NCBI RefSeq assembly: GCF_900129325.1
Contig: NZ_FQUP01000001.1
Location: 1,468,615 to 1,532,614, forward strand
Length of the DNA stretch: 64,000 nt
Source of the DNA: Kaistia soli DSM 19436
Lineage (GTDB): Bacteria; Pseudomonadota; Alphaproteobacteria; Rhizobiales; Kaistiaceae
Reading direction: 5' to 3'
Shown here: piece by piece, positions 1 to 64,000 of the stretch
How positions within the stretch are numbered: position 1 is the first letter of the stretch
Layout of the letters: each line of letters begins with the position of its first letter
Notes under the pieces: generated by a model
Told to the model about the DNA's origin: nothing
The model's input: only the letters and a program-made list of their open reading frames with translations
Database searches by the model: none
Made by a program: the position numbers and the translations under genes

Positions 1-186
1 CCGTCCATTCTACTATGCGGGTCGTCTGACGCGCCTTTCTGCGCTTCCGGTGTTCACGGACGAAAGTCCGCTCCGCTCCGGTTCTCGAAAGCTTCGCCAG
101 CCGACTCCGCCTAGCGAATGGTCGATCGCCCTCAATCGAGCATCGACACGAAGAAAACGAAACGCCCTCCGGGGAGGACCCGCAGC

Positions 187-1479
187 ATGACCGATCTTCC
201 GATTTCCGCCGAGCTCCTCGCCGAGAACAACAAAGCGGGGGAGGCGGCGCTCGCCAATGACTATGCCTCGCTCGGCGAACAGCTCGACCGTCGCGGCATC
301 GATATCGATGCCATCACGCGCAAGGTGGCGTCGTTTTCGGTCGCGATCCCCTCGTGGGGCGTCGGCACCGGCGGCACGCGCTTTGCCCGCTTCGCTGGTC
401 CCGGCGAGCCGCGCGGCATCTTCGAGAAGCTGGACGACTGCGCCGTCATCAACCAACTCACACGCTCGACGCCGACCGTCTCGCTGCACAATCCCTGGGA
501 CAAGGCGGATCCGGCCGCGCTGAAGGCGAAGGGCGACCAGCTCGGTCTCGGCTTCGACGCGATGAATTCGAACACGTTCTCGGACGCCAAGGATCAGGCG
601 CTGTCCTACAAGTTCGGCTCGCTGTCGCATGCGGATGTCGCCGTGCGGCAGCAGGCGATCGAGCACAACATCGAGACGATCGAGATCGGCAAGGTGCTGG
701 GCTCCAAGGCTCTCACGGTCTGGGTCGGCGACGGTTCAAACTTCCCCGGACAGTCCAACTTCACCCGAGCCTTCGAGCATTATCTGGATGCAATGAAGAC
801 CGTCTATGCGGCGCTGCCGGACGACTGGCGGGTCTTCACCGAGCACAAGCTCTATGAGCCTGCCTTCTACTCGACCGTGGTGCAGGATTGGGGGACCAAC
901 TACCTGATCGCCAAGGAACTTGGACCCAAAGCGTTCTGCCTCGTCGACCTCGGCCACCACGCGCCGAACGTCAATATCGAGATGATCGTCGCGCGGCTGA
1001 TCCAGTTCGAGAAGCTTGCCGGCTTCCATTTCAATGATTCGAAATATGGCGACGACGATCTCGACGCCGGTTCGATCAACCCGTTCCAGCTTTTCCTGAT
1101 CTTCAACGAACTCGTCGATGCCGATCATCGCAAGGCGCCGGGCTTCAACCCGGCCTATATGATCGACCAGTCGCACAATGTTACCGATCCAATCGAGAGT
1201 CTCATGGCGAGCGCGATCGAGATTCTGCGCGCCTATGCGCAGGCGCTCCTCGTCGACCGGCCGGTGCTTGCCGCCTTTCAGGACTCGAATGATGCACTGA
1301 TGGCCAATCAGACGCTGAAGCGGGCCTTCACAACCGATGTCGGCCCGATCATCGCCAAGGCTCGGCTCGCGAAAGGCGGCGCGATCGACCCGATCGGCAC
1401 CTATCGCGCCTCCGGATACCGCGCCCGCGTCACAGAACAGCGGCCGTCTTCCGGCGGCAGCTCCAGCGGCATCGTCTGA
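187..1479 (+). CDS. rhaI: L-rhamnose/sugar isomerase (RhaI family)
   Basis: A 430-residue TIM-barrel sugar isomerase of the type that converts L-rhamnose to L-rhamnulose in rhizobial and Pseudomonas-type rhamnose catabolism, acting in the cytoplasm with divalent metal. The middle of the protein holds the expected metal/substrate segments: FTEHKLYEP, LVDLGHHAPN and FHFNDSKYGDDDLD, which supply Glu, Asp and His ligands. The frame is open further upstream, to an ATG at 118, but the ATG at 187 is preceded by GGGGAGGA at a good distance, so I start there. No other rhamnose genes lie in the window on this side, so the rest of the pathway would be to the left. The 186 bases before it hold no gene that I can see. 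The family is clear; the exact substrate is inferred. Confidence 0.85.
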   Translation: MTDLPISAELLAENNKAGEAALANDYASLGEQLDRRGIDIDAITRKVASFSVAIPSWGVGTGGTRFARFAGPGEPRGIFEKLDDCAVINQLTRSTPTVSLHNPWDKADPAALKAKGDQLGLGFDAMNSNTFSDAKDQALSYKFGSLSHADVAVRQQAIEHNIETIEIGKVLGSKALTVWVGDGSNFPGQSNFTRAFEHYLDAMKTVYAALPDDWRVFTEHKLYEPAFYSTVVQDWGTNYLIAKELGPKAFCLVDLGHHAPNVNIEMIVARLIQFEKLAGFHFNDSKYGDDDLDAGSINPFQLFLIFNELVDADHRKAPGFNPAYMIDQSHNVTDPIESLMASAIEILRAYAQALLVDRPVLAAFQDSNDALMANQTLKRAFTTDVGPIIAKARLAKGGAIDPIGTYRASGYRARVTEQRPSSGGSSSGIV

Positions 1480-1530
1480 ACGCCGCTGTGACTTTGGTCA
1501 CCTTGCGCCAAGCTGGAGGGCGCTTGCCTC

Positions 1531-1549
1531 TTCTCCGGACGCCGGAGAA
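1531..1549. other. Hairpin downstream of rhaI
   Basis: A perfect 8-bp inverted repeat (TTCTCCGG / CCGGAGAA) with a 3-base loop, about 50 bases after the rhaI stop. There is no T run after it, so it could be a weak terminator, an mRNA-stabilising 3' stem or part of the next promoter region. Confidence 0.3.
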
Positions 1550-1713
1550 CGGCTAGGCTTCCGCTTGAGCCTGGTCCCTGTCGGGATGTGTGTGACGTAT
1601 TTCTTCGCGATGCTTGTCGTCGTAAGGGTCTGTTTCCGCAAACGGGTGTTCAATTGCGGCTGCAAAGCCAGACGCTGGGCATTACCCAGCAACGTCCAAA
1701 GGAGGACTTCAGA

Positions 1714-1986
1714 ATGAAGAAGGTCACGACCCTCGTCTCGATCGCGCTGTTCGGTGCATTGCTTGCGGGCTGCAACACGCCGACCACCGGCTCGCGCGCC
1801 GGCGACGGCGCGGTTGTCGGCGGTCTCGCCGGCGCAGCGGTCGGTGGCCTGGCCACGGGCACCTGGGGTGGCGCGGCCATCGGCGCCGGTGTCGGCGCCA
1901 TCGGCGGCGCGATCATCGCCGACGCGACCGGCAAGTGCTACTGGGTCGACCAGCAGGGTCGCAAGCACTACACCGCCTGCCGCTGA
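1714..1986 (+). CDS. Glycine-zipper outer-membrane lipoprotein (copy 1)
   Basis: A 90-residue small lipoprotein. It has a signal peptide ending in the lipobox L-A-G-C with Cys20, then a run of G-x-x-x-G-type glycine-zipper segments (about residues 30-68) and a short C-terminal CYWVDQQGRKHYTAC tail. Such proteins (17-kDa-antigen / OsmB-like) sit in the outer membrane; a precise role is not known. The ATG at 1714 follows GGAGGA at 1701-1706, and an upstream in-frame extension would bury the signal peptide, so the short start is preferred. It is followed immediately by a strong terminator. The next gene is a paralogue with nearly the same zipper and the same tail pattern, so a local duplication is likely. 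Confidence 0.85.
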   Translation: MKKVTTLVSIALFGALLAGCNTPTTGSRAGDGAVVGGLAGAAVGGLATGTWGGAAIGAGVGAIGGAIIADATGKCYWVDQQGRKHYTACR

Positions 1987-2007
1987 ACGCGCGCATTTCC
2001 ATTCGGA

Positions 2008-2038
2008 ACGGCCGGGCCTTGCCCGGCCGTTTTTGTTT
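2008..2038 (+). terminator. Rho-independent terminator after lipoprotein 1
   Basis: A 10-bp perfect GC-rich stem (ACGGCCGGGC / GCCCGGCCGT) with a 3-base loop, followed by TTTTGTTT. It starts 21 bases after the stop of the first glycine-zipper lipoprotein gene. Confidence 0.9.
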
Positions 2039-2186
2039 CATATTGCTGCCCTATGTTTCTTCTCAGGCGGGTATCGGACGGTCCCGCCGTTGGTCTTTGT
2101 CGGGCAATGCGGGAACGAATTCGCTCCCAGAGGCATTTTCCCCGCGAAGGCGGCCAACGGTGGACCGCGCCAGAGGAGTTCTTGAA

Positions 2187-2453
2187 ATGAAGGCATCCAT
2201 TTTGATCGTTGCGGTGTCGCTGGCCGGCGCGGCGCTGGCCGGTTGTTCGACGGGCTCCGGAGCCGGTGACGGCGCCGTCGTCGGCGGCCTGGCCGGCGCG
2301 GCCGTCGGCGGAATCGCGGGCGGCAACGTTCAGAGCGCGGCCATCGGTGCCGGCGTCGGTGCACTCGGCGGCGCCGTCATTGGCGATGCGGCCAGCAAGC
2401 GCTGCTATTGGGTCGACAGCTATGGTCGTCGCCACGCCACGGCCTGCCGCTAA
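2187..2453 (+). CDS. Glycine-zipper outer-membrane lipoprotein (copy 2)
   Basis: An 88-residue paralogue of the preceding lipoprotein. It has the same plan: signal peptide with lipobox L-A-G-C and Cys20, GAGDGAVVGGLAGAAVGG zipper start, a second zipper, and a CYWVDSYGRRHATAC tail with two cysteines in the same spacing as copy 1. The ATG at 2187 follows GAGGAG at 2173-2178; the frame is open well upstream but that part has no signal-peptide character. It has its own promoter space (about 150 bases after the copy 1 terminator) and its own terminator, so the two copies are probably separate transcription units. Outer-membrane location is inferred from the lipobox and the family. Confidence 0.85.
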   Translation: MKASILIVAVSLAGAALAGCSTGSGAGDGAVVGGLAGAAVGGIAGGNVQSAAIGAGVGALGGAVIGDAASKRCYWVDSYGRRHATACR

Positions 2454-2476
2454 GCCTCTCTCGGCTCCAGACTTTG

Positions 2477-2506
2477 AAGGCCCGGACATCGCGTCCGGGC
2501 CTTTTT
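2477..2506 (+). terminator. Rho-independent terminator after lipoprotein 2
   Basis: A 10-bp perfect stem (AAGGCCCGGA / TCCGGGCCTT) with a 7-base loop, ending in a run of T. It lies between the lipoprotein stop and the end of the convergent binding-protein gene and only has a T run in the plus direction. Confidence 0.85.
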
Positions 2507-2513
2507 CGCGACT

Positions 2514-4118
2514 CTACGGCACAACGCCAAGCATCCGGGTCGGGTGCTGATTGAGCAGATTGTCGGTCCAGCCTGTCACCTTGGGGGACACAAGACCGAG
2601 CGCTGCATAGGATAGCAGGGGAATGACCGGCGCGTCGGTCGCGACAAGCGCGCTGGCCTTGGCGAGATCGTCATTGCGCTTGGCCGGATCGATCTCTGCA
2701 TTGGCGGCGGTGATCAATCGGTCAAGCTCGGGATTGGCGTAGCGGCCATAGTTAAACCGCCCGCCGCTTTTCAGGATTTCCAGCATGGCAAGCGCATCCG
2801 TCTCGTCGGCGATCCAGCCGGCCCAGGCGAGATCGAAGTCCGCGCCGTCGCGTAGCGCGCCGAAATGCGAGCCGTCCGGCTCGCTCACGACGCGGCCCTC
2901 GACGCCGATCATCTTCCAATCATCCATGACCAACCGCGCCGTCGCCTCATGCGCCATGCCGCTGCCGACGCGGATCGCGAGCTTCAGTGGCGGCTTGCCG
3001 GATCCGAACCCGGCGGCAGCGAGGAGGTCGCGTGCCTCATCCCGCCGGGCGGCGATCGGTGCTTCCGGAGCAGGGGATGCTGGCGCCAGTCCGGAGGGAA
3101 CAAGATCATCGGCCGGCAGCATGCCGCCGGACCACGCCTTCGCGGCCAGGTCCGCGCGATCGATCGAAAGGCTTAGGGCGCGTCGCACGCGTGGATCATC
3201 GAAGGGCTTCTCTCGCGTGTTCACGACGTAGAAATAGGTGCCGGCATAGGGCGCAACATGCAGCGCGTCGCCGAATTCGGCCTTGAGATCCGGGAGATTC
3301 TCGGTGGGGACGTCGGGACAGATGTCGATCTCGCCGAGCCGATAGGCCGCAAGGCAGGACGCCGCTCCGTCGAAGGGGCGGTAGACCACGCTGTCGATCG
3401 AGGGTGCCCCAGTTCCATTCCAGCGCGGGTTCTTGGCCAGGACATAGGTGCTTCGGGCGCCTGCACTGCCGAGCGTATAGGGGCCGTTAGAGACGAGCTT
3501 GGACCCAGACGCATAGTCGGTGCCGAGTTTCTTCGCCGCCGCCACATTGACAGGCAGCGCCACGGGCGAGGCCAGCCTTTCCAGGAAGGTCGGCGTGACC
3601 TGATCGAGCCGGATCGTAAGTGTCTTCTCGTCATTCGCAGCGACGCCGAGCGTGTCGGGCTTGGCAGCGCCCGTTTTGACGGCGCCGGCATTGGCGATCG
3701 CCTGCAGGGGCCCGTCCTCGGTCGCCTCGGTGGCCGGATCGAACAGCCGGCGGAAGGAGGCGACGAAGTCGGCCGCCTCGACGGTATCGCCATTCGACCA
3801 GCGTGCGCCGTCGCGCAGCGTGAACGTATAAGTGAGGCCGTCGGCGCTGATGGTCCAACTGCTGGCGGCGCCAGGCGTGATCCTGCCGTCGGCATCGCGT
3901 GTCACGAGCCCTTCGAAGAGATCCAGCAAGAGCGCCGTTTCGCTGGCCGTCGCCGCCTTTTGCGGGTCGAGCGTCGTTACCGGTCCGACGAGGCCGCGTT
4001 TCAGTACGGTCGCGGCCATCGCGGGCGACGCAAGCATTCCGACGACCAGCATCGTCGCGGCCAGGGTGCCGCCGATCCACCTTGCCGGGCCGGCCTGCTC
4101 GTTGAAACGATGCTGCAT
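2514..4118 (-). CDS. ABC transporter substrate-binding protein, peptide/solute family 5
   Basis: A 534-residue periplasmic binding protein of the DppA/OppA family (SBP family 5). Residues 1-36 form a signal peptide with a long hydrophobic stretch ending at AMA. The family signature region KRGLVGPVTTLDPQKAATASE follows, then TYTFTLRDGARWSNGDTVEAADFVASFRRLFDP, which is the classic beginning of these proteins, and the C-terminal half has FDLAWAGWIADETDALAML. It would deliver oligopeptides or a similar solute to an ABC permease. No permease or ATPase genes lie beside it here, so it is an orphan in this window and its solute is unknown. The next gene upstream on the same strand is a YbaK deacylase, 96 bases away. 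Confidence 0.9.
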   Translation of the reverse strand: MQHRFNEQAGPARWIGGTLAATMLVVGMLASPAMAATVLKRGLVGPVTTLDPQKAATASETALLLDLFEGLVTRDADGRITPGAASSWTISADGLTYTFTLRDGARWSNGDTVEAADFVASFRRLFDPATEATEDGPLQAIANAGAVKTGAAKPDTLGVAANDEKTLTIRLDQVTPTFLERLASPVALPVNVAAAKKLGTDYASGSKLVSNGPYTLGSAGARSTYVLAKNPRWNGTGAPSIDSVVYRPFDGAASCLAAYRLGEIDICPDVPTENLPDLKAEFGDALHVAPYAGTYFYVVNTREKPFDDPRVRRALSLSIDRADLAAKAWSGGMLPADDLVPSGLAPASPAPEAPIAARRDEARDLLAAAGFGSGKPPLKLAIRVGSGMAHEATARLVMDDWKMIGVEGRVVSEPDGSHFGALRDGADFDLAWAGWIADETDALAMLEILKSGGRFNYGRYANPELDRLITAANAEIDPAKRNDDLAKASALVATDAPVIPLLSYAALGLVSPKVTGWTDNLLNQHPTRMLGVVP

Positions 4119-4214
4119 TCCTATCCATCTCCCATCGCACGCCGCATCGGACAGAACCCATCGCCGCGCGTCGCAAGGCGCTGCGGCGGCGCCTCGGACC
4201 CATGCGGGGCGCAG

Positions 4215-4691
4215 CTATTTGACGTCGATGATGACGGCACCGATCGCCGTAGCCAGCATTTTCGGATCGATGGCGAAGATGGCGTGCGGCGTTCCCGCCG
4301 CGGCCCAGACGGTTTCATGCGCCAGCAGGTCGCGGTCGATGAAGGTCGGCAATGGTGTCGCATGACCGAAAGGCGGGATGCCTCCGATGGCAAAGCCGGT
4401 GAGGGCGCGCACGAAGGCGGCGTCCGGCCGGGTGATCGGCTCGCCGATCGGCCCGACCACCTTTTTCTCGTCGACCCGGTTGGCACCCGAGACGAGCAGG
4501 AGCACGCCTCTGCCGGACTGCGTGCCGCGAAACACCAGGGATTTGACGATTTCGTTCACTGAGCAGCCGCAAGCGGCCGCGGCCTCTTCCGCAGTGCGCG
4601 TCTTCTCGGGCATAATCCGGGGAATCACGGATAAGCCGAAGGATTCGGCGGCGCCCTGGACTCGGGATGCAGGTCCGTTGATCTCGGTCAT
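4215..4691 (-). CDS. YbaK/EbsC-family (prolyl-tRNA editing-like) deacylase
   Basis: A 158-residue single-domain protein of the YbaK / aminoacyl-tRNA deacylase superfamily, which hydrolyses mischarged tRNAs such as Cys-tRNA(Pro) or Ala-tRNA(Pro). The family hallmarks are visible: EIVKSLVFRG with its conserved lysine, then LLLVSGANRVDEKKV, then the glycine-rich loop GFAIGGIPPFGH. The length is normal for the free-standing enzymes. Which mischarged tRNA is the substrate cannot be told from the sequence. It is divergent from the gene at 4799, with a 107-base AT-richer gap between them that must hold both promoters. Confidence 0.85.
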   Translation of the reverse strand: MTEINGPASRVQGAAESFGLSVIPRIMPEKTRTAEEAAAACGCSVNEIVKSLVFRGTQSGRGVLLLVSGANRVDEKKVVGPIGEPITRPDAAFVRALTGFAIGGIPPFGHATPLPTFIDRDLLAHETVWAAAGTPHAIFAIDPKMLATAIGAVIIDVK

Positions 4692-4798
4692 AGTCGAATT
4701 GGGGCCTTCTGCTCGCCGAGCGGCGGATGGATAATGCGTCGTGTGACCAAATTTGCTAAACGGAGTCTAAACAACTTCGCGTCAATTCGGAGCAGGTT

Positions 4799-5425
4799 AT
4801 GAATGACACGAGCGGGCGGAGCGGAACGACGTCGAACGTGCGCAACCTGACCGATGCGATCCGCAAGGTTCGCGTCGCGGAATCCGAGCGCACCGACGTC
4901 GTTGTCGAATTGCGCGAGGCAGAGCGTGCGCGCCTCGACATGCTGGCCGACGAACTACGGACCGTCTTCGCGGAAGTGCCCGAAGGCGACGAGCAGTTCG
5001 TGTTCCAGATTTCGGGTGGCAGCCAGCCGCGATTCTGGATCGACATGACCTCGATGGTCCTCATGGGCCGCGATCGCCGCACCTATCGGTTCGTCAAGGA
5101 CACGCGGCTTGGCCGCACCGTGATCCTCGAGACCGCCGATCTCGACGACATGGCGGACTGCATTACGCAATATGTCGCCGAGCGGATCATCGAACGCGAG
5201 CGCGCGTTGGAGGCCGATTGGCTCGCTGACCGCATCCTGCGCCAGGACGAAGCGCCGGCCAAGGCTGACAGGCGATCGGCGCTGCTGCGGAAGACGCACG
5301 AGAACGTCGAAGCGGCACCGCCGCGCTCGCGCGTGCATCCGGGCTGGATCGTGTCGGCATTTCTGGGTGGTCTGTTGGTCGGCGTTGCCGCGCTGCTGGC
5401 CTATGCCTGGGTGCATGTCGGCTGA
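4799..5425 (+). CDS. Unknown protein with C-terminal membrane anchor
   Basis: A 208-residue protein that I do not recognise. The N-terminal 50 residues are charged and probably helical. Residues about 60-135 look like a compact folded domain (FQISGGSQPRFWIDMTSMVLMGRD, then a predicted beta strand TVILETAD). A linker rich in charged residues follows, and residues about 182-205 are one hydrophobic segment (WIVSAFLGGLLVGVAALLAY) with only a few residues after it. That arrangement suggests a tail-anchored inner-membrane protein facing the cytoplasm. The ATG at 4799 follows CGGAGCAGG. It is convergent with the phosphoesterase gene. Similar proteins exist in other rhizobia as conserved hypotheticals, to my recollection. 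Confidence 0.75.
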   Translation: MNDTSGRSGTTSNVRNLTDAIRKVRVAESERTDVVVELREAERARLDMLADELRTVFAEVPEGDEQFVFQISGGSQPRFWIDMTSMVLMGRDRRTYRFVKDTRLGRTVILETADLDDMADCITQYVAERIIERERALEADWLADRILRQDEAPAKADRRSALLRKTHENVEAAPPRSRVHPGWIVSAFLGGLLVGVAALLAYAWVHVG

Positions 5426-5447
5426 GCTGAGCGCTGCTGACCGACCG

Positions 5448-6344
5448 TCAGCGCAGCTGGCGCTCGCGGATCGTGCCGACCACTGAGCCGGGGCCCGTAT
5501 AGCCGCGCTCTGTCATCTGACAGCGCCAGGAACCTGGCTCGCCATCGATCGAGAACAGATTGTAGCGGCCGGCTGGCTTGTTGCCGCCGGGTGCATTCGA
5601 TGCTGAGGGGACGCCAATCACCGGTACAGGTCCGTCGCGGCCTTCGATCTCGACCAGGCTGTCGAGATGCGTGTGACCGTGCAGCACCAGTTCGGCCCCC
5701 GCTTCCCGGATGACGGCCCGCACGCGGCCGGAGCCGACGAGGCGCTTGTGCCAGGGCGTCGCATCCGGCGTCGGCGGATGATGGATCATCACGACGCGAA
5801 AGAGCCCATCCTTGCCCGCGCGCACCAGTTCGTCCCGCAGCAGAGGCAAGGTGGCGCTGTCGACATGGCCGGTCGCCATGAACGGCGCGGACGCGCGCGC
5901 GCTCGATGCTCCGATGAGGGCGACATTGCCGCGGCGGCGCAAATAGGGAAACACCACCGCGCCCGGATGTGCATGACTGTCGCCGGTCAGATACGGCGCC
6001 CAGGCGTTAAGCGCCTTGCGCAAGACACCCGGCACATAGGCATCGTGATTGCCGGGCACGACGGAGATGTGATGTGGCGGCCCGAAGGCTTCGAGCCATT
6101 CGCGCGCCGCGATGATCTCGCCGGGCAGGCCGATATTGACGAGGTCTCCCGTCACCGCAATGTGATCGGGCCGGTGGGCGATGAGGTCGTCGAGCAACCC
6201 CGCCAGCACGGGCCCCGCCAGAGCATGCATGCGGCCGCGCCGCCAGTTCACATAGCCGAGCACCCGCTTCGAGGCGAGCTCGCGCGCTCGAATGCGGGGG
6301 AGGGGGCCGAGATGGGGATCGGAAAGGTGGGCGAGAACGAACAT
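5448..6344 (-). CDS. Metallophosphoesterase (calcineurin-like)
   Basis: A 298-residue binuclear metallophosphoesterase. The metal-binding motifs are all present in order: LSDPHLG near the N-terminus (D-x-H), AVTGDLVNIG (GD), VPGNHDAY (GNHD), IHHPP and HGHTH. The C-terminal part carries SASNAPGGNKPAGRYNLF and ends in an arginine-rich tail. This family includes cyclic-nucleotide and lipid-linked phosphate esterases; the substrate cannot be called. I start at the ATG at 6344 because MFVLAHLSDPHLG is the usual beginning; the frame is open for 25 more codons upstream. A Nudix gene is divergent on the other side. Confidence 0.85.
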   Translation of the reverse strand: MFVLAHLSDPHLGPLPRIRARELASKRVLGYVNWRRGRMHALAGPVLAGLLDDLIAHRPDHIAVTGDLVNIGLPGEIIAAREWLEAFGPPHHISVVPGNHDAYVPGVLRKALNAWAPYLTGDSHAHPGAVVFPYLRRRGNVALIGASSARASAPFMATGHVDSATLPLLRDELVRAGKDGLFRVVMIHHPPTPDATPWHKRLVGSGRVRAVIREAGAELVLHGHTHLDSLVEIEGRDGPVPVIGVPSASNAPGGNKPAGRYNLFSIDGEPGSWRCQMTERGYTGPGSVVGTIRERQLR

Positions 6345-6534
6345 CGTCGTATCGATTAGAGCCTTTCCGGCATCGGCGAAAGCGCGCCGGGGCGACCGCG
6401 CCGACTTGTCCCAACGCACGCAGTGCGAAAGCGCTCCCTGGCAGACCGCTGATCATCAGTGGCAAGCCATCGCGATCTGCGCCATCCTGCCGATCGACCG
6501 CCATTATCCATCCGGAGAGTGCTGCTTGACTGTG

Positions 6535-6987
6535 ATGTCCGCCTTGGCTCGTCTCGCCGGGACCGTTGCGCCGCTGACGCGCGGCATGACTCTCGGTGTT
6601 CGCGGGTGTTGCATCGACGCCGACGGCCGGGTCTTCCTCGTCAGGCACAGCTATATGCCCGGATGGTACCTCCCCGGCGGCGGCATCGAGCGGCGGGAGA
6701 CGGCGATCGAGGCGCTCGGTCGCGAATTGCGCGAGGAGGGCGGCATCGTGCTGGACGGCGAGCCGACGCTGTTCGGCATCTATTACAACCAGCGCCGCAT
6801 GCGGGATCATGTGTTGGTCTATGTCAGCCGGAGGTTTGGCCGGCCGAACCCGCCGCGCTACCCCAATCGCGAGATCGCCGAGGCGGGCTTCTTCGATCCC
6901 GCGTCCCTGCCGGATGACTCGACTCCAGCCACACGGCGGCGGCTTGCGGAGATCCTCGCCGGCGAAGCGGCCGACCCGTTCTGGTGA
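6535..6987 (+). CDS. Nudix hydrolase
   Basis: A 150-residue Nudix hydrolase with a complete Nudix box (GGGIERRETAIEALGRELR followed by EEGG), which places catalytic Glu residues for cleavage of a nucleoside diphosphate linked to another group. The substrate is unknown. The N-terminal region has a hydrophobic start (LARLAGTVAPLTRGMTLGVRG) typical of the small housekeeping Nudix proteins. The start is uncertain: GGAGAG at 6514-6519 is best spaced for a TTG at 6526, and a GTG at 6532 and the ATG at 6535 follow in the same frame. I give the ATG. The gap to the divergent phosphoesterase gene is 190 bases. Confidence 0.8.
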   Translation: MSALARLAGTVAPLTRGMTLGVRGCCIDADGRVFLVRHSYMPGWYLPGGGIERRETAIEALGRELREEGGIVLDGEPTLFGIYYNQRRMRDHVLVYVSRRFGRPNPPRYPNREIAEAGFFDPASLPDDSTPATRRRLAEILAGEAADPFW

Positions 6988-7200
6988 TTGGCGCTTTACG
7001 GGCGGCGGCGTCGCGTGATATGCGCGTTGCCGGCTCAAATTCGGAACCTCTGATGGCTGCGAGGCTTTCCCTGCGACGACGAAGCGACGGCCGCGACCTC
7101 ACGTCGCGTGACGCCGCTTGTCTGTTCGTCTGCCGGTTCCGTCGCGCCTGATCCGCGGCCTCCGTCGGACACCGCGCCCTCCGACGAGAGCCACTTTTCC

Positions 7201-7701
7201 ATGAAGATCGACAGTTTCACGGTCCAGGCCGAGCGGCCGACGGACGACGCCGCCATCGAAGCGCTGCATGAAGCTTCGTTCGGCCCCGGGCGCTTTTCTC
7301 GCGCAGCGTCGCTGCTCCGCGAGGGCGTGCCGCATGACCCGGCCATTTCCTTCATCGCGACGAGCGGGCTCGATCTCATCGGGTCCGTGCGGCTGACGCC
7401 GATCCTGATCGGCGCGCGGCCGGCGATCCTGCTCGGCCCGCTCGCAGTGGTCGATGGCTGGAAGGGCAGGGGCGCCGGCAAATCGCTGATGCGGACGGCG
7501 CTTGCCGCGGCGCGGGAAGCTGGTCACCAGGTGGTGCTGCTGGTTGGTGACGAGCCGTATTACGGACCGTTCGGCTTCATGCGCGTCCCGCCCTACAGCA
7601 TCACGCTGCCAGCCCCCGCCGATCCCGCGCGCGTGCTGGCCTGCCCACTTGTCGAGGGGGGGCTGGACGGATTGACCGGCCCCGCGCGAAGGGCGCTCTG
7701 A
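7201..7701 (+). CDS. GNAT-family N-acetyltransferase
   Basis: A 166-residue GCN5-related acetyltransferase of the YhbS type. It has the acetyl-CoA binding motif A, LGPLAVVDGWKGRGAGKSLM, followed by AAREAGHQVVLLVGDEPYYGPFGF, which is the usual continuation in this group. The acceptor substrate is unknown. The ATG at 7201 lacks a strong ribosome site, but the family start (a beta strand and IEALHEASFGPGR) fits. Its last codons and stop lie inside a 13-bp inverted repeat shared with the end of the convergent gene. Confidence 0.85.
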   Translation: MKIDSFTVQAERPTDDAAIEALHEASFGPGRFSRAASLLREGVPHDPAISFIATSGLDLIGSVRLTPILIGARPAILLGPLAVVDGWKGRGAGKSLMRTALAAAREAGHQVVLLVGDEPYYGPFGFMRVPPYSITLPAPADPARVLACPLVEGGLDGLTGPARRAL

Positions 7702-7722
7702 GGCCTGTCAGCGCCCTTCGCG
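7685..7722. terminator. Shared hairpin at convergent gene ends
   Basis: A perfect 13-bp inverted repeat (CGCGAAGGGCGCT, 7685-7697, and its complement, 7710-7722) with a 12-base loop. It covers the last codons and stops of both the GNAT gene (plus) and the 692-residue membrane protein gene (minus). There is no T run on either side, so it is either a factor-assisted bidirectional terminator or a 3'-end stem. Confidence 0.5.
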
Positions 7723-9786
7723 ATACCAGGTGGCGGCGGCAAGGCCGAGCAGGATCGCGAGGCCAAGGAAGCCCGAGAAGAGGGGAATGCGGTCGACGCC
7801 GGTCAGCAGCGATGCCTCGGTCATGCGCACGCCGATCCAGTCGCGTCCCGAGACGGCGCGCCCCGAGTGAACGGGGACGACGCGCGGGGCGTCCAGCTTG
7901 CCGTCCGCATCGGCCATGCGGGCGATTTGGCCGCCGGACGCCTCGGCAACCGGCTGGAGCTTGTCGAGGGTGGAGCGGACGTCCTGGAATTCGCGCGGAT
8001 TGGCCGGACCGACCAGCGCAAAGGCGCGATGCTCGCCGTCTTCGACTCGCCAGAGGCCAATTTCGCTTGCTGCCAGATCGGCCCGGAAGCGTCCGGGGCC
8101 GTCAGCATTGAGCGTGACGGTGCTGCGCTTGCCGGACGGCGAAATCGTCGTCACAGGCGCGACCGTGTCCTGCATCGTTTGCCGCTCAATCCTGAGCATG
8201 CCGCCATTCGCGCTCGCCCGCAGCGCTTCTTCCTCGAGATCCGGTTCCTTCATCAGCCAGTGGGCGAGGCGGCGCAGCAGGTCGACATGCGGTCCGCCGC
8301 CCTCATAGCCGCGGGCCCAGAGCCAAACCTGGTCTGAAAGCAGCAGCGCGACCCGGCCCTTGTCCTCGCGTTGGAGCACCAGCAGCGGATCGCCGTCGGC
8401 GCCCTTCATGATGACCTCGCCGGTCGGCTTGTCGGTCTCGACCTGGCGGAACCAGCGGCTCCAGTGTGGCGGCGTGGTGTCGCCGCCCTCCAAGCCGCGC
8501 GTCACGGGATGGCGCTTGCCGAGATCCGTGACCTCTGGCGTGAACGGCTTCTCGATGACCCGGCCCGTCGGTGCGGCCGGCAGGACCTCGGCGAGCGGCG
8601 TCGTGTAGAGGCTGCTATCCGAGGCATAATCGGGGCCGGACGCGACGAGCAGCGCGCCGCCGTCGCGGACATAGCGGGCGATATTGTCGAAGTAGAGGAT
8701 CGGCAGCACGCCCTGCTGGGCGTAGCGGTCGAAGATGATCAGATCGAACTGGTTGATCTTGACCGAGAACAGCTCGCGGGTGGGGAAGGCGATGAGTGAC
8801 AACTCGTCGATCGGCGTGCCGTCCTGCTTTTCCGGCGGACGCAGGATGGTGAAATGGACGAGATCGACCGACGCGTCGGATTTCAGGAGATTGCGCCAGA
8901 TGCGTTCGCCGGCATGCGGTTCGCCGGACACCAACAGAACGCGAAGGTTTTCGCGGATGCCGTCGACCACCGCCGCGGCGCGGTTGTTGACTGGCGTCAG
9001 TTCGCCTGCGAGCGGCTCGGCCTCGAATTCGTAGATGTTCTGCCCGGCATGCGCGATCTCGATTTCAAATCGATTGTCGGCGCCGGGGATGACCATCTCG
9101 GTGGCGATGGGCTCGCCGTCGCGTGAAATGGTGACCTTGACCGGGGCCGATGAATTGGTGCCGCTGTCTATGACGGTGTAGTCGATGACCTGCTTCTCGC
9201 CGACAATGCCGAAGCGGGGCGCCGAGCGGATCGCCAGCTGGCGATCGATCTCGTTGGCGCGGCCGGAGATCAGCGCGTGCAACGGCGCGCTGCCGAGCGT
9301 TTCGGACGGGTTGGCGGGGACGTCATGCACCTGGCCGTCGGTCAGCATCACGACGGCACCGATCCGTTCCGGCGCGACGTCGGCGAGTTCGGTCTGCACC
9401 GCTTTGAAGAGTTCGGTGCCGTCGACTGGAACGCCGCCGCTCGTGCCGCCGACTTCGACGGTCCGCAGTTCGATATTGCGCAGTTCGCCGAACCGCTTGG
9501 CGAGTTCTGCGCGCATCGCGTCGGTCAGGGCAGTGCGGTCCGACAGCGACTGGCTCGCCGTCTTGTCGACCACCATGGCGACGATGGTCGGCAGAGATTG
9601 GCGCTGCTCTTCCAGCAGGACCGGGCCTGCGAGCGCCGCCACAAGCGCTGCGAGCGCCAAAAGGCGGAGCAGCGCGCCGCGCGTCCGGCGGACCAGCAGC
9701 GGGGCAATGGCGAGAATGCCGACAGCCGCCAGCACGGCCAGGATCGGCAGCGGGATCAGCGGCGCGAAGGTGAGGGACCAGTTCAC
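7708..9786 (-). CDS. Membrane protein with VWA-like and glutamine-amidotransferase-like regions (MoxR operon)
   Basis: A 692-residue protein. Two N-terminal membrane segments (about 8-31 and 38-58) are followed by a VWA-like strand, IVAMVVDKTASQS, whose D74-x-T76-x-S78 is a variant of the MIDAS D-x-S-x-S. AVVMLTDGQVHD comes later, where VWA domains carry their second conserved Asp. The middle part (LRVLLVSGEPHAGERIWRN ... FDLIIFDRYAQQGVLP ... YVRDGGALLVASGPDY) resembles a class I glutamine-amidotransferase-like fold without a clear catalytic Cys. One membrane helix is at about 667-686, near the C-terminus. It is the last gene of the MoxR operon; its start overlaps the DUF4159 gene end by 4 bases. 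Most of the chain is probably periplasmic. The biological role is unknown. Confidence 0.75.
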   Translation of the reverse strand: MNWSLTFAPLIPLPILAVLAAVGILAIAPLLVRRTRGALLRLLALAALVAALAGPVLLEEQRQSLPTIVAMVVDKTASQSLSDRTALTDAMRAELAKRFGELRNIELRTVEVGGTSGGVPVDGTELFKAVQTELADVAPERIGAVVMLTDGQVHDVPANPSETLGSAPLHALISGRANEIDRQLAIRSAPRFGIVGEKQVIDYTVIDSGTNSSAPVKVTISRDGEPIATEMVIPGADNRFEIEIAHAGQNIYEFEAEPLAGELTPVNNRAAAVVDGIRENLRVLLVSGEPHAGERIWRNLLKSDASVDLVHFTILRPPEKQDGTPIDELSLIAFPTRELFSVKINQFDLIIFDRYAQQGVLPILYFDNIARYVRDGGALLVASGPDYASDSSLYTTPLAEVLPAAPTGRVIEKPFTPEVTDLGKRHPVTRGLEGGDTTPPHWSRWFRQVETDKPTGEVIMKGADGDPLLVLQREDKGRVALLLSDQVWLWARGYEGGGPHVDLLRRLAHWLMKEPDLEEEALRASANGGMLRIERQTMQDTVAPVTTISPSGKRSTVTLNADGPGRFRADLAASEIGLWRVEDGEHRAFALVGPANPREFQDVRSTLDKLQPVAEASGGQIARMADADGKLDAPRVVPVHSGRAVSGRDWIGVRMTEASLLTGVDRIPLFSGFLGLAILLGLAAATWYREGR

Positions 9787-12605
9787 TGGCCGAGCCTTTC
9801 CAGCAGCGCCGGCACATGGACCTGATCGGCCTTGTAGTTGCCCGTCAGCGTGTACATCACGATGTTGATGCCGGTGCGATAGGCCATCTCGCGCTGCCGC
9901 GGATCAGGCGGCACGGTCGGATAGAGATAGCGGCCATCAGGGTCGGTTGCCCAGGCGCCGGCGAGGTCGTTCTCAGTGATGAGGATCGACGAGACGCCAT
10001 CACCCGGTCGGACAGGTCGATCCCCCGCCGCGGCTGGGTCTTCATCGGCGGCCGAAGCCTCGACCCAGAGCGGGCCGCCGGAATAGCGCCCAGGGAAATC
10101 GGCGAGAAGATAGAAGGCCTTGGTCAGGACATGGTTGCCGGGAACCGGCTCCAGCGGCGGGATGTCGAGCCCGGCCAGCATGGCGCGCAGCCGCTCGGCC
10201 TCGGGCGTTCCGCCGAAGCCCTCGGTGCCGGGCGGGCGGGAAAGCTCGTCGCGCGTGTCGAACAGGATCGAGCCGCCCTGCTTCATATAGGCATCGATCC
10301 GCGCCAGCGTTTCGGATGTTGGCATCGGTGCGCTGGCGTCGATCGGCCAGTAGAGGAGCGGGAAGAAGGCGAGTTCGTCCTTGGCGACGTCGACGCCGAT
10401 CGGATCGCTCGGCTCGAGGGCCGTCCGGTTGGCAAGCTCATGCGAGAGGCCGGCGAGGCCCGCCTTGCTGACTTCGTCGATCGCGGCATTGCCAGTGACC
10501 ACATAGGCCAGGCGCGTCGCATTGACGGCATCCATCGCGAACTGGTCCGCAGCCGCGTCGGCATGGGCTGGCCTCGGCAGCGCACCGCCAAGAAGAGCGA
10601 GCAGAATCACAGCGGCCGGAACCGCGCGGCGAAGACGCAGACCGCCATTCAGCCAAAGCACGGCGAGTGCATCGGCGATGAGGCAGGCGAAGGCCGCCAG
10701 CAGAAGGAAGGGCGAGAGGTCGGTCGGGGCCGTCGTTGGATAAGGCTGCACTGAGGCCCCGTTGACGAGCGACGCATCGAAGGCAGGCAGCGTCGCGTCC
10801 GTTCGCAGGAGGTTCACGGCCCGGAACGCATCATCCGTACCATAGAGACCGGGCGGATGATCGCGGTTCGGCGTCACGTTCTCGGCCGTCGCTGCCAGCG
10901 GCCGGGCGAAGGGATCACTTTGGGCACTGCGGCCGAAGCCGTCCAGCAACCGCCAGGGCGGCAGCATCACGCCGCCGGCCGTGCCCTCGACGGGCTTCGC
11001 GTCCGCAGCGGCGAGCGGCACCGTCGAGAAGGCGGCGATGCGGCGCAGCATGTCGACGAAGCTGCCTGAGAGCGGCAGGTTGGACCAGCTCGTATCGGCC
11101 GTGACATGGAAGAGGACGAGCCAGCCCTTGCCGAGCCGGCCGGCCGTGACCAGCGGCGTGCCATCGCCAAGCGCCGCCCAGGTGCGCGCGGCCAGATTGG
11201 CGTCCGGCTCGGCCAGCACCTGCCTGACGACGGTGACATCGGTCGGAACGGCCATGCCGGCAAAGGGTCCGTTTTCCGAGAAGGAGGCGAGGGGCTGCGG
11301 GCTCGACCAGGAGAGACTGCCGCCGAGGACGCGGCCGCCTTCGCGCAGGCGAACCGGCACCAGCGTATTCTCATCGGCAGTTGCCGCCGCGAGGCGCGGG
11401 CCGGCGAAGCGCAGCAGCGTGCCGCCATCCTCGACCCATTTGCTGAGGCGCTGTTCGACATCTGGCGTGAGCGTGCCGATATCGGCGAGAACGATGATCG
11501 CCGCGCCGGCATCGATGAGCTGCGGGATTGCGGTCGCGGCGTTGGCGTCGCGCGGCTCGATCACATCGGCGAAGGGCTGCACGGCGCGGGCGATATAGTA
11601 GCGCGGTGAAAGCAGCGGCTGCGCATTGTCGCTCGATCCGCCCGATACGATGCCGATGCGGCGGCGCTTGAAACGATCATCGAGCAGTTGCACGGCGCCG
11701 ACCGTGGCGCTGCCGGCGATCTCGACGCGGACAATCTCGTTGCGGAGCTCGGCCGGGAGATTGAACACCGCGTCGGCTTTGGTTTCCCCCGCCTTGAAGG
11801 CAAACGGCGCCGTGCCGACCGAACGACCTTTCAGGTCGCGCGCCTCGACCAAGCCGGCGCCTGCGAGCCGCCCATCGCTGCGGGTGATCGGCAGCGTCAG
11901 CGCATCGGTTCCAATGGTCGGCGGCGTCAGGCCGAGCAAGGTCTTGCCGTCCCCCGCATAGACGGATGCCGGCGCCTTGACGCTGTCGTTTAGGAACCGG
12001 GCGAAACCTTCGGCATCACTGCTGCCAAGGCCGCTGGTCAGCCAGACGACCCCGCCGAAGGGCCGCGTCGAAAGCCCTGGCGCCATGGCGGACGCGATCG
12101 CGGCGCGGTTGGCGTCAAAGGGTCGTGGCTGCAGCGCATCGAGCCTCGCCGCGACCGAGCGGGCGTCCGTCGGGGCGAATTCCTGGTTGGGCGGTTCGGC
12201 CGTGGCCACAAGGGTCACGGGCCGGCCGCTTCCCTCGGCGAGTGCCGCAACGCGCTTCGCGGTATCGATGCGGGCCGGCCAGTCGCGGGCGGCCGCCCAG
12301 TCATTGTCGAGGACGAGCAACAGAGGCCCGTCGCCGGGCGCGCTTTCGCCGACGGGGCGCCAGACCGGTGCGGCAAGCGCGAAGATGACGAGGGCGGCGA
12401 GCAGCAGCCGCAGCGCCGTCAGCCACCAGGGGCTTCGCGCCGGCTGTTCTTCCTTCGGAACGATCTCGGCAAGAATGCGGGTCGGCGGAAAGGTCTCGAT
12501 GCGCGGGCGGGGCGGCGTCAGTTTGAGCAACCACCAGATCGCTGGCAGCAGCACGAGCGCGCCCAGGACGAGCGGCGCCCCAAAAGCGAGCGGAAGGCCG
12601 CCCAT
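9783..12605 (-). CDS. BatA-like / DUF4159 membrane protein
   Basis: A 940-residue protein. The N-terminus is the BatA-type aerotolerance N-terminal domain: a membrane segment (about 8-28), the loop TPPRPRIETFPPTRILAEIVPKEE, and a second membrane segment (about 61-81). The VWA region that follows starts LLLVLDNDWAA, so the MIDAS D-x-S-x-S is lost. Two more hydrophobic segments occur around 650-700 (LSPFLLLAAFACLIADALAVLWL and AVILLALLGGALP), then a DUF4159 domain fills about residues 715-940 with LAFFPLLYWPID and GGSILFDTRDE. It overlaps the genes on both sides (4 bases with the downstream gene, 1 base with DUF58), which points to coupled translation and a membrane complex with the MoxR ATPase. 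Confidence 0.85.
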   Translation of the reverse strand: MGGLPLAFGAPLVLGALVLLPAIWWLLKLTPPRPRIETFPPTRILAEIVPKEEQPARSPWWLTALRLLLAALVIFALAAPVWRPVGESAPGDGPLLLVLDNDWAAARDWPARIDTAKRVAALAEGSGRPVTLVATAEPPNQEFAPTDARSVAARLDALQPRPFDANRAAIASAMAPGLSTRPFGGVVWLTSGLGSSDAEGFARFLNDSVKAPASVYAGDGKTLLGLTPPTIGTDALTLPITRSDGRLAGAGLVEARDLKGRSVGTAPFAFKAGETKADAVFNLPAELRNEIVRVEIAGSATVGAVQLLDDRFKRRRIGIVSGGSSDNAQPLLSPRYYIARAVQPFADVIEPRDANAATAIPQLIDAGAAIIVLADIGTLTPDVEQRLSKWVEDGGTLLRFAGPRLAAATADENTLVPVRLREGGRVLGGSLSWSSPQPLASFSENGPFAGMAVPTDVTVVRQVLAEPDANLAARTWAALGDGTPLVTAGRLGKGWLVLFHVTADTSWSNLPLSGSFVDMLRRIAAFSTVPLAAADAKPVEGTAGGVMLPPWRLLDGFGRSAQSDPFARPLAATAENVTPNRDHPPGLYGTDDAFRAVNLLRTDATLPAFDASLVNGASVQPYPTTAPTDLSPFLLLAAFACLIADALAVLWLNGGLRLRRAVPAAVILLALLGGALPRPAHADAAADQFAMDAVNATRLAYVVTGNAAIDEVSKAGLAGLSHELANRTALEPSDPIGVDVAKDELAFFPLLYWPIDASAPMPTSETLARIDAYMKQGGSILFDTRDELSRPPGTEGFGGTPEAERLRAMLAGLDIPPLEPVPGNHVLTKAFYLLADFPGRYSGGPLWVEASAADEDPAAAGDRPVRPGDGVSSILITENDLAGAWATDPDGRYLYPTVPPDPRQREMAYRTGINIVMYTLTGNYKADQVHVPALLERLGQ

Positions 12606-13564
12606 CAGACCGCGCCTCCGGCCAGCGTCCGATCGGAAAGGCGGGCGTGAAGGGCCAGCAGCGGCTCCGTCGCCGGGCGATCGGTGCGATGCAGGAGATA
12701 GGTCCAGCCCATGCGGCGGCAGGTGGCGGCGAGGTGCTCGCGCCGTGCCGCGAGATGCCGGCGATAGTCGTCGGCAATCTGCTCCGCCCGCCCGGCGAGA
12801 TAGACGGCGCCCGATTCGGGGTCACGGAACTCGGCCCGCCCGGCATAGGGGAAGGTCTCCTCGACGGGATCGCGAATCTCGACCAGATGGACCGTCGCCC
12901 CGGCGCGGGAGAATTCGGCGAACTTCGCCTCGATCTCCGCCAGCGGATCGAGCAGGTCGCTGATCAGGACCAGATCGGAGAAGCGCGTCAGCCGCCGTGT
13001 ATCGGGCAGGCCGCTTGCCGCGCCGCCTCGTATCGCCAGCGTCTCGGCGAGACGTTCGGCGGCGTTACGAGCGAGAACCGGGTCGCTGAGGCCGAGCAGC
13101 CCGATGCGCTCGCCTGCCCCGGCCAGCAGCTCGGCGAGCGCCAGCAGCAGGACAACGGCGCGGTCGCGCTTCGAGACATTGGCGAGCGTTGAGCGGAAGT
13201 CCATGGATTGCGACAGGTCGGCGGACAGCCAGATCGTGTGCGCCGCTTCCCATTCTCGCTCGCGCACATACAGGTGTTCATCGCGCGCGGAGCGGCGCCA
13301 GTCGATGCGGCCCGGCGCTTCGCCGGCGACAAAGGGGCGGAACTGCCAGAAGGTCTCCCCGGGCCCCGCTCGCCTGCGGCCGTGCCAGCCGGCAAGCACC
13401 GTCGTCGCGATGCGGCGGGCTTCCACCAGCAGGCCGGGCAGGCTGTCGGCAAGGCTCTTCGCTTCGGCGAGCGATCGGCCTGCGCCGACGCCCAGTCCTT
13501 GACCGCGACCAAGTCTTTGACCGGTATCGTTTGGGGCAGCCGCTTCGCTCACCCGGTCATCCAA
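12605..13564 (-). CDS. DUF58 domain protein
   Basis: A 319-residue DUF58 protein, the regular partner of MoxR ATPases. The DUF58 signature GRRRAGPGETFWQFRPFVAG and DWRRSARDEHLYVRERE is clear, and a VWA-like MIDAS motif D116-L-S-Q-S120 is intact, so this is the subunit in the operon most likely to bind metal. Later, DLVLISDLLDP and TVHLVEIRDPVEETFP are VWA-like strands. The first codon of the frame is TTG at 13564, overlapping the moxR stop by 8 bases; a GTG at 13552 is an alternative. The first 40 residues are low in conserved features, so the exact start matters little for function. Predicted to be cytoplasmic. Confidence 0.88.
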   Translation of the reverse strand: MDDRVSEAAAPNDTGQRLGRGQGLGVGAGRSLAEAKSLADSLPGLLVEARRIATTVLAGWHGRRRAGPGETFWQFRPFVAGEAPGRIDWRRSARDEHLYVREREWEAAHTIWLSADLSQSMDFRSTLANVSKRDRAVVLLLALAELLAGAGERIGLLGLSDPVLARNAAERLAETLAIRGGAASGLPDTRRLTRFSDLVLISDLLDPLAEIEAKFAEFSRAGATVHLVEIRDPVEETFPYAGRAEFRDPESGAVYLAGRAEQIADDYRRHLAARREHLAATCRRMGWTYLLHRTDRPATEPLLALHARLSDRTLAGGAV

Positions 13565-14573
13565 TCCGTGACGTCAGGCGGCCAATGACGCCGCGCACCG
13601 TCTCGCCATCGGCCCGGGCCGCAAAGGAAAGGCTCATGCGATGCTGAAGCACGGGCTCGGCGAGCGCGAGCACATCGTCGATGGATGGCGCGTAGCGGCC
13701 GTCGATCAGAGCGCGGGCGCGCACGGCGAGCATTAGCGCCTGGCTGGCACGCGGCCCCGGACCCCAGGCAATCGCGTCGGCCAGCTTCTTGTCGGTTGTC
13801 CCGCCCGGCCGCGCCGAGCGGACGAGTTCGAGAATCGCCTCGACGACGCTGGTCCCGACCGGCAGGCGGCGGACGAGTTGCTGGATCTCACGCAGGCCCT
13901 CGGCCGTCATGACGCGTGTCGCCACGGCGTCGCTGGTTCCCGTCGTCTCGAACAGCATGCGCCGCTCGGCCTCGATGTCGGGATAGAGCACGTCGATCTG
14001 CAGCAGGAAGCGATCGAGCTGGGCTTCGGGAAGCGGGTAGGTACCTTCCTGCTCCAGCGGATTCTGCGTCGCGAGCACATGGAAGGGCGCCGGCAGATCG
14101 TAGCGTTGGCCGGCAATCGTGACGTGATATTCCTGCATGGCCTGCAGCAGCGCCGATTGCGTGCGCGGGCTGGCGCGGTTGATTTCATCGGCCATCAGGA
14201 GCTGGGCGAATACCGGGCCCTTCAGGAAACGGAAAGCGCGTCGACCCTCGGCGTCCTGGTCCATGACCTCGGAACCGAGAATATCGGACGGCATCAGGTC
14301 CGGCGTGAACTGGACACGCCGCTCATCGAGACCGAGCACGATGCCCAGCGTCTCGACCAGCTTGGTCTTCGCAAGGCCCGGCACGCCGACGAGAAGGCCG
14401 TGTCCGCCGGACAGCAGCGTGACCATCACGCGCTCGACGACCTGCTCCTGGCCATAGATCAACTGGCCGATCGCGGCGCGGGCCGCCTTGATGGTCGCTA
14501 CCGCCGCATCGGCCTCGGCGACGATGGCGGCGGGATCGGGGTCGGCGAGGTGTGTCTGATTGAACGCGCTCAT
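13557..14573 (-). CDS. MoxR-family AAA+ ATPase
   Basis: A 338-residue AAA+ ATPase of the MoxR family, chaperone-like proteins that act on VWA-domain partners. Walker A is GVPGLAKT (63-70), Walker B is LLMADEINRA, and the sensor and arginine segments FHVLATQNPLEQEGTYPLPEAQLDRF are all present. The start MSAFNQTHLADPD at 14573 is preferred; the frame is open upstream for 94 codons but that part has no domain. It heads the moxR-DUF58-DUF4159-membrane protein operon and is divergent from the DUF1285 gene across about 145 bases. The client of this complex is not known. Confidence 0.92.
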   Translation of the reverse strand: MSAFNQTHLADPDPAAIVAEADAAVATIKAARAAIGQLIYGQEQVVERVMVTLLSGGHGLLVGVPGLAKTKLVETLGIVLGLDERRVQFTPDLMPSDILGSEVMDQDAEGRRAFRFLKGPVFAQLLMADEINRASPRTQSALLQAMQEYHVTIAGQRYDLPAPFHVLATQNPLEQEGTYPLPEAQLDRFLLQIDVLYPDIEAERRMLFETTGTSDAVATRVMTAEGLREIQQLVRRLPVGTSVVEAILELVRSARPGGTTDKKLADAIAWGPGPRASQALMLAVRARALIDGRYAPSIDDVLALAEPVLQHRMSLSFAARADGETVRGVIGRLTSRIG

Positions 14574-14718
14574 GTCGGCCCATATAGTTTCTGTTGTCGT
14601 GACGGCGAGCGCCAAGCGCGAAGCACCGCGCACGCATCTTCGCAGATCGGTTCGCCGGCGCCAGCCGCCGGTGCAAGGGAAATGCCGGATCATGGCAGGG
14701 TCAAAGCAAGGCGAAACC

Positions 14719-15300
14719 ATGACCGTGACGGAAGGAAGCCCTGCACCCGTGCCAATGGCCCGGCTTGAAGCGCTCCTGACGGACTTTCGGCCAGCCCCGG
14801 TCGAGCGCTGGAATCCGGCCCATTGTGGCCGGATCGACATCATCATTGATCGCAACGGCGATTGGCATCATGAAGGCGGGCGGATCGAGCGCGCTGCTTT
14901 GGTGCGCCTCTTCGCCACGGTTCTCCGTCGCGAAGCCGACGGGACCTATGTGCTGGTCACGCCGCATGAAAAGCTGATGATCACCGTCGAGGACGCCCCG
15001 TTCCTGGCGATTGATCTGGTGGAGGATGATCGCAGCCGGCCGCCCGCGCTCGTCTTCGCGACCAATATTGGCGAGGCGGTCAGGCTCGATTGCGATCATC
15101 CGCTGCGCGTTGCAGGCGGCGGACCCGATGCGCCGTTCATTCCCTATCTGACAGTCCGCGCTGGTCTCGAGGCCCGGCTGACGCGTGCCGTTGCTGCCGA
15201 CCTCGCAGACAGGGCGATCGTCAGCGATGGTCGGCTCGGCGTGATGTCCGCTGGTCAATTCTTCGTCATCGGCGATGCCGGGATGGCTACAAGCGCATGA
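14719..15300 (+). CDS. DUF1285 protein
   Basis: A 193-residue member of the DUF1285 family, a small conserved alphaproteobacterial protein of unknown biochemistry. The family core is visible in CGRIDIIIDRNGDWHHEGGRIERAALVRLFATVLRRE and in YVLVTPHEKLMITVEDAPFLAIDL. The ATG at 14719 has AAGG 7 bases upstream; an ATG at 14692 in the same frame is a possible alternative. Its stop overlaps the start of the Nudix gene (ATGA), so they are translationally coupled. It heads an operon with a CoA-type Nudix enzyme, DUF6111 and cca. Confidence 0.85.
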   Translation: MTVTEGSPAPVPMARLEALLTDFRPAPVERWNPAHCGRIDIIIDRNGDWHHEGGRIERAALVRLFATVLRREADGTYVLVTPHEKLMITVEDAPFLAIDLVEDDRSRPPALVFATNIGEAVRLDCDHPLRVAGGGPDAPFIPYLTVRAGLEARLTRAVAADLADRAIVSDGRLGVMSAGQFFVIGDAGMATSA

Positions 15301-15926
15301 CGGTCTTGGTCGAAGATGATCGCTTCCGGCCTGATCGCGTTTTTGCGCGGGCGCAAAGGCTGTTGATTCCGATCGGCGGCAGCGGCGTTGCCGAGCGTGT
15401 GCTCAACCCCGAATTCCATCCGCCGCATGGCTTCAGGCCGAAGGCCGCCGCTGTGCTGATCCCGATCGTCGCCCGCGAGGCCCCGACCGTTTTGATGACG
15501 CGGCGGACGACACGCCTGCGCAAGCATGCCGGCCAGATTTCATTCCCCGGCGGCCAGATCGATCCCGGCGACGCCGGTGTGGCGGAGGCGGCGATGCGCG
15601 AGGCGGAGGAAGAGGTCGGTCTCGATCCGCGCCTCGTCCAGCCTATTGGGCGTCTCGACCCCTATATCGCCCCGACCGGCTATCACATCACGCCGGTCGT
15701 TGCCCGGGTTGATCCCGCGCTGCAGCTGCGACTCAACCCCGACGAGGTCGAGGCGGCATTCGAAGTGCCGCTCGCTTTCCTGATGACGCCCGAGAATCAT
15801 CGGCGTGGCAGCCGTGAGTGGGACGGGGCGCGGCATTTCTTTTATGAGATGCCCTATGACGAACACTATATCTGGGGCATCACCGCCGGGATCATCCGCG
15901 GGCTGTATGAGCGAGTGTTCGCCTGA
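15297..15926 (+). CDS. CoA pyrophosphatase-type Nudix hydrolase
   Basis: A 209-residue Nudix enzyme of the CoA pyrophosphatase (NudL / UPF0035) group, which cleaves CoA to 3'-phospho-ADP and phosphopantetheine. The group-specific motif VLMTRRTTRLRKHAGQ, then ISFPGG, runs directly into a complete Nudix box ending in REAEEEVGL. Its ATG overlaps the DUF1285 stop in ATGA, and its stop is only 2 bases before the DUF6111 start, so it is inside a tight operon that ends with cca. CoA as the substrate is inferred from the motif. Confidence 0.9.
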   Translation: MTVLVEDDRFRPDRVFARAQRLLIPIGGSGVAERVLNPEFHPPHGFRPKAAAVLIPIVAREAPTVLMTRRTTRLRKHAGQISFPGGQIDPGDAGVAEAAMREAEEEVGLDPRLVQPIGRLDPYIAPTGYHITPVVARVDPALQLRLNPDEVEAAFEVPLAFLMTPENHRRGSREWDGARHFFYEMPYDEHYIWGITAGIIRGLYERVFA

Positions 15927-15928
15927 CC

Positions 15929-16192
15929 ATGCTGCGTTTCCTCGGCTTCACGATACTCTGCTTCCTGCTGCCCTTCCTCGCTTATGGGCTGTGGCGCTTC
16001 GTCCGCCACGGAGCGGCGCCTGGAAGCGAAGCCTGGCCGACCGTCGTTCTGCTGCGTCTTTCAGGCGCCGGAGCGCTCGCAATGCTGCTGGCGATCGCCG
16101 TTTTGGTTTCCTTCTCCGGCGGCGATGCCGGCCGCGTCTATCATCCTGCCCGGATGGAGAACGGGCAGCTTGTTCCCGGCAATTTCGAGTGA
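15929..16192 (+). CDS. DUF6111 small membrane protein
   Basis: An 87-residue integral membrane protein. The first membrane helix is at about 2-22 and the second at about 42-66, with a short charged loop (RFVRHGAAPGSEAW) between them and a tail ending in RMENGQLVPGNFE. It matches what I know as DUF6111, a family seen between a Nudix gene and cca in rhizobia. The function is unknown. It lies 2 bases after the Nudix stop and 10 bases before cca, so it belongs to the operon. Confidence 0.8.
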   Translation: MLRFLGFTILCFLLPFLAYGLWRFVRHGAAPGSEAWPTVVLLRLSGAGALAMLLAIAVLVSFSGGDAGRVYHPARMENGQLVPGNFE

Positions 16193-16202
16193 CTGATTCC
16201 GA

Positions 16203-17429
16203 ATGACCGAACCCTCTCTTGCCGGCGCTTCATTCCTGTCGGATCCGCTCGTTGTCGACGTGTTGCGCCTCCTTTCCGCCGATGGCGGCGAGGCACGCGT
16301 CATTGGCGGCGCCGTGCGTAACGAACTGATGGGCTATCCCGTCACCGGCGATATCGACATCGCGACGACGCTGCTGCCCGATGCGGTCATCGCTCGCGCC
16401 GACGCCGCCGGTCTGAGATCGGCACCGACCGGGGTCGAGCATGGCACCGTCACCTTGATCGGGCGCCACCGTGTCGTCGAGGTGACGACGCTGCGCGAGG
16501 ATATCGAGACGGATGGCCGTCACGCGGTCGTGCGCTTCGGCTCGGATTGGGCTGCAGATGCCGCCCGGCGCGATTTCACAATCAACGCGCTCTCGGTCGA
16601 CGCCGAAGGCCGCCTCTATGACACTGTCGGCGGGCTTGCAGACATCGCCGCTAGGCGGGTGCGCTTTATCGGTGCCGCGGACGAGCGCATCGCCGAGGAT
16701 CGCCTGCGCGTGTTGCGCTTCTTCCGTTTCCACGCCGCCTATGGCACCGGCGCTCCCGATGCCGAAGGCCTTTCGGCCGCGATCCGTGCGCGTCATGACC
16801 TTGGCGGGCTTTCCGCCGAGCGCATCGGCCAGGAAATGCGCAAGCTGGTCATGGCGCCCGGCGCGGCGACGACGCTACGGGTCATGCAGGAAGGCGGCAT
16901 CCTGCCGCTTGTTGCAGCAGGGGTGGGCGATCTCGGCGGCTTCGACCGTCTTGTCGTCGATGCCGCCGCGCCAGCCGACGCGAGCCTCCGTTTCGCAGTG
17001 CTGCTCGCCCGTGTGCAGGAGGATGTCGACCGCACCGTTCGTCGCTTCCGCCTCTCAAATCGCGAGCGCGACCGGATGACCGATGCCCTGGCAGAGGCGG
17101 AGGCGCTTCTCGCCGGTAGCACAGTCACGGATCGCGTCTCGGTCTATCGGCGCGGCCGCGAGGCCGTGCTCGGCGGGCTGACACTGCTCGCTGCCCGCAA
17201 CCGGCTGTCCGCGCACGAGATCGCCGCGCGTCGCGCCGCCATCGCGGCGTTCACGCCGCCAGCCTTCCCGCTCAGCGGTCGCGATGTCGTCGATCTCGGC
17301 GTCGGGCGAGGCCCGGCGGTCGGTGTCATTCTCCGCGATCTCGAGCGCTGGTGGCTGGCCGAGGATTTCCGCCCGGACGAGCCAGCGCTGCGGCGGCGCC
17401 TTCAGTCGATGATTGGCGCGCAGCAGTAG
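16203..17429 (+). CDS. cca: CCA tRNA nucleotidyltransferase
   Basis: A 408-residue class II tRNA nucleotidyltransferase / poly(A) polymerase family enzyme that builds or repairs the 3' CCA end of tRNA. The head domain motifs are all present: RVIGGAVRNELMG, the metal-binding D-x-D in TGDIDIATTLLPD, RRDFTINALSVD, and the ERIAEDRLRVLRFFRF segment after it. The C-terminal half is a helical neck and body without an HD domain, which is normal in alphaproteobacteria. It is the last gene of the DUF1285-Nudix-DUF6111-cca operon. Confidence 0.93.
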   Translation: MTEPSLAGASFLSDPLVVDVLRLLSADGGEARVIGGAVRNELMGYPVTGDIDIATTLLPDAVIARADAAGLRSAPTGVEHGTVTLIGRHRVVEVTTLREDIETDGRHAVVRFGSDWAADAARRDFTINALSVDAEGRLYDTVGGLADIAARRVRFIGAADERIAEDRLRVLRFFRFHAAYGTGAPDAEGLSAAIRARHDLGGLSAERIGQEMRKLVMAPGAATTLRVMQEGGILPLVAAGVGDLGGFDRLVVDAAAPADASLRFAVLLARVQEDVDRTVRRFRLSNRERDRMTDALAEAEALLAGSTVTDRVSVYRRGREAVLGGLTLLAARNRLSAHEIAARRAAIAAFTPPAFPLSGRDVVDLGVGRGPAVGVILRDLERWWLAEDFRPDEPALRRRLQSMIGAQQ

Positions 17430-17550
17430 CGGGTCCGGCCGCTCGGTTTCATCAGGCTGGTGGCCCGGCACCGACAGCGAAACGAGAGAGCGATCGCCGG
17501 GCTTCGGTCGGGCGATGCCGATTGGCTCCAAAGGCCGCGCGCCGGGCAAA

Positions 17551-17591
17551 GAAAAACGCCGCGGCTCGTCCCTTCAGGAGGAGCCGCGGCG
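17551..17591 (-). terminator. Terminator of the petABC operon
   Basis: An 11-bp perfect stem (CGCCGCGGCTC, 17557-17567, with its complement 17581-17591) and a 13-base loop. On the minus strand it is followed by TTTTTC, so it ends petC transcripts about 29 bases past the stop. On the plus strand it is followed by CTTTG and may also stop cca transcripts. Confidence 0.85.
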
Positions 17592-17619
17592 CTTTGAAAG
17601 CTAGTGGACGCGTGTCGCT

Positions 17620-18510
17620 TTAGTGGGCGACCTTCGACCAGATCTTCCTCTTCGTGTAGTAGAGCAGCCCGGCGAAGACGACCAGGAAGATGATGACCTG
17701 GAAGCCGGCGCGCTTGCGTGCGTCGAGATGCGGTTCGGCCGCCCACATCAGGAACGCGGACACGTCACGCGAATACTGGTCCACCGTCTGCGGCGTGCCA
17801 TCGGTATAGGTCACCTGGCCTTCCGACAGCGGCGGCGGCATGGCGATCGCGGGGCCGCTGAGGAAGTGCGGATTGTAGTGCAGGCCTGGCGGGATCTGCA
17901 GGCCGGCAGGCGGCTCCTTGTATCCCGTCAGCAGGCTGTGGATATAGTCCGGGCCGCCTTCTTCATACTGCGTGAACAGGTCGAGGACGAACCAGGGGAA
18001 GCCGCGCTCGACGGCGCGGGCCTTGGCCATCAGCGACAGGTCCGGCGGGGCCTTGCCATTGTTGGCAGCGGCTGCCGCCTGCGGATTGGGGAAGGGCGAG
18101 GGGAAGCGGTCTGAAAGCCGGCCGGGCCGCTCGAACATATCGCCCGCATCGTTCGGGCCGTCCTGCACCTGGTAGCTCGCCGCGACCGTGCGGGCCTGCG
18201 CCTCGGTGAAGCTCGGACCGCCCGGCTGCGCCAGGTTGCGGAAGGAGAGCAGATGCATCGAGTGACAGCTCGAGCAGACCTCCTTGTAGACCTGATAGCC
18301 GCGCTGCAGCTGCGCGGTATCGTAGCTTCCGAAGAGGCCGGCGAAGGACCAGGGCTCCAGCGTCGGCTTCAGGATCGGGAAATGCGTCGGCTGTGCGCTC
18401 TCGCCGCCTTCTTCGGATGCGATGGCCGCACCGGCGCCAAGCGCCGACACCGCGAGCATCACGCCAAGGCCGAGGCCAGCGAGCTTCGTGGACAAGGTTT
18501 TCATCGTCAT
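17620..18510 (-). CDS. petC: Cytochrome c1 of the bc1 complex
   Basis: A 296-residue cytochrome c1. After a signal peptide (residues about 5-31, ending IAS), the covalent heme motif C79-S-S-C-H83 appears, then the c1 signature PPDLSLMAKARA, the axial Met region HFLSGPAIAMPPPL and one C-terminal membrane anchor (FQVIIFLVVFAGLLYYTKRKIW). It takes electrons from the Rieske protein and passes them to soluble or membrane c-type cytochromes. ATG at 18510 has GGGACAGGAAA upstream; a second ATG is two codons later. It lies 22 bases after petB, as a separate gene rather than a b/c1 fusion as in Bradyrhizobium. Confidence 0.95.
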   Translation of the reverse strand: MTMKTLSTKLAGLGLGVMLAVSALGAGAAIASEEGGESAQPTHFPILKPTLEPWSFAGLFGSYDTAQLQRGYQVYKEVCSSCHSMHLLSFRNLAQPGGPSFTEAQARTVAASYQVQDGPNDAGDMFERPGRLSDRFPSPFPNPQAAAAANNGKAPPDLSLMAKARAVERGFPWFVLDLFTQYEEGGPDYIHSLLTGYKEPPAGLQIPPGLHYNPHFLSGPAIAMPPPLSEGQVTYTDGTPQTVDQYSRDVSAFLMWAAEPHLDARKRAGFQVIIFLVVFAGLLYYTKRKIWSKVAH

Positions 18511-18532
18511 CGATCCGTTTCCTGTCCCACGC

Positions 18533-19801
18533 TCACTTGGTCTGCGGCGCAGAGGGTGCACCGGCCGTAACAGCCGCCCCACCATGGCCGAGAACCGATT
18601 CCGTGATCGAGGCCGGCAGCGGCTTAGGCTTCTCGAAGAGGCCAAGCAGCGGCAGGATGATCAGGAAATGCGCGAAGTAATAGACCGTCAGAATGCGACC
18701 GGCGATCAGATAGCCACCTTCCGGAGGCATGGCGCCGATATAGCCGAGCCCGACCGCCACCACCGCCCAGATCCAGAAGAACTGGCGATAGAGCGGGCGG
18801 AAATTCGCCGAGCGGACCTTGGACGTATCGAGCCAGGGCACGACGAACAGGACGGCAATGGCGCCGAACATCGCGATGACGCCGGCCAGCTTGTCCGGGA
18901 TCGAGCGCAGGATCGCGTAGAACGGCAGGAAGTACCATTCGGGAACGATATGCGCCGGCGTGACGAGCGGGTTCGCCTCGATATAGTTATCCGCGTGGCC
19001 CATGTAGTTCGGCATGTAGAAGACGAAATAGCTGTAAACGATCAGGAATACGACGATGCCGAGAAGGTCCTTCACCGTGAAATACGGGTGGAAGGGCAGG
19101 GTGTCCTGCTTGTCCTTGACCGAAACGCCGGTCGGATTGTTCGAGCCGGGGATGTGCAGCGCCCAGATATGCAGCACCACGACGCCGGCGATCATGAACG
19201 GCAGCAGGTAATGCAGCGCGAAGAAGCGATTCAGCGTCGGGTTGTCGACCGAGAAGCCGCCCCAGAGCCAGGTGACGATCGAGCCGCCGACCAGCGGGAT
19301 GGCGCCGAAGAGATTGGTGATCACGGTCGCGCCCCAGAAGGACATCTGTCCCCAGGGAAGCACGTAGCCCATGAAGCCGGTCGCCATCATCAGCAGGAAG
19401 ATGATCATGCCGAGGATCCAAAGGACCTCGCGAGGCGACTTGTAGGAGCCGTAATAAAGGCCACGGAAGATGTGAATGTACACGGCGATGAAGAACATCG
19501 ACGCGCCATTGGCGTGCAGGTAGCGAAGCATCCAGCCGCTGTTCACATCGCGCATGATGCCTTCAACCGAATTGAAGGCCAGCGTGACATGGGCGGTGTA
19601 GTGCATCGCCAGCACGACGCCGGTGGCGATCTGGGCGACCAGCATGAAGGCGAGGATGCCGCCGAAGGTCCAGAAATAGTTCAGATTGCGCGGGTTTGGG
19701 AACACGATGAAGGACGAGTGCACCAGCCCGATGATGGGCAGGCGCGCCTCGAGCCACTTCAAGGCGGGGTGCTGCGGCTGATAGGTCGAAGGTCCGGACA
19801 T
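18533..19801 (-). CDS. petB: Cytochrome b of the bc1 complex
   Basis: A 422-residue cytochrome b, the membrane core of the quinol:cytochrome c oxidoreductase. Several membrane helices are evident. The characteristic segments are [25 protein letters not shown] (first heme-ligand helix), [27 protein letters not shown], the Qo-site PEWYF triad in [20 protein letters not shown], and paired His residues in both helices. It binds two b hemes and oxidises ubiquinol. It lies 18 bases after petA. The last 40 residues extend past the core with a hydrophobic helix and an alanine-rich tail. Confidence 0.95.
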
Positions 19802-19819
19802 GGTTGCGTGGTGCTCCCG

Positions 19820-20398
19820 TCAGCCGATCTTGATCTTGGTGTCGGTCATGAATGAATAGACCGGAATGGCCATGTTCTCGGGCGCCGGTCCTTTGCGGAT
19901 GCGTCCCGCGGTGTCGTAGACGGAGCCATGGCAAGGGCAGAACCAGCCATTGTATTCGCCTTCCTGGCCGAGCGGAATGCAGCCAAGATGGGTGCAGACA
20001 TTGACCATCACGAACCAGTTTTCCTTGCCCGTCGCGGCGCGATTGGCGTCGGTCGCGGGGGCGTCGTCGGGCAGGTTCGCATTGCGGGCGACCGGATCCT
20101 TGAGGTCCGAAAGCGGCGCGGCCTTGGCGTCGGCGATTTCCTTGGCGGTGCGGTTGCGCACCACGACCGGCTTGCCGCGCCACTTCACCGTGACCGACTC
20201 GCCTTCCTTCAGCGAGGAGATGTCGACTTCGGACGAGGCGAGCGCGAGCGCTGATGCGTCCGGGTTCATCTGGTTGATGAACGGCCAGACGGTCGCCGCC
20301 AGACCGACCGCCCCGACTGCGCCGGTCGCGATGTAGAGAAAGTCGCGTCGGGTCGGCTGTGCCGCAGCGCTGTGTGCCAAGATAAAATCCCCTCTCAT
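19820..20398 (-). CDS. petA: Rieske iron-sulfur protein of the bc1 complex
   Basis: A 192-residue Rieske protein. The 2Fe-2S ligand motifs C135-T-H-L-G-C140 and C154-P-C-H-G-S159 are intact. The N-terminus has a twin-arginine motif (TRRDFLYIATG, RR at 17-18) and one membrane helix (about 23-42), as expected for a Tat-inserted, N-terminally anchored subunit. I start at 20398; the frame runs 33 codons further upstream but a 192-residue chain is the normal size. It is the first gene of petABC, and the 216 bases in front of it carry the promoter and an inverted repeat at 20579-20596. Confidence 0.95.
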   Translation of the reverse strand: MRGDFILAHSAAAQPTRRDFLYIATGAVGAVGLAATVWPFINQMNPDASALALASSEVDISSLKEGESVTVKWRGKPVVVRNRTAKEIADAKAAPLSDLKDPVARNANLPDDAPATDANRAATGKENWFVMVNVCTHLGCIPLGQEGEYNGWFCPCHGSVYDTAGRIRKGPAPENMAIPVYSFMTDTKIKIG

Positions 20399-20578
20399 CC
20401 CTAAGGCCGCAGCCCGTTCCCCTTCGCCTTGCGGCCCCGGGCTTGGGCCGCAGGCGCGGCCGAACAGACACGGCCGGGGCGCGGTCAGCACGCCCATGAC
20501 ACGTGAAGCTGTTTAGCCATCGCCGGCCTTCAATGTCCAGAGACGGCAGCGGCGATGCGCACATTGTCGCGGCAGGAA

Positions 20579-20596
20579 TGCGGCAGTCATGCCGCA
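20579..20596. other. Inverted repeat between marR and petA
   Basis: A perfect 7-bp inverted repeat, TGCGGCA / TGCCGCA with a 4-base spacer, about 20 bases after the marR stop and about 180 bases before petA on the same strand. It could be a weak terminator for marR (no T run) or an operator in the petABC promoter region. A longer-range pair, CAATGT / ACATTG, lies at 20531-20566. Confidence 0.3.
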
Positions 20597-20614
20597 ATCG
20601 CGGCCACCACCGGT

Positions 20615-21118
20615 TCAGCCGCGCGCAAGCGTCGCGAAGCGGGCCAGCAGTTCGGCGAAGCGAGCAAGCTCGTCGTCGCTCCAGCCCGTGACATGACCGA
20701 GCAGCAGCGCGCGTTTCTGGCGCCGCGTCGCGGCGATGAGTTCAAGGCCTGCCGGCGTGAGTTCAAGGACGCTGCGCCGTCCATCGCCGGGCGAGGCGAG
20801 GCGCTGGACGAAACCGGCGCGGACGCATTCTGCGACGAGGCGACTCGCCTGCGACGGGTCGACGTCAAGCCGCGCCGCCACCGTGCCGATCGCGACGCCA
20901 CCCGGTTCGGATGCGTTCGATTCCGCGATGATGTCGACCACTTCGACGAGAGCCGGTTCGATCGCCAGGCCGAGTTCGTCGAGCACGCGTCGGCCGAGCG
21001 AGCGCCGCGCCATGGAGCGGCGCAGCTTGCCGAGCGCAGCATCGATCTCAGCCACAGCGGCGCTGCGGCTTGCCTCGCCGGCTTCGTCGACGTCGGCGGA
21101 TTTGTCAGGCGCGTTCAT
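20615..21118 (-). CDS. MarR-family transcriptional regulator
   Basis: A 167-residue MarR-type winged-helix repressor. The DNA-binding core reads VAIGTVAARLDVDPSQASRLVAECVRAGFVQRLASPGDGRRSVLELTPAG, which is the helix-turn-helix plus wing (DGRR) of the family. The N-terminal 30 residues are charged and not conserved. It is divergent from a small monooxygenase-like gene; two strong inverted repeats lie in the 121-base gap between them, which is the usual plan for a MarR protein that represses both itself and its neighbour. The ligand is unknown. Confidence 0.9.
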   Translation of the reverse strand: MNAPDKSADVDEAGEASRSAAVAEIDAALGKLRRSMARRSLGRRVLDELGLAIEPALVEVVDIIAESNASEPGGVAIGTVAARLDVDPSQASRLVAECVRAGFVQRLASPGDGRRSVLELTPAGLELIAATRRQKRALLLGHVTGWSDDELARFAELLARFATLARG

Positions 21119-21156
21119 CCTGTCGATCTAGCACGAAGTCCCACGCCTGCCATCGC

Positions 21157-21185
21157 TTGACGATATATATGATTGAGTCATATAC
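21157..21185 (+). promoter_or_regulatory. Promoter for the monooxygenase-like gene
   Basis: TTGACG at 21157-21162 and ATATAC at 21180-21185 are 17 bases apart, a good match to a sigma-70-type promoter pointing at the gene at 21240. The region is AT-rich against a GC-rich background. Both MarR-type inverted repeats cover or follow the -10 element. Confidence 0.55.
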
Positions 21186-21207
21186 ATGCGTGATGCACGC
21201 ATATATA
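21166..21207. promoter_or_regulatory. Probable MarR operators (two inverted repeats)
   Basis: Two inverted repeats stand side by side. The first is TATATGA, 5 bases, TCATATA (21166-21184), perfect over 7 bp. The second is ATGCGTG, 3 bases, CACGCAT (21186-21202), perfect over 7 bp and extendable to 12 bp with one mismatch (21181-21207). They overlap the promoter -10 element and lie between the divergent marR and monooxygenase-like genes, as MarR-family operators usually do. Confidence 0.65.
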
Positions 21208-21239
21208 TGGCGTGTTGTTCTCAAGTGATGGAGCCCGTC

Positions 21240-21581
21240 ATGTCCGATCTTGCGTCTGCTTCCTCGTCGCCCGTCTACCGGATCGCCTGTCTTGCCGTGC
21301 CAGAGGGTGCGCGCGCCGCTTTTCTCCAGCGCGCGGCCGAAGTGAAGCAACTGGTGCAGCAGCAACCGGGGCTCGTCTCCCAGCATGCCTATGAGCAGCA
21401 GGGCGGCCCTGGCCGATTCAACTATGTCACCATCGCCGCCTGGGCCGATCAGGCCGCGCTCGATGCTGCCGACACCGTGCTTGCCGCTGCCGCCGCGGCC
21501 GGCGGGGTCGATCGTGCGGCGTTCACTGCCGCCCACGGCATCACGACCGAGATCGGGACATTCCGGCCGGCGATGATCTAG
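21240..21581 (+). CDS. Small ABM-like (antibiotic biosynthesis monooxygenase) protein
   Basis: A 113-residue protein with a ferredoxin-like ABM fold pattern: a first strand (VYRIACLAVPEGARAAF), a helix (RAAEVKQLVQQQPGLVSQHAYEQ), then strands FNYVTIAAWADQAALDAA. Such proteins are heme- or quinol-acting monooxygenases or small binding proteins; which applies cannot be told here. The ATG at 21240 is preceded by GGAG 6 bases upstream; earlier in-frame ATGs lie inside the operator repeats and are less likely. It is divergent from the MarR gene and probably its target. Confidence 0.8.
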   Translation: MSDLASASSSPVYRIACLAVPEGARAAFLQRAAEVKQLVQQQPGLVSQHAYEQQGGPGRFNYVTIAAWADQAALDAADTVLAAAAAAGGVDRAAFTAAHGITTEIGTFRPAMI

Positions 21582-21584
21582 TCG

Positions 21585-21613
21585 ATGGCTCGCCGCGCGA
21601 GGCGGCGAGCCAT
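21585..21613. terminator. Hairpin between convergent genes
   Basis: A perfect 12-bp stem (ATGGCTCGCCGC, 21585-21596, with its complement 21602-21613) and a 5-base loop. It fills almost all of the 37-base gap between the ABM-like gene stop and the ABC exporter stop. No T run follows on either strand, so termination would depend on the strong GC-rich stem or on a factor. Confidence 0.55.
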
Positions 21614-21618
21614 CTGGT

Positions 21619-23448
21619 TCAAGCGGCGTCGAGGAAGCCGCCCGACTGGCGATGCCAGAGACTGGCATAGAGCCCACCCCTGCGGAGCAACTCGTCGTGG
21701 CTGCCGGTCTCGACGATCGCCCCCTTGTCGAGCACGATCAGCCGATCCATTGCGGCGATGGTCGACAGGCGGTGGGCGATCGCGATCACCGTCTTGCCGG
21801 CCATCAGGCGGAAGAAGCTCTCCTGGATGGCCGCTTCGACCTCGGAATCGAGCGCCGACGTCGCCTCGTCGAGGATCAGGATCGGCGCATCCTTGAGCAG
21901 GACGCGGGCGATCGCGATACGCTGACGCTGGCCGCCCGACAGCTTGACACCGCGTTCGCCGACATGCGCGTCGAGCCCGGTCCGGCCATGCGGGTCGGAG
22001 AGCCCAGCGATGAAGTCGAGCGCATGCGCCTGCCGCGCCGCCTCGATGATCGCAGCCTCCGTCGCATCCGGCTGCCCATAGCGGATGTTGTCGCGAACTG
22101 AGCGATGCAGCAGCGAGGTGTCCTGCGTCACGAGGCCGATCCGGCGGCGCAGGCTGTCCTGCGTCACCGCGCCGACATCCGCGCCGTCGATGCGGATCGC
22201 GCCGCTCTCGACGTCGTAGAAGCGCAGCAGCAGGTTGACGAGCGTCGACTTTCCCGCGCCGGACCGACCGACAAGGCCCACCTTCTCGCCCGGCGCGATC
22301 GTCATCGACAGGTCTTCGATGATCCCGCCCGTCTTGCCATAGTGGAAGTGGACGTTCTCGAAGCGGATCTCGCCCTTCTCGACGGCAAGATCCGGCGCTC
22401 CGGGCTTGTCGAGCAGCGCATAGGGCCGCGAGATCGTCTCGAGGCCTTCCTGCACTGTTCCCATCTGTTCGAAGATCGCGATCGAGACCCACATGATCCA
22501 GCCGGACATGTTGGTGATGCGGATGGCAAGACCCGAGGCGACCGCGATGGCGCCGAGCGTGATGCCGTCCCACGACCAGAGCCAGATCGCGAGCGCACCC
22601 GTGCCGACGACCAGCAAACCGTTGAGGCAGGAAACCGTGGCGTTCATCGCCGTAATCAGGCGCGTTTCGCTGCGGAAATGCGTCGTGTGATCGACCAGCG
22701 CCTCGCGGGCATAGTCGTCCTCGCGATCGGGATGGGCGAACAGCTTCACCGTCTGGACATTGGTGTAGCTGTCCACGATGCGCCCGGTCACGATCGACCG
22801 CATCTCCGACATGATTGTCGCGCGGTCGCGGATGCGCGGCACGAACAGAGCGAGCGTCGCGACGTAAGCGATGATCCACAGCGCCAGCGGCATGGCGAGC
22901 CGCCAGTCGACGTCCCAGAAGATGACCAGCGCAGAGCCCGCGAAGATCGTCACGAACCAGAGCGCATCGATCACCTGCGTCACCGATTCGCGCAGCGCCG
23001 GACCTGTCTGGACAATCTTCGAGGCGATGCGGCCCGCGAAATCGTTGGCAAAGAAGGTCACGGACTGCCGCATCACATAGTGGTGCGTCTGCCAGCGGAT
23101 CAGATTGGTGAAGGACGGCGCGATCGCCTGCTGGTTCAAGAGGTCATGGGTGATCTGGGCCAGCGGGCGGGCGACAAGGATGACGATGGCCATCCATATG
23201 AATGTCGTGCCGTAGTCGGCCAGCACCTGCTGCGGCGAGGTCGCCTTCAATAGATCGACGATCGAGCCGATATAGCGCAGCATCGCGATCTCGATCAGTG
23301 AGACCACGAGACCGATCGCCATCAGGGTGAGCAGGAACGGCCACACCTGCCGGCAATAGCGCCAATAAAAGGCGAGCAGCGTCGGCGGCGGCATGGATTC
23401 GTCATGCGGGCGAAACGGATCGATGAGTGTTTCAAATCTGCGGAACAT
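21619..23448 (-). CDS. ABC-type exporter (fused permease and ATPase), copy 1
   Basis: A 609-residue half-transporter with an N-terminal six-helix membrane domain (about residues 30-320) and a C-terminal nucleotide-binding domain. The ATPase motifs are Walker A GRSGAGKST, signature LSGGQRQRIAIAR and Walker B ILILDEATSALD, followed by the switch His in IAIAHRLST. It probably works as a homodimer to export lipid or a small hydrophobic molecule. The start MFRRFETLIDPF at 23448 matches the start of the second exporter in the window (37653), MLRYFERLIDPF, and the two are paralogues along their full length. The frame continues upstream but has no motif there. Confidence 0.92.
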   Translation of the reverse strand: MFRRFETLIDPFRPHDESMPPPTLLAFYWRYCRQVWPFLLTLMAIGLVVSLIEIAMLRYIGSIVDLLKATSPQQVLADYGTTFIWMAIVILVARPLAQITHDLLNQQAIAPSFTNLIRWQTHHYVMRQSVTFFANDFAGRIASKIVQTGPALRESVTQVIDALWFVTIFAGSALVIFWDVDWRLAMPLALWIIAYVATLALFVPRIRDRATIMSEMRSIVTGRIVDSYTNVQTVKLFAHPDREDDYAREALVDHTTHFRSETRLITAMNATVSCLNGLLVVGTGALAIWLWSWDGITLGAIAVASGLAIRITNMSGWIMWVSIAIFEQMGTVQEGLETISRPYALLDKPGAPDLAVEKGEIRFENVHFHYGKTGGIIEDLSMTIAPGEKVGLVGRSGAGKSTLVNLLLRFYDVESGAIRIDGADVGAVTQDSLRRRIGLVTQDTSLLHRSVRDNIRYGQPDATEAAIIEAARQAHALDFIAGLSDPHGRTGLDAHVGERGVKLSGGQRQRIAIARVLLKDAPILILDEATSALDSEVEAAIQESFFRLMAGKTVIAIAHRLSTIAAMDRLIVLDKGAIVETGSHDELLRRGGLYASLWHRQSGGFLDAA

Positions 23449-23864
23449 GATGGCGTCCGGAAAAGGCGCGGCCAGGGAACCAGGCGGAATCGGCCGAAGG
23501 AAACGACAAGGAGAGATGCTTCGACGCGGCGCGACATGCGCCGGCTCGAACCGGTCCTGGCGAGGGGAAGACACACACCCGCCGGCAGGGGCCCTAAAGG
23601 GACGCCAGGCGGCCGGGAGACATGGTCATCTTGGTCAGAGGGTCAGGCTAAAGCCTTGGCTCGAACACATCGCGGACCGGATGTTAGAAAAGACATTATC
23701 CATCCAGCCCTCCTGGTTCGTGCTCGCTGCGCGCTGATGTCGCGCATTCCTTGACGCGGCGGAGTTTCCGCCCGTCCTTGCCGCCGTGCAAGATGTCGCA
23801 GGTGAATTGGTTGTGCTGTTGCTCTTTGGCGACAGTCGCGCGCAGCACGGGGAATGACGCGCCT
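23449..23864. other. Intergenic region without a gene
   Basis: A 416-base gap between the divergent ABC exporter and SRPBCC genes. I find no convincing gene: the open frames through it are antisense continuations of neighbours and carry no domains. It should contain both promoters. A small GC-rich inverted repeat, GGCGGA-GTT-TCCGCC, is at 23758-23772; I cannot assign a role to it. Confidence 0.5.
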
Positions 23865-24341
23865 ATGACAAGCGATCGCGGCGATGCCGAAATCGACTAT
23901 GTGATCTACATCGCGGCGGCGCGGGAGCGAATCTGGGCGGCCCTGACGGATGCGGCTACAACGCCCATCTGGTTCTTCGGCCGCAGGATCGAGAGCGAAT
24001 GGAGAGCCGGTTCGGCCCTCTGCTATCGCATGCCTGATGGCGGGGTCGAGGCGCGCGGCCAGATCATCGAAATCGATCCGCCGCGGCTCGTCAGATATCG
24101 GCTGTCTCCGGAGCGGGCCGGGCCGGCTATGATATCGTCCGTGATCGCAGTCGAGATTGCGGAGTTCGGCGGAATGTGCCGGCTTGAGCTTCGGGAAGAG
24201 CATGCCGCGCCGGTGCCGGAACGGCGCATCGTAGCCGCGCGCCAGGTGTGGCCCGCCGTGCTTTCCAGCCTCAAGACGCTGCTGGAGACCGGTCGTCCGG
24301 CCGAAATCGATGTCGTCCGTCTGTTCGACGGAGAGGCGTGA
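23865..24341 (+). CDS. SRPBCC (START/AHSA1-like) domain protein
   Basis: A 158-residue protein of the SRPBCC superfamily (activator of HSP90 ATPase 1-like group). The beginning YVIYIAAARERIWAALTDAATTPIWFFGRRIESEWRAG is the standard first strand, helix and turn of that fold, and WPAVLSSLKTLLETGR is the closing helix. These proteins bind hydrophobic ligands in a deep pocket; the ligand is unknown. In many genomes this type sits next to an ArsR regulator, but none is beside it here. The ATG at 23865 has GGGGA about 11 bases upstream. Confidence 0.85.
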   Translation: MTSDRGDAEIDYVIYIAAARERIWAALTDAATTPIWFFGRRIESEWRAGSALCYRMPDGGVEARGQIIEIDPPRLVRYRLSPERAGPAMISSVIAVEIAEFGGMCRLELREEHAAPVPERRIVAARQVWPAVLSSLKTLLETGRPAEIDVVRLFDGEA

Positions 24342-24350
24342 CGGCGAGGC

Positions 24351-24650
24351 TCAGGTCTGCTCGGGAGTCGGCGGTGTCGCGACGACATGGCCGGCGGTAT
24401 GCAGCGCCAGCTTGGCCTCGAGTTCCGCGATGCGGGCGGCCAGCGCCTCGTTCTCGGTGCGCGCCTTCTGCGCCATCTCGCGGACGACGTCGAATTCCTC
24501 GCGCTTCACGAAATCCATCTCGGAGAAGAAGCGCTCGGCCTGATGGCGGACCACCGTTTCCGCTTCGCGCTTGACGCCCTGCGCGACGCCGGCTGCGTCT
24601 GTCATCAGCTTGGCGAATTCGTCGAACAGTCGGTTCGAGCCCTGGTCCAT
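24351..24650 (-). CDS. Accessory factor UbiK-family (BMFP) protein
   Basis: A 99-residue, largely helical protein of the membrane fusogenic / UbiK (YqiC) family. The family's opening region, RLFDEFAKLMTDAAGVAQGVKREAE, and the coiled-coil end, ENEALAARIAELEAKL, are both clear. In E. coli UbiK assists the ubiquinone biosynthesis complex; that role here is by analogy. The ATG at 24650 has a clear GGAGAG upstream. It is convergent with the SRPBCC gene and divergent from lgt. Confidence 0.85.
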   Translation of the reverse strand: MDQGSNRLFDEFAKLMTDAAGVAQGVKREAETVVRHQAERFFSEMDFVKREEFDVVREMAQKARTENEALAARIAELEAKLALHTAGHVVATPPTPEQT

Positions 24651-24811
24651 GGCAAACTCTCCGGCAGCGTTTCTATGCCCTTTACTATGGGCAGGCGGCG
24701 ATCGGCTCACAAGGGCCGGCAACGTCGCGGGGAAGGGTACTCGGTGCCGCCTCTTGACCGATCAGCGCGGATCGGCGCACCAATGCCGCGCCCGCACTGC
24801 CAAGGATGCCG

Positions 24812-25636
24812 ATGCTCACCGCCCTGACATTTCCCGCCATCGATCCGGTGCTGATCGAGATCGGGCCGTTCGCCATCCGCTGGTACGCGCTCGCCTATAT
24901 CGTCGGCATCCTGTTTGGATGGTGGTACGCGAAGCGCCTTGTGTCGGAGCCGCGCCTCTGGGGCGCGTCGGGTGCGCCGATCCGTCCCGTCGATCTCGAT
25001 GATTTCGTCATGTGGGCAACGGTCGGCATCATCGTCGGTGGCCGGCTCGGCTATGTGCTGTTCTACAATCTCGATGCCTTCCTCGCGGCGCCGCTGACCA
25101 TCTTCGAAGTTTGGCATGGCGGCATGTCGTTCCATGGCGGTTTCCTCGGGACCGTGGTCGCGATGGTGCTGTTTGCGCGGCGACGAGCCATTCCGTTTCT
25201 CTCGCTGATCGATGTCATCGCGCCAAGCGTCACCGTCGGGCTCTGCCTCGGCCGCCTCGCCAATTTCATCAACGGTGAGCTCTGGGGGCGGCCGAGCGAT
25301 ATGCCATGGGCGATGGTGTTTCCAAATGCCGACGGGCAGCCGCGCCATCCGAGCCAGCTCTATGAGGCGGCGCTCGAGGGCGTCGTGCTGTTCGTGGTGC
25401 TGCGCCTCCTGACGCACAGGCAGTTGCGCCTCAAGCAGCCCGGCTATGTCGCTGCGGTCTTCGCCATCGGCTATGGCCTGGCGCGTATCGTCTCCGAGTT
25501 CTTCCGCGAGCCGGATATCCAGATCGGCTATTTCTCAGGCGGTCTGACCATGGGCATGCTGCTGTCGCTGCCGATGGTGCTCGCCGGCATCGGATTGCTC
25601 GTCTATGTCCGCCGCCGCGACGCCAAGCGGGCCTGA
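24812..25636 (+). CDS. lgt: Prolipoprotein diacylglyceryl transferase
   Basis: A 274-residue integral membrane enzyme that moves diacylglycerol from phosphatidylglycerol to the lipobox cysteine of prolipoproteins. The Lgt signature [12 protein letters not shown] is present, followed by the essential-arginine region [21 protein letters not shown] and HPSQLYEA. About seven membrane helices are visible. The ATG at 24812 has AAGG 6 bases before it, which makes it a better start than the ATG at 24806. It would modify the three lipoproteins found elsewhere in this window. Its end overlaps the start of the methyltransferase gene by 32 bases. Confidence 0.95.
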
Positions 25637-26690
25637 GCCCTTCGTGACGCTGGAGCAGCGGCTCATCGCGCGGATCCTGGCGACCGGGCCGATCACCATT
25701 GCCGACTATATGGCAACCTGCCTCGGCGATCCCGAGCATGGCTACTACATGCGCCGCGATCCGTTCGGCGCCGCCGGCGATTTCGTGACCGCGCCCGAAA
25801 TCAGCCAGATGTTCGGCGAACTCATTGGGTTGTGGGCCGTGGAGACCTGGCGGCGCATGGGGCGGCCGGCGTCCTTTGTTCTCGGCGAATTCGGACCCGG
25901 CCGCGGCACGCTGATGGCCGATGCGCTGCGTGCCGCGCGTCTTGCTCCCGATTTCTTGGTCGCAGCGCGGATCGTGCTGGTCGAGACCAGTCCACATCTC
26001 AGGGAGATGCAGCGCACGCGGCTGGCCGGCCATGACGTCACATTCGCGGCCCGCGCCGAGGACCTTCCCGACGGTCCGGCGATCGTCATCGCCAATGAAT
26101 TCTTCGACGCCCTCCCAATCCGCCAGTTCGTGCGGATCGGCGACGGCTATGCCGAGCGCATGGTTGGTGTCGTCGACGAAAAGCTGGCCTTCGGGCTGCG
26201 GCCCGGCGCGGCCATCGAAGGCTTGCCGAGCCATCCACCCGAGGGCGCCGTCGTCGAAATTGCCGGTCCGGCCACCGCCGTGATGACGACATTGGCAGCG
26301 CGGATCACCGCGATGGGCGGTGCGGTGCTTGCCATCGACTACGGACATGACGGCGGTTTCGGCGATACCCTGCAGGCGATGCGCCGCCATGCTTTCGTCG
26401 CACCACTCGATGAGCCTGGCGCAGCAGACCTGACGGCGCATGTCGATTTCGCCGCTTTGGCCGCTTCGGCGCGGGCGGCTGGCGCTTCGGTGTTCCCGCT
26501 CATGATGCAGGGCGATTTCCTGCTCCGCCTCGGCCTTGTCGAGCGGGCAGGGCGCCTTGGTGCCGGAAAAGACGCCGCGGCACAGGAGGCGATCCGCGTT
26601 GCTGCTGAGCGTCTCGCCGGGCCGGAAGCGATGGGAACGCTGTTCAAGGTCCTGGTCGTCGCGCGAGATGGCCTCGTGCCGCCGTTCTGA
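25605..26690 (+). CDS. MidA/NDUFAF7-like SAM-dependent methyltransferase
   Basis: A 361-residue protein of the DUF185 / MidA family. The mitochondrial homologue NDUFAF7 methylates an arginine of a complex I subunit, so an assembly role in complex I is a reasonable inference. The SAM-binding loop is [14 protein letters not shown], preceded by the family segment [31 protein letters not shown], and [13 protein letters not shown] is conserved in the group. The first ATG lies inside the end of lgt (32-base overlap); a GTG at 25644 is an alternative. It is followed 18 bases later by pgeF, giving an lgt-methyltransferase-pgeF operon. Confidence 0.9.
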
Positions 26691-26708
26691 AGAAGGGAGA
26701 CGGAGCCG

Positions 26709-27485
26709 ATGAAGATCACCGCCGATGCGCTCGACCTGCCGGGCATCCGCCATGGCTTCTATACAAGGCAGGGCGGCGTTTCCGACGGCATCTATGCCAG
26801 CCTCAACTGCGGCGTCGGCTCGGAAGACGCACGCGACCTCGTGCTTGAGAACCGTGCCCGTGTGGCGCGCGACCTCGGCGTCGACGCCGACAAGCTGGCG
26901 ACCCCGTTCCAGGTGCACAGTCCTGATGTCGCGACAGTGGACGCGGTGTGGGAGACCGGAGCCGGCCCGAAGGCGGACGCCGTCGTCACGGGCCGGCCAG
27001 GTATCGCCGTCGGAATCGGTACGGCCGACTGTGGGCCACTGCTCTTCGCAGATCCGGCGGCGCGAGTGATCGGTGCCGCCCATGCCGGCTGGCGCGGCGC
27101 CTTCACCGGCGTCATCGAGGCGACGCTTGGCGCGATGGAGGCGCTCGGCGGCGATCGAGAGCGAATCACCGTCGTGCTTGGCCCGACCATTTCGGCATCC
27201 GCTTACGAGGTCGGCCCCGAATTCATCGCGCGCTTCCTCGCCGCCGATACCGCCAATGATCGCTTCTTCGCGCCATCGGAGAAGGCGGAACATCATTATT
27301 TCGACCTGCCGGCCTATATCGGCGCGCGGGCAAGGGCGGCGGGTGTCGGTCGTTTTCATGACCTCGCGCTCTGCACCTATGCCGATCCGGCGCGCTTCTA
27401 TTCCTATCGCCGCATGACGCATCAGGGCGAGGCCGACTACGGCCGCCTCCTTCACGCGATCGCACTCGACGATGATGAAACGTGA
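26709..27485 (+). CDS. pgeF: Peptidoglycan editing factor / laccase-domain protein
   Basis: A 258-residue protein of the YfiH / PgeF family. In E. coli PgeF hydrolyses wrongly made UDP-MurNAc-Ser to correct peptidoglycan precursors; related proteins were named polyphenol oxidases. The zinc-binding residues appear in VGIGTADCGPLLF (Cys) and AAHAGWRGAF (His), and the opening RHGFYTRQGGVSDG is the family start. The ATG at 26709 has a good GGGAGACGGAG site. It is the third gene of the operon with lgt and the methyltransferase. Confidence 0.93.
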   Translation: MKITADALDLPGIRHGFYTRQGGVSDGIYASLNCGVGSEDARDLVLENRARVARDLGVDADKLATPFQVHSPDVATVDAVWETGAGPKADAVVTGRPGIAVGIGTADCGPLLFADPAARVIGAAHAGWRGAFTGVIEATLGAMEALGGDRERITVVLGPTISASAYEVGPEFIARFLAADTANDRFFAPSEKAEHHYFDLPAYIGARARAAGVGRFHDLALCTYADPARFYSYRRMTHQGEADYGRLLHAIALDDDET

Positions 27486-27599
27486 TGCATGGATTTGACC
27501 GCGATTGAACGTTGCAGGAGCGGCGTTCTGGACCCACCCCGGTTTTGCCGTTAGACAGGGCCCAAGGGGCTCCGGACTTGTGCCGGCGGGACGATCACT

Positions 27600-28265
27600 A
27601 TGATTGAGAAGGGAAATTGGCCGGTTCGGGCCTTTGTCGCCATGACGGCGGCTATGGCCCTTTCGGCCTGCGGTGGCGGTGACGGTGTCACCGGCGCAGC
27701 CCAGTCCATGGCGACGGCGATCACGCCGACGGCCGTGGCACCGCCCGCCGTGCCCCTGTCTCAGGCGAAGATCGCGTTTGCACCGGTCACCGGCGCGCCA
27801 GCGACGATCCTCACCAATATTTCGGCGCAACTCGGCAAGGAGGCCTTCACCCAGCAGGTGAACCTCGTTCCGTCGAACGACCCCGAGGCCACCTACATCA
27901 TCAAGGGCTACCTCTCGGCAGTCGGCGACGCGTCAGGCACGATCCTCGTGTTTGTCTGGGACGTTTTCGATCGCAGCGGGCGGCGGGTCCACCGCATCTC
28001 GGGCCAGTCGATGGCACCCGGCGCGACGCGCGATCCCTGGTCAGGCGTCGATGCGGCGACCACGGCCGATGTGGCGCGCCAGACCATCAACGCGCTGGTC
28101 GATTGGGGCAGGGCAGGGCCGACTGCGGCGGCGGCTCCCGTTGCCGCACCAGTTGCCGTACCCGTGACAGTTGCTCCCTCGATCGACGCGATCCCATCGA
28201 CGACGCTGCCGCCCGAGACGGCACCTGCGGCCGCGCCGATCATATTGCCGGCGGGTTCGGGCTGA
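27600..28265 (+). CDS. Putative lipoprotein of unknown function
   Basis: A 221-residue exported protein. A signal peptide ends in the lipobox L-S-A-C with Cys24. The middle (about 60-165) is a folded region with [25 protein letters not shown] and [38 protein letters not shown], the pattern of conserved rhizobial lipoproteins of unknown role. The last 50 residues are a low-complexity tail rich in Ala, Pro and Val. It is a single gene with its own upstream gap and lies ahead of prs. I do not recognise a function. Confidence 0.8.
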
Positions 28266-28337
28266 GGCCGATCCGAAGCCGGCGGAATCACGTTTGCAGT
28301 GCGGTGGCCGAGTTGCTACAACGCCGCCGCGCCATAG

Positions 28338-28359
28338 AACGATCCCAAACCGGATCGTT
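28338..28359 (+). promoter_or_regulatory. Inverted repeat in the prs leader
   Basis: A perfect 8-bp inverted repeat, AACGATCC / GGATCGTT, with a 6-base loop, ending 40 bases before the proposed prs start. No T run follows. It may be an operator or an mRNA leader structure that regulates prs. Confidence 0.4.
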
Positions 28360-28398
28360 AAGCCCATCTGCACCAAGGACGAACGGGGACCCGAAACC

Positions 28399-29331
28399 TT
28401 GAAACTGGTTGCCGGAAACTCCAACAGGGTGCTCGCCGAGGCGATCGCCACCTATCTCGAAATCCCCTTGGCCAAATGCCTCGTGCGGCGCTTTGCCGAC
28501 CAAGAGATCTTTGTTGAGATCCAGGAGAACGTGCGCGGCGAGGATGTGTTCGTCATCCAGTCGACGAGTTTTCCGGCCAACGACCATCTCATGGAGCTGC
28601 TGATCATCATCGATGCGTTGCGTCGCTCTTCCGCGCGCCGCATTACGGCCGTGCTGCCCTATTTCGGCTATGCACGGCAGGATCGCAAAGCAGGCCCGCG
28701 CACGCCGATCTCGGCCAAGCTGGTGGCCAATCTCATCACCCATGCTGGTGCCGACCGCGTGCTGACGCTTGATCTGCATGCCGGCCAGATCCAGGGCTTC
28801 TTCGACATTCCAACCGACAATCTCTTTTCGGTGCCGGTCATCACCCGCGACATCAAGGAGCACTATGAGCTCCAGAACGTCATGGTGGTTTCGCCGGATG
28901 TCGGCGGCGTGGTGCGTGCCCGTGCGCTCGCCAAGCGCATCGACGCGCCGCTCGCCATCGTCGACAAGCGCCGCGAGCGCCCCGGCGAATCCGAAGTGAT
29001 GAACATCATCGGCAATGTCGAGGGGCGGGACTGCATCCTGTTCGACGACATCGTCGATTCGGGTGGCACGCTCTGCAATGCGGCGGAAGCGCTGGTCGCC
29101 AAGGGTGCGAAGTCGGTCGTTGCCTATATCACGCATGGCGTGCTCTCTGGCGGCGCGGTGGCCCGGATCGCCGGCTCGATGCTGAAGGAACTGGTGATCA
29201 CCGATTCGATCCAGCCGACCGAGGCAGTCCAGAGCGCGGCCAATATCCGCGTCACCTCGATTTCGACGCTGATCGGCGAAGCCATCAACCGCACGGCCAG
29301 CGAGAAGTCGGTCTCGAGCCTCTTCAGCTGA
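28399..29331 (+). CDS. prs: Ribose-phosphate pyrophosphokinase
   Basis: A 310-residue PRPP synthetase that turns ribose 5-phosphate and ATP into PRPP, needed for purine, pyrimidine, histidine, tryptophan and NAD synthesis. Clear motifs are [25 protein letters not shown], the catalytic YARQDRK loop, SAKLVANLI and the PRPP motif [11 protein letters not shown]. The start is TTG at 28399, giving MKLVAGNSN, the normal beginning; no ATG exists at the right place and GGGGAC lies about 9 bases upstream. The adenine salvage gene apt, which consumes PRPP, is 5 kb away. Confidence 0.95.
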
Positions 29332-29343
29332 TCGGACGCGGCG

Positions 29344-29856
29344 ATGAGTGATCGCGCCGCGCCGATACCGTCAAATGGCACCGGTCTTTCGATCGGTGGC
29401 ACCGGCATGCTCGCCGCCGCAACGCATTGGCTCGCCGCCCGTGAGGCGCAGACACTGGTCGTCTCGCGGCATGCACGCCGCTTCACCGGCGATAGCGAAC
29501 GCATGGTCGCGCTCGACGCAGACTGGACGCAGCCGGATTTTCTCGCGGCCATCGAGACCCGCCTCGCCGCGATGCCGCCGGTCAGCCGGGCGCTGCTGTG
29601 GCTTCACAAGATGGACCAGCATCTCTCGCCGCTCATGGGTTTGCTCGGATCGGCGCGCATCATTCTCATGCTCGGCAGCATGGATGGGCGGCCGGCGCTG
29701 CCCGGTACCGAAGGCATCGTGACGGTGCGGCTCGGCAGCGTGGCGACGGCCGGCGGGCGACGCTGGTTGTCCAACGACGAGATTTCGGCCGGCGCGATCA
29801 AGGCGCTGGAGGATGGTCGCGACCGGATCGTCGGTGAATTGAAGCCGATCAGCTGA
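29344..29856 (+). CDS. Small Rossmann-fold (SDR-like) protein
   Basis: A 170-residue protein with a short-chain-dehydrogenase-like nucleotide-binding start: strand, GGTGMLAAATHW (18-29), then LVVSRHARR and a Val-Ala-Leu-Asp-Ala-Asp (VALDAD) strand end, all in SDR spacing. The usual SDR catalytic Tyr-x-x-x-Lys is not visible and the chain is short, so it may bind NAD(P) without a classical dehydrogenase reaction. It lies 12 bases after prs and before rplY, so it is probably co-transcribed with prs. Function unknown. Confidence 0.75.
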   Translation: MSDRAAPIPSNGTGLSIGGTGMLAAATHWLAAREAQTLVVSRHARRFTGDSERMVALDADWTQPDFLAAIETRLAAMPPVSRALLWLHKMDQHLSPLMGLLGSARIILMLGSMDGRPALPGTEGIVTVRLGSVATAGGRRWLSNDEISAGAIKALEDGRDRIVGELKPIS

Positions 29857-29905
29857 CGCTTGCGGCGCTTCGCCTTGTTCTCAAGGCATCCCTCGTCTAT
29901 AAGCA

Positions 29906-29956
29906 CCGCGGCTGCGCCGACACCCCTGGAGGCACCGCGGCCGTTTTTCGTTTTTC
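29906..29956 (+). terminator. Possible terminator or attenuator before rplY
   Basis: Two CCGCGG blocks (29906-29911 and 29935-29940), with a further GCC/GGC pair inside them, can fold into a stem. TTTTTCGTTTTT follows about 3 bases later, just before the rplY ribosome site. The stem is interrupted, so it is a moderate candidate either for the end of the upstream unit or for control of rplY. Confidence 0.4.
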
Positions 29957-29970
29957 AAAGGAGAATTCCG

Positions 29971-30588
29971 ATGAGCACTTCCTACGAGCTCACGGCCTCC
30001 GTGCGCAACCGCGTGGGCAAGGGGGCCGCCCGGGCGTCGCGTCGCGAAGGCAAGATCCCGGCTGTCATCTATGGTGACAAGCAGACCCCCCTCGCGATCG
30101 AACTGTCGCACAAGGACGTGTTCCTGAAGCTGCACGCTGGCGGCTTCCTCACGACCGTTGCCACGATCAATGTCGACGGCAACAAGATTCGCGTCATTCC
30201 GCGCGACTTCGCGCTGGACCCGGTCTCCGACCAGCCGATCCATGTCGACTTCCTGCGCATCACCGAAGGCAGCACGATCCACGTCCAGATCCCTGTTCAG
30301 GTGATCAACGAGGACAAGTCCCCCGGCCTCAAGGCGGGCGGCGTGCTCAACATTGTCTCGCATGAAATCGACGTGAATTGCCCGGCCGATGCTATTCCGG
30401 ACCACATTGTCGTCGATCTGACCGGCCTCAATATCGGCGACTCGGTGCACCTCTCGTCGATCGCTCTGCCGGAAGGCGTCAAGCCGACTTCCTCCGAAGA
30501 TGCGACGCTTGCGACCATCGCTCCGCCGGCCGCGCTGACGACCGAAGAGCAGGCCGAGGACGCGGCGGCTGCGGCCGCCAAGGCCTAA
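29971..30588 (+). CDS. rplY: 50S ribosomal protein L25 / Ctc
   Basis: A 205-residue L25 of the long CTC type, which binds 5S rRNA. The N-terminal L25 domain is clear in [32 protein letters not shown], then the C-terminal TL5/Ctc domain follows ([58 protein letters not shown]). An acidic, alanine-rich tail ends the chain. The start has a near-perfect AAAGGAG. Pth follows 33 bases later, a pairing seen in many alphaproteobacteria. Confidence 0.95.
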
Positions 30589-30621
30589 GACGCAATCCCG
30601 GTTCATAGCGGGGAGAGCGTC

Positions 30622-31308
30622 ATGCTCCTCATCGTCGGCCTCGGAAATCCCGGTGGCCAGTATGCTCTGAACCGGCACAATATCGGCTTCATGGCGGCGG
30701 ATGCGATACACCGCCGCCATGGCTTCTCGCCCTGGCGCTCGCGCTTCCAGGCCGAGGTCGCGGAAGGCGTTCTGCAGGGCCGCAAGGCGCTGCTGATGAA
30801 ACCGCAGACCTATATGAACGAGAGTGGCCGGGCCGTCGCCGAGGCGGCGCGTTTTCTCAAGATCCCCAACGCCGACATCATCGTGATGCATGACGAACTT
30901 GACCTGCCGCCCGGCAAGATCCGGATGAAGCAGGGCGGCGGACATGGCGGCCATAACGGCCTCAGATCCATCACGGCCCATCTTGGCGACGACTATCGGC
31001 GCCTGCGCCTCGGCATCGGCCATCCCGGCGCCAAGGAGCTCGTGCATGGCTATGTGCTGCACGATTTCGCGCGTCCGGATGGCGCCTGGGTCAATCCGCT
31101 CCTGGATGCGATCGCCGAGAATGCCGGCCTGCTCGCCGATGGCAAGGACAACACCTTCGCCAACCGCCTGCACCGCGCCGCCGAGCCGGAAAAGCCCGCG
31201 GCAAAGCCGGCTGCTCCGGCCACTGCAGCCGCTGAGCCCACCAGGGCGCCAGTTGCGGACAATCCGCTGGCCGCGGGGTTGAAGAAGCTGTTCGGCAAGG
31301 GCGACTAG
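30622..31308 (+). CDS. pth: Peptidyl-tRNA hydrolase
   Basis: A 228-residue peptidyl-tRNA hydrolase that releases peptides from drop-off peptidyl-tRNAs. Catalytic-site residues are in place: Asn9 and His19 in [16 protein letters not shown], the conserved MNESG and the [14 protein letters not shown] loop with the catalytic Asp, then [12 protein letters not shown]. The E. coli enzyme is about 194 residues; here about 35 extra C-terminal residues form an Ala/Pro-rich linker and a short basic end ([12 protein letters not shown]), which rhizobial enzymes often have. It is in a plausible operon with rplY. Confidence 0.95.
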
Positions 31309-31495
31309 TACGATCCGTTAGCCGAGCGGCCGCCGGCGGCCATGCGGCGACGTCCTGAAAGGCGTAACGGCGAATGGCGGGTTGCCGATCAGGGCCGCTG
31401 GGCGCTATGGAGCAGCAGAACATCGCTTTGGCAGGCGCGGCGCTCATCGGCGCGCGGTTCTCTGCCGGTCCGTCTTCGTGAACTGAAAGAGCATC

Positions 31496-32590
31496 ATGGG
31501 CTTCAAATGCGGGATCGTCGGCCTGCCGAATGTCGGCAAGTCGACACTCTTCAACGCGCTGACCAAAACGGCGGCAGCGCAGGCGGCGAACTATCCGTTC
31601 TGCACGATCGAGCCGAATACCGGCGAGGTGGCGGTGCCTGACCCGCGCCTTGACGAGCTTTGCCGCATCGGCAAGTCGCAGCAGATCGTGCCGACGCGGC
31701 TGACCTTCGTCGATATCGCCGGCCTCGTGCGCGGCGCGTCGAAGGGCGAGGGACTCGGCAATCAGTTCCTGGCCAATATCCGCGAGGTCGACGCGATCGC
31801 GCATGTGCTGCGCTGCTTCGAGGATGGCGACATCACGCATGTCGAGAACCGGATTGATCCGGTGGCGGATGCCGAGACCGTCGAGACCGAACTCATGCTC
31901 GCCGATCTCGACAGCCTCGAGCGCCGCGTCGTGCCGCTGAAGAAGCGGGCTGGCGCCGACAAGGACGCCAAGCAGCAGGTCGAACTGATGGAAGGCGCGC
32001 TCGCGCTTCTGCGCGAAGGCTTGCCAGCCCGCCAGCTCAAGGTCTCGGCCGAGGATCGCGCCGCTTTCGACGCGCTGAACCTGCTGACGTCGAAGCCCGT
32101 GCTCTATGTCTGCAATGTCGAGGAGGCTTCGGCCGCCACTGGCAACGCCTATTCGCAGAAGGTCGAGGCGATGGCCAAGGCCCAGGGCGCGGGCTGCGTG
32201 GTGATCTCGGCAGCGATCGAGTCGGAGATCGCGCAGCTCGATCCCGCCGAGCAGAAGGACTTCCTGGAGACGCTCGGACTGGAAGAGCCGGGTCTCGACC
32301 GCCTGATCCGCGCCGGCTATGCGCTTCTCGGGCTCATCACCTATTTCACGGTCGGTCCGAAGGAAGCGCGCGCCTGGACGATCACCGCCGGCACGCGGGC
32401 ACCGCAGGCTGCCGCCGTGATCCATACGGATTTCGAACGCGGCTTCATCCGCGCCCAGACCATCGCCTATGAGGACTATGTGCGTCTCGGTGGCGAGGCA
32501 GGCGCCAAGGAAGCCGGCCGGGCCCGGGACGAAGGTAAGGAGTATGTCGTCGCCGATGGCGACGTGCTGCTCTTCCGCTTCAACACCTGA
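31496..32590 (+). CDS. ychF: Redox-regulated ATPase YchF (OLA1-type)
   Basis: A 364-residue YchF/OLA1 P-loop protein of the Obg superfamily, which binds ATP rather than GTP and associates with ribosomes. G1 is GLPNVGKS (9-16), G3 is DIAGLV and the G4 position reads NVEE instead of NKxD, as the family should. The coiled-coil insert (about 130-180) and the C-terminal TGS-like domain, [35 protein letters not shown], are complete. It lies 187 bases after pth and converges on the DUF4282 gene. Confidence 0.95.
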
Positions 32591-32605
32591 GAGGCGCTGC
32601 CGCCC

Positions 32606-33889
32606 TCAGCCGCGGTCCTGATCGGGTCGCGGCCGGCGGCGCTTCAGCGGTGTCTGCCCGCCTTTGGCCGGATGGCGCGTGTTGCCGCGATTCTTGGCTG
32701 CTGCGGTCTTCTGCGGCGGCTGGCCTTGCGGCTTTTCGCGCTCGCTCTCCGACGCCTTGGCGGCAGGGGCCCGCAAGATCGGGCCCGCATGATCCGCAAC
32801 AGCGGCCTTTTCCGGCGGAACCACGACCGGAGCGGCGTCCGTGACCGCGCCGTTCACCTCGGTCGCATGGCCGTTGCGACGGCGGGCCTTTTCCTTTGGC
32901 AGTCCCGACGAGAGCGCGATCGGCGCATCATCCGTCTCCGACTGGTCGGACTCACGCGTAGCAATGAAGGCGGGAAGCGCCGTGACGTCGCCCGTATCGA
33001 CGGGCATAGCGACGGCTGGTCGGCGCGGCTCGGCGGGTAGAGGCGCGACGTCCGAGGGACGCGTGCGCCGTTCGGAGAGTTGGCTCTCCAGTCCCTCGGC
33101 GAGACTCGCCCGCATCGCTTCGCTGCTCGAAGGCTCGGAGAGGCGCTTTAGCGCGTGCTCGATCGGCGGCTCTGTCCGGCCGGCCGGACGTCCCGGTATC
33201 TCGCGCGGCGGCGTCTTCGGCTCGCTGCGATCAGGAACGGTGATAATTGGCGGCGAGCGACGCTCGGCTGCGCGGCTTTCAGCGGCTGTCTCGCGCATTC
33301 GCACGGGCGGCTCGACGGCCTCGATCTCAACCACAGGCTTCGGCTCTGGCGGCTTCGCCTCGTTTGCCCGGGGCTGCGTCGGGCGGACATCCCAGGCCTT
33401 CGGCTCGACGCGGCCCTGGTCGGGCGCGAACGGGTCACGGGCCTCGCTCTCAGTCTCGGTCGGCTGCAGTTCGACGGGTCGGTGGTCGATCGCGGGCCGT
33501 TCCGGCGCGGCCTCTGCGCGGGCGGCGGCGCGCTCGCGTGCTTCCGCAACGCGGCGATCCAGCCGGGCCGTGTCATTCTCAGACATCGCAGGAATCTGCG
33601 GCGCAAGGCTGCGCTCGGCAATGTCCATCAGGTTTTCGTTGACGCGAAAGAGGATGACGATCGCTTCGCAAGCGACGCGCGCGGCTATGATGCCAACCAG
33701 CGTGCCGATGATCGAAATCGCAATGAGAATGAGGCCCGGCAGCGCATTCTCGCCGACCATGGCAAGGCCGGACACAAGACCCCATACGCCGAACAGCACC
33801 GCGATGGCTGAGACAAGCCAGAAGAGCAGTTCCATCGCAGACGGCGCGACGAAACGATCCCATTTGAAGACATCGAAGAAGGAATTCAT
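32606..33889 (-). CDS. DUF4282 membrane protein with long disordered tail
   Basis: A 427-residue protein. The first 95 residues are a DUF4282 domain: FKWDRFVAPSAMELLFWLVSAIAVLFG with a membrane helix (about 18-45) and a second helix (about 50-78), ending in FRVNENLMDI. The remaining 330 residues have no hydrophobic segment and are rich in Pro, Glu, Arg, Ala and Ser, so they are probably an unstructured cytoplasmic tail. Most DUF4282 proteins end soon after the second helix, so the tail is a local addition. Role unknown. It is convergent with ychF and 91 bases from the GST gene. Confidence 0.85.
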   Translation of the reverse strand: MNSFFDVFKWDRFVAPSAMELLFWLVSAIAVLFGVWGLVSGLAMVGENALPGLILIAISIIGTLVGIIAARVACEAIVILFRVNENLMDIAERSLAPQIPAMSENDTARLDRRVAEARERAAARAEAAPERPAIDHRPVELQPTETESEARDPFAPDQGRVEPKAWDVRPTQPRANEAKPPEPKPVVEIEAVEPPVRMRETAAESRAAERRSPPIITVPDRSEPKTPPREIPGRPAGRTEPPIEHALKRLSEPSSSEAMRASLAEGLESQLSERRTRPSDVAPLPAEPRRPAVAMPVDTGDVTALPAFIATRESDQSETDDAPIALSSGLPKEKARRRNGHATEVNGAVTDAAPVVVPPEKAAVADHAGPILRAPAAKASESEREKPQGQPPQKTAAAKNRGNTRHPAKGGQTPLKRRRPRPDQDRG

Positions 33890-33980
33890 ACCGTCATCCC
33901 GGCAGGATCAGCATGGTACCCCCTCGCAAGCCTGAAGCTAAGGGACACCATGGTCAAGGCGGCAAGGCACTGTGCCGCCG

Positions 33981-34619
33981 TCACATTTCCTTCAGCGCCG
34001 CCTCTTCCCACGCCTTGAAGCCCGGATCGGCGAGCAGCGTCGCGACATAAGCCTCGGAAGCGTCCGAAAGCGTCGGCCCATAGGTTCGAAAACGACTCGC
34101 GACCGGCGCGAACATCGCATCGGCGATGCAGAAGCGCCCAAAAAGATAGGGCCCGCCAGCGCCGAATCGCGACCTGCAATCAGCGAAGATTGCATCGATG
34201 CGCTGAATATCGGTCTCGACACCCTCGGCGTCCAGTCCCTCGCCGGGACGCGCGGCAAAGAGATCCATCGGCATCGCCATGCGCATCGATCGGAAGCCGG
34301 CATGCATCTCGGCCGAAACGGCGCGTGCGATGGCCCGCGCTGCCGCATCGCGGGGCCAGAGATCGGGAAAGCTCTCGGCGAGATATTCGCAGATGGCGAG
34401 CGAATCCCACACCGTCACCGGTTCTTCCGGGCGGTGGTCGACGAGCACCGGCACGAGGCCAGACGGGCTGAAGCGCGTGATCGCCGCCTTGGTCGCGGGA
34501 CTGCGGAGCGGGGTTACCACCGCGTCGAAATCGGCGCCCGTCGCGGCAAGCGCCATGAAGGGGCGCAGCGACCAGCTCGACCAGATGCGCGTGCCGATAT
34601 GCAGCGTGAAATCCGTCAT
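33981..34619 (-). CDS. Glutathione S-transferase family protein
   Basis: A 212-residue GST. The N-terminal thioredoxin-like domain begins LHIGTRIWSSWSLRPFMAL, with Ser residues near the usual catalytic position, and continues to the glutathione-binding FSPSGLVPVLVDH ... VWDSLAICEYLAESFPDLWP. The C-terminal helical domain contains GPYLFGRFCIADAMFAPVASRF, a strong GST signature. The substrate is not known. It starts 13 bases after apt, so the two are probably co-transcribed. Confidence 0.92.
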   Translation of the reverse strand: MTDFTLHIGTRIWSSWSLRPFMALAATGADFDAVVTPLRSPATKAAITRFSPSGLVPVLVDHRPEEPVTVWDSLAICEYLAESFPDLWPRDAAARAIARAVSAEMHAGFRSMRMAMPMDLFAARPGEGLDAEGVETDIQRIDAIFADCRSRFGAGGPYLFGRFCIADAMFAPVASRFRTYGPTLSDASEAYVATLLADPGFKAWEEAALKEM

Positions 34620-34632
34620 GGCGTCAATCCGG

Positions 34633-35175
34633 TCAGTGGCCGTCGAAGGCGACGAGTGTGCGCACCGCGACGCCGAGCGCGCGCAACTTGTCGGCGCCGC
34701 CAAGCGCCGGCAGGTCGACGATGAAGCAAGCGGCCTCGACCTTGACGCCCGTCTCGTGCAGCAGCTTGATCGCCGCCTCGGCCGTGCCGCCCGTCGCAAT
34801 CAGGTCGTCGACGAGGATGACGCGTTCACCCTTCTCGACGGCATCGACGTGAATCTCGATCCGGTCCTGGCCATATTCGAGCGCGTAGTCCATGCCGATC
34901 GTCTCGAAGGGCAGCTTGCCCTTCTTGCGGATCGGCACGAAGCCGGCCGAGAGCTGGTGCGCCACTGCGCCGCCGATGATGAAGCCACGAGCCTCGATAC
35001 CGGCGACCTTGTCGATCTTGGCCCCGGCCCAGGGTTGGACGAGCTCGTCGATGGTGCGGCGGAAGGCGCGCGGATTGCCGAGCAGCGTGGTGATGTCGCG
35101 GAACATCACGCCTTTGGCCGGATAGTCCGGAATCGTCCTGATAGCGGCGGCGTAATCGAAGGGTTCGGAGGTCAT
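34633..35175 (-). CDS. apt: Adenine phosphoribosyltransferase
   Basis: A 180-residue Apt that makes AMP from adenine and PRPP. The family sequence is complete: [21 protein letters not shown] at the start, [27 protein letters not shown], and the PRPP-binding motif [13 protein letters not shown]. The start at 35175 gives [19 protein letters not shown], the usual length. It sits with mtnP, whose reaction releases adenine, so the neighbouring genes cover consecutive salvage steps. Confidence 0.96.
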
Positions 35176-35292
35176 GTCGGCTTTCGCGGCCCTTTCGGCA
35201 ATCGGGATTGCGCGGGTGAAGCCGCGCATGTTGGCGCTAAGGCTTGCCCCAGCTTTTGCGCGGCGTCCAGTCGCGCGCTGCTCAATCCGTCG

Positions 35293-36168
35293 TCAACCGC
35301 CGAGAACGCGACCGGCAACCGCATCGAGCTTTGCCAGCAGCGCGGGATCGCGTGCGGATGGCGCAGTCAAGATCGCATGGTCGAGCGCCCTATCCGAGCC
35401 GATCGGGCAGGGCGGATGGTCGGCCGGGAAGTCGCGCGCGAGCCGCGATACGAGGCGCTGGGCCTTGTCGGCATTGTCGCGCAGGACCGCGATGACCTGG
35501 TCGACCGTGACGGCCGCATGGCCCGGATGCCAGCAGTCGTAGTCGGTCACCATCGCGACGGTCGCATAGGCGATCTCGGCCTCGCGGGCGAGTTTCGCTT
35601 CCGGCATGTTGGTCATACCGATGACGTCGGCGCCCCAGCTGCGATGGAGATGCGATTCGGCGGCGGATGAGAATTGCGGTCCTTCCATCGCAACATAAGT
35701 GCCGCCGACGTGATGGCCGATCTCCTCAGCTTCGGCGGCGTGGCGGATGACTTCGACGAGCAGCGGCGCAACCGGATGGGCCATCGAGACATGGGCGACG
35801 CACCCATTCTCGAAGAAGCTCGATGCGCGTGCGTGGGTCTTGTCGATGAATTGGTCGACCAGCACGAAATCGCCGGGGTAGAGCTCCTGCTTCAGCGATC
35901 CTACGGCCGAGACTGAGACGAGGTCGGTGACGCCTGCGCGCTTCAGCGCATCGATATTGGCGCGGTAGTCGATACCTGACGGAGAAAGGCGATGGCCGCG
36001 GCCATGGCGCGGCAGGAAGACGATCGGCGTCGTGCCGATGCGGCCGAAGCGGAGCTGATCGGACGGCGTGCCCCAAGGGCTTTTAACGGACCGCCATTCC
36101 GCATCCTCAAGACCGGGGAGATCGTAGAGGCCGGAGCCCCCGATGATGCCGAGTACGGCTTTCGTCAT
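35293..36168 (-). CDS. mtnP: S-methyl-5'-thioadenosine phosphorylase
   Basis: A 291-residue MTA phosphorylase that splits methylthioadenosine into adenine and methylthioribose 1-phosphate. The family start LGIIGGSGLYDLPGLED is clear, with the phosphate loop GRIGTTPIVFLPRHGRGHR and the purine-site region SHLHRSWGADVIGMTNMPEAKLAREAEI. Its product adenine is used by Apt 117 bases downstream. It lies 28 bases after hemF on the same strand. Confidence 0.95.
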   Translation of the reverse strand: MTKAVLGIIGGSGLYDLPGLEDAEWRSVKSPWGTPSDQLRFGRIGTTPIVFLPRHGRGHRLSPSGIDYRANIDALKRAGVTDLVSVSAVGSLKQELYPGDFVLVDQFIDKTHARASSFFENGCVAHVSMAHPVAPLLVEVIRHAAEAEEIGHHVGGTYVAMEGPQFSSAAESHLHRSWGADVIGMTNMPEAKLAREAEIAYATVAMVTDYDCWHPGHAAVTVDQVIAVLRDNADKAQRLVSRLARDFPADHPPCPIGSDRALDHAILTAPSARDPALLAKLDAVAGRVLGG

Positions 36169-36196
36169 GGAGATGTGCCTCGTCCCACTGCGATGA

Positions 36197-37102
36197 TCAC
36201 GGCCATTTCACCACCGGCGGCATGGAGGACAGGATCGAATCGACGTTGCCGCCGGTCCGGAGCCCGAAGATCGTGCCGCGATCGTAAAGCAGGTTGAATT
36301 CGACATAGCGGCCGCGACGGACGAGTTGCTCTTCGCGGTCGGCTTCGGTCCACGGTGTGTCGAAATTCGCGCGGACGAGCTGGTCGTAGATCGAAAGGAA
36401 GCTGCTGCCCACATCCTGCGTAAAAGCGAAATCGGCTTCCCAGTCGCCGGAATTCAGCCCGTCGTAGAAAATACCGCCGATGCCGCGCGGCTCATTGCGA
36501 TGCCTCAGGAAGAAATAGGTGTCGCACCAGTCCTTGTAGCGGCCGTAGTCCGCGACAGCATGCCGTTCGCAGGCTCCCTGCATCGCCGTATGGAAGGCAA
36601 CCGTATCGGCGTCATCCTGCGTGCGGCGGCGATCCAGCACCGGCGTCAGGTCGGCGCCGCCGCCAAACCATTGGCGCGTCGTCACGACCATCCGGGTATT
36701 CATATGAACGGTCGGCACATTTGGGTTGGCCGTATGGGCGATCAGCGAGATGCCGCCGGCCCAGAAACGCGGATCCTCGCTCGCGCCTGGAATGTCCTTG
36801 GCGAATTCGGGCGCGAAGCTGCCATGCACGGCCGAAACGTGGACGCCGATCTTTTCGAACAGCCGGCCCTTCATCAGCGCCATGGTGCCGCCGCCGCCGT
36901 CGGCGCCGGTGTGGTCCGTGCGCTTCCAGGGCGTCTTGACGAAGCGGCCCGGCGTTCCGGCATAGAGCGCGGGTGAGGCCTCGTGTTCCAGAGCTTCGAA
37001 CGCTGCAATGATCCGCGCCTGGAGGGTCGCAAACCAAGCGCTGGCGCGTTGCTTCTTCTCGTCGAGGCCTTCGGGAAGAGTCATGTCTTCAGGCGCGGTC
37101 AT
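36197..37102 (-). CDS. hemF: Oxygen-dependent coproporphyrinogen III oxidase
   Basis: A 301-residue HemF, which decarboxylates coproporphyrinogen III to protoporphyrinogen IX with O2. The signature [12 protein letters not shown] ... [29 protein letters not shown] is intact, as are [10 protein letters not shown] and [32 protein letters not shown] start at 37102 ([17 protein letters not shown]); longer in-frame starts exist. The start lies inside the end of trmL (14-base overlap). Heme made here would serve the bc1 complex in this window. Confidence 0.95.
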
Positions 37103-37589
37103 GGCCGGCATCCTTGTCGTTTGTGTCATCCGCGGCCGGCCCGCCGGTCTGGCGCAATGCCTCGCCGGCAACCATCGCGACGGTCATGGCAAGGTTGAGC
37201 GAGCGAAGTCCCGGCTGCATGTGGATCCTGAGGCGGTGATCGGCGAGCGCATGAACATCGTCAGGCACGCCGGCGCTTTCGCGGCCGAACATCAGGAAGT
37301 CGTCCGGCCTGTATCGGAAATCGAGATAGGACCGCTCCGCCTTCGTCGTCAGAAGGACAAGGCGGCTGCCCGCCGCGAGACGGAATTCTTCAAAAGCTGC
37401 AAAGGAAAGGTGGCGGGAAAGGGCCGCGCGCTCCAGATAGTCCATGCCGGCCCGTTTCATGCCGCGATCGGACAAGTCGAAGCCCGCCGGCTCGATCAGA
37501 TCGACGCCAAGGCCGAGACAGGCCGCGAAGCGCAGAATGGCGCCGGTGTTGTGCGGGATGTCGGGCTGGTAGAGAACGATGCGGGGCAT
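37089..37589 (-). CDS. trmL: tRNA (cytidine(34)-2'-O)-methyltransferase
   Basis: A 166-residue SPOUT-class methyltransferase that modifies the wobble base of some leucine tRNAs. The start [26 protein letters not shown] is diagnostic, and the trefoil-knot SAM segment [47 protein letters not shown] is complete. Its end overlaps the hemF start by 14 bases. It is divergent from the second ABC exporter, 63 bases away. Confidence 0.94.
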
Positions 37590-37652
37590 GGGGACGGAAA
37601 CGCGCTCTGCTTGCGTTGAAGGGATGCCGGAAGCGGCGCGCAAAGGTCAATG

Positions 37653-39503
<1,851 letters not shown>

Positions 39504-39563
39504 TCGGGGATGGGAGGCGTCACGGCCGGAACCACCGGCCATGACCCATTGTGTCGACGCGTC

Positions 39564-40463
39564 TCAGGCGTTGGCTGCCAGCTTCGTCGCCGGCGGGGTC
39601 ACCGCGGCGGTGTAGTCGGCCATCAGCATTTCGCTCATCTTGCCGGGCGTGAAGCGATAGGGGCCGATTTCCGAAACCGGCGTCACTTCGGCGGCCGTGC
39701 CGCACAGCCAGCATTCGCTGAAGGTCGGCAGTTCTTCCGGCGAAATCCGACGCTCGATCACCTCAATGCCGCGCGCCTTGGCCAGTTCGATAACCGTCTG
39801 GCGCGTGATGCCGTTCAGGAAGCGGTCGGCGAGCGGGGTGTGGATCACGCCGTCCTTGACGAAGAAGATGTTGGCGCCAGTGGCCTCGGCGACATTGCCC
39901 TCCCAGTCGAGCATCAGCGCATCGGCATAGCCCTGCCGCTCGGCGTCATGCTTGGAGATCGTGCAGATCATGTAGAGGCCGGCTGCCTTGGCGAGCGAAG
40001 GCGCGGTCTGCGGATCGGGGCGGCGATATTTCGCGAAGGCGAGGCGAATGCCCTTCAGCCGCTCGGCGGGGCTGAAATAGGACGGCCATTCCCAGGCGGC
40101 GATCGCGACGTTGATCTTATTGTGCTGGGCCGAGACGCCCATCATCTCGCTGCCGCGCCAGGCGATCGGACGCAGATAGCCGTCGGTCAAGCCGTTCTTC
40201 GCGAGCGTCGCGTTGCAGGCCTCATCGATCTCCTCAAGCGTGTAGGGGATCTGGAAATCGAGAATTTCCGCCGAGCGGAACAGACGCTCGGTGTGCTCGC
40301 GCAGCTTGAAGATGGTGCCGCCATAAGCGCGCTCGCCCTCGAACACCGAGCTTGCATAGTGCAGGCCGTGCGTGAGGACATGGACCTTGGCGTCCTTCCA
40401 CGGGACGAAGGAGCCGTTGAACCAGATCCATCCGTCTTTCTGGTCGAAGGCAGGCGCGCTCAT
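39564..40463 (-). CDS. ilvE: Branched-chain amino acid aminotransferase
   Basis: A 299-residue class IV PLP-dependent aminotransferase that makes Val, Leu and Ile from their keto acids. Key segments are GWIWFNGSFVPWKDAKVHVLTHGLHYASSVFEGERAY, the presumed PLP-lysine region SLAKAAGLYM, and EGNVAEATGANIFFVKDG ... FLNGITRQTVIELA. The ATG at 40463 has GGGAGC upstream. It is convergent with the ABC exporter and divergent from the MarR gene at 40783. Confidence 0.93.
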   Translation of the reverse strand: MSAPAFDQKDGWIWFNGSFVPWKDAKVHVLTHGLHYASSVFEGERAYGGTIFKLREHTERLFRSAEILDFQIPYTLEEIDEACNATLAKNGLTDGYLRPIAWRGSEMMGVSAQHNKINVAIAAWEWPSYFSPAERLKGIRLAFAKYRRPDPQTAPSLAKAAGLYMICTISKHDAERQGYADALMLDWEGNVAEATGANIFFVKDGVIHTPLADRFLNGITRQTVIELAKARGIEVIERRISPEELPTFSECWLCGTAAEVTPVSEIGPYRFTPGKMSEMLMADYTAAVTPPATKLAANA

Positions 40464-40782
40464 TGTCGTTGCTCCCGGTTCGGGCCATCGGCGGCCCGCT
40501 TGGCGGTCGGCCGGCGCCTGAGTGCGCCAGTCCGGCCTTTGATCTGGCCGCAAGGCCCTGCGGCTGAGGGGCCGCGCGAGGGCGGCGGGATTTTGCGCAG
40601 CGCGGAAACTATCGGTAATGTGCCGGTCGAAGCGCTGTCACGGCAACTTTGCGTGAGGCGGGACGGCTGGCGCGTTCGAAGATTTCGCCGCGGCGGGCAT
40701 TCTCGTAACAATCGAACCGAAATATGTCAATATGGCTGACGTAAATATCGCGGCTCAACCGGAAGGGGCAGCGGAGGAGACA
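40464..40782. other. Divergent promoter region, ilvE / marR
   Basis: A 319-base gap between the divergent ilvE and MarR genes with no gene of its own. An AT-rich stretch at 40700-40750 in otherwise GC-rich DNA holds GTCA / TGAC arms (40726-40729 and 40737-40740) flanked by ATAT on both sides. It is a weak candidate operator for the MarR-type regulator that follows. Confidence 0.45.
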
Positions 40783-41283
40783 ATGGGAGCGGAGGGCGGC
40801 ACGGGGCCGGTGACCGCTCCGGTTACGATTGCCGACAAGCCGGAGATCGTGCTGATCGAATTGCTGTTCTATGCCTATCGCGATTTCGTGTCGGACCCCG
40901 ATGCCGTCCTGCTGCGCTATGATTTTGGCCGGGCGCATCATCGCGTGTTGCATTTCGTTGATCGTCATCCCGGCATGCGCGTCGCCGATCTGCTCGATAT
41001 TCTCAAGATCACCAAGCAGAGCCTCGGCCGCGTGCTGAAGGAACTGATCGACACCGGCTTCATCGAACAGGTGCCGGGGCCGGTCGATCGGCGCCAGAGG
41101 CTGCTCTACCCGACCGAGAAGGGCAGGGCGCTGTCGGCCCGGCTGACGGAGCCGCAGGCGCGCCGCATCGGCGCCGCATTGGCAGCGCTCGATCCTGCCG
41201 GCAGGGCCGGGGCCGAACGTTTCCTGCGTCTGATGATCGACGCCGACGAACGGGATAAGGTATCCCGCCTGATCAGCCGCTAG
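40783..41283 (+). CDS. MarR-family transcriptional regulator (two-component operon)
   Basis: A 166-residue MarR-type regulator. The winged helix is FVDRHPGMRVADLLDILKITKQSLGRVLKELIDTGFIEQVPGPVDRRQRLLYPTEKGRAL, with the family's DRR wing. I start at the ATG at 40783 because GGAGGAGA precedes it; an upstream in-frame ATG at 40732 has no ribosome site and lies in the AT-rich possible operator. It is the first gene of a unit with a response regulator (25-base gap) and a histidine kinase, a gene order I recall next to ilvE in other rhizobia. Confidence 0.9.
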   Translation: MGAEGGTGPVTAPVTIADKPEIVLIELLFYAYRDFVSDPDAVLLRYDFGRAHHRVLHFVDRHPGMRVADLLDILKITKQSLGRVLKELIDTGFIEQVPGPVDRRQRLLYPTEKGRALSARLTEPQARRIGAALAALDPAGRAGAERFLRLMIDADERDKVSRLISR

Positions 41284-41308
41284 CTTTGGCGGCGCTGGAG
41301 CCATTGCC

Positions 41309-42028
41309 ATGACCCAACTCGCCGGAACGGAAGCGGCGATCCTGCCGGACGATGCGCCGCATCTTCTTGTGATCGACGACGACCAGCGCATCCGTTCGCT
41401 GCTCTCGCGCTATCTCAGCGACAATGGCTTTCGGGTCGATGTTGCGGCCAATGCCGAGGAAGCGCGCACGCGGCTCGGCTCGCTCGCCTTCGACCTGTTG
41501 ATTCTCGATGTCATGATGCCCGGCGAGAACGGGCTCGATCTCCTGAAGAGCCTGCGCGAGACGATGCAGGTGCCGATCCTGATGCTGACGGCGCGCACGG
41601 AAATCGACCATCGCATCCGGGGCTTCGAAGGCGGCGCTGACGACTATCTTGGCAAGCCGTTCGAGCCGCGCGAACTGGTTCTGAGGATCAACGCGATCTT
41701 GAAGCGCGGCACGCCGCCGACGGAGCCGCTGATCGAACAGCTCCGTTTCGGGCCGTTCAGCTTTCACATCGGCCGCCGGGAATTGCGCCGGGGGCAGGAG
41801 GTGATCCGCCTGACCGACCGCGAGCGGCAGATTATGGCCGTGTTCGCCGCGACGCCGAACGAGACCGTGCCGCGCCTCTCGCTTCTCTCAGAAGATGAAC
41901 CGGCCGGCGAACGCACCATCGACGTGCAGATCAATCGCTTGCGCCGCAAGATCGAGGTCGACCCCGCCAATCCGCTCTATCTGCAGACCGTGCGCGGCAT
42001 CGGCTATCGTCTCGTGACCGAGGCGTGA
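41309..42028 (+). CDS. OmpR-family response regulator
   Basis: A 239-residue two-component response regulator. The receiver domain has the acidic pair in VIDDDQRIRS, the phospho-acceptor Asp67 in DLLILDVMMPGENG, and the conserved Lys in GADDYLGKPFEPREL. The DNA-binding domain is the winged-helix OmpR type, RERQIMAVFAATPNETVPRLSLLS ... RTIDVQINRLRRKIEVDPANPLYLQTVRGIGYRL. It is co-directional with the MarR gene upstream and the kinase 49 bases downstream, so the three probably form one operon. Confidence 0.95.
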   Translation: MTQLAGTEAAILPDDAPHLLVIDDDQRIRSLLSRYLSDNGFRVDVAANAEEARTRLGSLAFDLLILDVMMPGENGLDLLKSLRETMQVPILMLTARTEIDHRIRGFEGGADDYLGKPFEPRELVLRINAILKRGTPPTEPLIEQLRFGPFSFHIGRRELRRGQEVIRLTDRERQIMAVFAATPNETVPRLSLLSEDEPAGERTIDVQINRLRRKIEVDPANPLYLQTVRGIGYRLVTEA

Positions 42029-42077
42029 GGACGATGGCTGCTCGACGGCGGGAGCGAGCCACGGCGCCGGAGGCCGC

Positions 42078-43571
42078 GTGACGGAACAGCCGCTTCACCC
42101 CTTTCACCGTGCCGGCCGAACCGGGAGCTGGTTCGACTGGCCGGTCGTCACCGCCATCCGCCGTCTCGGCCGCGCACCGGCCGTGAACGCCGCGCGCCGC
42201 CTGCTGCGCAGGGCGGATCCCGTTTTCTCAGTCTTGCTGGCGCCCTATCGCTTTCTCGGTCGCCGCCTAGGCGCAGCGATGCCGAAAGGGCTCTATGCGC
42301 GCGCGCTCATCATCATCATCGCGCCGATCGTCATCCTGCAGTCGGTGGTCGCTTTCGTCTTCATGGAGCGACACTGGCAGACCGTGACGCGCCGTCTTTC
42401 GGCGGCCACGGTGCGCGACATTTCGGCGATCGTCGATCTCATCGAAACCTATCCGTCCGATCCCACCTACGAACAGATCATCCGCATTGCGCAGGACCGG
42501 CTCGGCCTCATCATCTCGGTCGTGCCGGGTGAACCGCTGCCGCCGGCTGCGCCGAAGCCGTTCTTCTCGCTGCTCGACAGTGCGCTTTCAGATGAAATCA
42601 GCCAACAGATCGGCAAGCCGTTCTGGATCGACACCGTCGGCAAGTCGAACCTCGTCGAGGTGCGCATCCAGCTCGGCGACAAGGTGCTGCGGGTTCTCGC
42701 GCGCCGCAGCCAGACCTATGCGTCAAATTCCGAGATCTTCATCTTCTGGATGGTCGGCACCAGTCTTGTGCTGCTGGTCATCGCCATCGCCTTCCTGCGC
42801 AACCAGATCCGTCCCATTCAGGAACTCGCCGACGCGGCCGAAGGTTTCGGCAAGGGTCGAGCGATCGAGGATTTCAAGCCGCGCGGCGCACGTGAGGTTC
42901 GCCGCGCAAGCGCGACCTTCATCGAGATGGCTGATCGCATCAACCGCCAGATGGAGCAGCGCACGACGATGCTGGCTGGCGTCAGCCATGATCTCAGAAC
43001 CGTGCTGACCCGCTTCCGCTTGCAACTCGCGCTGCTGCGGGAAAACGACGATGTTCGCGCCATGCGCCGCGACGTCGACGACATGCAGCGCATGCTCGAG
43101 GGCTATCTCGCCTTCGCGCGTGGCGACGTCGACGAACCGACCGTCAAGACCGATGTCGCGGCGCTCATCGCCGATGTCATCGAAGGCTCGCGCCGCGTCG
43201 GCCATCTCGTCGAGGCGCGCTTCGAGGGCGACCCGATCGTCAGCCTCCGGCCGAACGAGTTCAAGCGCTGCATCGGCAATCTCGTCGCCAATGCCTGCCG
43301 GCACGGCAACACGATCGTCGTGACCGCAACGCATGTCGAGGGCTGGCTGACGGTCACGGTTGATGATGACGGTCCCGGTATCCCCGAAGATCAGTTCGAG
43401 ATGGTGTTCCGGCCGTTCTACCGGCTCGACGAGGCGCGCAATCTCGACGAAAGCGGCACAGGGCTTGGTTTGCCCATTGCCCGCGACATCGCCCGTGCCC
43501 ATGGCGGCGACGTCACGCTCTCGACATCGCCGCAGGGCGGCCTCAGGGCCAGCATCGAGATCCCCGCCTGA
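42078..43571 (+). CDS. Sensor histidine kinase (EnvZ-like)
   Basis: A 497-residue membrane sensor kinase. Two membrane helices (about 75-96 and 220-241) enclose a periplasmic sensor domain, then a HAMP domain, the dimerisation domain with His304 in GVSHDLRTVLTRF, and an ATPase domain with NLVANACRHG (N box), DDDGPGIP (G1) and GTGLGLPIARDI (G2). The start is GTG at 42078 with GGAGG upstream. The H box has Val309 where most EnvZ-type kinases have Pro. The first 70 residues are cytoplasmic and basic. It should phosphorylate the response regulator encoded just upstream. Confidence 0.93.
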   Translation: MTEQPLHPFHRAGRTGSWFDWPVVTAIRRLGRAPAVNAARRLLRRADPVFSVLLAPYRFLGRRLGAAMPKGLYARALIIIIAPIVILQSVVAFVFMERHWQTVTRRLSAATVRDISAIVDLIETYPSDPTYEQIIRIAQDRLGLIISVVPGEPLPPAAPKPFFSLLDSALSDEISQQIGKPFWIDTVGKSNLVEVRIQLGDKVLRVLARRSQTYASNSEIFIFWMVGTSLVLLVIAIAFLRNQIRPIQELADAAEGFGKGRAIEDFKPRGAREVRRASATFIEMADRINRQMEQRTTMLAGVSHDLRTVLTRFRLQLALLRENDDVRAMRRDVDDMQRMLEGYLAFARGDVDEPTVKTDVAALIADVIEGSRRVGHLVEARFEGDPIVSLRPNEFKRCIGNLVANACRHGNTIVVTATHVEGWLTVTVDDDGPGIPEDQFEMVFRPFYRLDEARNLDESGTGLGLPIARDIARAHGGDVTLSTSPQGGLRASIEIPA

Positions 43572-43589
43572 AGCGCTGCCGTTTCAGGC
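43566..43589. terminator. Hairpin at convergent gene ends
   Basis: A 7-bp perfect inverted repeat (GCCTGAA / TTCAGGC) with a 10-base loop. It overlaps the kinase stop and ends one base before the VOC gene stop. No T run follows. It is part of a wider pattern of hairpins at convergent ends in this window. Confidence 0.35.
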
Positions 43590-44417
43590 TCAGGCTGCTG
43601 CCAGTCGCACCACCGTGCCCCAGGGATCGACCAGTTCGCGATCGGCTGCGATGCCGGAGCCCGAAAGCGTGACATGCGAGAGGCCGCCCCGCGCTGCATC
43701 GCGCTTGCCGGCACCGCGGCTCCGCCAGATATTGCCGGCGATGTGGTGATGATAGCCGCCCGAGGCCAGGAAGCTTGCGCCAGGGTAGTGCGCCATCACG
43801 TCGAGGCCGATTTCCGAGGTCCACCAGTCCTCGGCGAGCTTGTCGTCGCCGACACGCAAGTGAACATGGCCGATGCGCAGGAGATCCGGCGCCTGATGGT
43901 AGGGGGCGGCTGACGCAGGAACGGCTTGCACGATCGCGTTCACGTCGAGCGGTTCCGTCGCCATCTTCAGGCCCTTGCCATCGCGCGTCCACGTTGTCTC
44001 GGGCCGGTCGGCATAGATCTCGATGCCATTGCCCTCGGGGTCGGTCAGGTAGAAGGCTTCGCTGACGAGATGATCCGACATGCCGTCGACGGGGAAGCGT
44101 TTCTCCGAGGCGTGCAGCACCCAGCGTCCGAGATCGGCCCGCGTCGGCATGAGGAAAGCGGTGTGGAAGAGACCGGCGCGACGCGGATCATCGAGCGCTG
44201 CGCCAGGGGGCAGCGCGGCGAGTTCCAGGAGCGGAACGCCGCCGGCACCGAGCACCGTCAGGCCGTCCTTCTCGGAGATCGTCTCGAGCCCCAGCAGAGC
44301 ACGATAGTAATTCGCGACCGTGGGGATGCTCTTCACCTTCAGCCCGACCGACGCGATATGAAGAGGCCGGGTCAGGGCGAACGGCAGATCAGTTTCGGCG
44401 GCAATAGTCTCGGCCAT
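43590..44417 (-). CDS. VOC-family (glyoxalase / extradiol-dioxygenase-like) protein
   Basis: A 275-residue protein with two vicinal-oxygen-chelate domains, the CatE-like type that includes extradiol catechol dioxygenases. The first domain starts IASVGLKVKSIPTVANYYRALLGLETISEKDG and ends EAFYLTDPEGNGIEIYADRPET; the second starts RIGHVHLRVGDDKLAEDWWTSEIGLDVM with a His pair in GGYHHHIAGNIW. Metal-ligand candidates are the His residues in these strands. The real substrate is unknown. The start at 44417 fits the family length. Confidence 0.87.
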   Translation of the reverse strand: MAETIAAETDLPFALTRPLHIASVGLKVKSIPTVANYYRALLGLETISEKDGLTVLGAGGVPLLELAALPPGAALDDPRRAGLFHTAFLMPTRADLGRWVLHASEKRFPVDGMSDHLVSEAFYLTDPEGNGIEIYADRPETTWTRDGKGLKMATEPLDVNAIVQAVPASAAPYHQAPDLLRIGHVHLRVGDDKLAEDWWTSEIGLDVMAHYPGASFLASGGYHHHIAGNIWRSRGAGKRDAARGGLSHVTLSGSGIAADRELVDPWGTVVRLAAA

Positions 44418-44502
44418 GACATGGCTCCATCAGGAAAACCCGCATCATAGCTAGTGATGACGCCGCCGCAGCGATAGCGGGCTTCTTGTGAACACTGCGT
44501 GC

Positions 44503-44871
44503 TCAGAAAAGCCGCCCGCCATTCGGCACAGCGCGCTCGACGGCCGTCAGGACGACAGCGCCCTCATCGTCCGGCACGCCCAGCGTCAGAACTTCCGACA
44601 TGAACGGGCCGATCTGGCGCGGCGGAAAATTGACGACAGCCAGCACCTGCCGGCCGACGAGCTCGTCGAGCGCGTAGTATTTGGTGATCTGCGCCGAGGA
44701 CTTCTTCTTGCCGATCTCGGGTCCGAAATCGATCACCAGCTTATAGGCTGGCTTTCGCGCCTCGGGAAAAGGCGACGCTTCGACGATGGTACCGACGCGG
44801 ATGTCGACCTTCAGGAAGTCGTCAAACCCGATCGTCGCGCTTGTTCCAGCCCCGTCTGCACCCGTCGCCAT
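44503..44871 (-). CDS. csaA: tRNA-binding protein CsaA
   Basis: A 122-residue stand-alone tRNA-binding (OB-fold) protein. The sequence FDDFLKVDIRVGTIVEASPFPEARKPAYKLVIDFGPEIGKKKSSAQITKYY is the CsaA/EMAPII-type tRNA-binding domain, and the end MSEVLTLGVPDDEGAVVLTAVERAVPNGGRLF is the classical CsaA C-terminus. In Bacillus it has chaperone-like effects linked to secretion; the role here is inferred. It lies between the TetR gene and the VOC gene on the same strand. Confidence 0.93.
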   Translation of the reverse strand: MATGADGAGTSATIGFDDFLKVDIRVGTIVEASPFPEARKPAYKLVIDFGPEIGKKKSSAQITKYYALDELVGRQVLAVVNFPPRQIGPFMSEVLTLGVPDDEGAVVLTAVERAVPNGGRLF

Positions 44872-44925
44872 CTGCCTGTCGCTCCTGTTGCCAGCCAGCG
44901 ACGGGTATCATCGTCGGCCGCGGCG

Positions 44926-45585
44926 TCAAGCGGCGGCTTCGCTTTCGGGCGAGGCAGGCGCGTCCGAGCGCGTACGGCTCCTTCGATCGAACCGGCGACC
45001 AATCCGGCAGAAGGCCTTCTCGATCTTGCCCGCGCGATGATCCCAGCCTTCAGCGCGGGAGAGCGCCTTGTCGAGCGCCGCCATGGTGCGTGACTGATCG
45101 GGGTCGGTATCGTCGATCCAGACCGGCGTGAGGCGTGCCAGCATGGTCACCAGGCCCTGGACGCGCGCGCAGCCGCGCAGCCCGTCGGTTCCGATGCCCG
45201 CGGCTGCGAGCATATAGCGGGCCGAGGGGAGGGCGAGGCCATTCAGCCCGAGCGCCAGCGCTGGATCCCGCCGGGCGCTTGCGACCAGATGAGCGACAGC
45301 GCGCTTGTGCGGCGCCAGCTTGTCGAAGCGGCGCATGAGAATATCGAAAAGACGGTCGCGTCGGCTATCTTCGCTCCCGCTGTCGATCTCGTCGAGCACG
45401 GCGCGGTCGATACGGCGCAGGAAGGCGGCGAGGATCGCGAACTTGCCATCGGCCGCTTCGCGCAACGCCCCGAGCGTCAGCCCCGCGCGATCGGCGATCT
45501 CGCCAAGTTCGATCGTCTCGTAAGGCTTTTCGGCCAGCAACGCCGTGAAGGCGTCGATGACGTTGTCCGGCACGGTTCGCTGCAT
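44926..45585 (-). CDS. TetR-family regulator
   Basis: A 219-residue TetR-type protein. The N-terminal DNA-binding part reads IDAFTALLAEKPYETIELGEIADRAGLTLGALREAADGKFAILAAFLRRIDRA, the usual helix-turn-helix and first helix of the ligand domain. The remainder is helical, and the C-terminus is basic and Ala-rich. It also resembles the COQ9-like ubiquinone protein group, which shares this fold, so regulator is the more likely but not only reading. The target is unknown. Confidence 0.8.
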   Translation of the reverse strand: MQRTVPDNVIDAFTALLAEKPYETIELGEIADRAGLTLGALREAADGKFAILAAFLRRIDRAVLDEIDSGSEDSRRDRLFDILMRRFDKLAPHKRAVAHLVASARRDPALALGLNGLALPSARYMLAAAGIGTDGLRGCARVQGLVTMLARLTPVWIDDTDPDQSRTMAALDKALSRAEGWDHRAGKIEKAFCRIGRRFDRRSRTRSDAPASPESEAAA

Positions 45586-45636
45586 GTCATATCCTCCTGA
45601 TCACCCTTCCAAGATATGGGGCGATTGAGGCGTGTT

Positions 45637-46461
45637 TCAGCCCGCGAGTTCCTCGGCCCGCTGTTTGGCCGTCGCGACAGCGCGGTCGAGCAATGGCTGC
45701 AGTCCGTCATCGGCCATCAGCACCGCCAGGGCCGCGGCCGTCGTGCCGTTCGGCGAGGTGACGTTCTTACGCAGCGTTTCGGGCGGGAGAGACGACTGCT
45801 GCAGCAATTCGCCTGAGCCTGAAACGGTCTGCCGTGCGAACCTTGCGGCGATATCTGCCGGCAGGCCGGCCTTGATGCCAGCCTCGGTCAGTGCCTCCGC
45901 GAGCAGGAAGACATAGGCGGGACCGGAGCCGGACATGGCCGTGACGGCGTCGATCAGCGTCTCGCTTTCGACCCAGCCAGTAATGCCGACGGCGCCGAGC
46001 AGCGCCTCGACCAGCACGCGGTCGGCGTCGCTGGTTGCGGCGTTCGCGAAAAGTCCAGTCGCGCCGCGGCCGACCTGCGCCGGCGTATTCGGCATCGCCC
46101 GGACGACCGCGCCTCCGAGCGCCTCTTCGATCGTCGAGACGGTCGTGCCGGCCGCGATAGAGACGGTGACTGTGCCGGGTCCGACCAGCGCCCGGACCGC
46201 CGGCAGAGCATTGCCCATCATCTGCGGCTTGACGGCGAGGAGCAGGACGCGCGCCTTGATGCCGTCTGGAGGCGTCGTGCCGTGGCGAACACCGTATTTC
46301 GCCATCAGGTCCGCCGTCTCCGGCGGCGGGCCGGGATCGACAACGGTGACGGCTTTCGCATCGAGGCCGCCGGCGAGCCAGCCGCCGAGCAGCGCGCCGC
46401 CCATCTTGCCGGCACCGATCAGGACGAGGGGGGAGTCGGACGTGAGATCTGAGAACGACAT
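45637..46461 (-). CDS. proC: Pyrroline-5-carboxylate reductase
   Basis: A 274-residue P5C reductase, the last step of proline synthesis. The NAD(P)H-binding start PLVLIGAGKMGGALLGGWLAGG and the family signature SGSGPAYVFLLAEALTEAGIKAGLPADIAARFARQTVSGSGELL are complete. I start at 46461; the frame extends 14 codons upstream without conserved sequence. It lies 79 bases after the prolyl aminopeptidase gene; both concern proline, although linkage in one operon is not proven. Confidence 0.95.
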   Translation of the reverse strand: MSFSDLTSDSPLVLIGAGKMGGALLGGWLAGGLDAKAVTVVDPGPPPETADLMAKYGVRHGTTPPDGIKARVLLLAVKPQMMGNALPAVRALVGPGTVTVSIAAGTTVSTIEEALGGAVVRAMPNTPAQVGRGATGLFANAATSDADRVLVEALLGAVGITGWVESETLIDAVTAMSGSGPAYVFLLAEALTEAGIKAGLPADIAARFARQTVSGSGELLQQSSLPPETLRKNVTSPNGTTAAALAVLMADDGLQPLLDRAVATAKQRAEELAG

Positions 46462-46540
46462 GGGGCCACCGAAGACGAATGCTGCTGCTGCGTCATAGAA
46501 CACCGGCGGCCGGGATGGAAACGGGAACAGCGTTTGCGGA

Positions 46541-47491
46541 TCAGGTCTCGTCGAGCGCCCGGCGCATCGCGGCGGCCATCACCGGGCCGCCATGGCCCTC
46601 CTCGGGCAACATGATCAAGCGGCTGGCGGGCCATTGCTGGTGAAGCCGGTAGGCGGTGACCGCGGGGCTGCCGATGTCGCGGCGTCCGTGAAAAAGAACG
46701 GCCGGAATTCCCGCGAGACGGTCTGTCCCAGCAAGGATCTCTCGCCCTTTCCGCAGGAAGCCATCATGCGCCCAGTAATGCGTGACAAGGGTGGCGAAGG
46801 CGCGTGCCTCATCCTCGTCGAAGCGCGCGGTGATCGGCGACCAGTTGGGATCCAGCGAGACATGGGTCGATTCCCAGTCGTTCCACGCACGGGCGGCGGC
46901 GATCCGGTCAGCGACATCGTCGCCGGCGAGGCGCCGCGCATAGGCTTCGACGATGCGCTCGCCATCGCGCCGCTTCGAGTCCTCCGCAAAGCGCTCGAAC
47001 GCTTCCGGGAAGATTCGCCCGATGGACCCCGTGATCCAGTCGACCTCCTCGCGGCTGGTGGTGGTGATGGCGCCGAGCACCATTCGTGACACCCGCTCGG
47101 GATGGGCCTCGGCATAGGCCAGGGCAAGCGTGACGCCCCAAGAGACCCCCACCACAACCCATCTCGTGATGCCGAGATGCCGGCGCAGCACTTCGATATC
47201 GGCGATCAGCGCGTTGGTGTTGTTGTCCGCCAGCCTGTCGAGCGCGTCGATGGCGAGCGGCCGGCTGCGGCCGCAGCCGCGCTGATCGAGCCCGACGATC
47301 CGGTAGCGGGCAGGATCGAAAAGGCGTCGATAGCGACCGGAACCAAGGCTGCTTCCGGGCCCGCCGTGCAGATAAAGGGCTGCCGATCCCGCTGGGTGAC
47401 CGGAAAGCTCCCAATAGACGGTATTCCCGTGGCCGACGGGTAGGAGGCCGCTCTCGAGCGGATCGATCTCGGGATAGAGCACATCAGTCAT
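46541..47491 (-). CDS. pip: Prolyl aminopeptidase
   Basis: A 316-residue alpha/beta hydrolase that frees N-terminal proline from peptides. The oxyanion region LHGGPGSSLG (41-50), the nucleophile Ser117 in VVGVSWGVTLALAYAEAHPERV, and the C-terminal His in LPEEGHGGP are present, along with the family's LDQRGCGRSRPLA. The nucleophile elbow reads GVSWG; most family members have GGSWG. Start at 47491. It is placed between the YbjN gene and proC, two genes that neighbour each other in other rhizobia as I recall. Confidence 0.9.
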   Translation of the reverse strand: MTDVLYPEIDPLESGLLPVGHGNTVYWELSGHPAGSAALYLHGGPGSSLGSGRYRRLFDPARYRIVGLDQRGCGRSRPLAIDALDRLADNNTNALIADIEVLRRHLGITRWVVVGVSWGVTLALAYAEAHPERVSRMVLGAITTTSREEVDWITGSIGRIFPEAFERFAEDSKRRDGERIVEAYARRLAGDDVADRIAAARAWNDWESTHVSLDPNWSPITARFDEDEARAFATLVTHYWAHDGFLRKGREILAGTDRLAGIPAVLFHGRRDIGSPAVTAYRLHQQWPASRLIMLPEEGHGGPVMAAAMRRALDET

Positions 47492-47570
47492 GACAGAGGG
47501 CTGCGCGTCGCGCCGTGATCGCGCTGGGCGTTGCGGAGCGGCCATTCTCCCGGAGGCCGCCCGCCTTGGT

Positions 47571-48074
47571 TCAGGCTTCGCCCACGGTTTCGAACATCAC
47601 CGTCTCGAGCGCTTCGGGTGCGGACTTGCCGGCCCACACCACGAACTGGAAGGCCTGATAATAGCGCTCACAGCTCTCGATGGCGTTTTCGAGCAGCCCT
47701 TCGACCTGGGCGCTGTTCGGCTCGGCGCCGCCGGCGAGCAGAAGCGTCTGTCGGTACATGACGACGCCTTCCTTGCCCCAGAGGTCAAAATGGCCGATCC
47801 ATAATTGCTCGTTGACCAGTGACAACAGGCGCATCACCTCAGTCTTGCGCGGGTCCGTCACCTTGAGGTCAAACGCGCAGGCGAGGTGCACCGCCTCCAT
47901 ATCCTCCATCCAGGAGAAGGAGACGTGATAGTCACACCAACCGCCGCCGATCGAGATCGTGATCTCGTCGTCGCCCGAACGCTCGAAAGCCCAGTCGTTG
48001 ATCGCAGCGATATTTTCGATCGTGTCGACGGGATTCGATTGCCGGTCTTCGGTCTCGAATTCGATGAGGCTCAT
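47571..48074 (-). CDS. YbjN domain protein
   Basis: A 167-residue YbjN-type protein, a type III secretion chaperone-like fold of unknown cellular role. The family core ITISIGGGWCDYHVSFSWMEDMEAVHLACAFDLKVTDPRKTEVMRLLSLVNEQLWIGHFDLWGKEGVVMYRQTLLLAGG is intact. The ATG at 48074 has GAGGATC upstream. The promoter should be in the 48075-48370 gap. Confidence 0.9.
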   Translation of the reverse strand: MSLIEFETEDRQSNPVDTIENIAAINDWAFERSGDDEITISIGGGWCDYHVSFSWMEDMEAVHLACAFDLKVTDPRKTEVMRLLSLVNEQLWIGHFDLWGKEGVVMYRQTLLLAGGAEPNSAQVEGLLENAIESCERYYQAFQFVVWAGKSAPEALETVMFETVGEA

Positions 48075-48424
48075 AGCCGATCCTCGCGCTTGATCGGAAG
48101 GGACAGCACCACTCAGAACACCCACTCCGGAAACAGGACATGAGGCCCAGTCTCCGATCCGGACGAAAAGCTGCCAGCCGATAGAGGCAAGCTAGCTTTC
48201 ACCCCGAACTCCTTGTCGGCATGAAGCCAAACAGCGCGAATCTCTTGCTCATCACTATAGTGCGGCAGAACGGCTTGGCGAGATCACTTTTGCTCGCGGC
48301 TGCGAAAGACTGTTGAACAGTGAGATCGCGCCGCCGCATCCAGCGTTCGGCACACGTGATGGTCGGTTCAACACAAAAAGCCTCGGGCATTGCCCGAGGC
48401 GCTGTGGCATGGCCGCTGGTTGTT
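48075..48424. other. Intergenic region with no gene
   Basis: A 350-base gap between the YbjN start and the cold-shock gene stop, both on the minus strand. The right side (48371-48400) is the cold-shock gene terminator; the rest should hold the YbjN promoter. One 63-codon frame on the minus strand at 48199-48390 has no domain, no ribosome site and runs into the terminator, so I do not call it a gene. A short palindrome, CTGTT-G-AACAG, is at about 48308-48318. Confidence 0.5.
48371..48400 (-). terminator. Rho-independent terminator of the cold-shock gene
   Basis: A 10-bp perfect stem (GCCTCGGGCA / TGCCCGAGGC) with a 1-base loop on the sequence level (the loop will open further in RNA), followed on the minus strand by TTTTTGTG. 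It lies about 25 bases past the stop of the cold-shock gene. Confidence 0.9.
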
Positions 48425-48637
48425 TTATGCGGGGCGCAGATCCACCGCCTTCGGACCCTTGCCGCGCTTGTCCGGCTCGGTGTCGAATGAAACCCGCATT
48501 CCGTCGTTGAGCGCGGTCAGTCCCGAACGCTCGACAGCCGTGACGTGCACGAAGACGTCGCTGCCGCCCTCATCGGGCGTGATGAAGCCGAAACCCTTGG
48601 ATGCATTGAAAAACTTGACGGTCCCCGTCTGGCGCAT
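48425..48637 (-). CDS. Cold-shock protein (CspA family)
   Basis: A 70-residue single cold-shock domain that binds single-stranded RNA or DNA as a chaperone. RNP1 is KGFGFI (14-19), RNP2 is VFVHVTA, and the start MRQTGTVKFFNASKGFGFI is canonical. The ATG at 48637 follows GAGAGGATC; an upstream ATG at 48658 would add only seven residues with no conserved sequence. Long 5' leaders that control translation are common in this family, and a 460-base gap lies upstream. Confidence 0.95.
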   Translation of the reverse strand: MRQTGTVKFFNASKGFGFITPDEGGSDVFVHVTAVERSGLTALNDGMRVSFDTEPDKRGKGPKAVDLRPA

Positions 48638-49099
48638 GTCCGATCCTCTCACTGTCATCTCTCGGCGGCGCCACCCCGGCCGCCGTCGTCGTCAGGTCCT
48701 CGGATGTCGGGGGAAAATGTCGGTATCGCCCAGTGACCGACTGTGTCCGGGGTGGCTGTCTTCCTCCAGCAGCCATCCCCTTTGCCAGCGGTCCAGTCTC
48801 CGTCCGTCCTTCGTCTGACCTTGCCTGCAAATCATGCAGTAGAAAATCGCAGAAATCAACGATATCACCCGAATGGAACCAGCAAGCACAGCGGTTGCCA
48901 AGTTGCTTTCAACGTTTGAGCCTTTGGTCAAGATTTCGCGGTGTGGATCGTTTTGGATTTGCTTGCAGCGCATGGCCGCGACCCGGCTGTCGGATCCTGA
49001 ACCAATTGTGATCGGATTGGGCGGTCTTGCTGCCTACACATGCTTGAATGTTGGCGGGCTGGCGCCAATTCTCGGCCTGGACAAGAGGAGAGGAAGACC
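48638..49099. other. Divergent promoter and leader region
   Basis: A 462-base gap between the divergent cold-shock and dienelactone-hydrolase genes. No gene is supported: frames through it lack domains. The left part probably gives the cold-shock mRNA leader, and the segment 48830-49000 is noticeably more AT-rich than its surroundings, a likely place for both promoters. Confidence 0.5.
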
Positions 49100-49993
49100 A
49101 TGGCCGTCAACGAAACCGAGACGCGTCCTGCGATCACGCAGGACATGATCAAACTCTACGACGACTACACGCATCTGACGCTCGATCGTCGGGGCTTCAT
49201 GGACAAGCTGACGAAGCTCGTCGGCAGCTCCGCCGCAGCCGCAGCCGTCGTGCCGCTGCTCTCGGCCAACAAGGCGCATGCGGCCGTCATCGCGCCTGAC
49301 GATGCGCGTATCAGCGCCGAGCGGGTGACGTTTCCTGGTCCAAAGGGCGACATTTCAGGTCTCCTCGCAAAGCCCAAGGATGCGTCGGTCACGCTTCCGG
49401 CCGTCCTGGTGATCCATGAGAACCGCGGCCTCAATCCGCATATCGAGGACGTCACGCGGCGCTTCGCGGTGGCGGGCTTCCTGGCCCTGGGCGTGGACCT
49501 TCTGTCGACGGCCGGTGGCACGCCTGCCGACGAGGACAAGGCACGTGAGATGATCGGCCAGCTCACGCCGGCCGACGCCCTCGCCGAAGCGAAGGCGGCC
49601 GTCGCCTATCTGAAGTCAAATCCGGCCTCCAACGGCAAGGTTGGTGCGGTCGGCTTCTGCTGGGGTGGCGGCATGGTCAACCAGCTCGCCGTGAACGATC
49701 CCGATCTCGTGGCCGGCGTCGCCTATTACGGCATGCAGCCGAAATCGGCCGACGTGCCGAAGATTAAGGCGAAGCTGCTGCTTCATTATGCGGGCCTCGA
49801 TGACCGCATCAATGCCGGCATCCCCGACTATGAAGCGGCGCTGAAGGCGGCCGGCGTCGACTACAAGGTGTACGTGTATGACGGCGTCAATCACGCCTTC
49901 AACAACGATACTTCGGCTGCACGTTATGACGAAAAGGCCGCGAATCTCGCCTGGGGCCGGACGGTTGATTTCCTGAAGGCCAATCTCGGCTGA
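49100..49993 (+). CDS. Dienelactone hydrolase family protein with Tat signal
   Basis: A 297-residue alpha/beta hydrolase of the dienelactone hydrolase type. The N-terminus has a twin-arginine export signal: R30-R31-G-F-M then a hydrophobic stretch ending KAHA (about residues 30-61), so it acts in the periplasm. The nucleophile Cys is in VGAVGFCWGGGM, the Asp in YAGLDDRINAG and the His in GVNHAFNND, giving the Cys-Asp-His triad. The oxyanion part IHENRGLNPHIEDV is typical. Start at 49100, with GAGGAGAGGA upstream. Substrate unknown. Confidence 0.9.
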   Translation: MAVNETETRPAITQDMIKLYDDYTHLTLDRRGFMDKLTKLVGSSAAAAAVVPLLSANKAHAAVIAPDDARISAERVTFPGPKGDISGLLAKPKDASVTLPAVLVIHENRGLNPHIEDVTRRFAVAGFLALGVDLLSTAGGTPADEDKAREMIGQLTPADALAEAKAAVAYLKSNPASNGKVGAVGFCWGGGMVNQLAVNDPDLVAGVAYYGMQPKSADVPKIKAKLLLHYAGLDDRINAGIPDYEAALKAAGVDYKVYVYDGVNHAFNNDTSAARYDEKAANLAWGRTVDFLKANLG

Positions 49994-50139
49994 CCGAGTA
50001 GACGAGGCGCTGCCCTGTCATGCGATTGGCATGCTGGCTGCATACGCTTAGCTGACGGTGCCGGTTTCCGGTTTTGCCAGGAACCGGCACCTCTCGTCAG
50101 AGTTGTTGCAGTACAGCATCGATCGGTTGGGGTTGCGTC

Positions 50140-50280
50140 ATGACACGTTTGGGCGCGGAAGCTTGGTTCGCGGCGGCGGCGATCTGGATGGGGGTCATGC
50201 TGCCGAGTGCAGCATTCGGCTCTTGGACCGGCGATGCGATTGCGCTGCACAATTCGGTGCAACTGATCCGTCCGCTCTAG
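50140..50280 (+). CDS. Possible small exported protein
   Basis: A 46-residue frame starting MTRLGAEAWFAAAAIWMGVMLPSAAFG, which looks like a signal peptide, followed by SWTGDAIALHNSVQLIRPL. The ribosome site is only a run of G at 50129-50133. It stops 4 bases from the end of the convergent MFS gene. It may be a genuine tiny secreted protein or a chance frame; no homologue is known to me. Confidence 0.3.
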   Translation: MTRLGAEAWFAAAAIWMGVMLPSAAFGSWTGDAIALHNSVQLIRPL

Positions 50281-50283
50281 CCA

Positions 50284-51453
50284 CTATTCAGCAGCCACTG
50301 CAGCGAGCCGCCGGCGGCCCATGCGCCAGGATTGCAGCGCGATGCCGAGCGCGAGCGTCGCCAGGAGCGCGCCGAGGATCGGCAGGCGATCGTAGTCGAG
50401 GCCGAACGTCAGCGCCGTCCCCCCGATCCATGCTCCGAGCGCGTTGCCGAGATTGAACGCCCCCTGATTGAGGGTTGAAGCGAGGTTCGGCGCTGCCGAG
50501 GCACATTCAACGACGCGCATCTGCAAGGGTGCGATCAAAGCAAAGAAGACCACGCCCCAGACGAAGACCGTCGCCGTCGCGGCCGCCGCGTGGTGGCTCG
50601 CCAGCGTGAACTGAAGCATGACAATCGCGAGCAGGGCGAGCGCGCCGATGATGGTCTCCATCAGCCGCCAGTCGGCCAGGCGCCCGCCGACAAGGTTGCC
50701 GATGGTGATGCCGGCGCCGAAGAGGAGCAGCACCAGCGTCGTCGCGCCGGGCGAGATACCTGTGACAGTCTGCAGGATGGGCGCGATATAGGTGAAGACG
50801 GCGAAGAGACTGGCCGAGGTCACAACGCTGATCGCCATTGCCAACCAGACCTGGCTATTGCGAAACACGCGGAATTCGCTCGCAAGGCTGGCCGGAGCCT
50901 CGCCTTCGCCGGTTTTCGGCACGAAGGCAGCGATGGCCGCGACCGAGACGAGCCCGATCATCACCACGACCCAGAAGGTCGAACGCCAGCCAAAGGCCTG
51001 CCCAAGCGCGGTGCCGGCAGGCACGCCGAGAATGTTGGCCAGCGTCACGCCGGCGAAGAGCATCGCCATAGCGCGGGCGCGCTGGTGACGCGGCACGAGG
51101 CTGGCGGCGACGATCGAGCCAATTCCGAAGAAGGCGCCGTGGCCGAAGGCCGTGATGACGCGCGCTGCCATCAGCAACGCATAGTTCGGCGCGATGGCGC
51201 AGAGCAGGTTGCCGACGACGAACAGGCTCGTCAGTCCGATCAGCGTCGTCTTGCGCGGCAGCCTGGTCGTCGCGATGGCGATGATGGGGCCGCCGACCAC
51301 GACGCCGAGCGCGTAGCTGGTGATCAGGAGCCCGGCCTGGGGGATGGTGACGGAGAGGTCGCGGGCCAGTTCCGGCAGCAACCCCATGATCACGAATTCA
51401 GTGGTGCCGATGCCGAATGAAGCGACGGCAAGGGCGAAGAGCGCCAAAGGCAT
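50284..51453 (-). CDS. MFS transporter, AraJ/YdhP type
   Basis: A 389-residue major facilitator with twelve hydrophobic segments. The start ALFALAVASFGIGTTEFVIMGLLPELARDLSVTIPQAGLLITSYALGVVVGGP is characteristic of the sugar-efflux / AraJ branch (the GTTEF pattern), and LPRKTTLIG is the loop 2-3 region. The second half has GAGITIGNLVGGRLADW, the pseudo-repeat of the motif. Substrate unknown; efflux is the likely direction. It is transcribed towards the small frame at 50140. Confidence 0.9.
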   Translation of the reverse strand: MPLALFALAVASFGIGTTEFVIMGLLPELARDLSVTIPQAGLLITSYALGVVVGGPIIAIATTRLPRKTTLIGLTSLFVVGNLLCAIAPNYALLMAARVITAFGHGAFFGIGSIVAASLVPRHQRARAMAMLFAGVTLANILGVPAGTALGQAFGWRSTFWVVVMIGLVSVAAIAAFVPKTGEGEAPASLASEFRVFRNSQVWLAMAISVVTSASLFAVFTYIAPILQTVTGISPGATTLVLLLFGAGITIGNLVGGRLADWRLMETIIGALALLAIVMLQFTLASHHAAAATATVFVWGVVFFALIAPLQMRVVECASAAPNLASTLNQGAFNLGNALGAWIGGTALTFGLDYDRLPILGALLATLALGIALQSWRMGRRRLAAVAAE

Positions 51454-51534
51454 GACGGCAGTGTCCGGGGAGAAACTCTGTCTCCCTTATGACGCAAACC
51501 GCCATGCCGCGATGCAACGAAAATGCCGCAGCTG

Positions 51535-52320
51535 TCAGTGAATTCCAGTGAACAGCCGGTTCCAGCGAATAGCCCACGGCCAGTCCCAGACCTTCCAGAA
51601 CGACGAGCGATCGTCGATCGAGAAGAAGATCACCTGCGCCTTGCCTTCGAGATTCTCGACCGGCACATAGCCCATCGAATTCATGTCGCGGCTGTCGGCC
51701 GAGTTGTCGCGATTGTCGCCCATCATGAAGACATGGCCGGGCGGGACTTCGTATTTCGGCGTGTTGTCGAACCCGCCGCGATCGCCCTCGATCTCGATGA
51801 CGCGGTGCTGGACCCCGTTCGGCAGCGTCTCGATATATTGCGGTGCGTCGATCGGATTGCCGAAGAAATCACGTGTCCGGTAAGGCTCGATCGGCTGGCG
51901 CTCGACGATCTTGTCGTTGATGTAGAGCCGTCCCTCGATCACCTGGACGGTATCGCCGGGCAGGCCGATTACGCGCTTGATGAAGTCTGTCGAGTTATCC
52001 TTCGGGCCCTTGAAGACGGCGATGTCGCCCTGCGTCGGCAGAGAGCCGAGGATGCGCCCCGAGAAGGGCGCTATGCCGAACGGGAAGGAATAGCGCGAAT
52101 AGCCGTAGGAGAATTTCGAGACGAACAGATAGTCGCCGATCTCGAGCGTCGGGATCAGGGAACCCGACGGGATCTCGAAGGGTTGAAACAAAAGCGTCCG
52201 GACGACGAGGGCGATGATGAGCGCTTCAACGAAGACTCGAACCGTACCGCCGACACCCTCCTTGCCGGCTGCCTTCTTGCCGGCCGGTTTGGCCGGGACG
52301 GTCTTCTCGATTTCGGACAT
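51535..52320 (-). CDS. lepB: Signal peptidase I
   Basis: A 261-residue signal peptidase I. After a basic Lys/Ala-rich cytoplasmic segment comes one membrane helix (about 28-45), then box B with catalytic Ser54 in PSGSLIPTL, and box D with catalytic Lys115 in TDFIKRVIGLPGD, then HVFMMGDNRDNSADSR (box E). The residue after the catalytic Ser is Leu55; most bacterial enzymes have Met. The start at 52320 gives MSEIEKTVPAKPAGKK; the frame is open much further but that is a shadow of the divergent gene. It lies 184 bases from the SH3b gene. Confidence 0.95.
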   Translation of the reverse strand: MSEIEKTVPAKPAGKKAAGKEGVGGTVRVFVEALIIALVVRTLLFQPFEIPSGSLIPTLEIGDYLFVSKFSYGYSRYSFPFGIAPFSGRILGSLPTQGDIAVFKGPKDNSTDFIKRVIGLPGDTVQVIEGRLYINDKIVERQPIEPYRTRDFFGNPIDAPQYIETLPNGVQHRVIEIEGDRGGFDNTPKYEVPPGHVFMMGDNRDNSADSRDMNSMGYVPVENLEGKAQVIFFSIDDRSSFWKVWDWPWAIRWNRLFTGIH

Positions 52321-52509
52321 GGGGCCGGTTTCCGGACGATTGGTGTTGCGGGTGATGTAGGGGAAGCCGTGGAAGCGGGCAACAACGAACCCCGGCCGGA
52401 GCGCTCTGGCGGTGATCAACACCGACGCGCAGGCTATATCATCCGTCTCTGAGGCGAAAATATGAGTCGCGCCGCTCTCATGGCGCCTGCGTGGAGGCAG
52501 CAATTGACG

Positions 52510-53334
52510 ATGCGCATTCCTTCGGAATCGACGCGTTGGCGGCATAGGCTGGTGGCGGTCGCCGCTCTTGGCTTTTCTTTGATCGCCGGATCGGCGCTGG
52601 CCGATGATGCGTTCACGACCGGCAGCGTCAACATGCGGACCGGGCCTGGAACCGGCTATGCCAAGATCGGCACGCTGCCAAGGGGCACGGGCGTCGATGT
52701 GCTCGGCTGTACGAGTGGCTGGTGCCAGGTTTCGGCCGGCGGCGCACCCGGCTGGGTATCCGACAATTACCTGGCCGGCTTCGTCGGACCGCCACCCGTC
52801 TATCGGGGGCCGCCGCCGCCACCCGTTTATGTGACGCCGCCGCCGGTGTATGTCGAACCGCCGCCCTATTATGGGCCCGGCTATTACGGACCGGGATACC
52901 GCCCGCCGCCCCCTTATTACGACCGTCCGGGTTACCGTCCGCCGCCGCCCTACTATGGCGACCGTCCGCCAGGCTATCGCCCGCCTCCAGGCGGCTGGAA
53001 CAATAATGACCGGCCCCCGCCGGGCTACCGTCCGCCGCCTGGCCAGGGCGGTGGCGGGCAGGGTGGTGGTTGGCAGGGTGGCAATCGTCCGCCTCCGCAG
53101 GGTGAGGGCCGCCCGCCGCAGGCGTATCAGCCTCCGCAGCAGGGGGGACAGCGCCCGCCGCCCCAGCAGCAACCGCAGCAGGGTGGACAACGACCGCCGC
53201 AGCAGCCCCAGGGTGGACAGGCCCAGCAGCCGCCGCAGCAGCAGGGACAGCCCGGCAAACCGCAGTTCTTTGTGCCCGGTACCGGCGCCGCGCCGCCCTG
53301 CCAGCCGGGAACGATGTTCTGCTCGAACCAGTAG
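52510..53334 (+). CDS. SH3b-domain exported protein with proline-rich repeats
   Basis: A 274-residue exported protein. A signal peptide (about 1-31) ends ALAD; one bacterial SH3 domain follows (SVNMRTGPGTGYAKIGTLPRGTGVDVLGCTSGWCQVSAGGAPGWVSDNYLAG). The rest is low-complexity: repeated PPPYYG/GYRPPPPYY units, then Gly/Gln/Pro-rich blocks, ending with a folded-looking CQPGTMFCSN with two Cys. Location is periplasm or outside; SH3b domains often bind cell-wall peptides. The start is uncertain: TTG at 52504 is better placed after GGAGG than the ATG at 52510. Divergent from lepB. Confidence 0.85.
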   Translation: MRIPSESTRWRHRLVAVAALGFSLIAGSALADDAFTTGSVNMRTGPGTGYAKIGTLPRGTGVDVLGCTSGWCQVSAGGAPGWVSDNYLAGFVGPPPVYRGPPPPPVYVTPPPVYVEPPPYYGPGYYGPGYRPPPPYYDRPGYRPPPPYYGDRPPGYRPPPGGWNNNDRPPPGYRPPPGQGGGGQGGGWQGGNRPPPQGEGRPPQAYQPPQQGGQRPPPQQQPQQGGQRPPQQPQGGQAQQPPQQQGQPGKPQFFVPGTGAAPPCQPGTMFCSNQ

Positions 53335-53430
53335 CCGTCTGCCGTGTGAACACTCTGTCGCTTCGCGGTGGCATTCCCGTGCCGCCGCGAGGTCCCCATA
53401 TTCGGCGTTCGAAGGCCTTGGGGGATGAAT

Positions 53431-54495
53431 ATGGAACTCGGCATCTACACGTTCGGCGACCTGATGGCGGATCCGACGAACGGAGTCCGGATCAGCCCGC
53501 AACAGCGGATCGCCAATCTCCTTGAGGAGATCGAGCTGGCCGACCAGCTCGGCCTCGACGTGTTCGGGCTCGGCGAGCACCATCGTCCCGATTATCTGAT
53601 CTCGGCGCCCGACGTCATCCTGGCGGCTGCAGCCACCCGCACACAATCCATCCGTCTCACAAGTGCGGTCACGGTCCTCTCCTCCGAGGATCCCGTGCGC
53701 GTCTTCCAGCGCTTCTCGACGCTCGATCTCCTCTCCGGCGGCCGCGCCGAGATCATGGCCGGCCGCGGCTCGTTCATCGAGTCGTTCCCGCTGTTCGGCT
53801 ATGATCTTGCCGACTACGACGCGCTCTTCTCGGAGAAGCTCGATCTGCTGCTGGCCTTGCGTTCGCAGGAACGCATCACCTGGCAAGGCCAGCATCGCGC
53901 GCCAATCAACGACCGCGGCGTCTATCCGCGTCCCTTACAGCAGCCGCTGCCGGTCTGGATCGCGGTCGGCGGTACGCCGCAGTCCGTCGCGCGCGCCGGG
54001 GTGCTGGGTCTGCCGCTTGCCGTCGCGATCATCGGTGGCGAACCCGAGCGCTTCGCTCCATTGGTCCATCTCTATCGCGATGCGGCGGTAGAGGGCGGTC
54101 ATGACCCCGCCAGCCTGCCCGTCGGCATCAATTCGCATGGCTTCATCGCGGAAACGTCGCAAGAGGCCGCCGAGATCGCTTTTCCGCCTTTTGCCGACGC
54201 GATGAGCCGGATCGGCCGCGAGCGCGGCTGGCCGCCGACGACGCGCGGACAATTCGAGGCCCAGCGCAAGCTGCGCGGCGCGCTCTTCGTCGGCAGTCCG
54301 GCCGAGGTGGTCGAGAAGATCCTCTACCAGCATGAGTTTTTCCAGCACGACCGCTTCATGATCCAGTTCAGCGTCGGCACGTTGCCGCATGACAAACTCA
54401 TGAAGTCGATCGAACTGTTCGGCACCAAGGTGGCGCCCGCTGTGCGCAAGGCGCTCGCGTCGCAAGCGATGGCTTCGGAACCGGCCGCTTCCTGA
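53431..54495 (+). CDS. LLM-class flavin-dependent monooxygenase (Atu2307-like)
   Basis: A 354-residue luciferase-like (LLM) TIM-barrel protein. The subgroup resembles the structure-known Atu2307 protein: [51 protein letters not shown] at the start, then [40 protein letters not shown]. It would use FMN or F420 and O2; the substrate is unknown. The ATG at 53431 has GGGGGA 6 bases upstream and is better than the ATG at 53425. A second, different LLM gene follows 134 bases later. Confidence 0.9.
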
Positions 54496-54629
54496 GCGAC
54501 TGGATTTGTTTGCCTGCAGCCCGATGTTTCGCGAAACCCTGTTCTCTGCTGGCATGAATGCCGGGAGTTCTGCCCCTATCAGTGCGCTTCGCGCGCGCTA
54601 GACTACGAGTTCAGAAGCGAGATCCGCCC

Positions 54630-55970
54630 GTGCCCGAACAGCCTGCTGCTCCCCGCCAACTTAAGCTTGGCGCGTTCATGCGCCCCGTCAGCCTTCACAC
54701 GGGCGCCTGGCGCTATCCCGGCGGCTGGCCGGACGCCAATTTCAACTTTGATCATTTGAAGACGATGATCCGCACGCTCGAGCGCGGCAAGTTCGACGCC
54801 TTCTTCATGGCGGATCATCTCGCGGTGCTGAACATGCCGGTGGCCGCGCTGAAGCGCAGCCACACGGTCACCTCATTCGAGCCATTCACGCTGCTGTCGG
54901 CGCTGGCAGGCGCGACCGAGCGCATAGGCCTTGTCGCAACGGCATCGACGACCTTCGACGCGCCCTATCACATCGCCCGCCGCTTTGCCTCGCTCGATCA
55001 TATCAGCGGCGGCCGTGCCGGCTGGAACATCGTCACGACTTCGAACCCTGACGCCGCCCTCAATTTCGGGCTCGAGGAGCATGTCGAGCATGGCGAGCGC
55101 TATCGCCGCGCGCGCGAGTTCTTTGACGTAGTGACCGGTCTTTGGGACAGCTTCGCCGACGACGCCTTCGTGCGCGACGTCGAGAGCGGCGTCTTCGTCG
55201 ATCCCGAGCGGATGCATGTCCTCGGGCACAAGGGCGAATTTCTTTCCGTGCGCGGGCCGCTCAACATCGCCCGCCCGCCGCAGGGCTGGCCGGTGATCGT
55301 GCAGGCCGGCGCCTCGGAGCCAGGACGCCAGCTTGCGGCGGAAACGGCGGAGGTCATCTTCGGCGCCGCGCCGACGATCGAGGACGGGCGGCTCTTCTAC
55401 GCCGACATCAAGGCGCGGATGGCGCGTATCGGACGACATCCCGACAGCCTGAAGATCCTTCCTGGTGCCTTCGTCGTGGTCGGCGACAGCCTTGACGAAG
55501 CCGAAGCCATTCGCGCCCGGCTCGACGCCGGCGTCCACTATGACAGCGGCATCGCTTCGCTCTCGATCGCGCTTGGCCACGATGCCTCGTCCTTCGACCC
55601 AGATGGCCCGCTGCCCGAGATTCCGGAAACCAATGCCAGCAAGACCGGTCGCGACCGGGTGGTCGCATTGGCGAAGCGCGAGAACCTCACCGTGCGACAG
55701 CTTGCGCAGCGCCTCGGTGGCTTTTCGGGGCTGGAAATGGTCGGCACCGCCCGGTCGATTGCCGATACGATGGAGGCGTGGCTGGTGAGCGAGGCCTCGG
55801 ACGGCTTCAACATCATGTTCCCCTACCTGCCGGGCGGGCTCGACGCATTCGTCGACAAGGTGGTGCCCGAGCTGCAGCGTCGCGGACTGTTCCGCACCGG
55901 CTATCAGGGGACGACGCTGCGCGACCATCTCGGTCTCGCGCGTCCGGCGAACCGCTTCTTTCCGGACTAA
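54630..55970 (+). CDS. NtaA/DmoA-family FMN-dependent monooxygenase
   Basis: A 446-residue flavin-dependent monooxygenase of the nitrilotriacetate / dimethylsulfide monooxygenase A family, which needs reduced FMN from a partner flavin reductase. Characteristic pieces are LGAFMRPVSLHTGAWRYPGGWPDANFNFDHLKTMIRTLERGKFDAFFMADHLAVL, ISGGRAGWNIVTTSNPDAALNFG, and a late PYLPGGLDAFVDKVVPELQRRGLFRTGYQG. No flavin reductase gene lies beside it. Start is GTG at 54630 after a GAAGCGAGA site; the 134 bases before it are non-coding. The substrate is unknown. Confidence 0.92.
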   Translation: MPEQPAAPRQLKLGAFMRPVSLHTGAWRYPGGWPDANFNFDHLKTMIRTLERGKFDAFFMADHLAVLNMPVAALKRSHTVTSFEPFTLLSALAGATERIGLVATASTTFDAPYHIARRFASLDHISGGRAGWNIVTTSNPDAALNFGLEEHVEHGERYRRAREFFDVVTGLWDSFADDAFVRDVESGVFVDPERMHVLGHKGEFLSVRGPLNIARPPQGWPVIVQAGASEPGRQLAAETAEVIFGAAPTIEDGRLFYADIKARMARIGRHPDSLKILPGAFVVVGDSLDEAEAIRARLDAGVHYDSGIASLSIALGHDASSFDPDGPLPEIPETNASKTGRDRVVALAKRENLTVRQLAQRLGGFSGLEMVGTARSIADTMEAWLVSEASDGFNIMFPYLPGGLDAFVDKVVPELQRRGLFRTGYQGTTLRDHLGLARPANRFFPD

Positions 55971-56278
55971 ACCGGTCACCCTTGAAGCGAAATGAGCGGT
56001 GGATGGATGTTCATTCCATCCCGCCTTGCGGCGGCATGGCCCGCTGCCGCCTGTAACGGCACGGCCGTGGCGCGCTGGTAACGAATCAAGCTCGTTTGCT
56101 GCCAGTTTCCCGGTCGCGGTCGTCGGGAGGGAACTGCTGGTCACAAATTTTTAACTGTGTTTCTGACGCAAAAATGGCTGCGCTCGGCCATTTCATCCCG
56201 CATTGCGGCTTTTGGCATTAACCGCTCGTTAACCGGAACGGGCTGAGAAAATGCTTAACAGAACGCAAAGAGCAAGCC
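55971..56278. other. Intergenic region upstream of minC
   Basis: A 308-base gap with no gene. Its left end has a 7-bp perfect inverted repeat, GGATGGA / TCCATCC, with a 7-base loop (56001-56021), which may end the monooxygenase transcript. Its right end is AT-richer and holds a perfect CtrA-type site (56218-56232) about 45 bases before minC. Confidence 0.55.
56218..56232. promoter_or_regulatory. CtrA-type binding site upstream of minC
   Basis: TTAA-N7-TTAA is perfect (TTAA 56218-56221, seven bases, TTAA 56229-56232), with the extra C residues (TTAACC on both sides) of the strong form. It ends 46 bases before the minC start. CtrA is the alphaproteobacterial cell-cycle regulator, and CtrA control of minCD has been described in Sinorhizobium, so this site fits a cell-cycle-linked min operon. 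Confidence 0.65.
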
Positions 56279-57067
56279 GTGAGCACAGCAGCCCCGAATA
56301 CAGCAGCCAAGAGCACAGCCGCCGCCGATCCCGCAGCCAGGGAAGCGGCGGAAGCCGCGATCAAGGCCGCCAAGAACGCCGCCAAGCAGGCGATCCGCTT
56401 CCGTGGTCGTTCGTTCCTCGCCACGGTACTGGCACCGGCGCTGCCGATCTCGGACTGGCTCGCGGAACTCGATAAGCTCGCCGGCCGCTCGCAGGGCTAC
56501 TTCGCTTCGCGGCCCGTCATTCTCGACGTCACCGGCCTTGCCATCACGAAGCGCGATTTCGCGGATCTTCTGGCGCTGCTCTATGAGCGCGAGATCAAGG
56601 TGATGGGGGTCGAGGGCGCCGATCCGTCCTGGCTCGGTTTCGGCATGCCGCCCTCTGTGAGCGGTGGCAAGCACACCGAGATCGTGCACAAGCCGAGTGC
56701 CGAGCCACCCAAGCAGCAGGGCTTCGTCGACCGGCCGATCCCCTCGCTTCTGATCGAGACGCCGGTTCGCTCCGGCCAGTCGATCATCTTCCCCCAGGGC
56801 GATGTGACGGTGATCGGATCGGTGGCCTCGGGTGCCGAGATCATCGCCGGCAACTCGATCCACGTCTACGGCACGCTGCGGGGGCGGGCGATCGCCGGCA
56901 CCACAGGCAACGCCGCAGCGCGCATCTTCGTGCAGAAGTTCGAAGCAGAGCTGATCGCGATCGACGGGCTCTACCAGACGGCGGACGAGATCGACGCGAC
57001 GTTCCGCGGCCGCTCCGTACAGGCCTGGCTCGCCGACGACAAAATGAACATGGCTGCTCTGGCCTGA
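56279..57067 (+). CDS. minC: Septum site-determining protein MinC
   Basis: A 262-residue MinC, the FtsZ-inhibiting part of the Min system. The C-terminal domain shows the MinC beta-helix with the pattern LLIETPVRSGQSIIFPQGDVTVIGSVASGAEIIAGNSIHVYGTLRGRAIAG and ARIFVQKFEAELIAI; the N-terminal domain begins IRFRGRSFLATVLAP after a 38-residue Ala/Lys-rich extension. Start codon is GTG at 56279. It is followed by minD at 24 bases, and the operon is minCDE. Confidence 0.95.
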   Translation: MSTAAPNTAAKSTAAADPAAREAAEAAIKAAKNAAKQAIRFRGRSFLATVLAPALPISDWLAELDKLAGRSQGYFASRPVILDVTGLAITKRDFADLLALLYEREIKVMGVEGADPSWLGFGMPPSVSGGKHTEIVHKPSAEPPKQQGFVDRPIPSLLIETPVRSGQSIIFPQGDVTVIGSVASGAEIIAGNSIHVYGTLRGRAIAGTTGNAAARIFVQKFEAELIAIDGLYQTADEIDATFRGRSVQAWLADDKMNMAALA

Positions 57068-57091
57068 CCAGAGAATTGAGGAGCAAGGGGT

Positions 57092-57910
57092 ATGTCGCAG
57101 GTTCTGGTGGTCACATCCGGCAAGGGCGGCGTCGGGAAGACGACGTCGACGGCAGCGATCGGCGCAGCGCTCGCCATGAATGGCAGCCGGGTCGCCGTGG
57201 TCGACTTCGACGTCGGTCTGCGCAATCTCGATCTCGTCATGGGCGCCGAACGCCGCGTCGTCTATGACCTGATCAACGTGGTCCAAGGCGAGGCGAAGCT
57301 GCAGCAGGCGCTGATCCGCGACAAGCGGCTCGAGACGCTCTATCTGCTGCCGGCCTCGCAGACCCGTGATAAGGATGCGCTGACGAGCGAGGGCGTTGCC
57401 CGCGTGATGGACGATCTTCGCGAGAGCTTTGACTGGATCGTCTGCGACTCGCCCGCCGGTATCGAGCGCGGCGCGCTGCTGGCCATGCGCCATGCTGATG
57501 TCGCCGTGGTCGTCACCAATCCGGAAGTCTCCTCGGTGCGTGACAGCGACCGCATCATCGGCATGCTGGACGCCAAGACGGCGAAGGCCGAGCGCGGCGA
57601 ATATATGGAAAAGCACCTGCTGCTCACCCGCTACGACGCGGCGCGCGCCGAGCGCGGGCAGATGCTGAAGGTCGAGGACGTGCTCGAGATTCTGTCGATC
57701 CCGCTGCTCGGCATCATCCCCGAGAGCGAGGCCGTCCTCAACGCCTCGAATGTCGGCTGCCCGGTGACGCTTACCGCCGCCGACAGCGCCCCGGCCCGTG
57801 CCTATATCGACGCGGCACGGCGCCTCGAAGGCGACGTGATCCCGATGATGATCCCCGCCGACAAGCGCGTCGGCTTCATGGGCAAGCTGTTCGGTCGGAG
57901 GGCGGCATGA
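57092..57910 (+). CDS. minD: Septum site-determining ATPase MinD
   Basis: A 272-residue membrane-associated ATPase that binds MinC and MinE. The deviant Walker A is KGGVGKTT (11-18), followed by the switch regions [23 protein letters not shown] and [16 protein letters not shown]. The C-terminal end [15 protein letters not shown] is the amphipathic membrane-targeting helix. GAGGAGCAAGG precedes the ATG at 57092. It overlaps minE by 4 bases (ATGA). Confidence 0.97.
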
Positions 57911-58170
57911 CGATCTTCGATTTCTTCAGGCCAACCCGCTCAGCACCGGTCGCGCGCGACCGACTGCAGATCCTGCTGCAGCATGAACGCGTCTCTGCTG
58001 GCGCCAGCGATCTGATCGCGGTGCTCCGTGAGGAAATTCTCGAAGTGATCTCGCGTCATGTCGAGATCCCCGCCGAGAAGGTCCAGGTCAAGATGCAGCG
58101 CGACGAGGCGATCTCGACGCTCGAAGTCGAGATCGAACTGCCAAACCCGATCCGCCGCCGCGCCGCGTAG
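57907..58170 (+). CDS. minE: Cell division topological specificity factor MinE
   Basis: An 87-residue MinE that stimulates MinD ATPase and sets the oscillation. The N-terminal part begins [29 protein letters not shown], the membrane and MinD-binding segment, and the topological domain follows with [40 protein letters not shown]. It is translationally coupled to minD through the ATGA overlap and ends the operon. Confidence 0.96.
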
Positions 58171-58204
58171 TGGAGTCTCCGGAGGGGCCAGCCGCAAGGC
58201 CGGT

Positions 58205-59422
58205 TTAGTAATAGCTTCGGACGAGATCCTGAACGCGCTGCTCGTAACTGAGACGGCCGGCGCGGGCGCGAGCCCCGCTTTGCAGCGACGCGAGACGACC
58301 CGTGTCGCTGCCGATCTCCGCAAGCGCATGGGCGAGCGCCGTCTCGACGGCGGCCCGGCTTCGACCCTTTGTCGGGATCACCACGCCGCACGTCGCGTCA
58401 ACGACGACGCCCGGTCCGCCAAGATCAAGGCAGGCGACGGGCAAGCCATGCGCCATCGCCTCGCCGATCGCCTGGCCGGCCGAATCGTGCAGGCTCGGAA
58501 AGACAAAGACGTCGTGAGCGGCATAGAGCTTGTTCATTTCGGCATGTGGAACGCTGCCCACGAAGCGGACGATGTCCTGCATGCCCAGATCAGCGGCAAT
58601 CGCGCGAAGATATCCCTCCTCGGGACCGGAGCCGGCGATCGTAAAGGATAGGCCGGGGACACGATCCTTGAGTTGCGCCAGCGCGCCAAGCGCGAGTTGC
58701 GCACCCTTCCAATATTCGAGACGTCCGGCAAAAAGGATCGCCAGCCCCCTATTTGCGCCGGCTTGGCGTTGCGCGTCGCCGGCCGGCGAGGGTGCGTAGA
58801 TGTCGGTGACCACGAAAGCCTTATCGCGCCACCATGGCGGGACGATGCGCCTCGTCGCCTCGTCGGTGACTAGGATCACATCCGCCTGACCGAGGCAGCG
58901 CAGCACCATCGGATCGAACCGGCTCACCATGTTGAGCACGTCGCGCTTGGCCTCGAATTTCCATCCGCGATCAGGAAATCCATTGCGCAGCCGCCAGGGC
59001 GAACTCTGTCCACCGCCGACCGGCCCGAACACGAAGCGCGGCCCCAGCCCGCCCAGGAAGGACGGCCATCGGAGGACCGTCCAGGTCAAATGATGGATGA
59101 CGTCGTAGCGGTTCTGCGCATGCAACTCCGCGACCACCCGTCGGGCCTTCATTTGCCAGACATAGTAGTGCTGCCGGATGCCTTTCGCGTTGACGTATCC
59201 CGGACCGGGCCAGCCAGGAATATCGTGCCAGACAAAATCGAGCCGATCAGGCCAGTCATGCGTCTCGCGATAGCGCTCGATGGCCTCGCGATGATGGCTG
59301 CCGCAGGTAAGGACGGTCACATCATGACCTTGGCGCGCCATCTCGGCAGCGAGATTCCAGCCCTTGCCAAGTTCGGATCCCGCGCCCGGTTCGCAGGCAT
59401 AAGCTGACGCGAGTATGCGCAT
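58205..59422 (-). CDS. Glycosyltransferase, GT4-like
   Basis: A 405-residue group 1 (GT4-type, GT-B fold) glycosyltransferase. The first Rossmann domain starts MRILASAYACEPGAGSELGKGWNLAAEMARQGHDVTVLT, and the second has AGRLEYWKGAQLALGALAQLKD and the donor-binding FVFPSLHDSAGQAIGEAMAHGLPVACLDLGGPGVVV with its conserved Glu. It probably makes a surface polysaccharide or glycolipid; donor and acceptor are unknown. ATG at 59422 with a GGGGGGAGCG site. It is convergent with minE. Confidence 0.9.
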   Translation of the reverse strand: MRILASAYACEPGAGSELGKGWNLAAEMARQGHDVTVLTCGSHHREAIERYRETHDWPDRLDFVWHDIPGWPGPGYVNAKGIRQHYYVWQMKARRVVAELHAQNRYDVIHHLTWTVLRWPSFLGGLGPRFVFGPVGGGQSSPWRLRNGFPDRGWKFEAKRDVLNMVSRFDPMVLRCLGQADVILVTDEATRRIVPPWWRDKAFVVTDIYAPSPAGDAQRQAGANRGLAILFAGRLEYWKGAQLALGALAQLKDRVPGLSFTIAGSGPEEGYLRAIAADLGMQDIVRFVGSVPHAEMNKLYAAHDVFVFPSLHDSAGQAIGEAMAHGLPVACLDLGGPGVVVDATCGVVIPTKGRSRAAVETALAHALAEIGSDTGRLASLQSGARARAGRLSYEQRVQDLVRSYY

Positions 59423-59597
59423 CCCCGAACGCTCCCCCCGTTCCAAGGTCGACAATCGACTGTCGATAGGAGGAGATTTCAGCCGCTTTCTGTCAAACCA
59501 CACCTTCGAGGTGCGGTGCAACCGCAGGATGTGATCACACGCAACCTGGATCATTCTTTCGGCTGATCTCGTCCTGCGATCCGCCGAAGCCCTTATC

Positions 59598-59906
59598 CTA
59601 GACGAAGCGTGGGATGGGGCCGTCCTGCGGGGTGGTATCGTCGCCAAGGTCGAGGAAGACTTCGTCGACGTAGCACCACCCCCAGCCCTCCGGCGGATCA
59701 TAGCCCTCGATGATCGGATGGCCGGTAGCATGGAAATGGGCGGTGGCGTGCTTGTTGGGCGACTGGTCGCAGCAGCCGACATGACCGCATGTCCGGCAGA
59801 CCCGAAGATGCACCCACCAGCTGCCGGTCTTGAGACACTCCTCGCAGCCTTTGGCACTCGGCGTCACTTTTCGGATCGTATTCGTATGCGTGCAGTCCTC
59901 ACTCAT
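59598..59906 (-). CDS. UBP-type zinc-finger protein
   Basis: A 102-residue protein made of one UBP-type (ZnF-UBP) zinc finger. Metal ligands in order are Cys and His in EDCTHT, Cys pair GCEEC, Cys pair RVCRTCGHVGCCDQS, then His residues in KHATAHFHATGHP. The end WCYVDEVFLDLGDD is the usual last strand. In eukaryotes this finger binds the free ubiquitin C-terminus; bacteria have no ubiquitin, so the ligand here is unknown. It starts inside the end of the upstream reductase-like gene (ATGA), so they are coupled. Confidence 0.92.
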   Translation of the reverse strand: MSEDCTHTNTIRKVTPSAKGCEECLKTGSWWVHLRVCRTCGHVGCCDQSPNKHATAHFHATGHPIIEGYDPPEGWGWCYVDEVFLDLGDDTTPQDGPIPRFV

Positions 59907-61582
59907 CGGGGATCGGCTCCTGTGTTGAGGGGAGGGACGCGGCCTGCGTCGGCAGCGAGATAGGCATGGATAGCGGCGACGACCTGGGCACCTTCGCCCA
60001 CGGCAGCCGCGACGCGTTTGACCGATCCGGCACGGACGTCGCCAACGGCGAAGATGCCGCGCCGATTGGTTTCGAGAGCATGGTGGCCGGGAACGCTGCC
60101 TGTATCGACGAAGCCCTTGCCATCGAGCGCGATGCCGCTGTCGTCAAGCCAGCTCGTGTTCGGATCGGCCCCGATGAACAGGAAGACATGGCGGATAGCA
60201 CGCCGCGTTTCGGCTCCGGTCACACGCTGGCGCCATGTGACGTGCGAGAGGTTGCCGCGATCACCTTCCAGGCGCGTGATCTCGCTCTGCGTCACGAGCT
60301 CGATATTGGGCAGGGATTCGATGCGATCGATGAGATAGCGCGACATGCTGGCGGCAAGGCCGTCGGCGCGGATCAGCATCCAGACCTTGGCCGCCTGGCC
60401 GGCGAGATAGACAGCGGCCTGGCCAGCTGAATTGCCGCCGCCGACCAGCACGACTTCCTGCGCCGCGCAGAGTTTGCGCTCGAGGGGCGAGGCCCAGTAG
60501 TGGATGCCGGTTCCCTCATAGTCGTCGAGGCCCGGGATGGATGGTCTCCGATAGCGCGCGCCGCTGGCGACGACGACGGTGCGCGCCGCCGCCGTCTCGT
60601 CCTGTCCGAGCGAAAGGCGGAAGCGCCGCTCGCCGTGGACGTCGAAAGGGGTGATTGACAATGCTTCATCGGGGATCGCCAGCTCGGCACCGAATTTCTG
60701 CGCCTGGTTATAGGCGCGCGCCATCAGGGCCATGCCCGTGATGCCGGTCGGAAAGCCGAGATAGTTCTCGATCCGCGCGGAGGCGCCGGCCTGGCCGCCA
60801 AAGGCGCGCATGTCGAGCACCAGCACGGAGAGGCCTTCCGACGCCGCATAAACTGCCGTCGCCAGGCCTGCGGGCCCGGCGCCGATCACCGCGACGTCAT
60901 AGAGCTTGTCGGGATCAAGCGTCCTAACAAGGCCGAGGCATCGGCCAAGCGCCGATTCGGTCGGATTACGCAGCACATCGCCATTGGGGCACAGCACGAC
61001 CGGCAGCGTCGCGGCGTCGATCGCGAAGCGCGAGACGATGGTGCGCGCGGTCTCGTCCGTTGCGGGGTCGAGCGTCTGGTTGGGCACGCCATTTCGGGTC
61101 AGGAAGCCCTGAAGCCTCAGAACATCGCCATGATCGCCTTGGCCGATGATGACTGGGCCGGCACCGGCCTCGATCAGCCCGACGCGGCGCAGGATCAGCG
61201 CCCGCATGATCCGTTCGCCGAGCTCCGCTTCCGCGACCATCAGGCCGCGCAGTCTGTCGGATGGGATGACCAGCGCGTCGACAGCTCCGATCGCGCGGGC
61301 ATCGACGAGCGCCGGGCGATCGGAAAGCTGCGTCACCTCACCGACGAATTGGCCTGGCCCATGCTCGACAATGAGATGGTCGACGCCCGCGGCATCCTGT
61401 CGGGTAATGCTGACCTTGCCAGATAGCACCACGATCAGCCCCGCTATCGCGAAGCCGCGCCGCGCCAGCATATCGCCGTCCGCATAGGATGCGGCGGTGC
61501 CAAATCTCCGCAGCCGCTCGATCTCTGCCGGCAGGAGCACCGGATACATCTGCGCTTGCCGCGTATCGACAATCGAGGCCAT
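59903..61582 (-). CDS. Cyclic-nucleotide-binding domain fused to thioredoxin-reductase-like flavoprotein
   Basis: A 559-residue multidomain protein. Residues about 15-125 are a CRP-type cyclic-nucleotide-binding domain (FAIAGLIVVLSGKVSITRQ ... GPGQFVGEVTQLSDRPALVDARA). About 140-222 resemble a thioredoxin-fold segment without a CxxC. From about 228 a thioredoxin-reductase-like FAD/NAD(P)H enzyme follows: FAD motif VIGAGPAGLATAVYAA, GGQAGASARIENYLGFP, the second dinucleotide motif VVLVGGGNSAGQAAVYLA, and the FAD closing part GIFAVGDVRAGSVKRVAAAVGEGAQVV. At residues 363-368 the sequence is WASPLE where TrxR has its CATC redox site, so it cannot work as an ordinary TrxR. Start at 61582 with AGGAG upstream, 14 bases after slyX. 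Confidence 0.9.
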   Translation of the reverse strand: MASIVDTRQAQMYPVLLPAEIERLRRFGTAASYADGDMLARRGFAIAGLIVVLSGKVSITRQDAAGVDHLIVEHGPGQFVGEVTQLSDRPALVDARAIGAVDALVIPSDRLRGLMVAEAELGERIMRALILRRVGLIEAGAGPVIIGQGDHGDVLRLQGFLTRNGVPNQTLDPATDETARTIVSRFAIDAATLPVVLCPNGDVLRNPTESALGRCLGLVRTLDPDKLYDVAVIGAGPAGLATAVYAASEGLSVLVLDMRAFGGQAGASARIENYLGFPTGITGMALMARAYNQAQKFGAELAIPDEALSITPFDVHGERRFRLSLGQDETAAARTVVVASGARYRRPSIPGLDDYEGTGIHYWASPLERKLCAAQEVVLVGGGNSAGQAAVYLAGQAAKVWMLIRADGLAASMSRYLIDRIESLPNIELVTQSEITRLEGDRGNLSHVTWRQRVTGAETRRAIRHVFLFIGADPNTSWLDDSGIALDGKGFVDTGSVPGHHALETNRRGIFAVGDVRAGSVKRVAAAVGEGAQVVAAIHAYLAADAGRVPPLNTGADPR

Positions 61583-61596
61583 GGCCGATGGGGCTC

Positions 61597-61818
61597 CTAG
61601 TAATGCGGGGGCGGCGGTTCGGGCACGTTGGGACGGCCAGAGCGCGCCTCGGCTTCCGATAGCCGCTCTTCGAGCCGGCGGACAAGTCGGGTCAGTCGGT
61701 CGATCTCCTTCCACTGCGCCAGGACGACCTCATTGAGCTCGTCGAGATTGCGCTCGTGATGCGCGGCGCGGATTTCGAGCGCATCGACGCGATCGGGAAC
61801 GGAGGGGTCTTCACTCAT
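61597..61818 (-). CDS. slyX: SlyX-family small coiled-coil protein
   Basis: A 73-residue protein of the SlyX family. The sequence VDALEIRAAHHERNLDELNEVVLAQWKEIDRLTRLVRRLEERLSE is the characteristic coiled coil, and PNVPEPPPPHY is the conserved SlyX end. Role unknown in any organism. It starts inside the end of the ParA-like gene (ATGA) and is followed 14 bases later by the reductase-like gene, so it is part of a tight operon. Confidence 0.9.
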   Translation of the reverse strand: MSEDPSVPDRVDALEIRAAHHERNLDELNEVVLAQWKEIDRLTRLVRRLEERLSEAEARSGRPNVPEPPPPHY

Positions 61819-62480
61819 CGTATTGCTTTCGCGGGTTGGCTGGCCAGCAGCCGCTGCAGTTCGGCCGCAAGCGCACGCACCTCGTCGGCGGCCTTTGAAT
61901 GCGGGAAGGCTTCGAGCACGGTGCTCCCTGATCCCATTGTAGCGCCAAAGGCGACCCGGTTGCCGAGCTGGCCGGCGGCGATGGGCGCGGGGAGCTTCTG
62001 CAATTGCGCCAGCGTTGCCTCGGCGATCGCTCGCGCTGGGGCGCGATTGACAATCAGGATCGCGGGCGGGCCGCCCTTTTCGACGAGTTCGAGCGTCGCC
62101 ACCGTCGCCCAAAGATCGACCGGCGTCGGTTGGACGGGGACGGCGACGAGGTCGGCCGCCTCGATCGCATTGCGCGCTTCCATATCGGAGCGCGGCGGCA
62201 TGTCGATCAGCACCAGATCGTGGTCACGCGCCAGAATCCGTGCCTCGCGCTTGGCGCCCCAGCCCGAAGCAGTGCGCAGCAGCAATCCGGTCTCGCCTTC
62301 GCCAAGGCGCCGCTCCCGGCGCTCGTACCATTGGCCGAGACTGCCCTGCGGATCGATGTCGAGAATAGCAACACGGCCGCCGCCGGAGACGTGAAGCCCC
62401 GCGACGGCGAGATGAGCGGCCAGCGTGGTCTTGCCCGAGCCGCCCTTCTGCTGCGCGATCACCAGGATCTTGCCTGTCAT
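61815..62480 (-). CDS. Orphan ParA-family ATPase
   Basis: A 221-residue P-loop ATPase of the ParA/MinD superfamily. The deviant Walker A is KGGSGKTT in VIAQQKGGSGKTTLAAHLAVAGL, followed by ILDIDPQGSLGQWYERRE and LVLIDMPPRSDMEARNAIEAADLVAVPVQPTPVDLWA. No ParB or centromere repeats lie beside it, so it is not a partition locus in the usual sense; orphan ParA proteins often position other cargos. It is the first gene of the ParA-SlyX-CNB/TrxR-UBP operon and is divergent from uvrB across 184 bases. Confidence 0.92.
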   Translation of the reverse strand: MTGKILVIAQQKGGSGKTTLAAHLAVAGLHVSGGGRVAILDIDPQGSLGQWYERRERRLGEGETGLLLRTASGWGAKREARILARDHDLVLIDMPPRSDMEARNAIEAADLVAVPVQPTPVDLWATVATLELVEKGGPPAILIVNRAPARAIAEATLAQLQKLPAPIAAGQLGNRVAFGATMGSGSTVLEAFPHSKAADEVRALAAELQRLLASQPAKAIR

Positions 62481-62647
62481 GGCGGTCGCCTCATTGGCTG
62501 TTGCGCGCTGCCGCATCTGGCACGTGTTCGACAACAACTGTTGCAGGATGCGGTGACAAGGGCAATGCAGCGAAGGGCATGCGGGGGCAGAGAAGCGCGG
62601 CATCGCGTTTTTTCGAGCCATGCTCCCCTTCAAAAAACGACTGACTC

Positions 62648-62662
62648 GTTCTACTTTCGTAC
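62648..62662 (+). promoter_or_regulatory. Possible LexA (SOS) box before uvrB
   Basis: GTTC, seven bases, GTAC: one mismatch to the alphaproteobacterial LexA consensus GTTC-N7-GTTC. It ends 2 bases before the proposed uvrB start codon, where bound LexA would block transcription or the start region. UvrAB genes are common LexA targets, but one mismatch keeps the call moderate. Confidence 0.45.
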
Positions 62663-62664
62663 CC

Positions 62665-64000
62665 ATGGCCAAACGCTCTAGACCATCCGGCTTCGGCGAA
62701 GCGCCGCAGGCCGCTTTCGAAGCAGACAGCTCAGCCGGGCTTTCCGGCAATATCGCCGACTGGATCGACGAGATCGCGCGCGCCGCCGATGCGCAGCCGA
62801 TCGCGCCGAAGCCGAAGCGCGCCCCGCGGGCGCGGCCGGAGCGGATGCAGCTTGTCGACCTCCCGGTCGATGAGGGCCGGAAGAAGGGCAAGGCGAAGGA
62901 CAAGTCAGCCGACAGTGGCGCCTACAAGTCTGGCCGCGGTACGTCGATCGGCGTCGCCAGTTCGGCGCGCGAACGGGCGGCCAGCGGGCTCAATCCCGTC
63001 GCCGGGCTCGACATGGGGCTTGAAGAGGCCGAGGCGTCGTCGAGCCTTGCCTCATCCTCTGTGACGGCGACCGTCGCGGCGCTGACGGCGCTCATCGAGC
63101 ATGGCCGGCAGGAGGTGCGCGACAAGACGTGGGTGCCGCACCGGCCGGAGCGGCCGCAGAAATCGGAGGGCGGACAGCCCTTCCGGATCGTGTCGCCCTT
63201 CGAGCCGAAGGGCGACCAGCCGAACGCCATCAAGGAACTGGTCGAGGGCGTCAGCCGTCAGGAAAAGGATCAGGTGCTGCTCGGCGTCACCGGTTCCGGC
63301 AAGACCTTCACGATGGCGCAGGTGATCGAGCGGACGCAGCGTCCGGCGCTGATCCTGGCCCCGAACAAAACGCTCGCCGCTCAGCTCTATGGGGAATTCA
63401 AGTCATTCTTCCCCGACAACGCCGTCGAATATTTCGTCTCGTATTACGATTATTATCAGCCCGAGGCCTATGTGCCGCGGACGGACACCTATATCGAGAA
63501 GGAATCTTCCGTTAACGAGCAGATCGACCGGATGCGCCATTCGGCGACCCGCTCTCTGCTGGAGCGCGACGACGTCATTATCGTTGCGTCAGTGTCATGC
63601 ATCTACGGTATCGGCTCTGTCGAGACCTATACCGCCATGACCTTCGGCATTGAGCTCGGTGAAAAGCTCAACCAGCGCCAGCTGCTCGCCGATCTGGTGG
63701 CCCTGCAATACAAGCGGCAGGATCTCAATTTCGTGCGTGGCAGTTTCCGCGTGCGCGGCGATACGGTCGAGATCTTCCCGGCCCACCTTGAGGATCGCGC
63801 CTGGCGGTTGTCGCTGTTCGGCGACGAGGTCGAGAGCATCACCGAATTCGACCCGCTGACAGGTCAGAAGACCGCCGACCTCAAATTCGTGAAGGTCTAT
63901 GCGAACTCGCACTATGTGACGCCGAAGCCGACGCTCAACCAGGCCATCGCCTCGATCAAGACCGAGTTGCGGGCCCGCCTCGTGGAACTGGAGGCGGCAG
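62665..64000 (+). CDS. uvrB: Excinuclease ABC subunit B (partial, cut by window end)
   Basis: The first 445 codons of UvrB, the helicase-like damage-verification subunit of nucleotide excision repair; the 3' end is outside the window. Walker A is GVTGSGKT at 207-214 and the following [73 protein letters not shown] includes the family beta-hairpin that probes DNA. E. coli UvrB has its Walker A near residue 40, so this protein carries about 168 extra N-terminal residues that are charged, Ala/Ser-rich and probably disordered, a feature I know from rhizobial UvrB. ATG at 62665 has no clear ribosome site; a possible SOS box lies just upstream. Confidence 0.93.

Follow-up and report, generated by a model that had tools for sequence, protein, structure and literature searches.

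A CNB-flavoprotein and ZF-UBP zinc-finger gene pair beside SlyX and a solitary ParA in the variable uvrB-minCDE interval of Kaistia soli

The window analysed here is a stretch of 64,000 nucleotides from Kaistia soli DSM 19436, in which four closely packed genes lie on one strand of a variable interval bordered by uvrB and the min genes:

61815..62480, minus strand: ParA-family ATPase (NF041546), 221 amino acids, with the deviant Walker A motif KGGSGKTT
61597..61818, minus strand: SlyX family coiled-coil protein, 73 amino acids, with the C-terminus PPPPHY
59903..61582, minus strand: CNB domain fused to a TrxR-like FAD/NAD(P)H oxidoreductase without CxxC, 559 amino acids
59598..59906, minus strand: stand-alone ZF-UBP zinc finger, 102 amino acids, a homologue of 2IDA (RPA1320)
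62620..64000, plus strand: uvrB, the divergent upstream neighbour, exceeding the window end and with a putative start codon; one border of the variable interval
56279..58170, plus strand: minC-minD-minE; the opposite border of the interval

The original prediction, made from the letters of the window, described these genes as an odd operon, and its gene order, its 4-base overlaps (61815-61818 and 59903-59906) and its 14-base gap (61583-61596) all proved exact on re-reading. The four families that it named were upheld by curated profiles above their cut-offs, namely NF041546 for ParA (191.3 bits against 180), PF04102 for SlyX (81.5 against 30), cNMP_binding PF00027 (51.7 against 27.5) and Pyr_redox_2 PF07992 (131.2 against 26.1) for the flavoprotein, and zf-UBP PF02148 for the zinc finger (49.5 against 22.7). 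The three min genes likewise exceed their cut-offs (TIGR01222, 139.4 against 95.25; TIGR01968, 341.3 against 212.9; TIGR01215, 71 against 49.3). The start of the flavoprotein fits best at the ATG at 61582, and the closest relative (L255) is equal in length at 559 residues. Among congeners, the 4-base overlap of flavoprotein and zinc finger is found in L255-L259, and that of ParA and SlyX in L255, L012, L256 and L257, with a gap of 14 in L258. Because these tight overlaps recur across congeners, a single transcript for the four genes is likely, as had been proposed; a promoter and terminator scan of the region gave nothing above shuffles and does not define the transcript.

Conservation of the set was followed in a family sample of 28 genomes, 14 of them of the source genus (source genome included). 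ParA orthologues (E <=1e-45) were found in 12 of the 28, and SlyX in 14, which are exactly the 14/14 congeners; 20 genomes have the flavoprotein (1e-60) and 15 the zinc finger, which in one (G150) is a fragmentary match. Six of the 14 congeners (the source genome, G170, G165, G099, G161 and G167) have ParA, SlyX, flavoprotein and zinc finger in this order between uvrB and minD, with identities falling to 49% for SlyX and 66% for the flavoprotein. A seventh congener (G162) has uvrB, SlyX, flavoprotein and zinc finger, then ParA about 2 kb further on, and then minD. The remaining seven have SlyX near minD and lack the other three genes at the locus, MinD being present in 7/7 of these stretches and UvrB in 3/7; three of them (G163, G164 and G168) carry the zinc finger elsewhere, two with an adjoining flavoprotein (L263, L264). 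SlyX is therefore near minD in 14/14 congeners, where the MinD thresholds of the locus scans may catch other ParA-like proteins and the congener MinD identities are 88-100%. In another genus of the family, a flavoprotein-zinc finger pair occurs near minD without SlyX or ParA in two of three genomes (L261, L262). Given that SlyX is near minD throughout the genus and ParA is at the locus in only some congeners, SlyX looks like a resident gene of the uvrB-minD interval, whereas ParA seems to have come later.

Beyond the genus, neither ParA nor SlyX was present in the flanks (<=5 kb) of any of 80 named zinc-finger loci (0/80), these being the best 80 of 591 confirmed stretches, a set that favours close relatives and in which some flanks end at contig ends. 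Similarly, SlyX, UvrB, flavoprotein and zinc finger were seen at 0/24 ParA-orthologue loci outside the genus (21 + 3 loci). In these scans and in that of the congeners, all by tblastn, highly divergent copies of the short and fast-changing SlyX may have escaped detection. The original prediction had held that scattered genes would mean chance linkage; for the four-gene set this is the outcome outside the genus, whereas within it the order is kept in six of 14. The four genes together do not amount to a broadly conserved system, being confined to part of one genus, and what exceeds chance across several bacterial classes is the adjacency of the flavoprotein and the zinc finger.

These two genes are an old, widespread pair. 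Within the best 80 of 591 stretches, 55 zinc-finger loci have the flavoprotein in their flanks: on the same strand and first in 41, on the same strand and second to the zinc finger in six, and on the opposite strand in eight. Among the paired loci are records whose titles name Alpha-, Gamma- or Deltaproteobacteria (or genera of these) and one whose title names Actinobacteria. When 65 loci with both genes complete were considered, 48 had the flavoprotein first on one strand, and 29 of these 48 showed an overlap of 1 to 8 bases. Even the genomes behind the 25 unpaired loci of the best 80 usually hold a flavoprotein relative elsewhere (22/25 at 1e-50), the match including the CNB part in 19/25 and the TrxR-like part only in 3 of the 22; loci L013 and L120 are apparently one genome. 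Nine of 10 zinc-finger genomes also carry the flavoprotein both in an order sample of 150 genomes (1e-60; Fisher p 1.4e-7) and in a class sample of 289 genomes (1e-70; Fisher p 1.4e-10; the tenth, G218, is a marginal match), p values that carry no kinship correction and overstate independence, as the samples hold related genomes. The flavoprotein itself occurs without the zinc finger in 15 of at least 24 genomes of the order sample and 13 of at least 22 of the class sample, the totals being lower bounds obtained with nine and four candidates scored per genome, respectively. The zinc finger without the flavoprotein was met in G130, G163 and 3/25 genomes of the unpaired loci. Since the zinc finger is seldom alone and the flavoprotein often lacks it, the zinc finger depends on the flavoprotein at the genome level and not the reverse; the zinc finger can be no more than an optional partner, because the flavoprotein occurs more often without it than with it. 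As a general third neighbour, a ferritin-domain (Dps-like) protein, an AraC regulator, a two-component pair, alpha/beta hydrolases and EthD were considered and set aside, as each was found only in some loci when neighbour ORFs were clustered with a GC-position filter against antisense ORFs. An anti-phage role was also set aside, the PADLOC matches being only marginal (E 0.00061 and 0.00075) and fitting shared ATPase and CNB domains.

The larger member of the pair has sequence and fold in common with low-Mr thioredoxin reductases and with TrxR-like ferredoxin-NADP reductases. Its model (mean pLDDT 91.3) matches thioredoxin reductases over residues 223-544, with TrxR 3cty as the best fold match (Z 33.7, rmsd 1.8, 304 aligned), and together with PF07992 this match gives the FAD and NAD(P) Rossmann domains of the low-Mr TrxR-like fold. 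However, it differs from such enzymes in having no CxxC, in carrying an extra CNB domain and in falling under the curated cut-off for thioredoxin reductase (TIGR01292, 212.2 bits against 343.45 required). Residues were compared among proteins whose reading frame is complete, 86 flavoproteins and 98 zinc fingers from about 93 and about 100 loci with matches before the frame filter, which with the window gives 87 and 99 rows; alignment A1 holds 49 of 58 non-redundant relatives, being limited to ATG starts and lacking one short protein, and alignment A2 holds 41 of 67. Position 363, which we take to be the place of the first TrxR active-site Cys in a register set by eye against the E. coli TrxR sequence, is Trp, Ala or Gly in 87/87, and no row has a C..C at 350-380. 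The lack of a redox Cys pair noted from the window, where the only cysteines are 198, 215 and 372, thus extends to its relatives (0/87 with a pair). Among the same 87 proteins Glu368 is invariant and Cys372 is kept in 80. A conserved C-terminal tail as ligand of the zinc finger was also sought, and its length and sequence vary in paired and unpaired proteins alike, so that no docking peptide is evident.

Bacterial ZF-UBP proteins were reportedly predicted by Burroughs, Iyer and Aravind in 2011 to act in a cyclic-nucleotide-dependent redox signalling system, in which cAMP or cGMP on the CNB domain would switch the flavoprotein and the zinc finger would relay the signal to targets. The PF00027 match agrees with that scheme, as do the closest solved CNB domains, those of CRP-family regulators and PKG. 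The CNB assignment itself lies outside the whole-protein fold match and is based on sequence matches. Glu82 of the cassette, the ribose-binding Glu of CNB domains, is kept in 84/86 flavoproteins, so the domain may bind a nucleotide of some sort. What speaks against cAMP or cGMP is the Arg that coordinates the phosphate, described as key in PMC2246266 (PKA Arg209): in a register set by ungapped alignment to CRP-family structures and to the PKA Arg209 motif of that paper, this residue of the phosphate-binding cassette is replaced in 86/86 flavoproteins, 61 of which have Ala or Ser there, and Leu follows it in 66. The 2011 scheme in its simple form is therefore unlikely in our estimate, and of the cyclic-nucleotide sensor claimed in the original prediction the domain family stands and the sensing role is doubtful. 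According to the same paper, there are CNB families lacking this Arg whose ligand is heme or chlorophenolacetic acid, which makes another ligand than cAMP or cGMP a fair guess by analogy. A parallel case can be made for the zinc finger, which might read the free C-terminal glycines of a bacterial ubiquitin-like protein. Its model (mean pLDDT 82.7) matches 2IDA (Z 19.1, rmsd 1.3, 102 aligned) and shares the fold of HDAC6 with a ubiquitin peptide (3gv4; Z 10.6, rmsd 2.9, 90 aligned); 26 columns are invariant in a 42-row alignment, and the aromatic residues Trp77 (97/99) and Tyr/Phe79 (99/99) are retained. But the Arg that contacts the carboxylate in HDAC6 (R1155) and USP16 (R84) is found at neither residue 47 nor residue 48 in the 99 rows: Asp47, present in 99/99, aligns with Arg84 of full-length USP16, and the alignment with USP49 places there residue 48, which is D, Q, S, E, L or N. 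The contacts of HDAC6 R1155 are described in PMC10424181, where R1155A and USP16 R84A serve as a pair of mutants. We regard a reader of ubiquitin-like tails as highly improbable; judged from the alignments of its pocket, the label ubiquitin-type would hold for the fold of this zinc finger and not for tail reading.

It could also be argued that all four genes form one machine, in which ParA, with SlyX as an adaptor, positions the flavoprotein-zinc finger complex. The tight overlaps are in line with this, and so is the order held in 6/14 congeners in spite of the divergence of SlyX (49%) and the flavoprotein (66%), as well as the ParA Walker A signature, whose Lys (K12) and GKTT are invariant in 29/29 aligned rows. 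Nevertheless, the link is seen in 0/80 zinc-finger loci (best 80 of 591) and 0/24 ParA loci outside the genus, ParA of G162 lies about 2 kb past the zinc finger, and 7/14 congeners have SlyX near minD without ParA. One machine thus appears very unlikely to us. The idea that ParA positions the last two proteins as its cargo finds no support either, for none of the 24 ParA orthologues outside the genus is located near the other three genes and ParA is missing from the flanks of 80/80 zinc-finger loci (best 80 of 591). While the score over the curated cut-off likens it to the NF041546 family of partition ATPases, this ParA has at its locus no adjoining ParB-like gene, its neighbours being uvrB and slyX, and outside the genus it has no general neighbour, as no cluster is common to more than 2 of 16 scorable loci (5 of the 21 outside-genus loci were left unscored, their ParA having been missed by the gene caller). 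The solitary ParA may have a local functional link with SlyX, given that the ParA-SlyX overlap recurs in the genus.

With somewhat better than even confidence, we hold that the interval between uvrB and minCDE is a variable one in which a resident SlyX, a conserved CNB-flavoprotein/ZF-UBP redox module and a solitary ParA have been joined. The redox module would have come to lie beside SlyX in one branch of the genus, with ParA joining afterwards, and of the four genes only this module is likely to be a functional unit. We prefer to read it as an NAD(P)H flavoprotein that works without a disulfide and is controlled by a ligand other than a cyclic nucleotide, accompanied by a zinc-finger adaptor for something other than ubiquitin-like tails. 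Hydride would pass from NAD(P)H to FAD and the electrons would be handed on without an internal disulfide, so that the protein would probably not act as a thioredoxin reductase; the invariant Glu368 and the mostly kept Cys372 are candidate replacements for the disulfide. The N-terminal CNB domain would serve as regulatory input, unfit for cAMP or cGMP in the standard way, and probably senses another small ligand or only mediates assembly. The zinc finger would be a small docking subunit, made in step with the enzyme, which may bring the flavoprotein to its target through an aromatic pocket (Trp77, Tyr79) rebuilt with Asp47. A bolder proposal, to which we give a low chance, is that the two proteins make up a redox switch that belongs neither to known thiol chemistry nor to cyclic-nucleotide or ubiquitin signalling. 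Here the disulfide-free flavoprotein would be gated by a ligand in a re-purposed CNB pocket and joined by a zinc finger whose tail pocket is charge-reversed (Arg to invariant Asp). The zinc finger would then hold a positively charged end, for instance a protein N-terminus or a Lys or Arg side chain, and direct flavin electrons to chosen proteins.

The two genes of the CNB-TrxR-like/ZF-UBP system reportedly described in 2011 adjoin here; in contrast to that system, the residue tests oppose standard cyclic-nucleotide binding, and SlyX and ParA are neighbours in one lineage. It had been suggested that no function is described for this set, which holds for the four genes among the literature matches listed; for the last two, a prediction is reportedly in print. 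Among the matches listed we found no experimental work on the pair and no assay, ligand or complex for the family. The 2011 paper (Mol Biosyst 7:2261) is cited in PMC4506424. What this analysis adds is the figures for co-dependence, together with two residue losses that weigh against the cyclic-nucleotide and ubiquitin readings in their simple form. An odd four-gene operon thereby becomes a testable statement about a widespread two-gene pair from which the cyclic-nucleotide and ubiquitin residues are gone, and in assays on bacterial ZF-UBP proteins other ligands are worth considering too. The zinc finger has a full-length homologue in RPA1320 of Rhodopseudomonas palustris (78% identical over 102 residues), for which the NMR entry 2IDA offers structure only, under the molecule name 'Hypothetical protein', and zf-UBP is listed among conserved hypothetical mini-proteins in PMC2602986.

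Three features of the window lie in or beside the variable interval between uvrB and minCDE that holds the ParA, SlyX, flavoprotein and zinc-finger genes:

56279-58170, complete minCDE operon, adjoining the interval
58205-59422, minus strand, family 4 glycosyltransferase, same strand as the zinc finger and about 175 bases downstream of it
62620-64000, uvrB frame, with about 187 residues N-terminal to the part that matches UvrB profiles

The mapping of loci from another genus of the same family (L261 and L262) placed minD near the flavoprotein-zinc finger pair there as well. Six further congener loci were mapped that carry the four-gene set or its G162 variant, in which ParA lies about 2 kb beyond the zinc finger; one of these six (L256, 92%) has the glycosyltransferase at the same site.

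Elsewhere, a ferritin-domain (Dps-like) gene immediately precedes the zinc finger (L154:4456-4998), and response-regulator genes adjoin it in two Rhizobium loci (L180 and L183); these neighbours hint at a stress setting. In a Bradyrhizobium locus (L149), the two members of the pair are separated by a gene that belongs to the EthD-domain cluster.

The zinc finger is also present in two genomes, G163 and G130, in which a search of both at an E-value of 1e-60 did not find the flavoprotein. Zinc-finger copies appear to be broken in genome G090 (L019), where a TAG lies within the match, and in genome G150 (L239/L240, contig C111), where the gene is represented by fragments.
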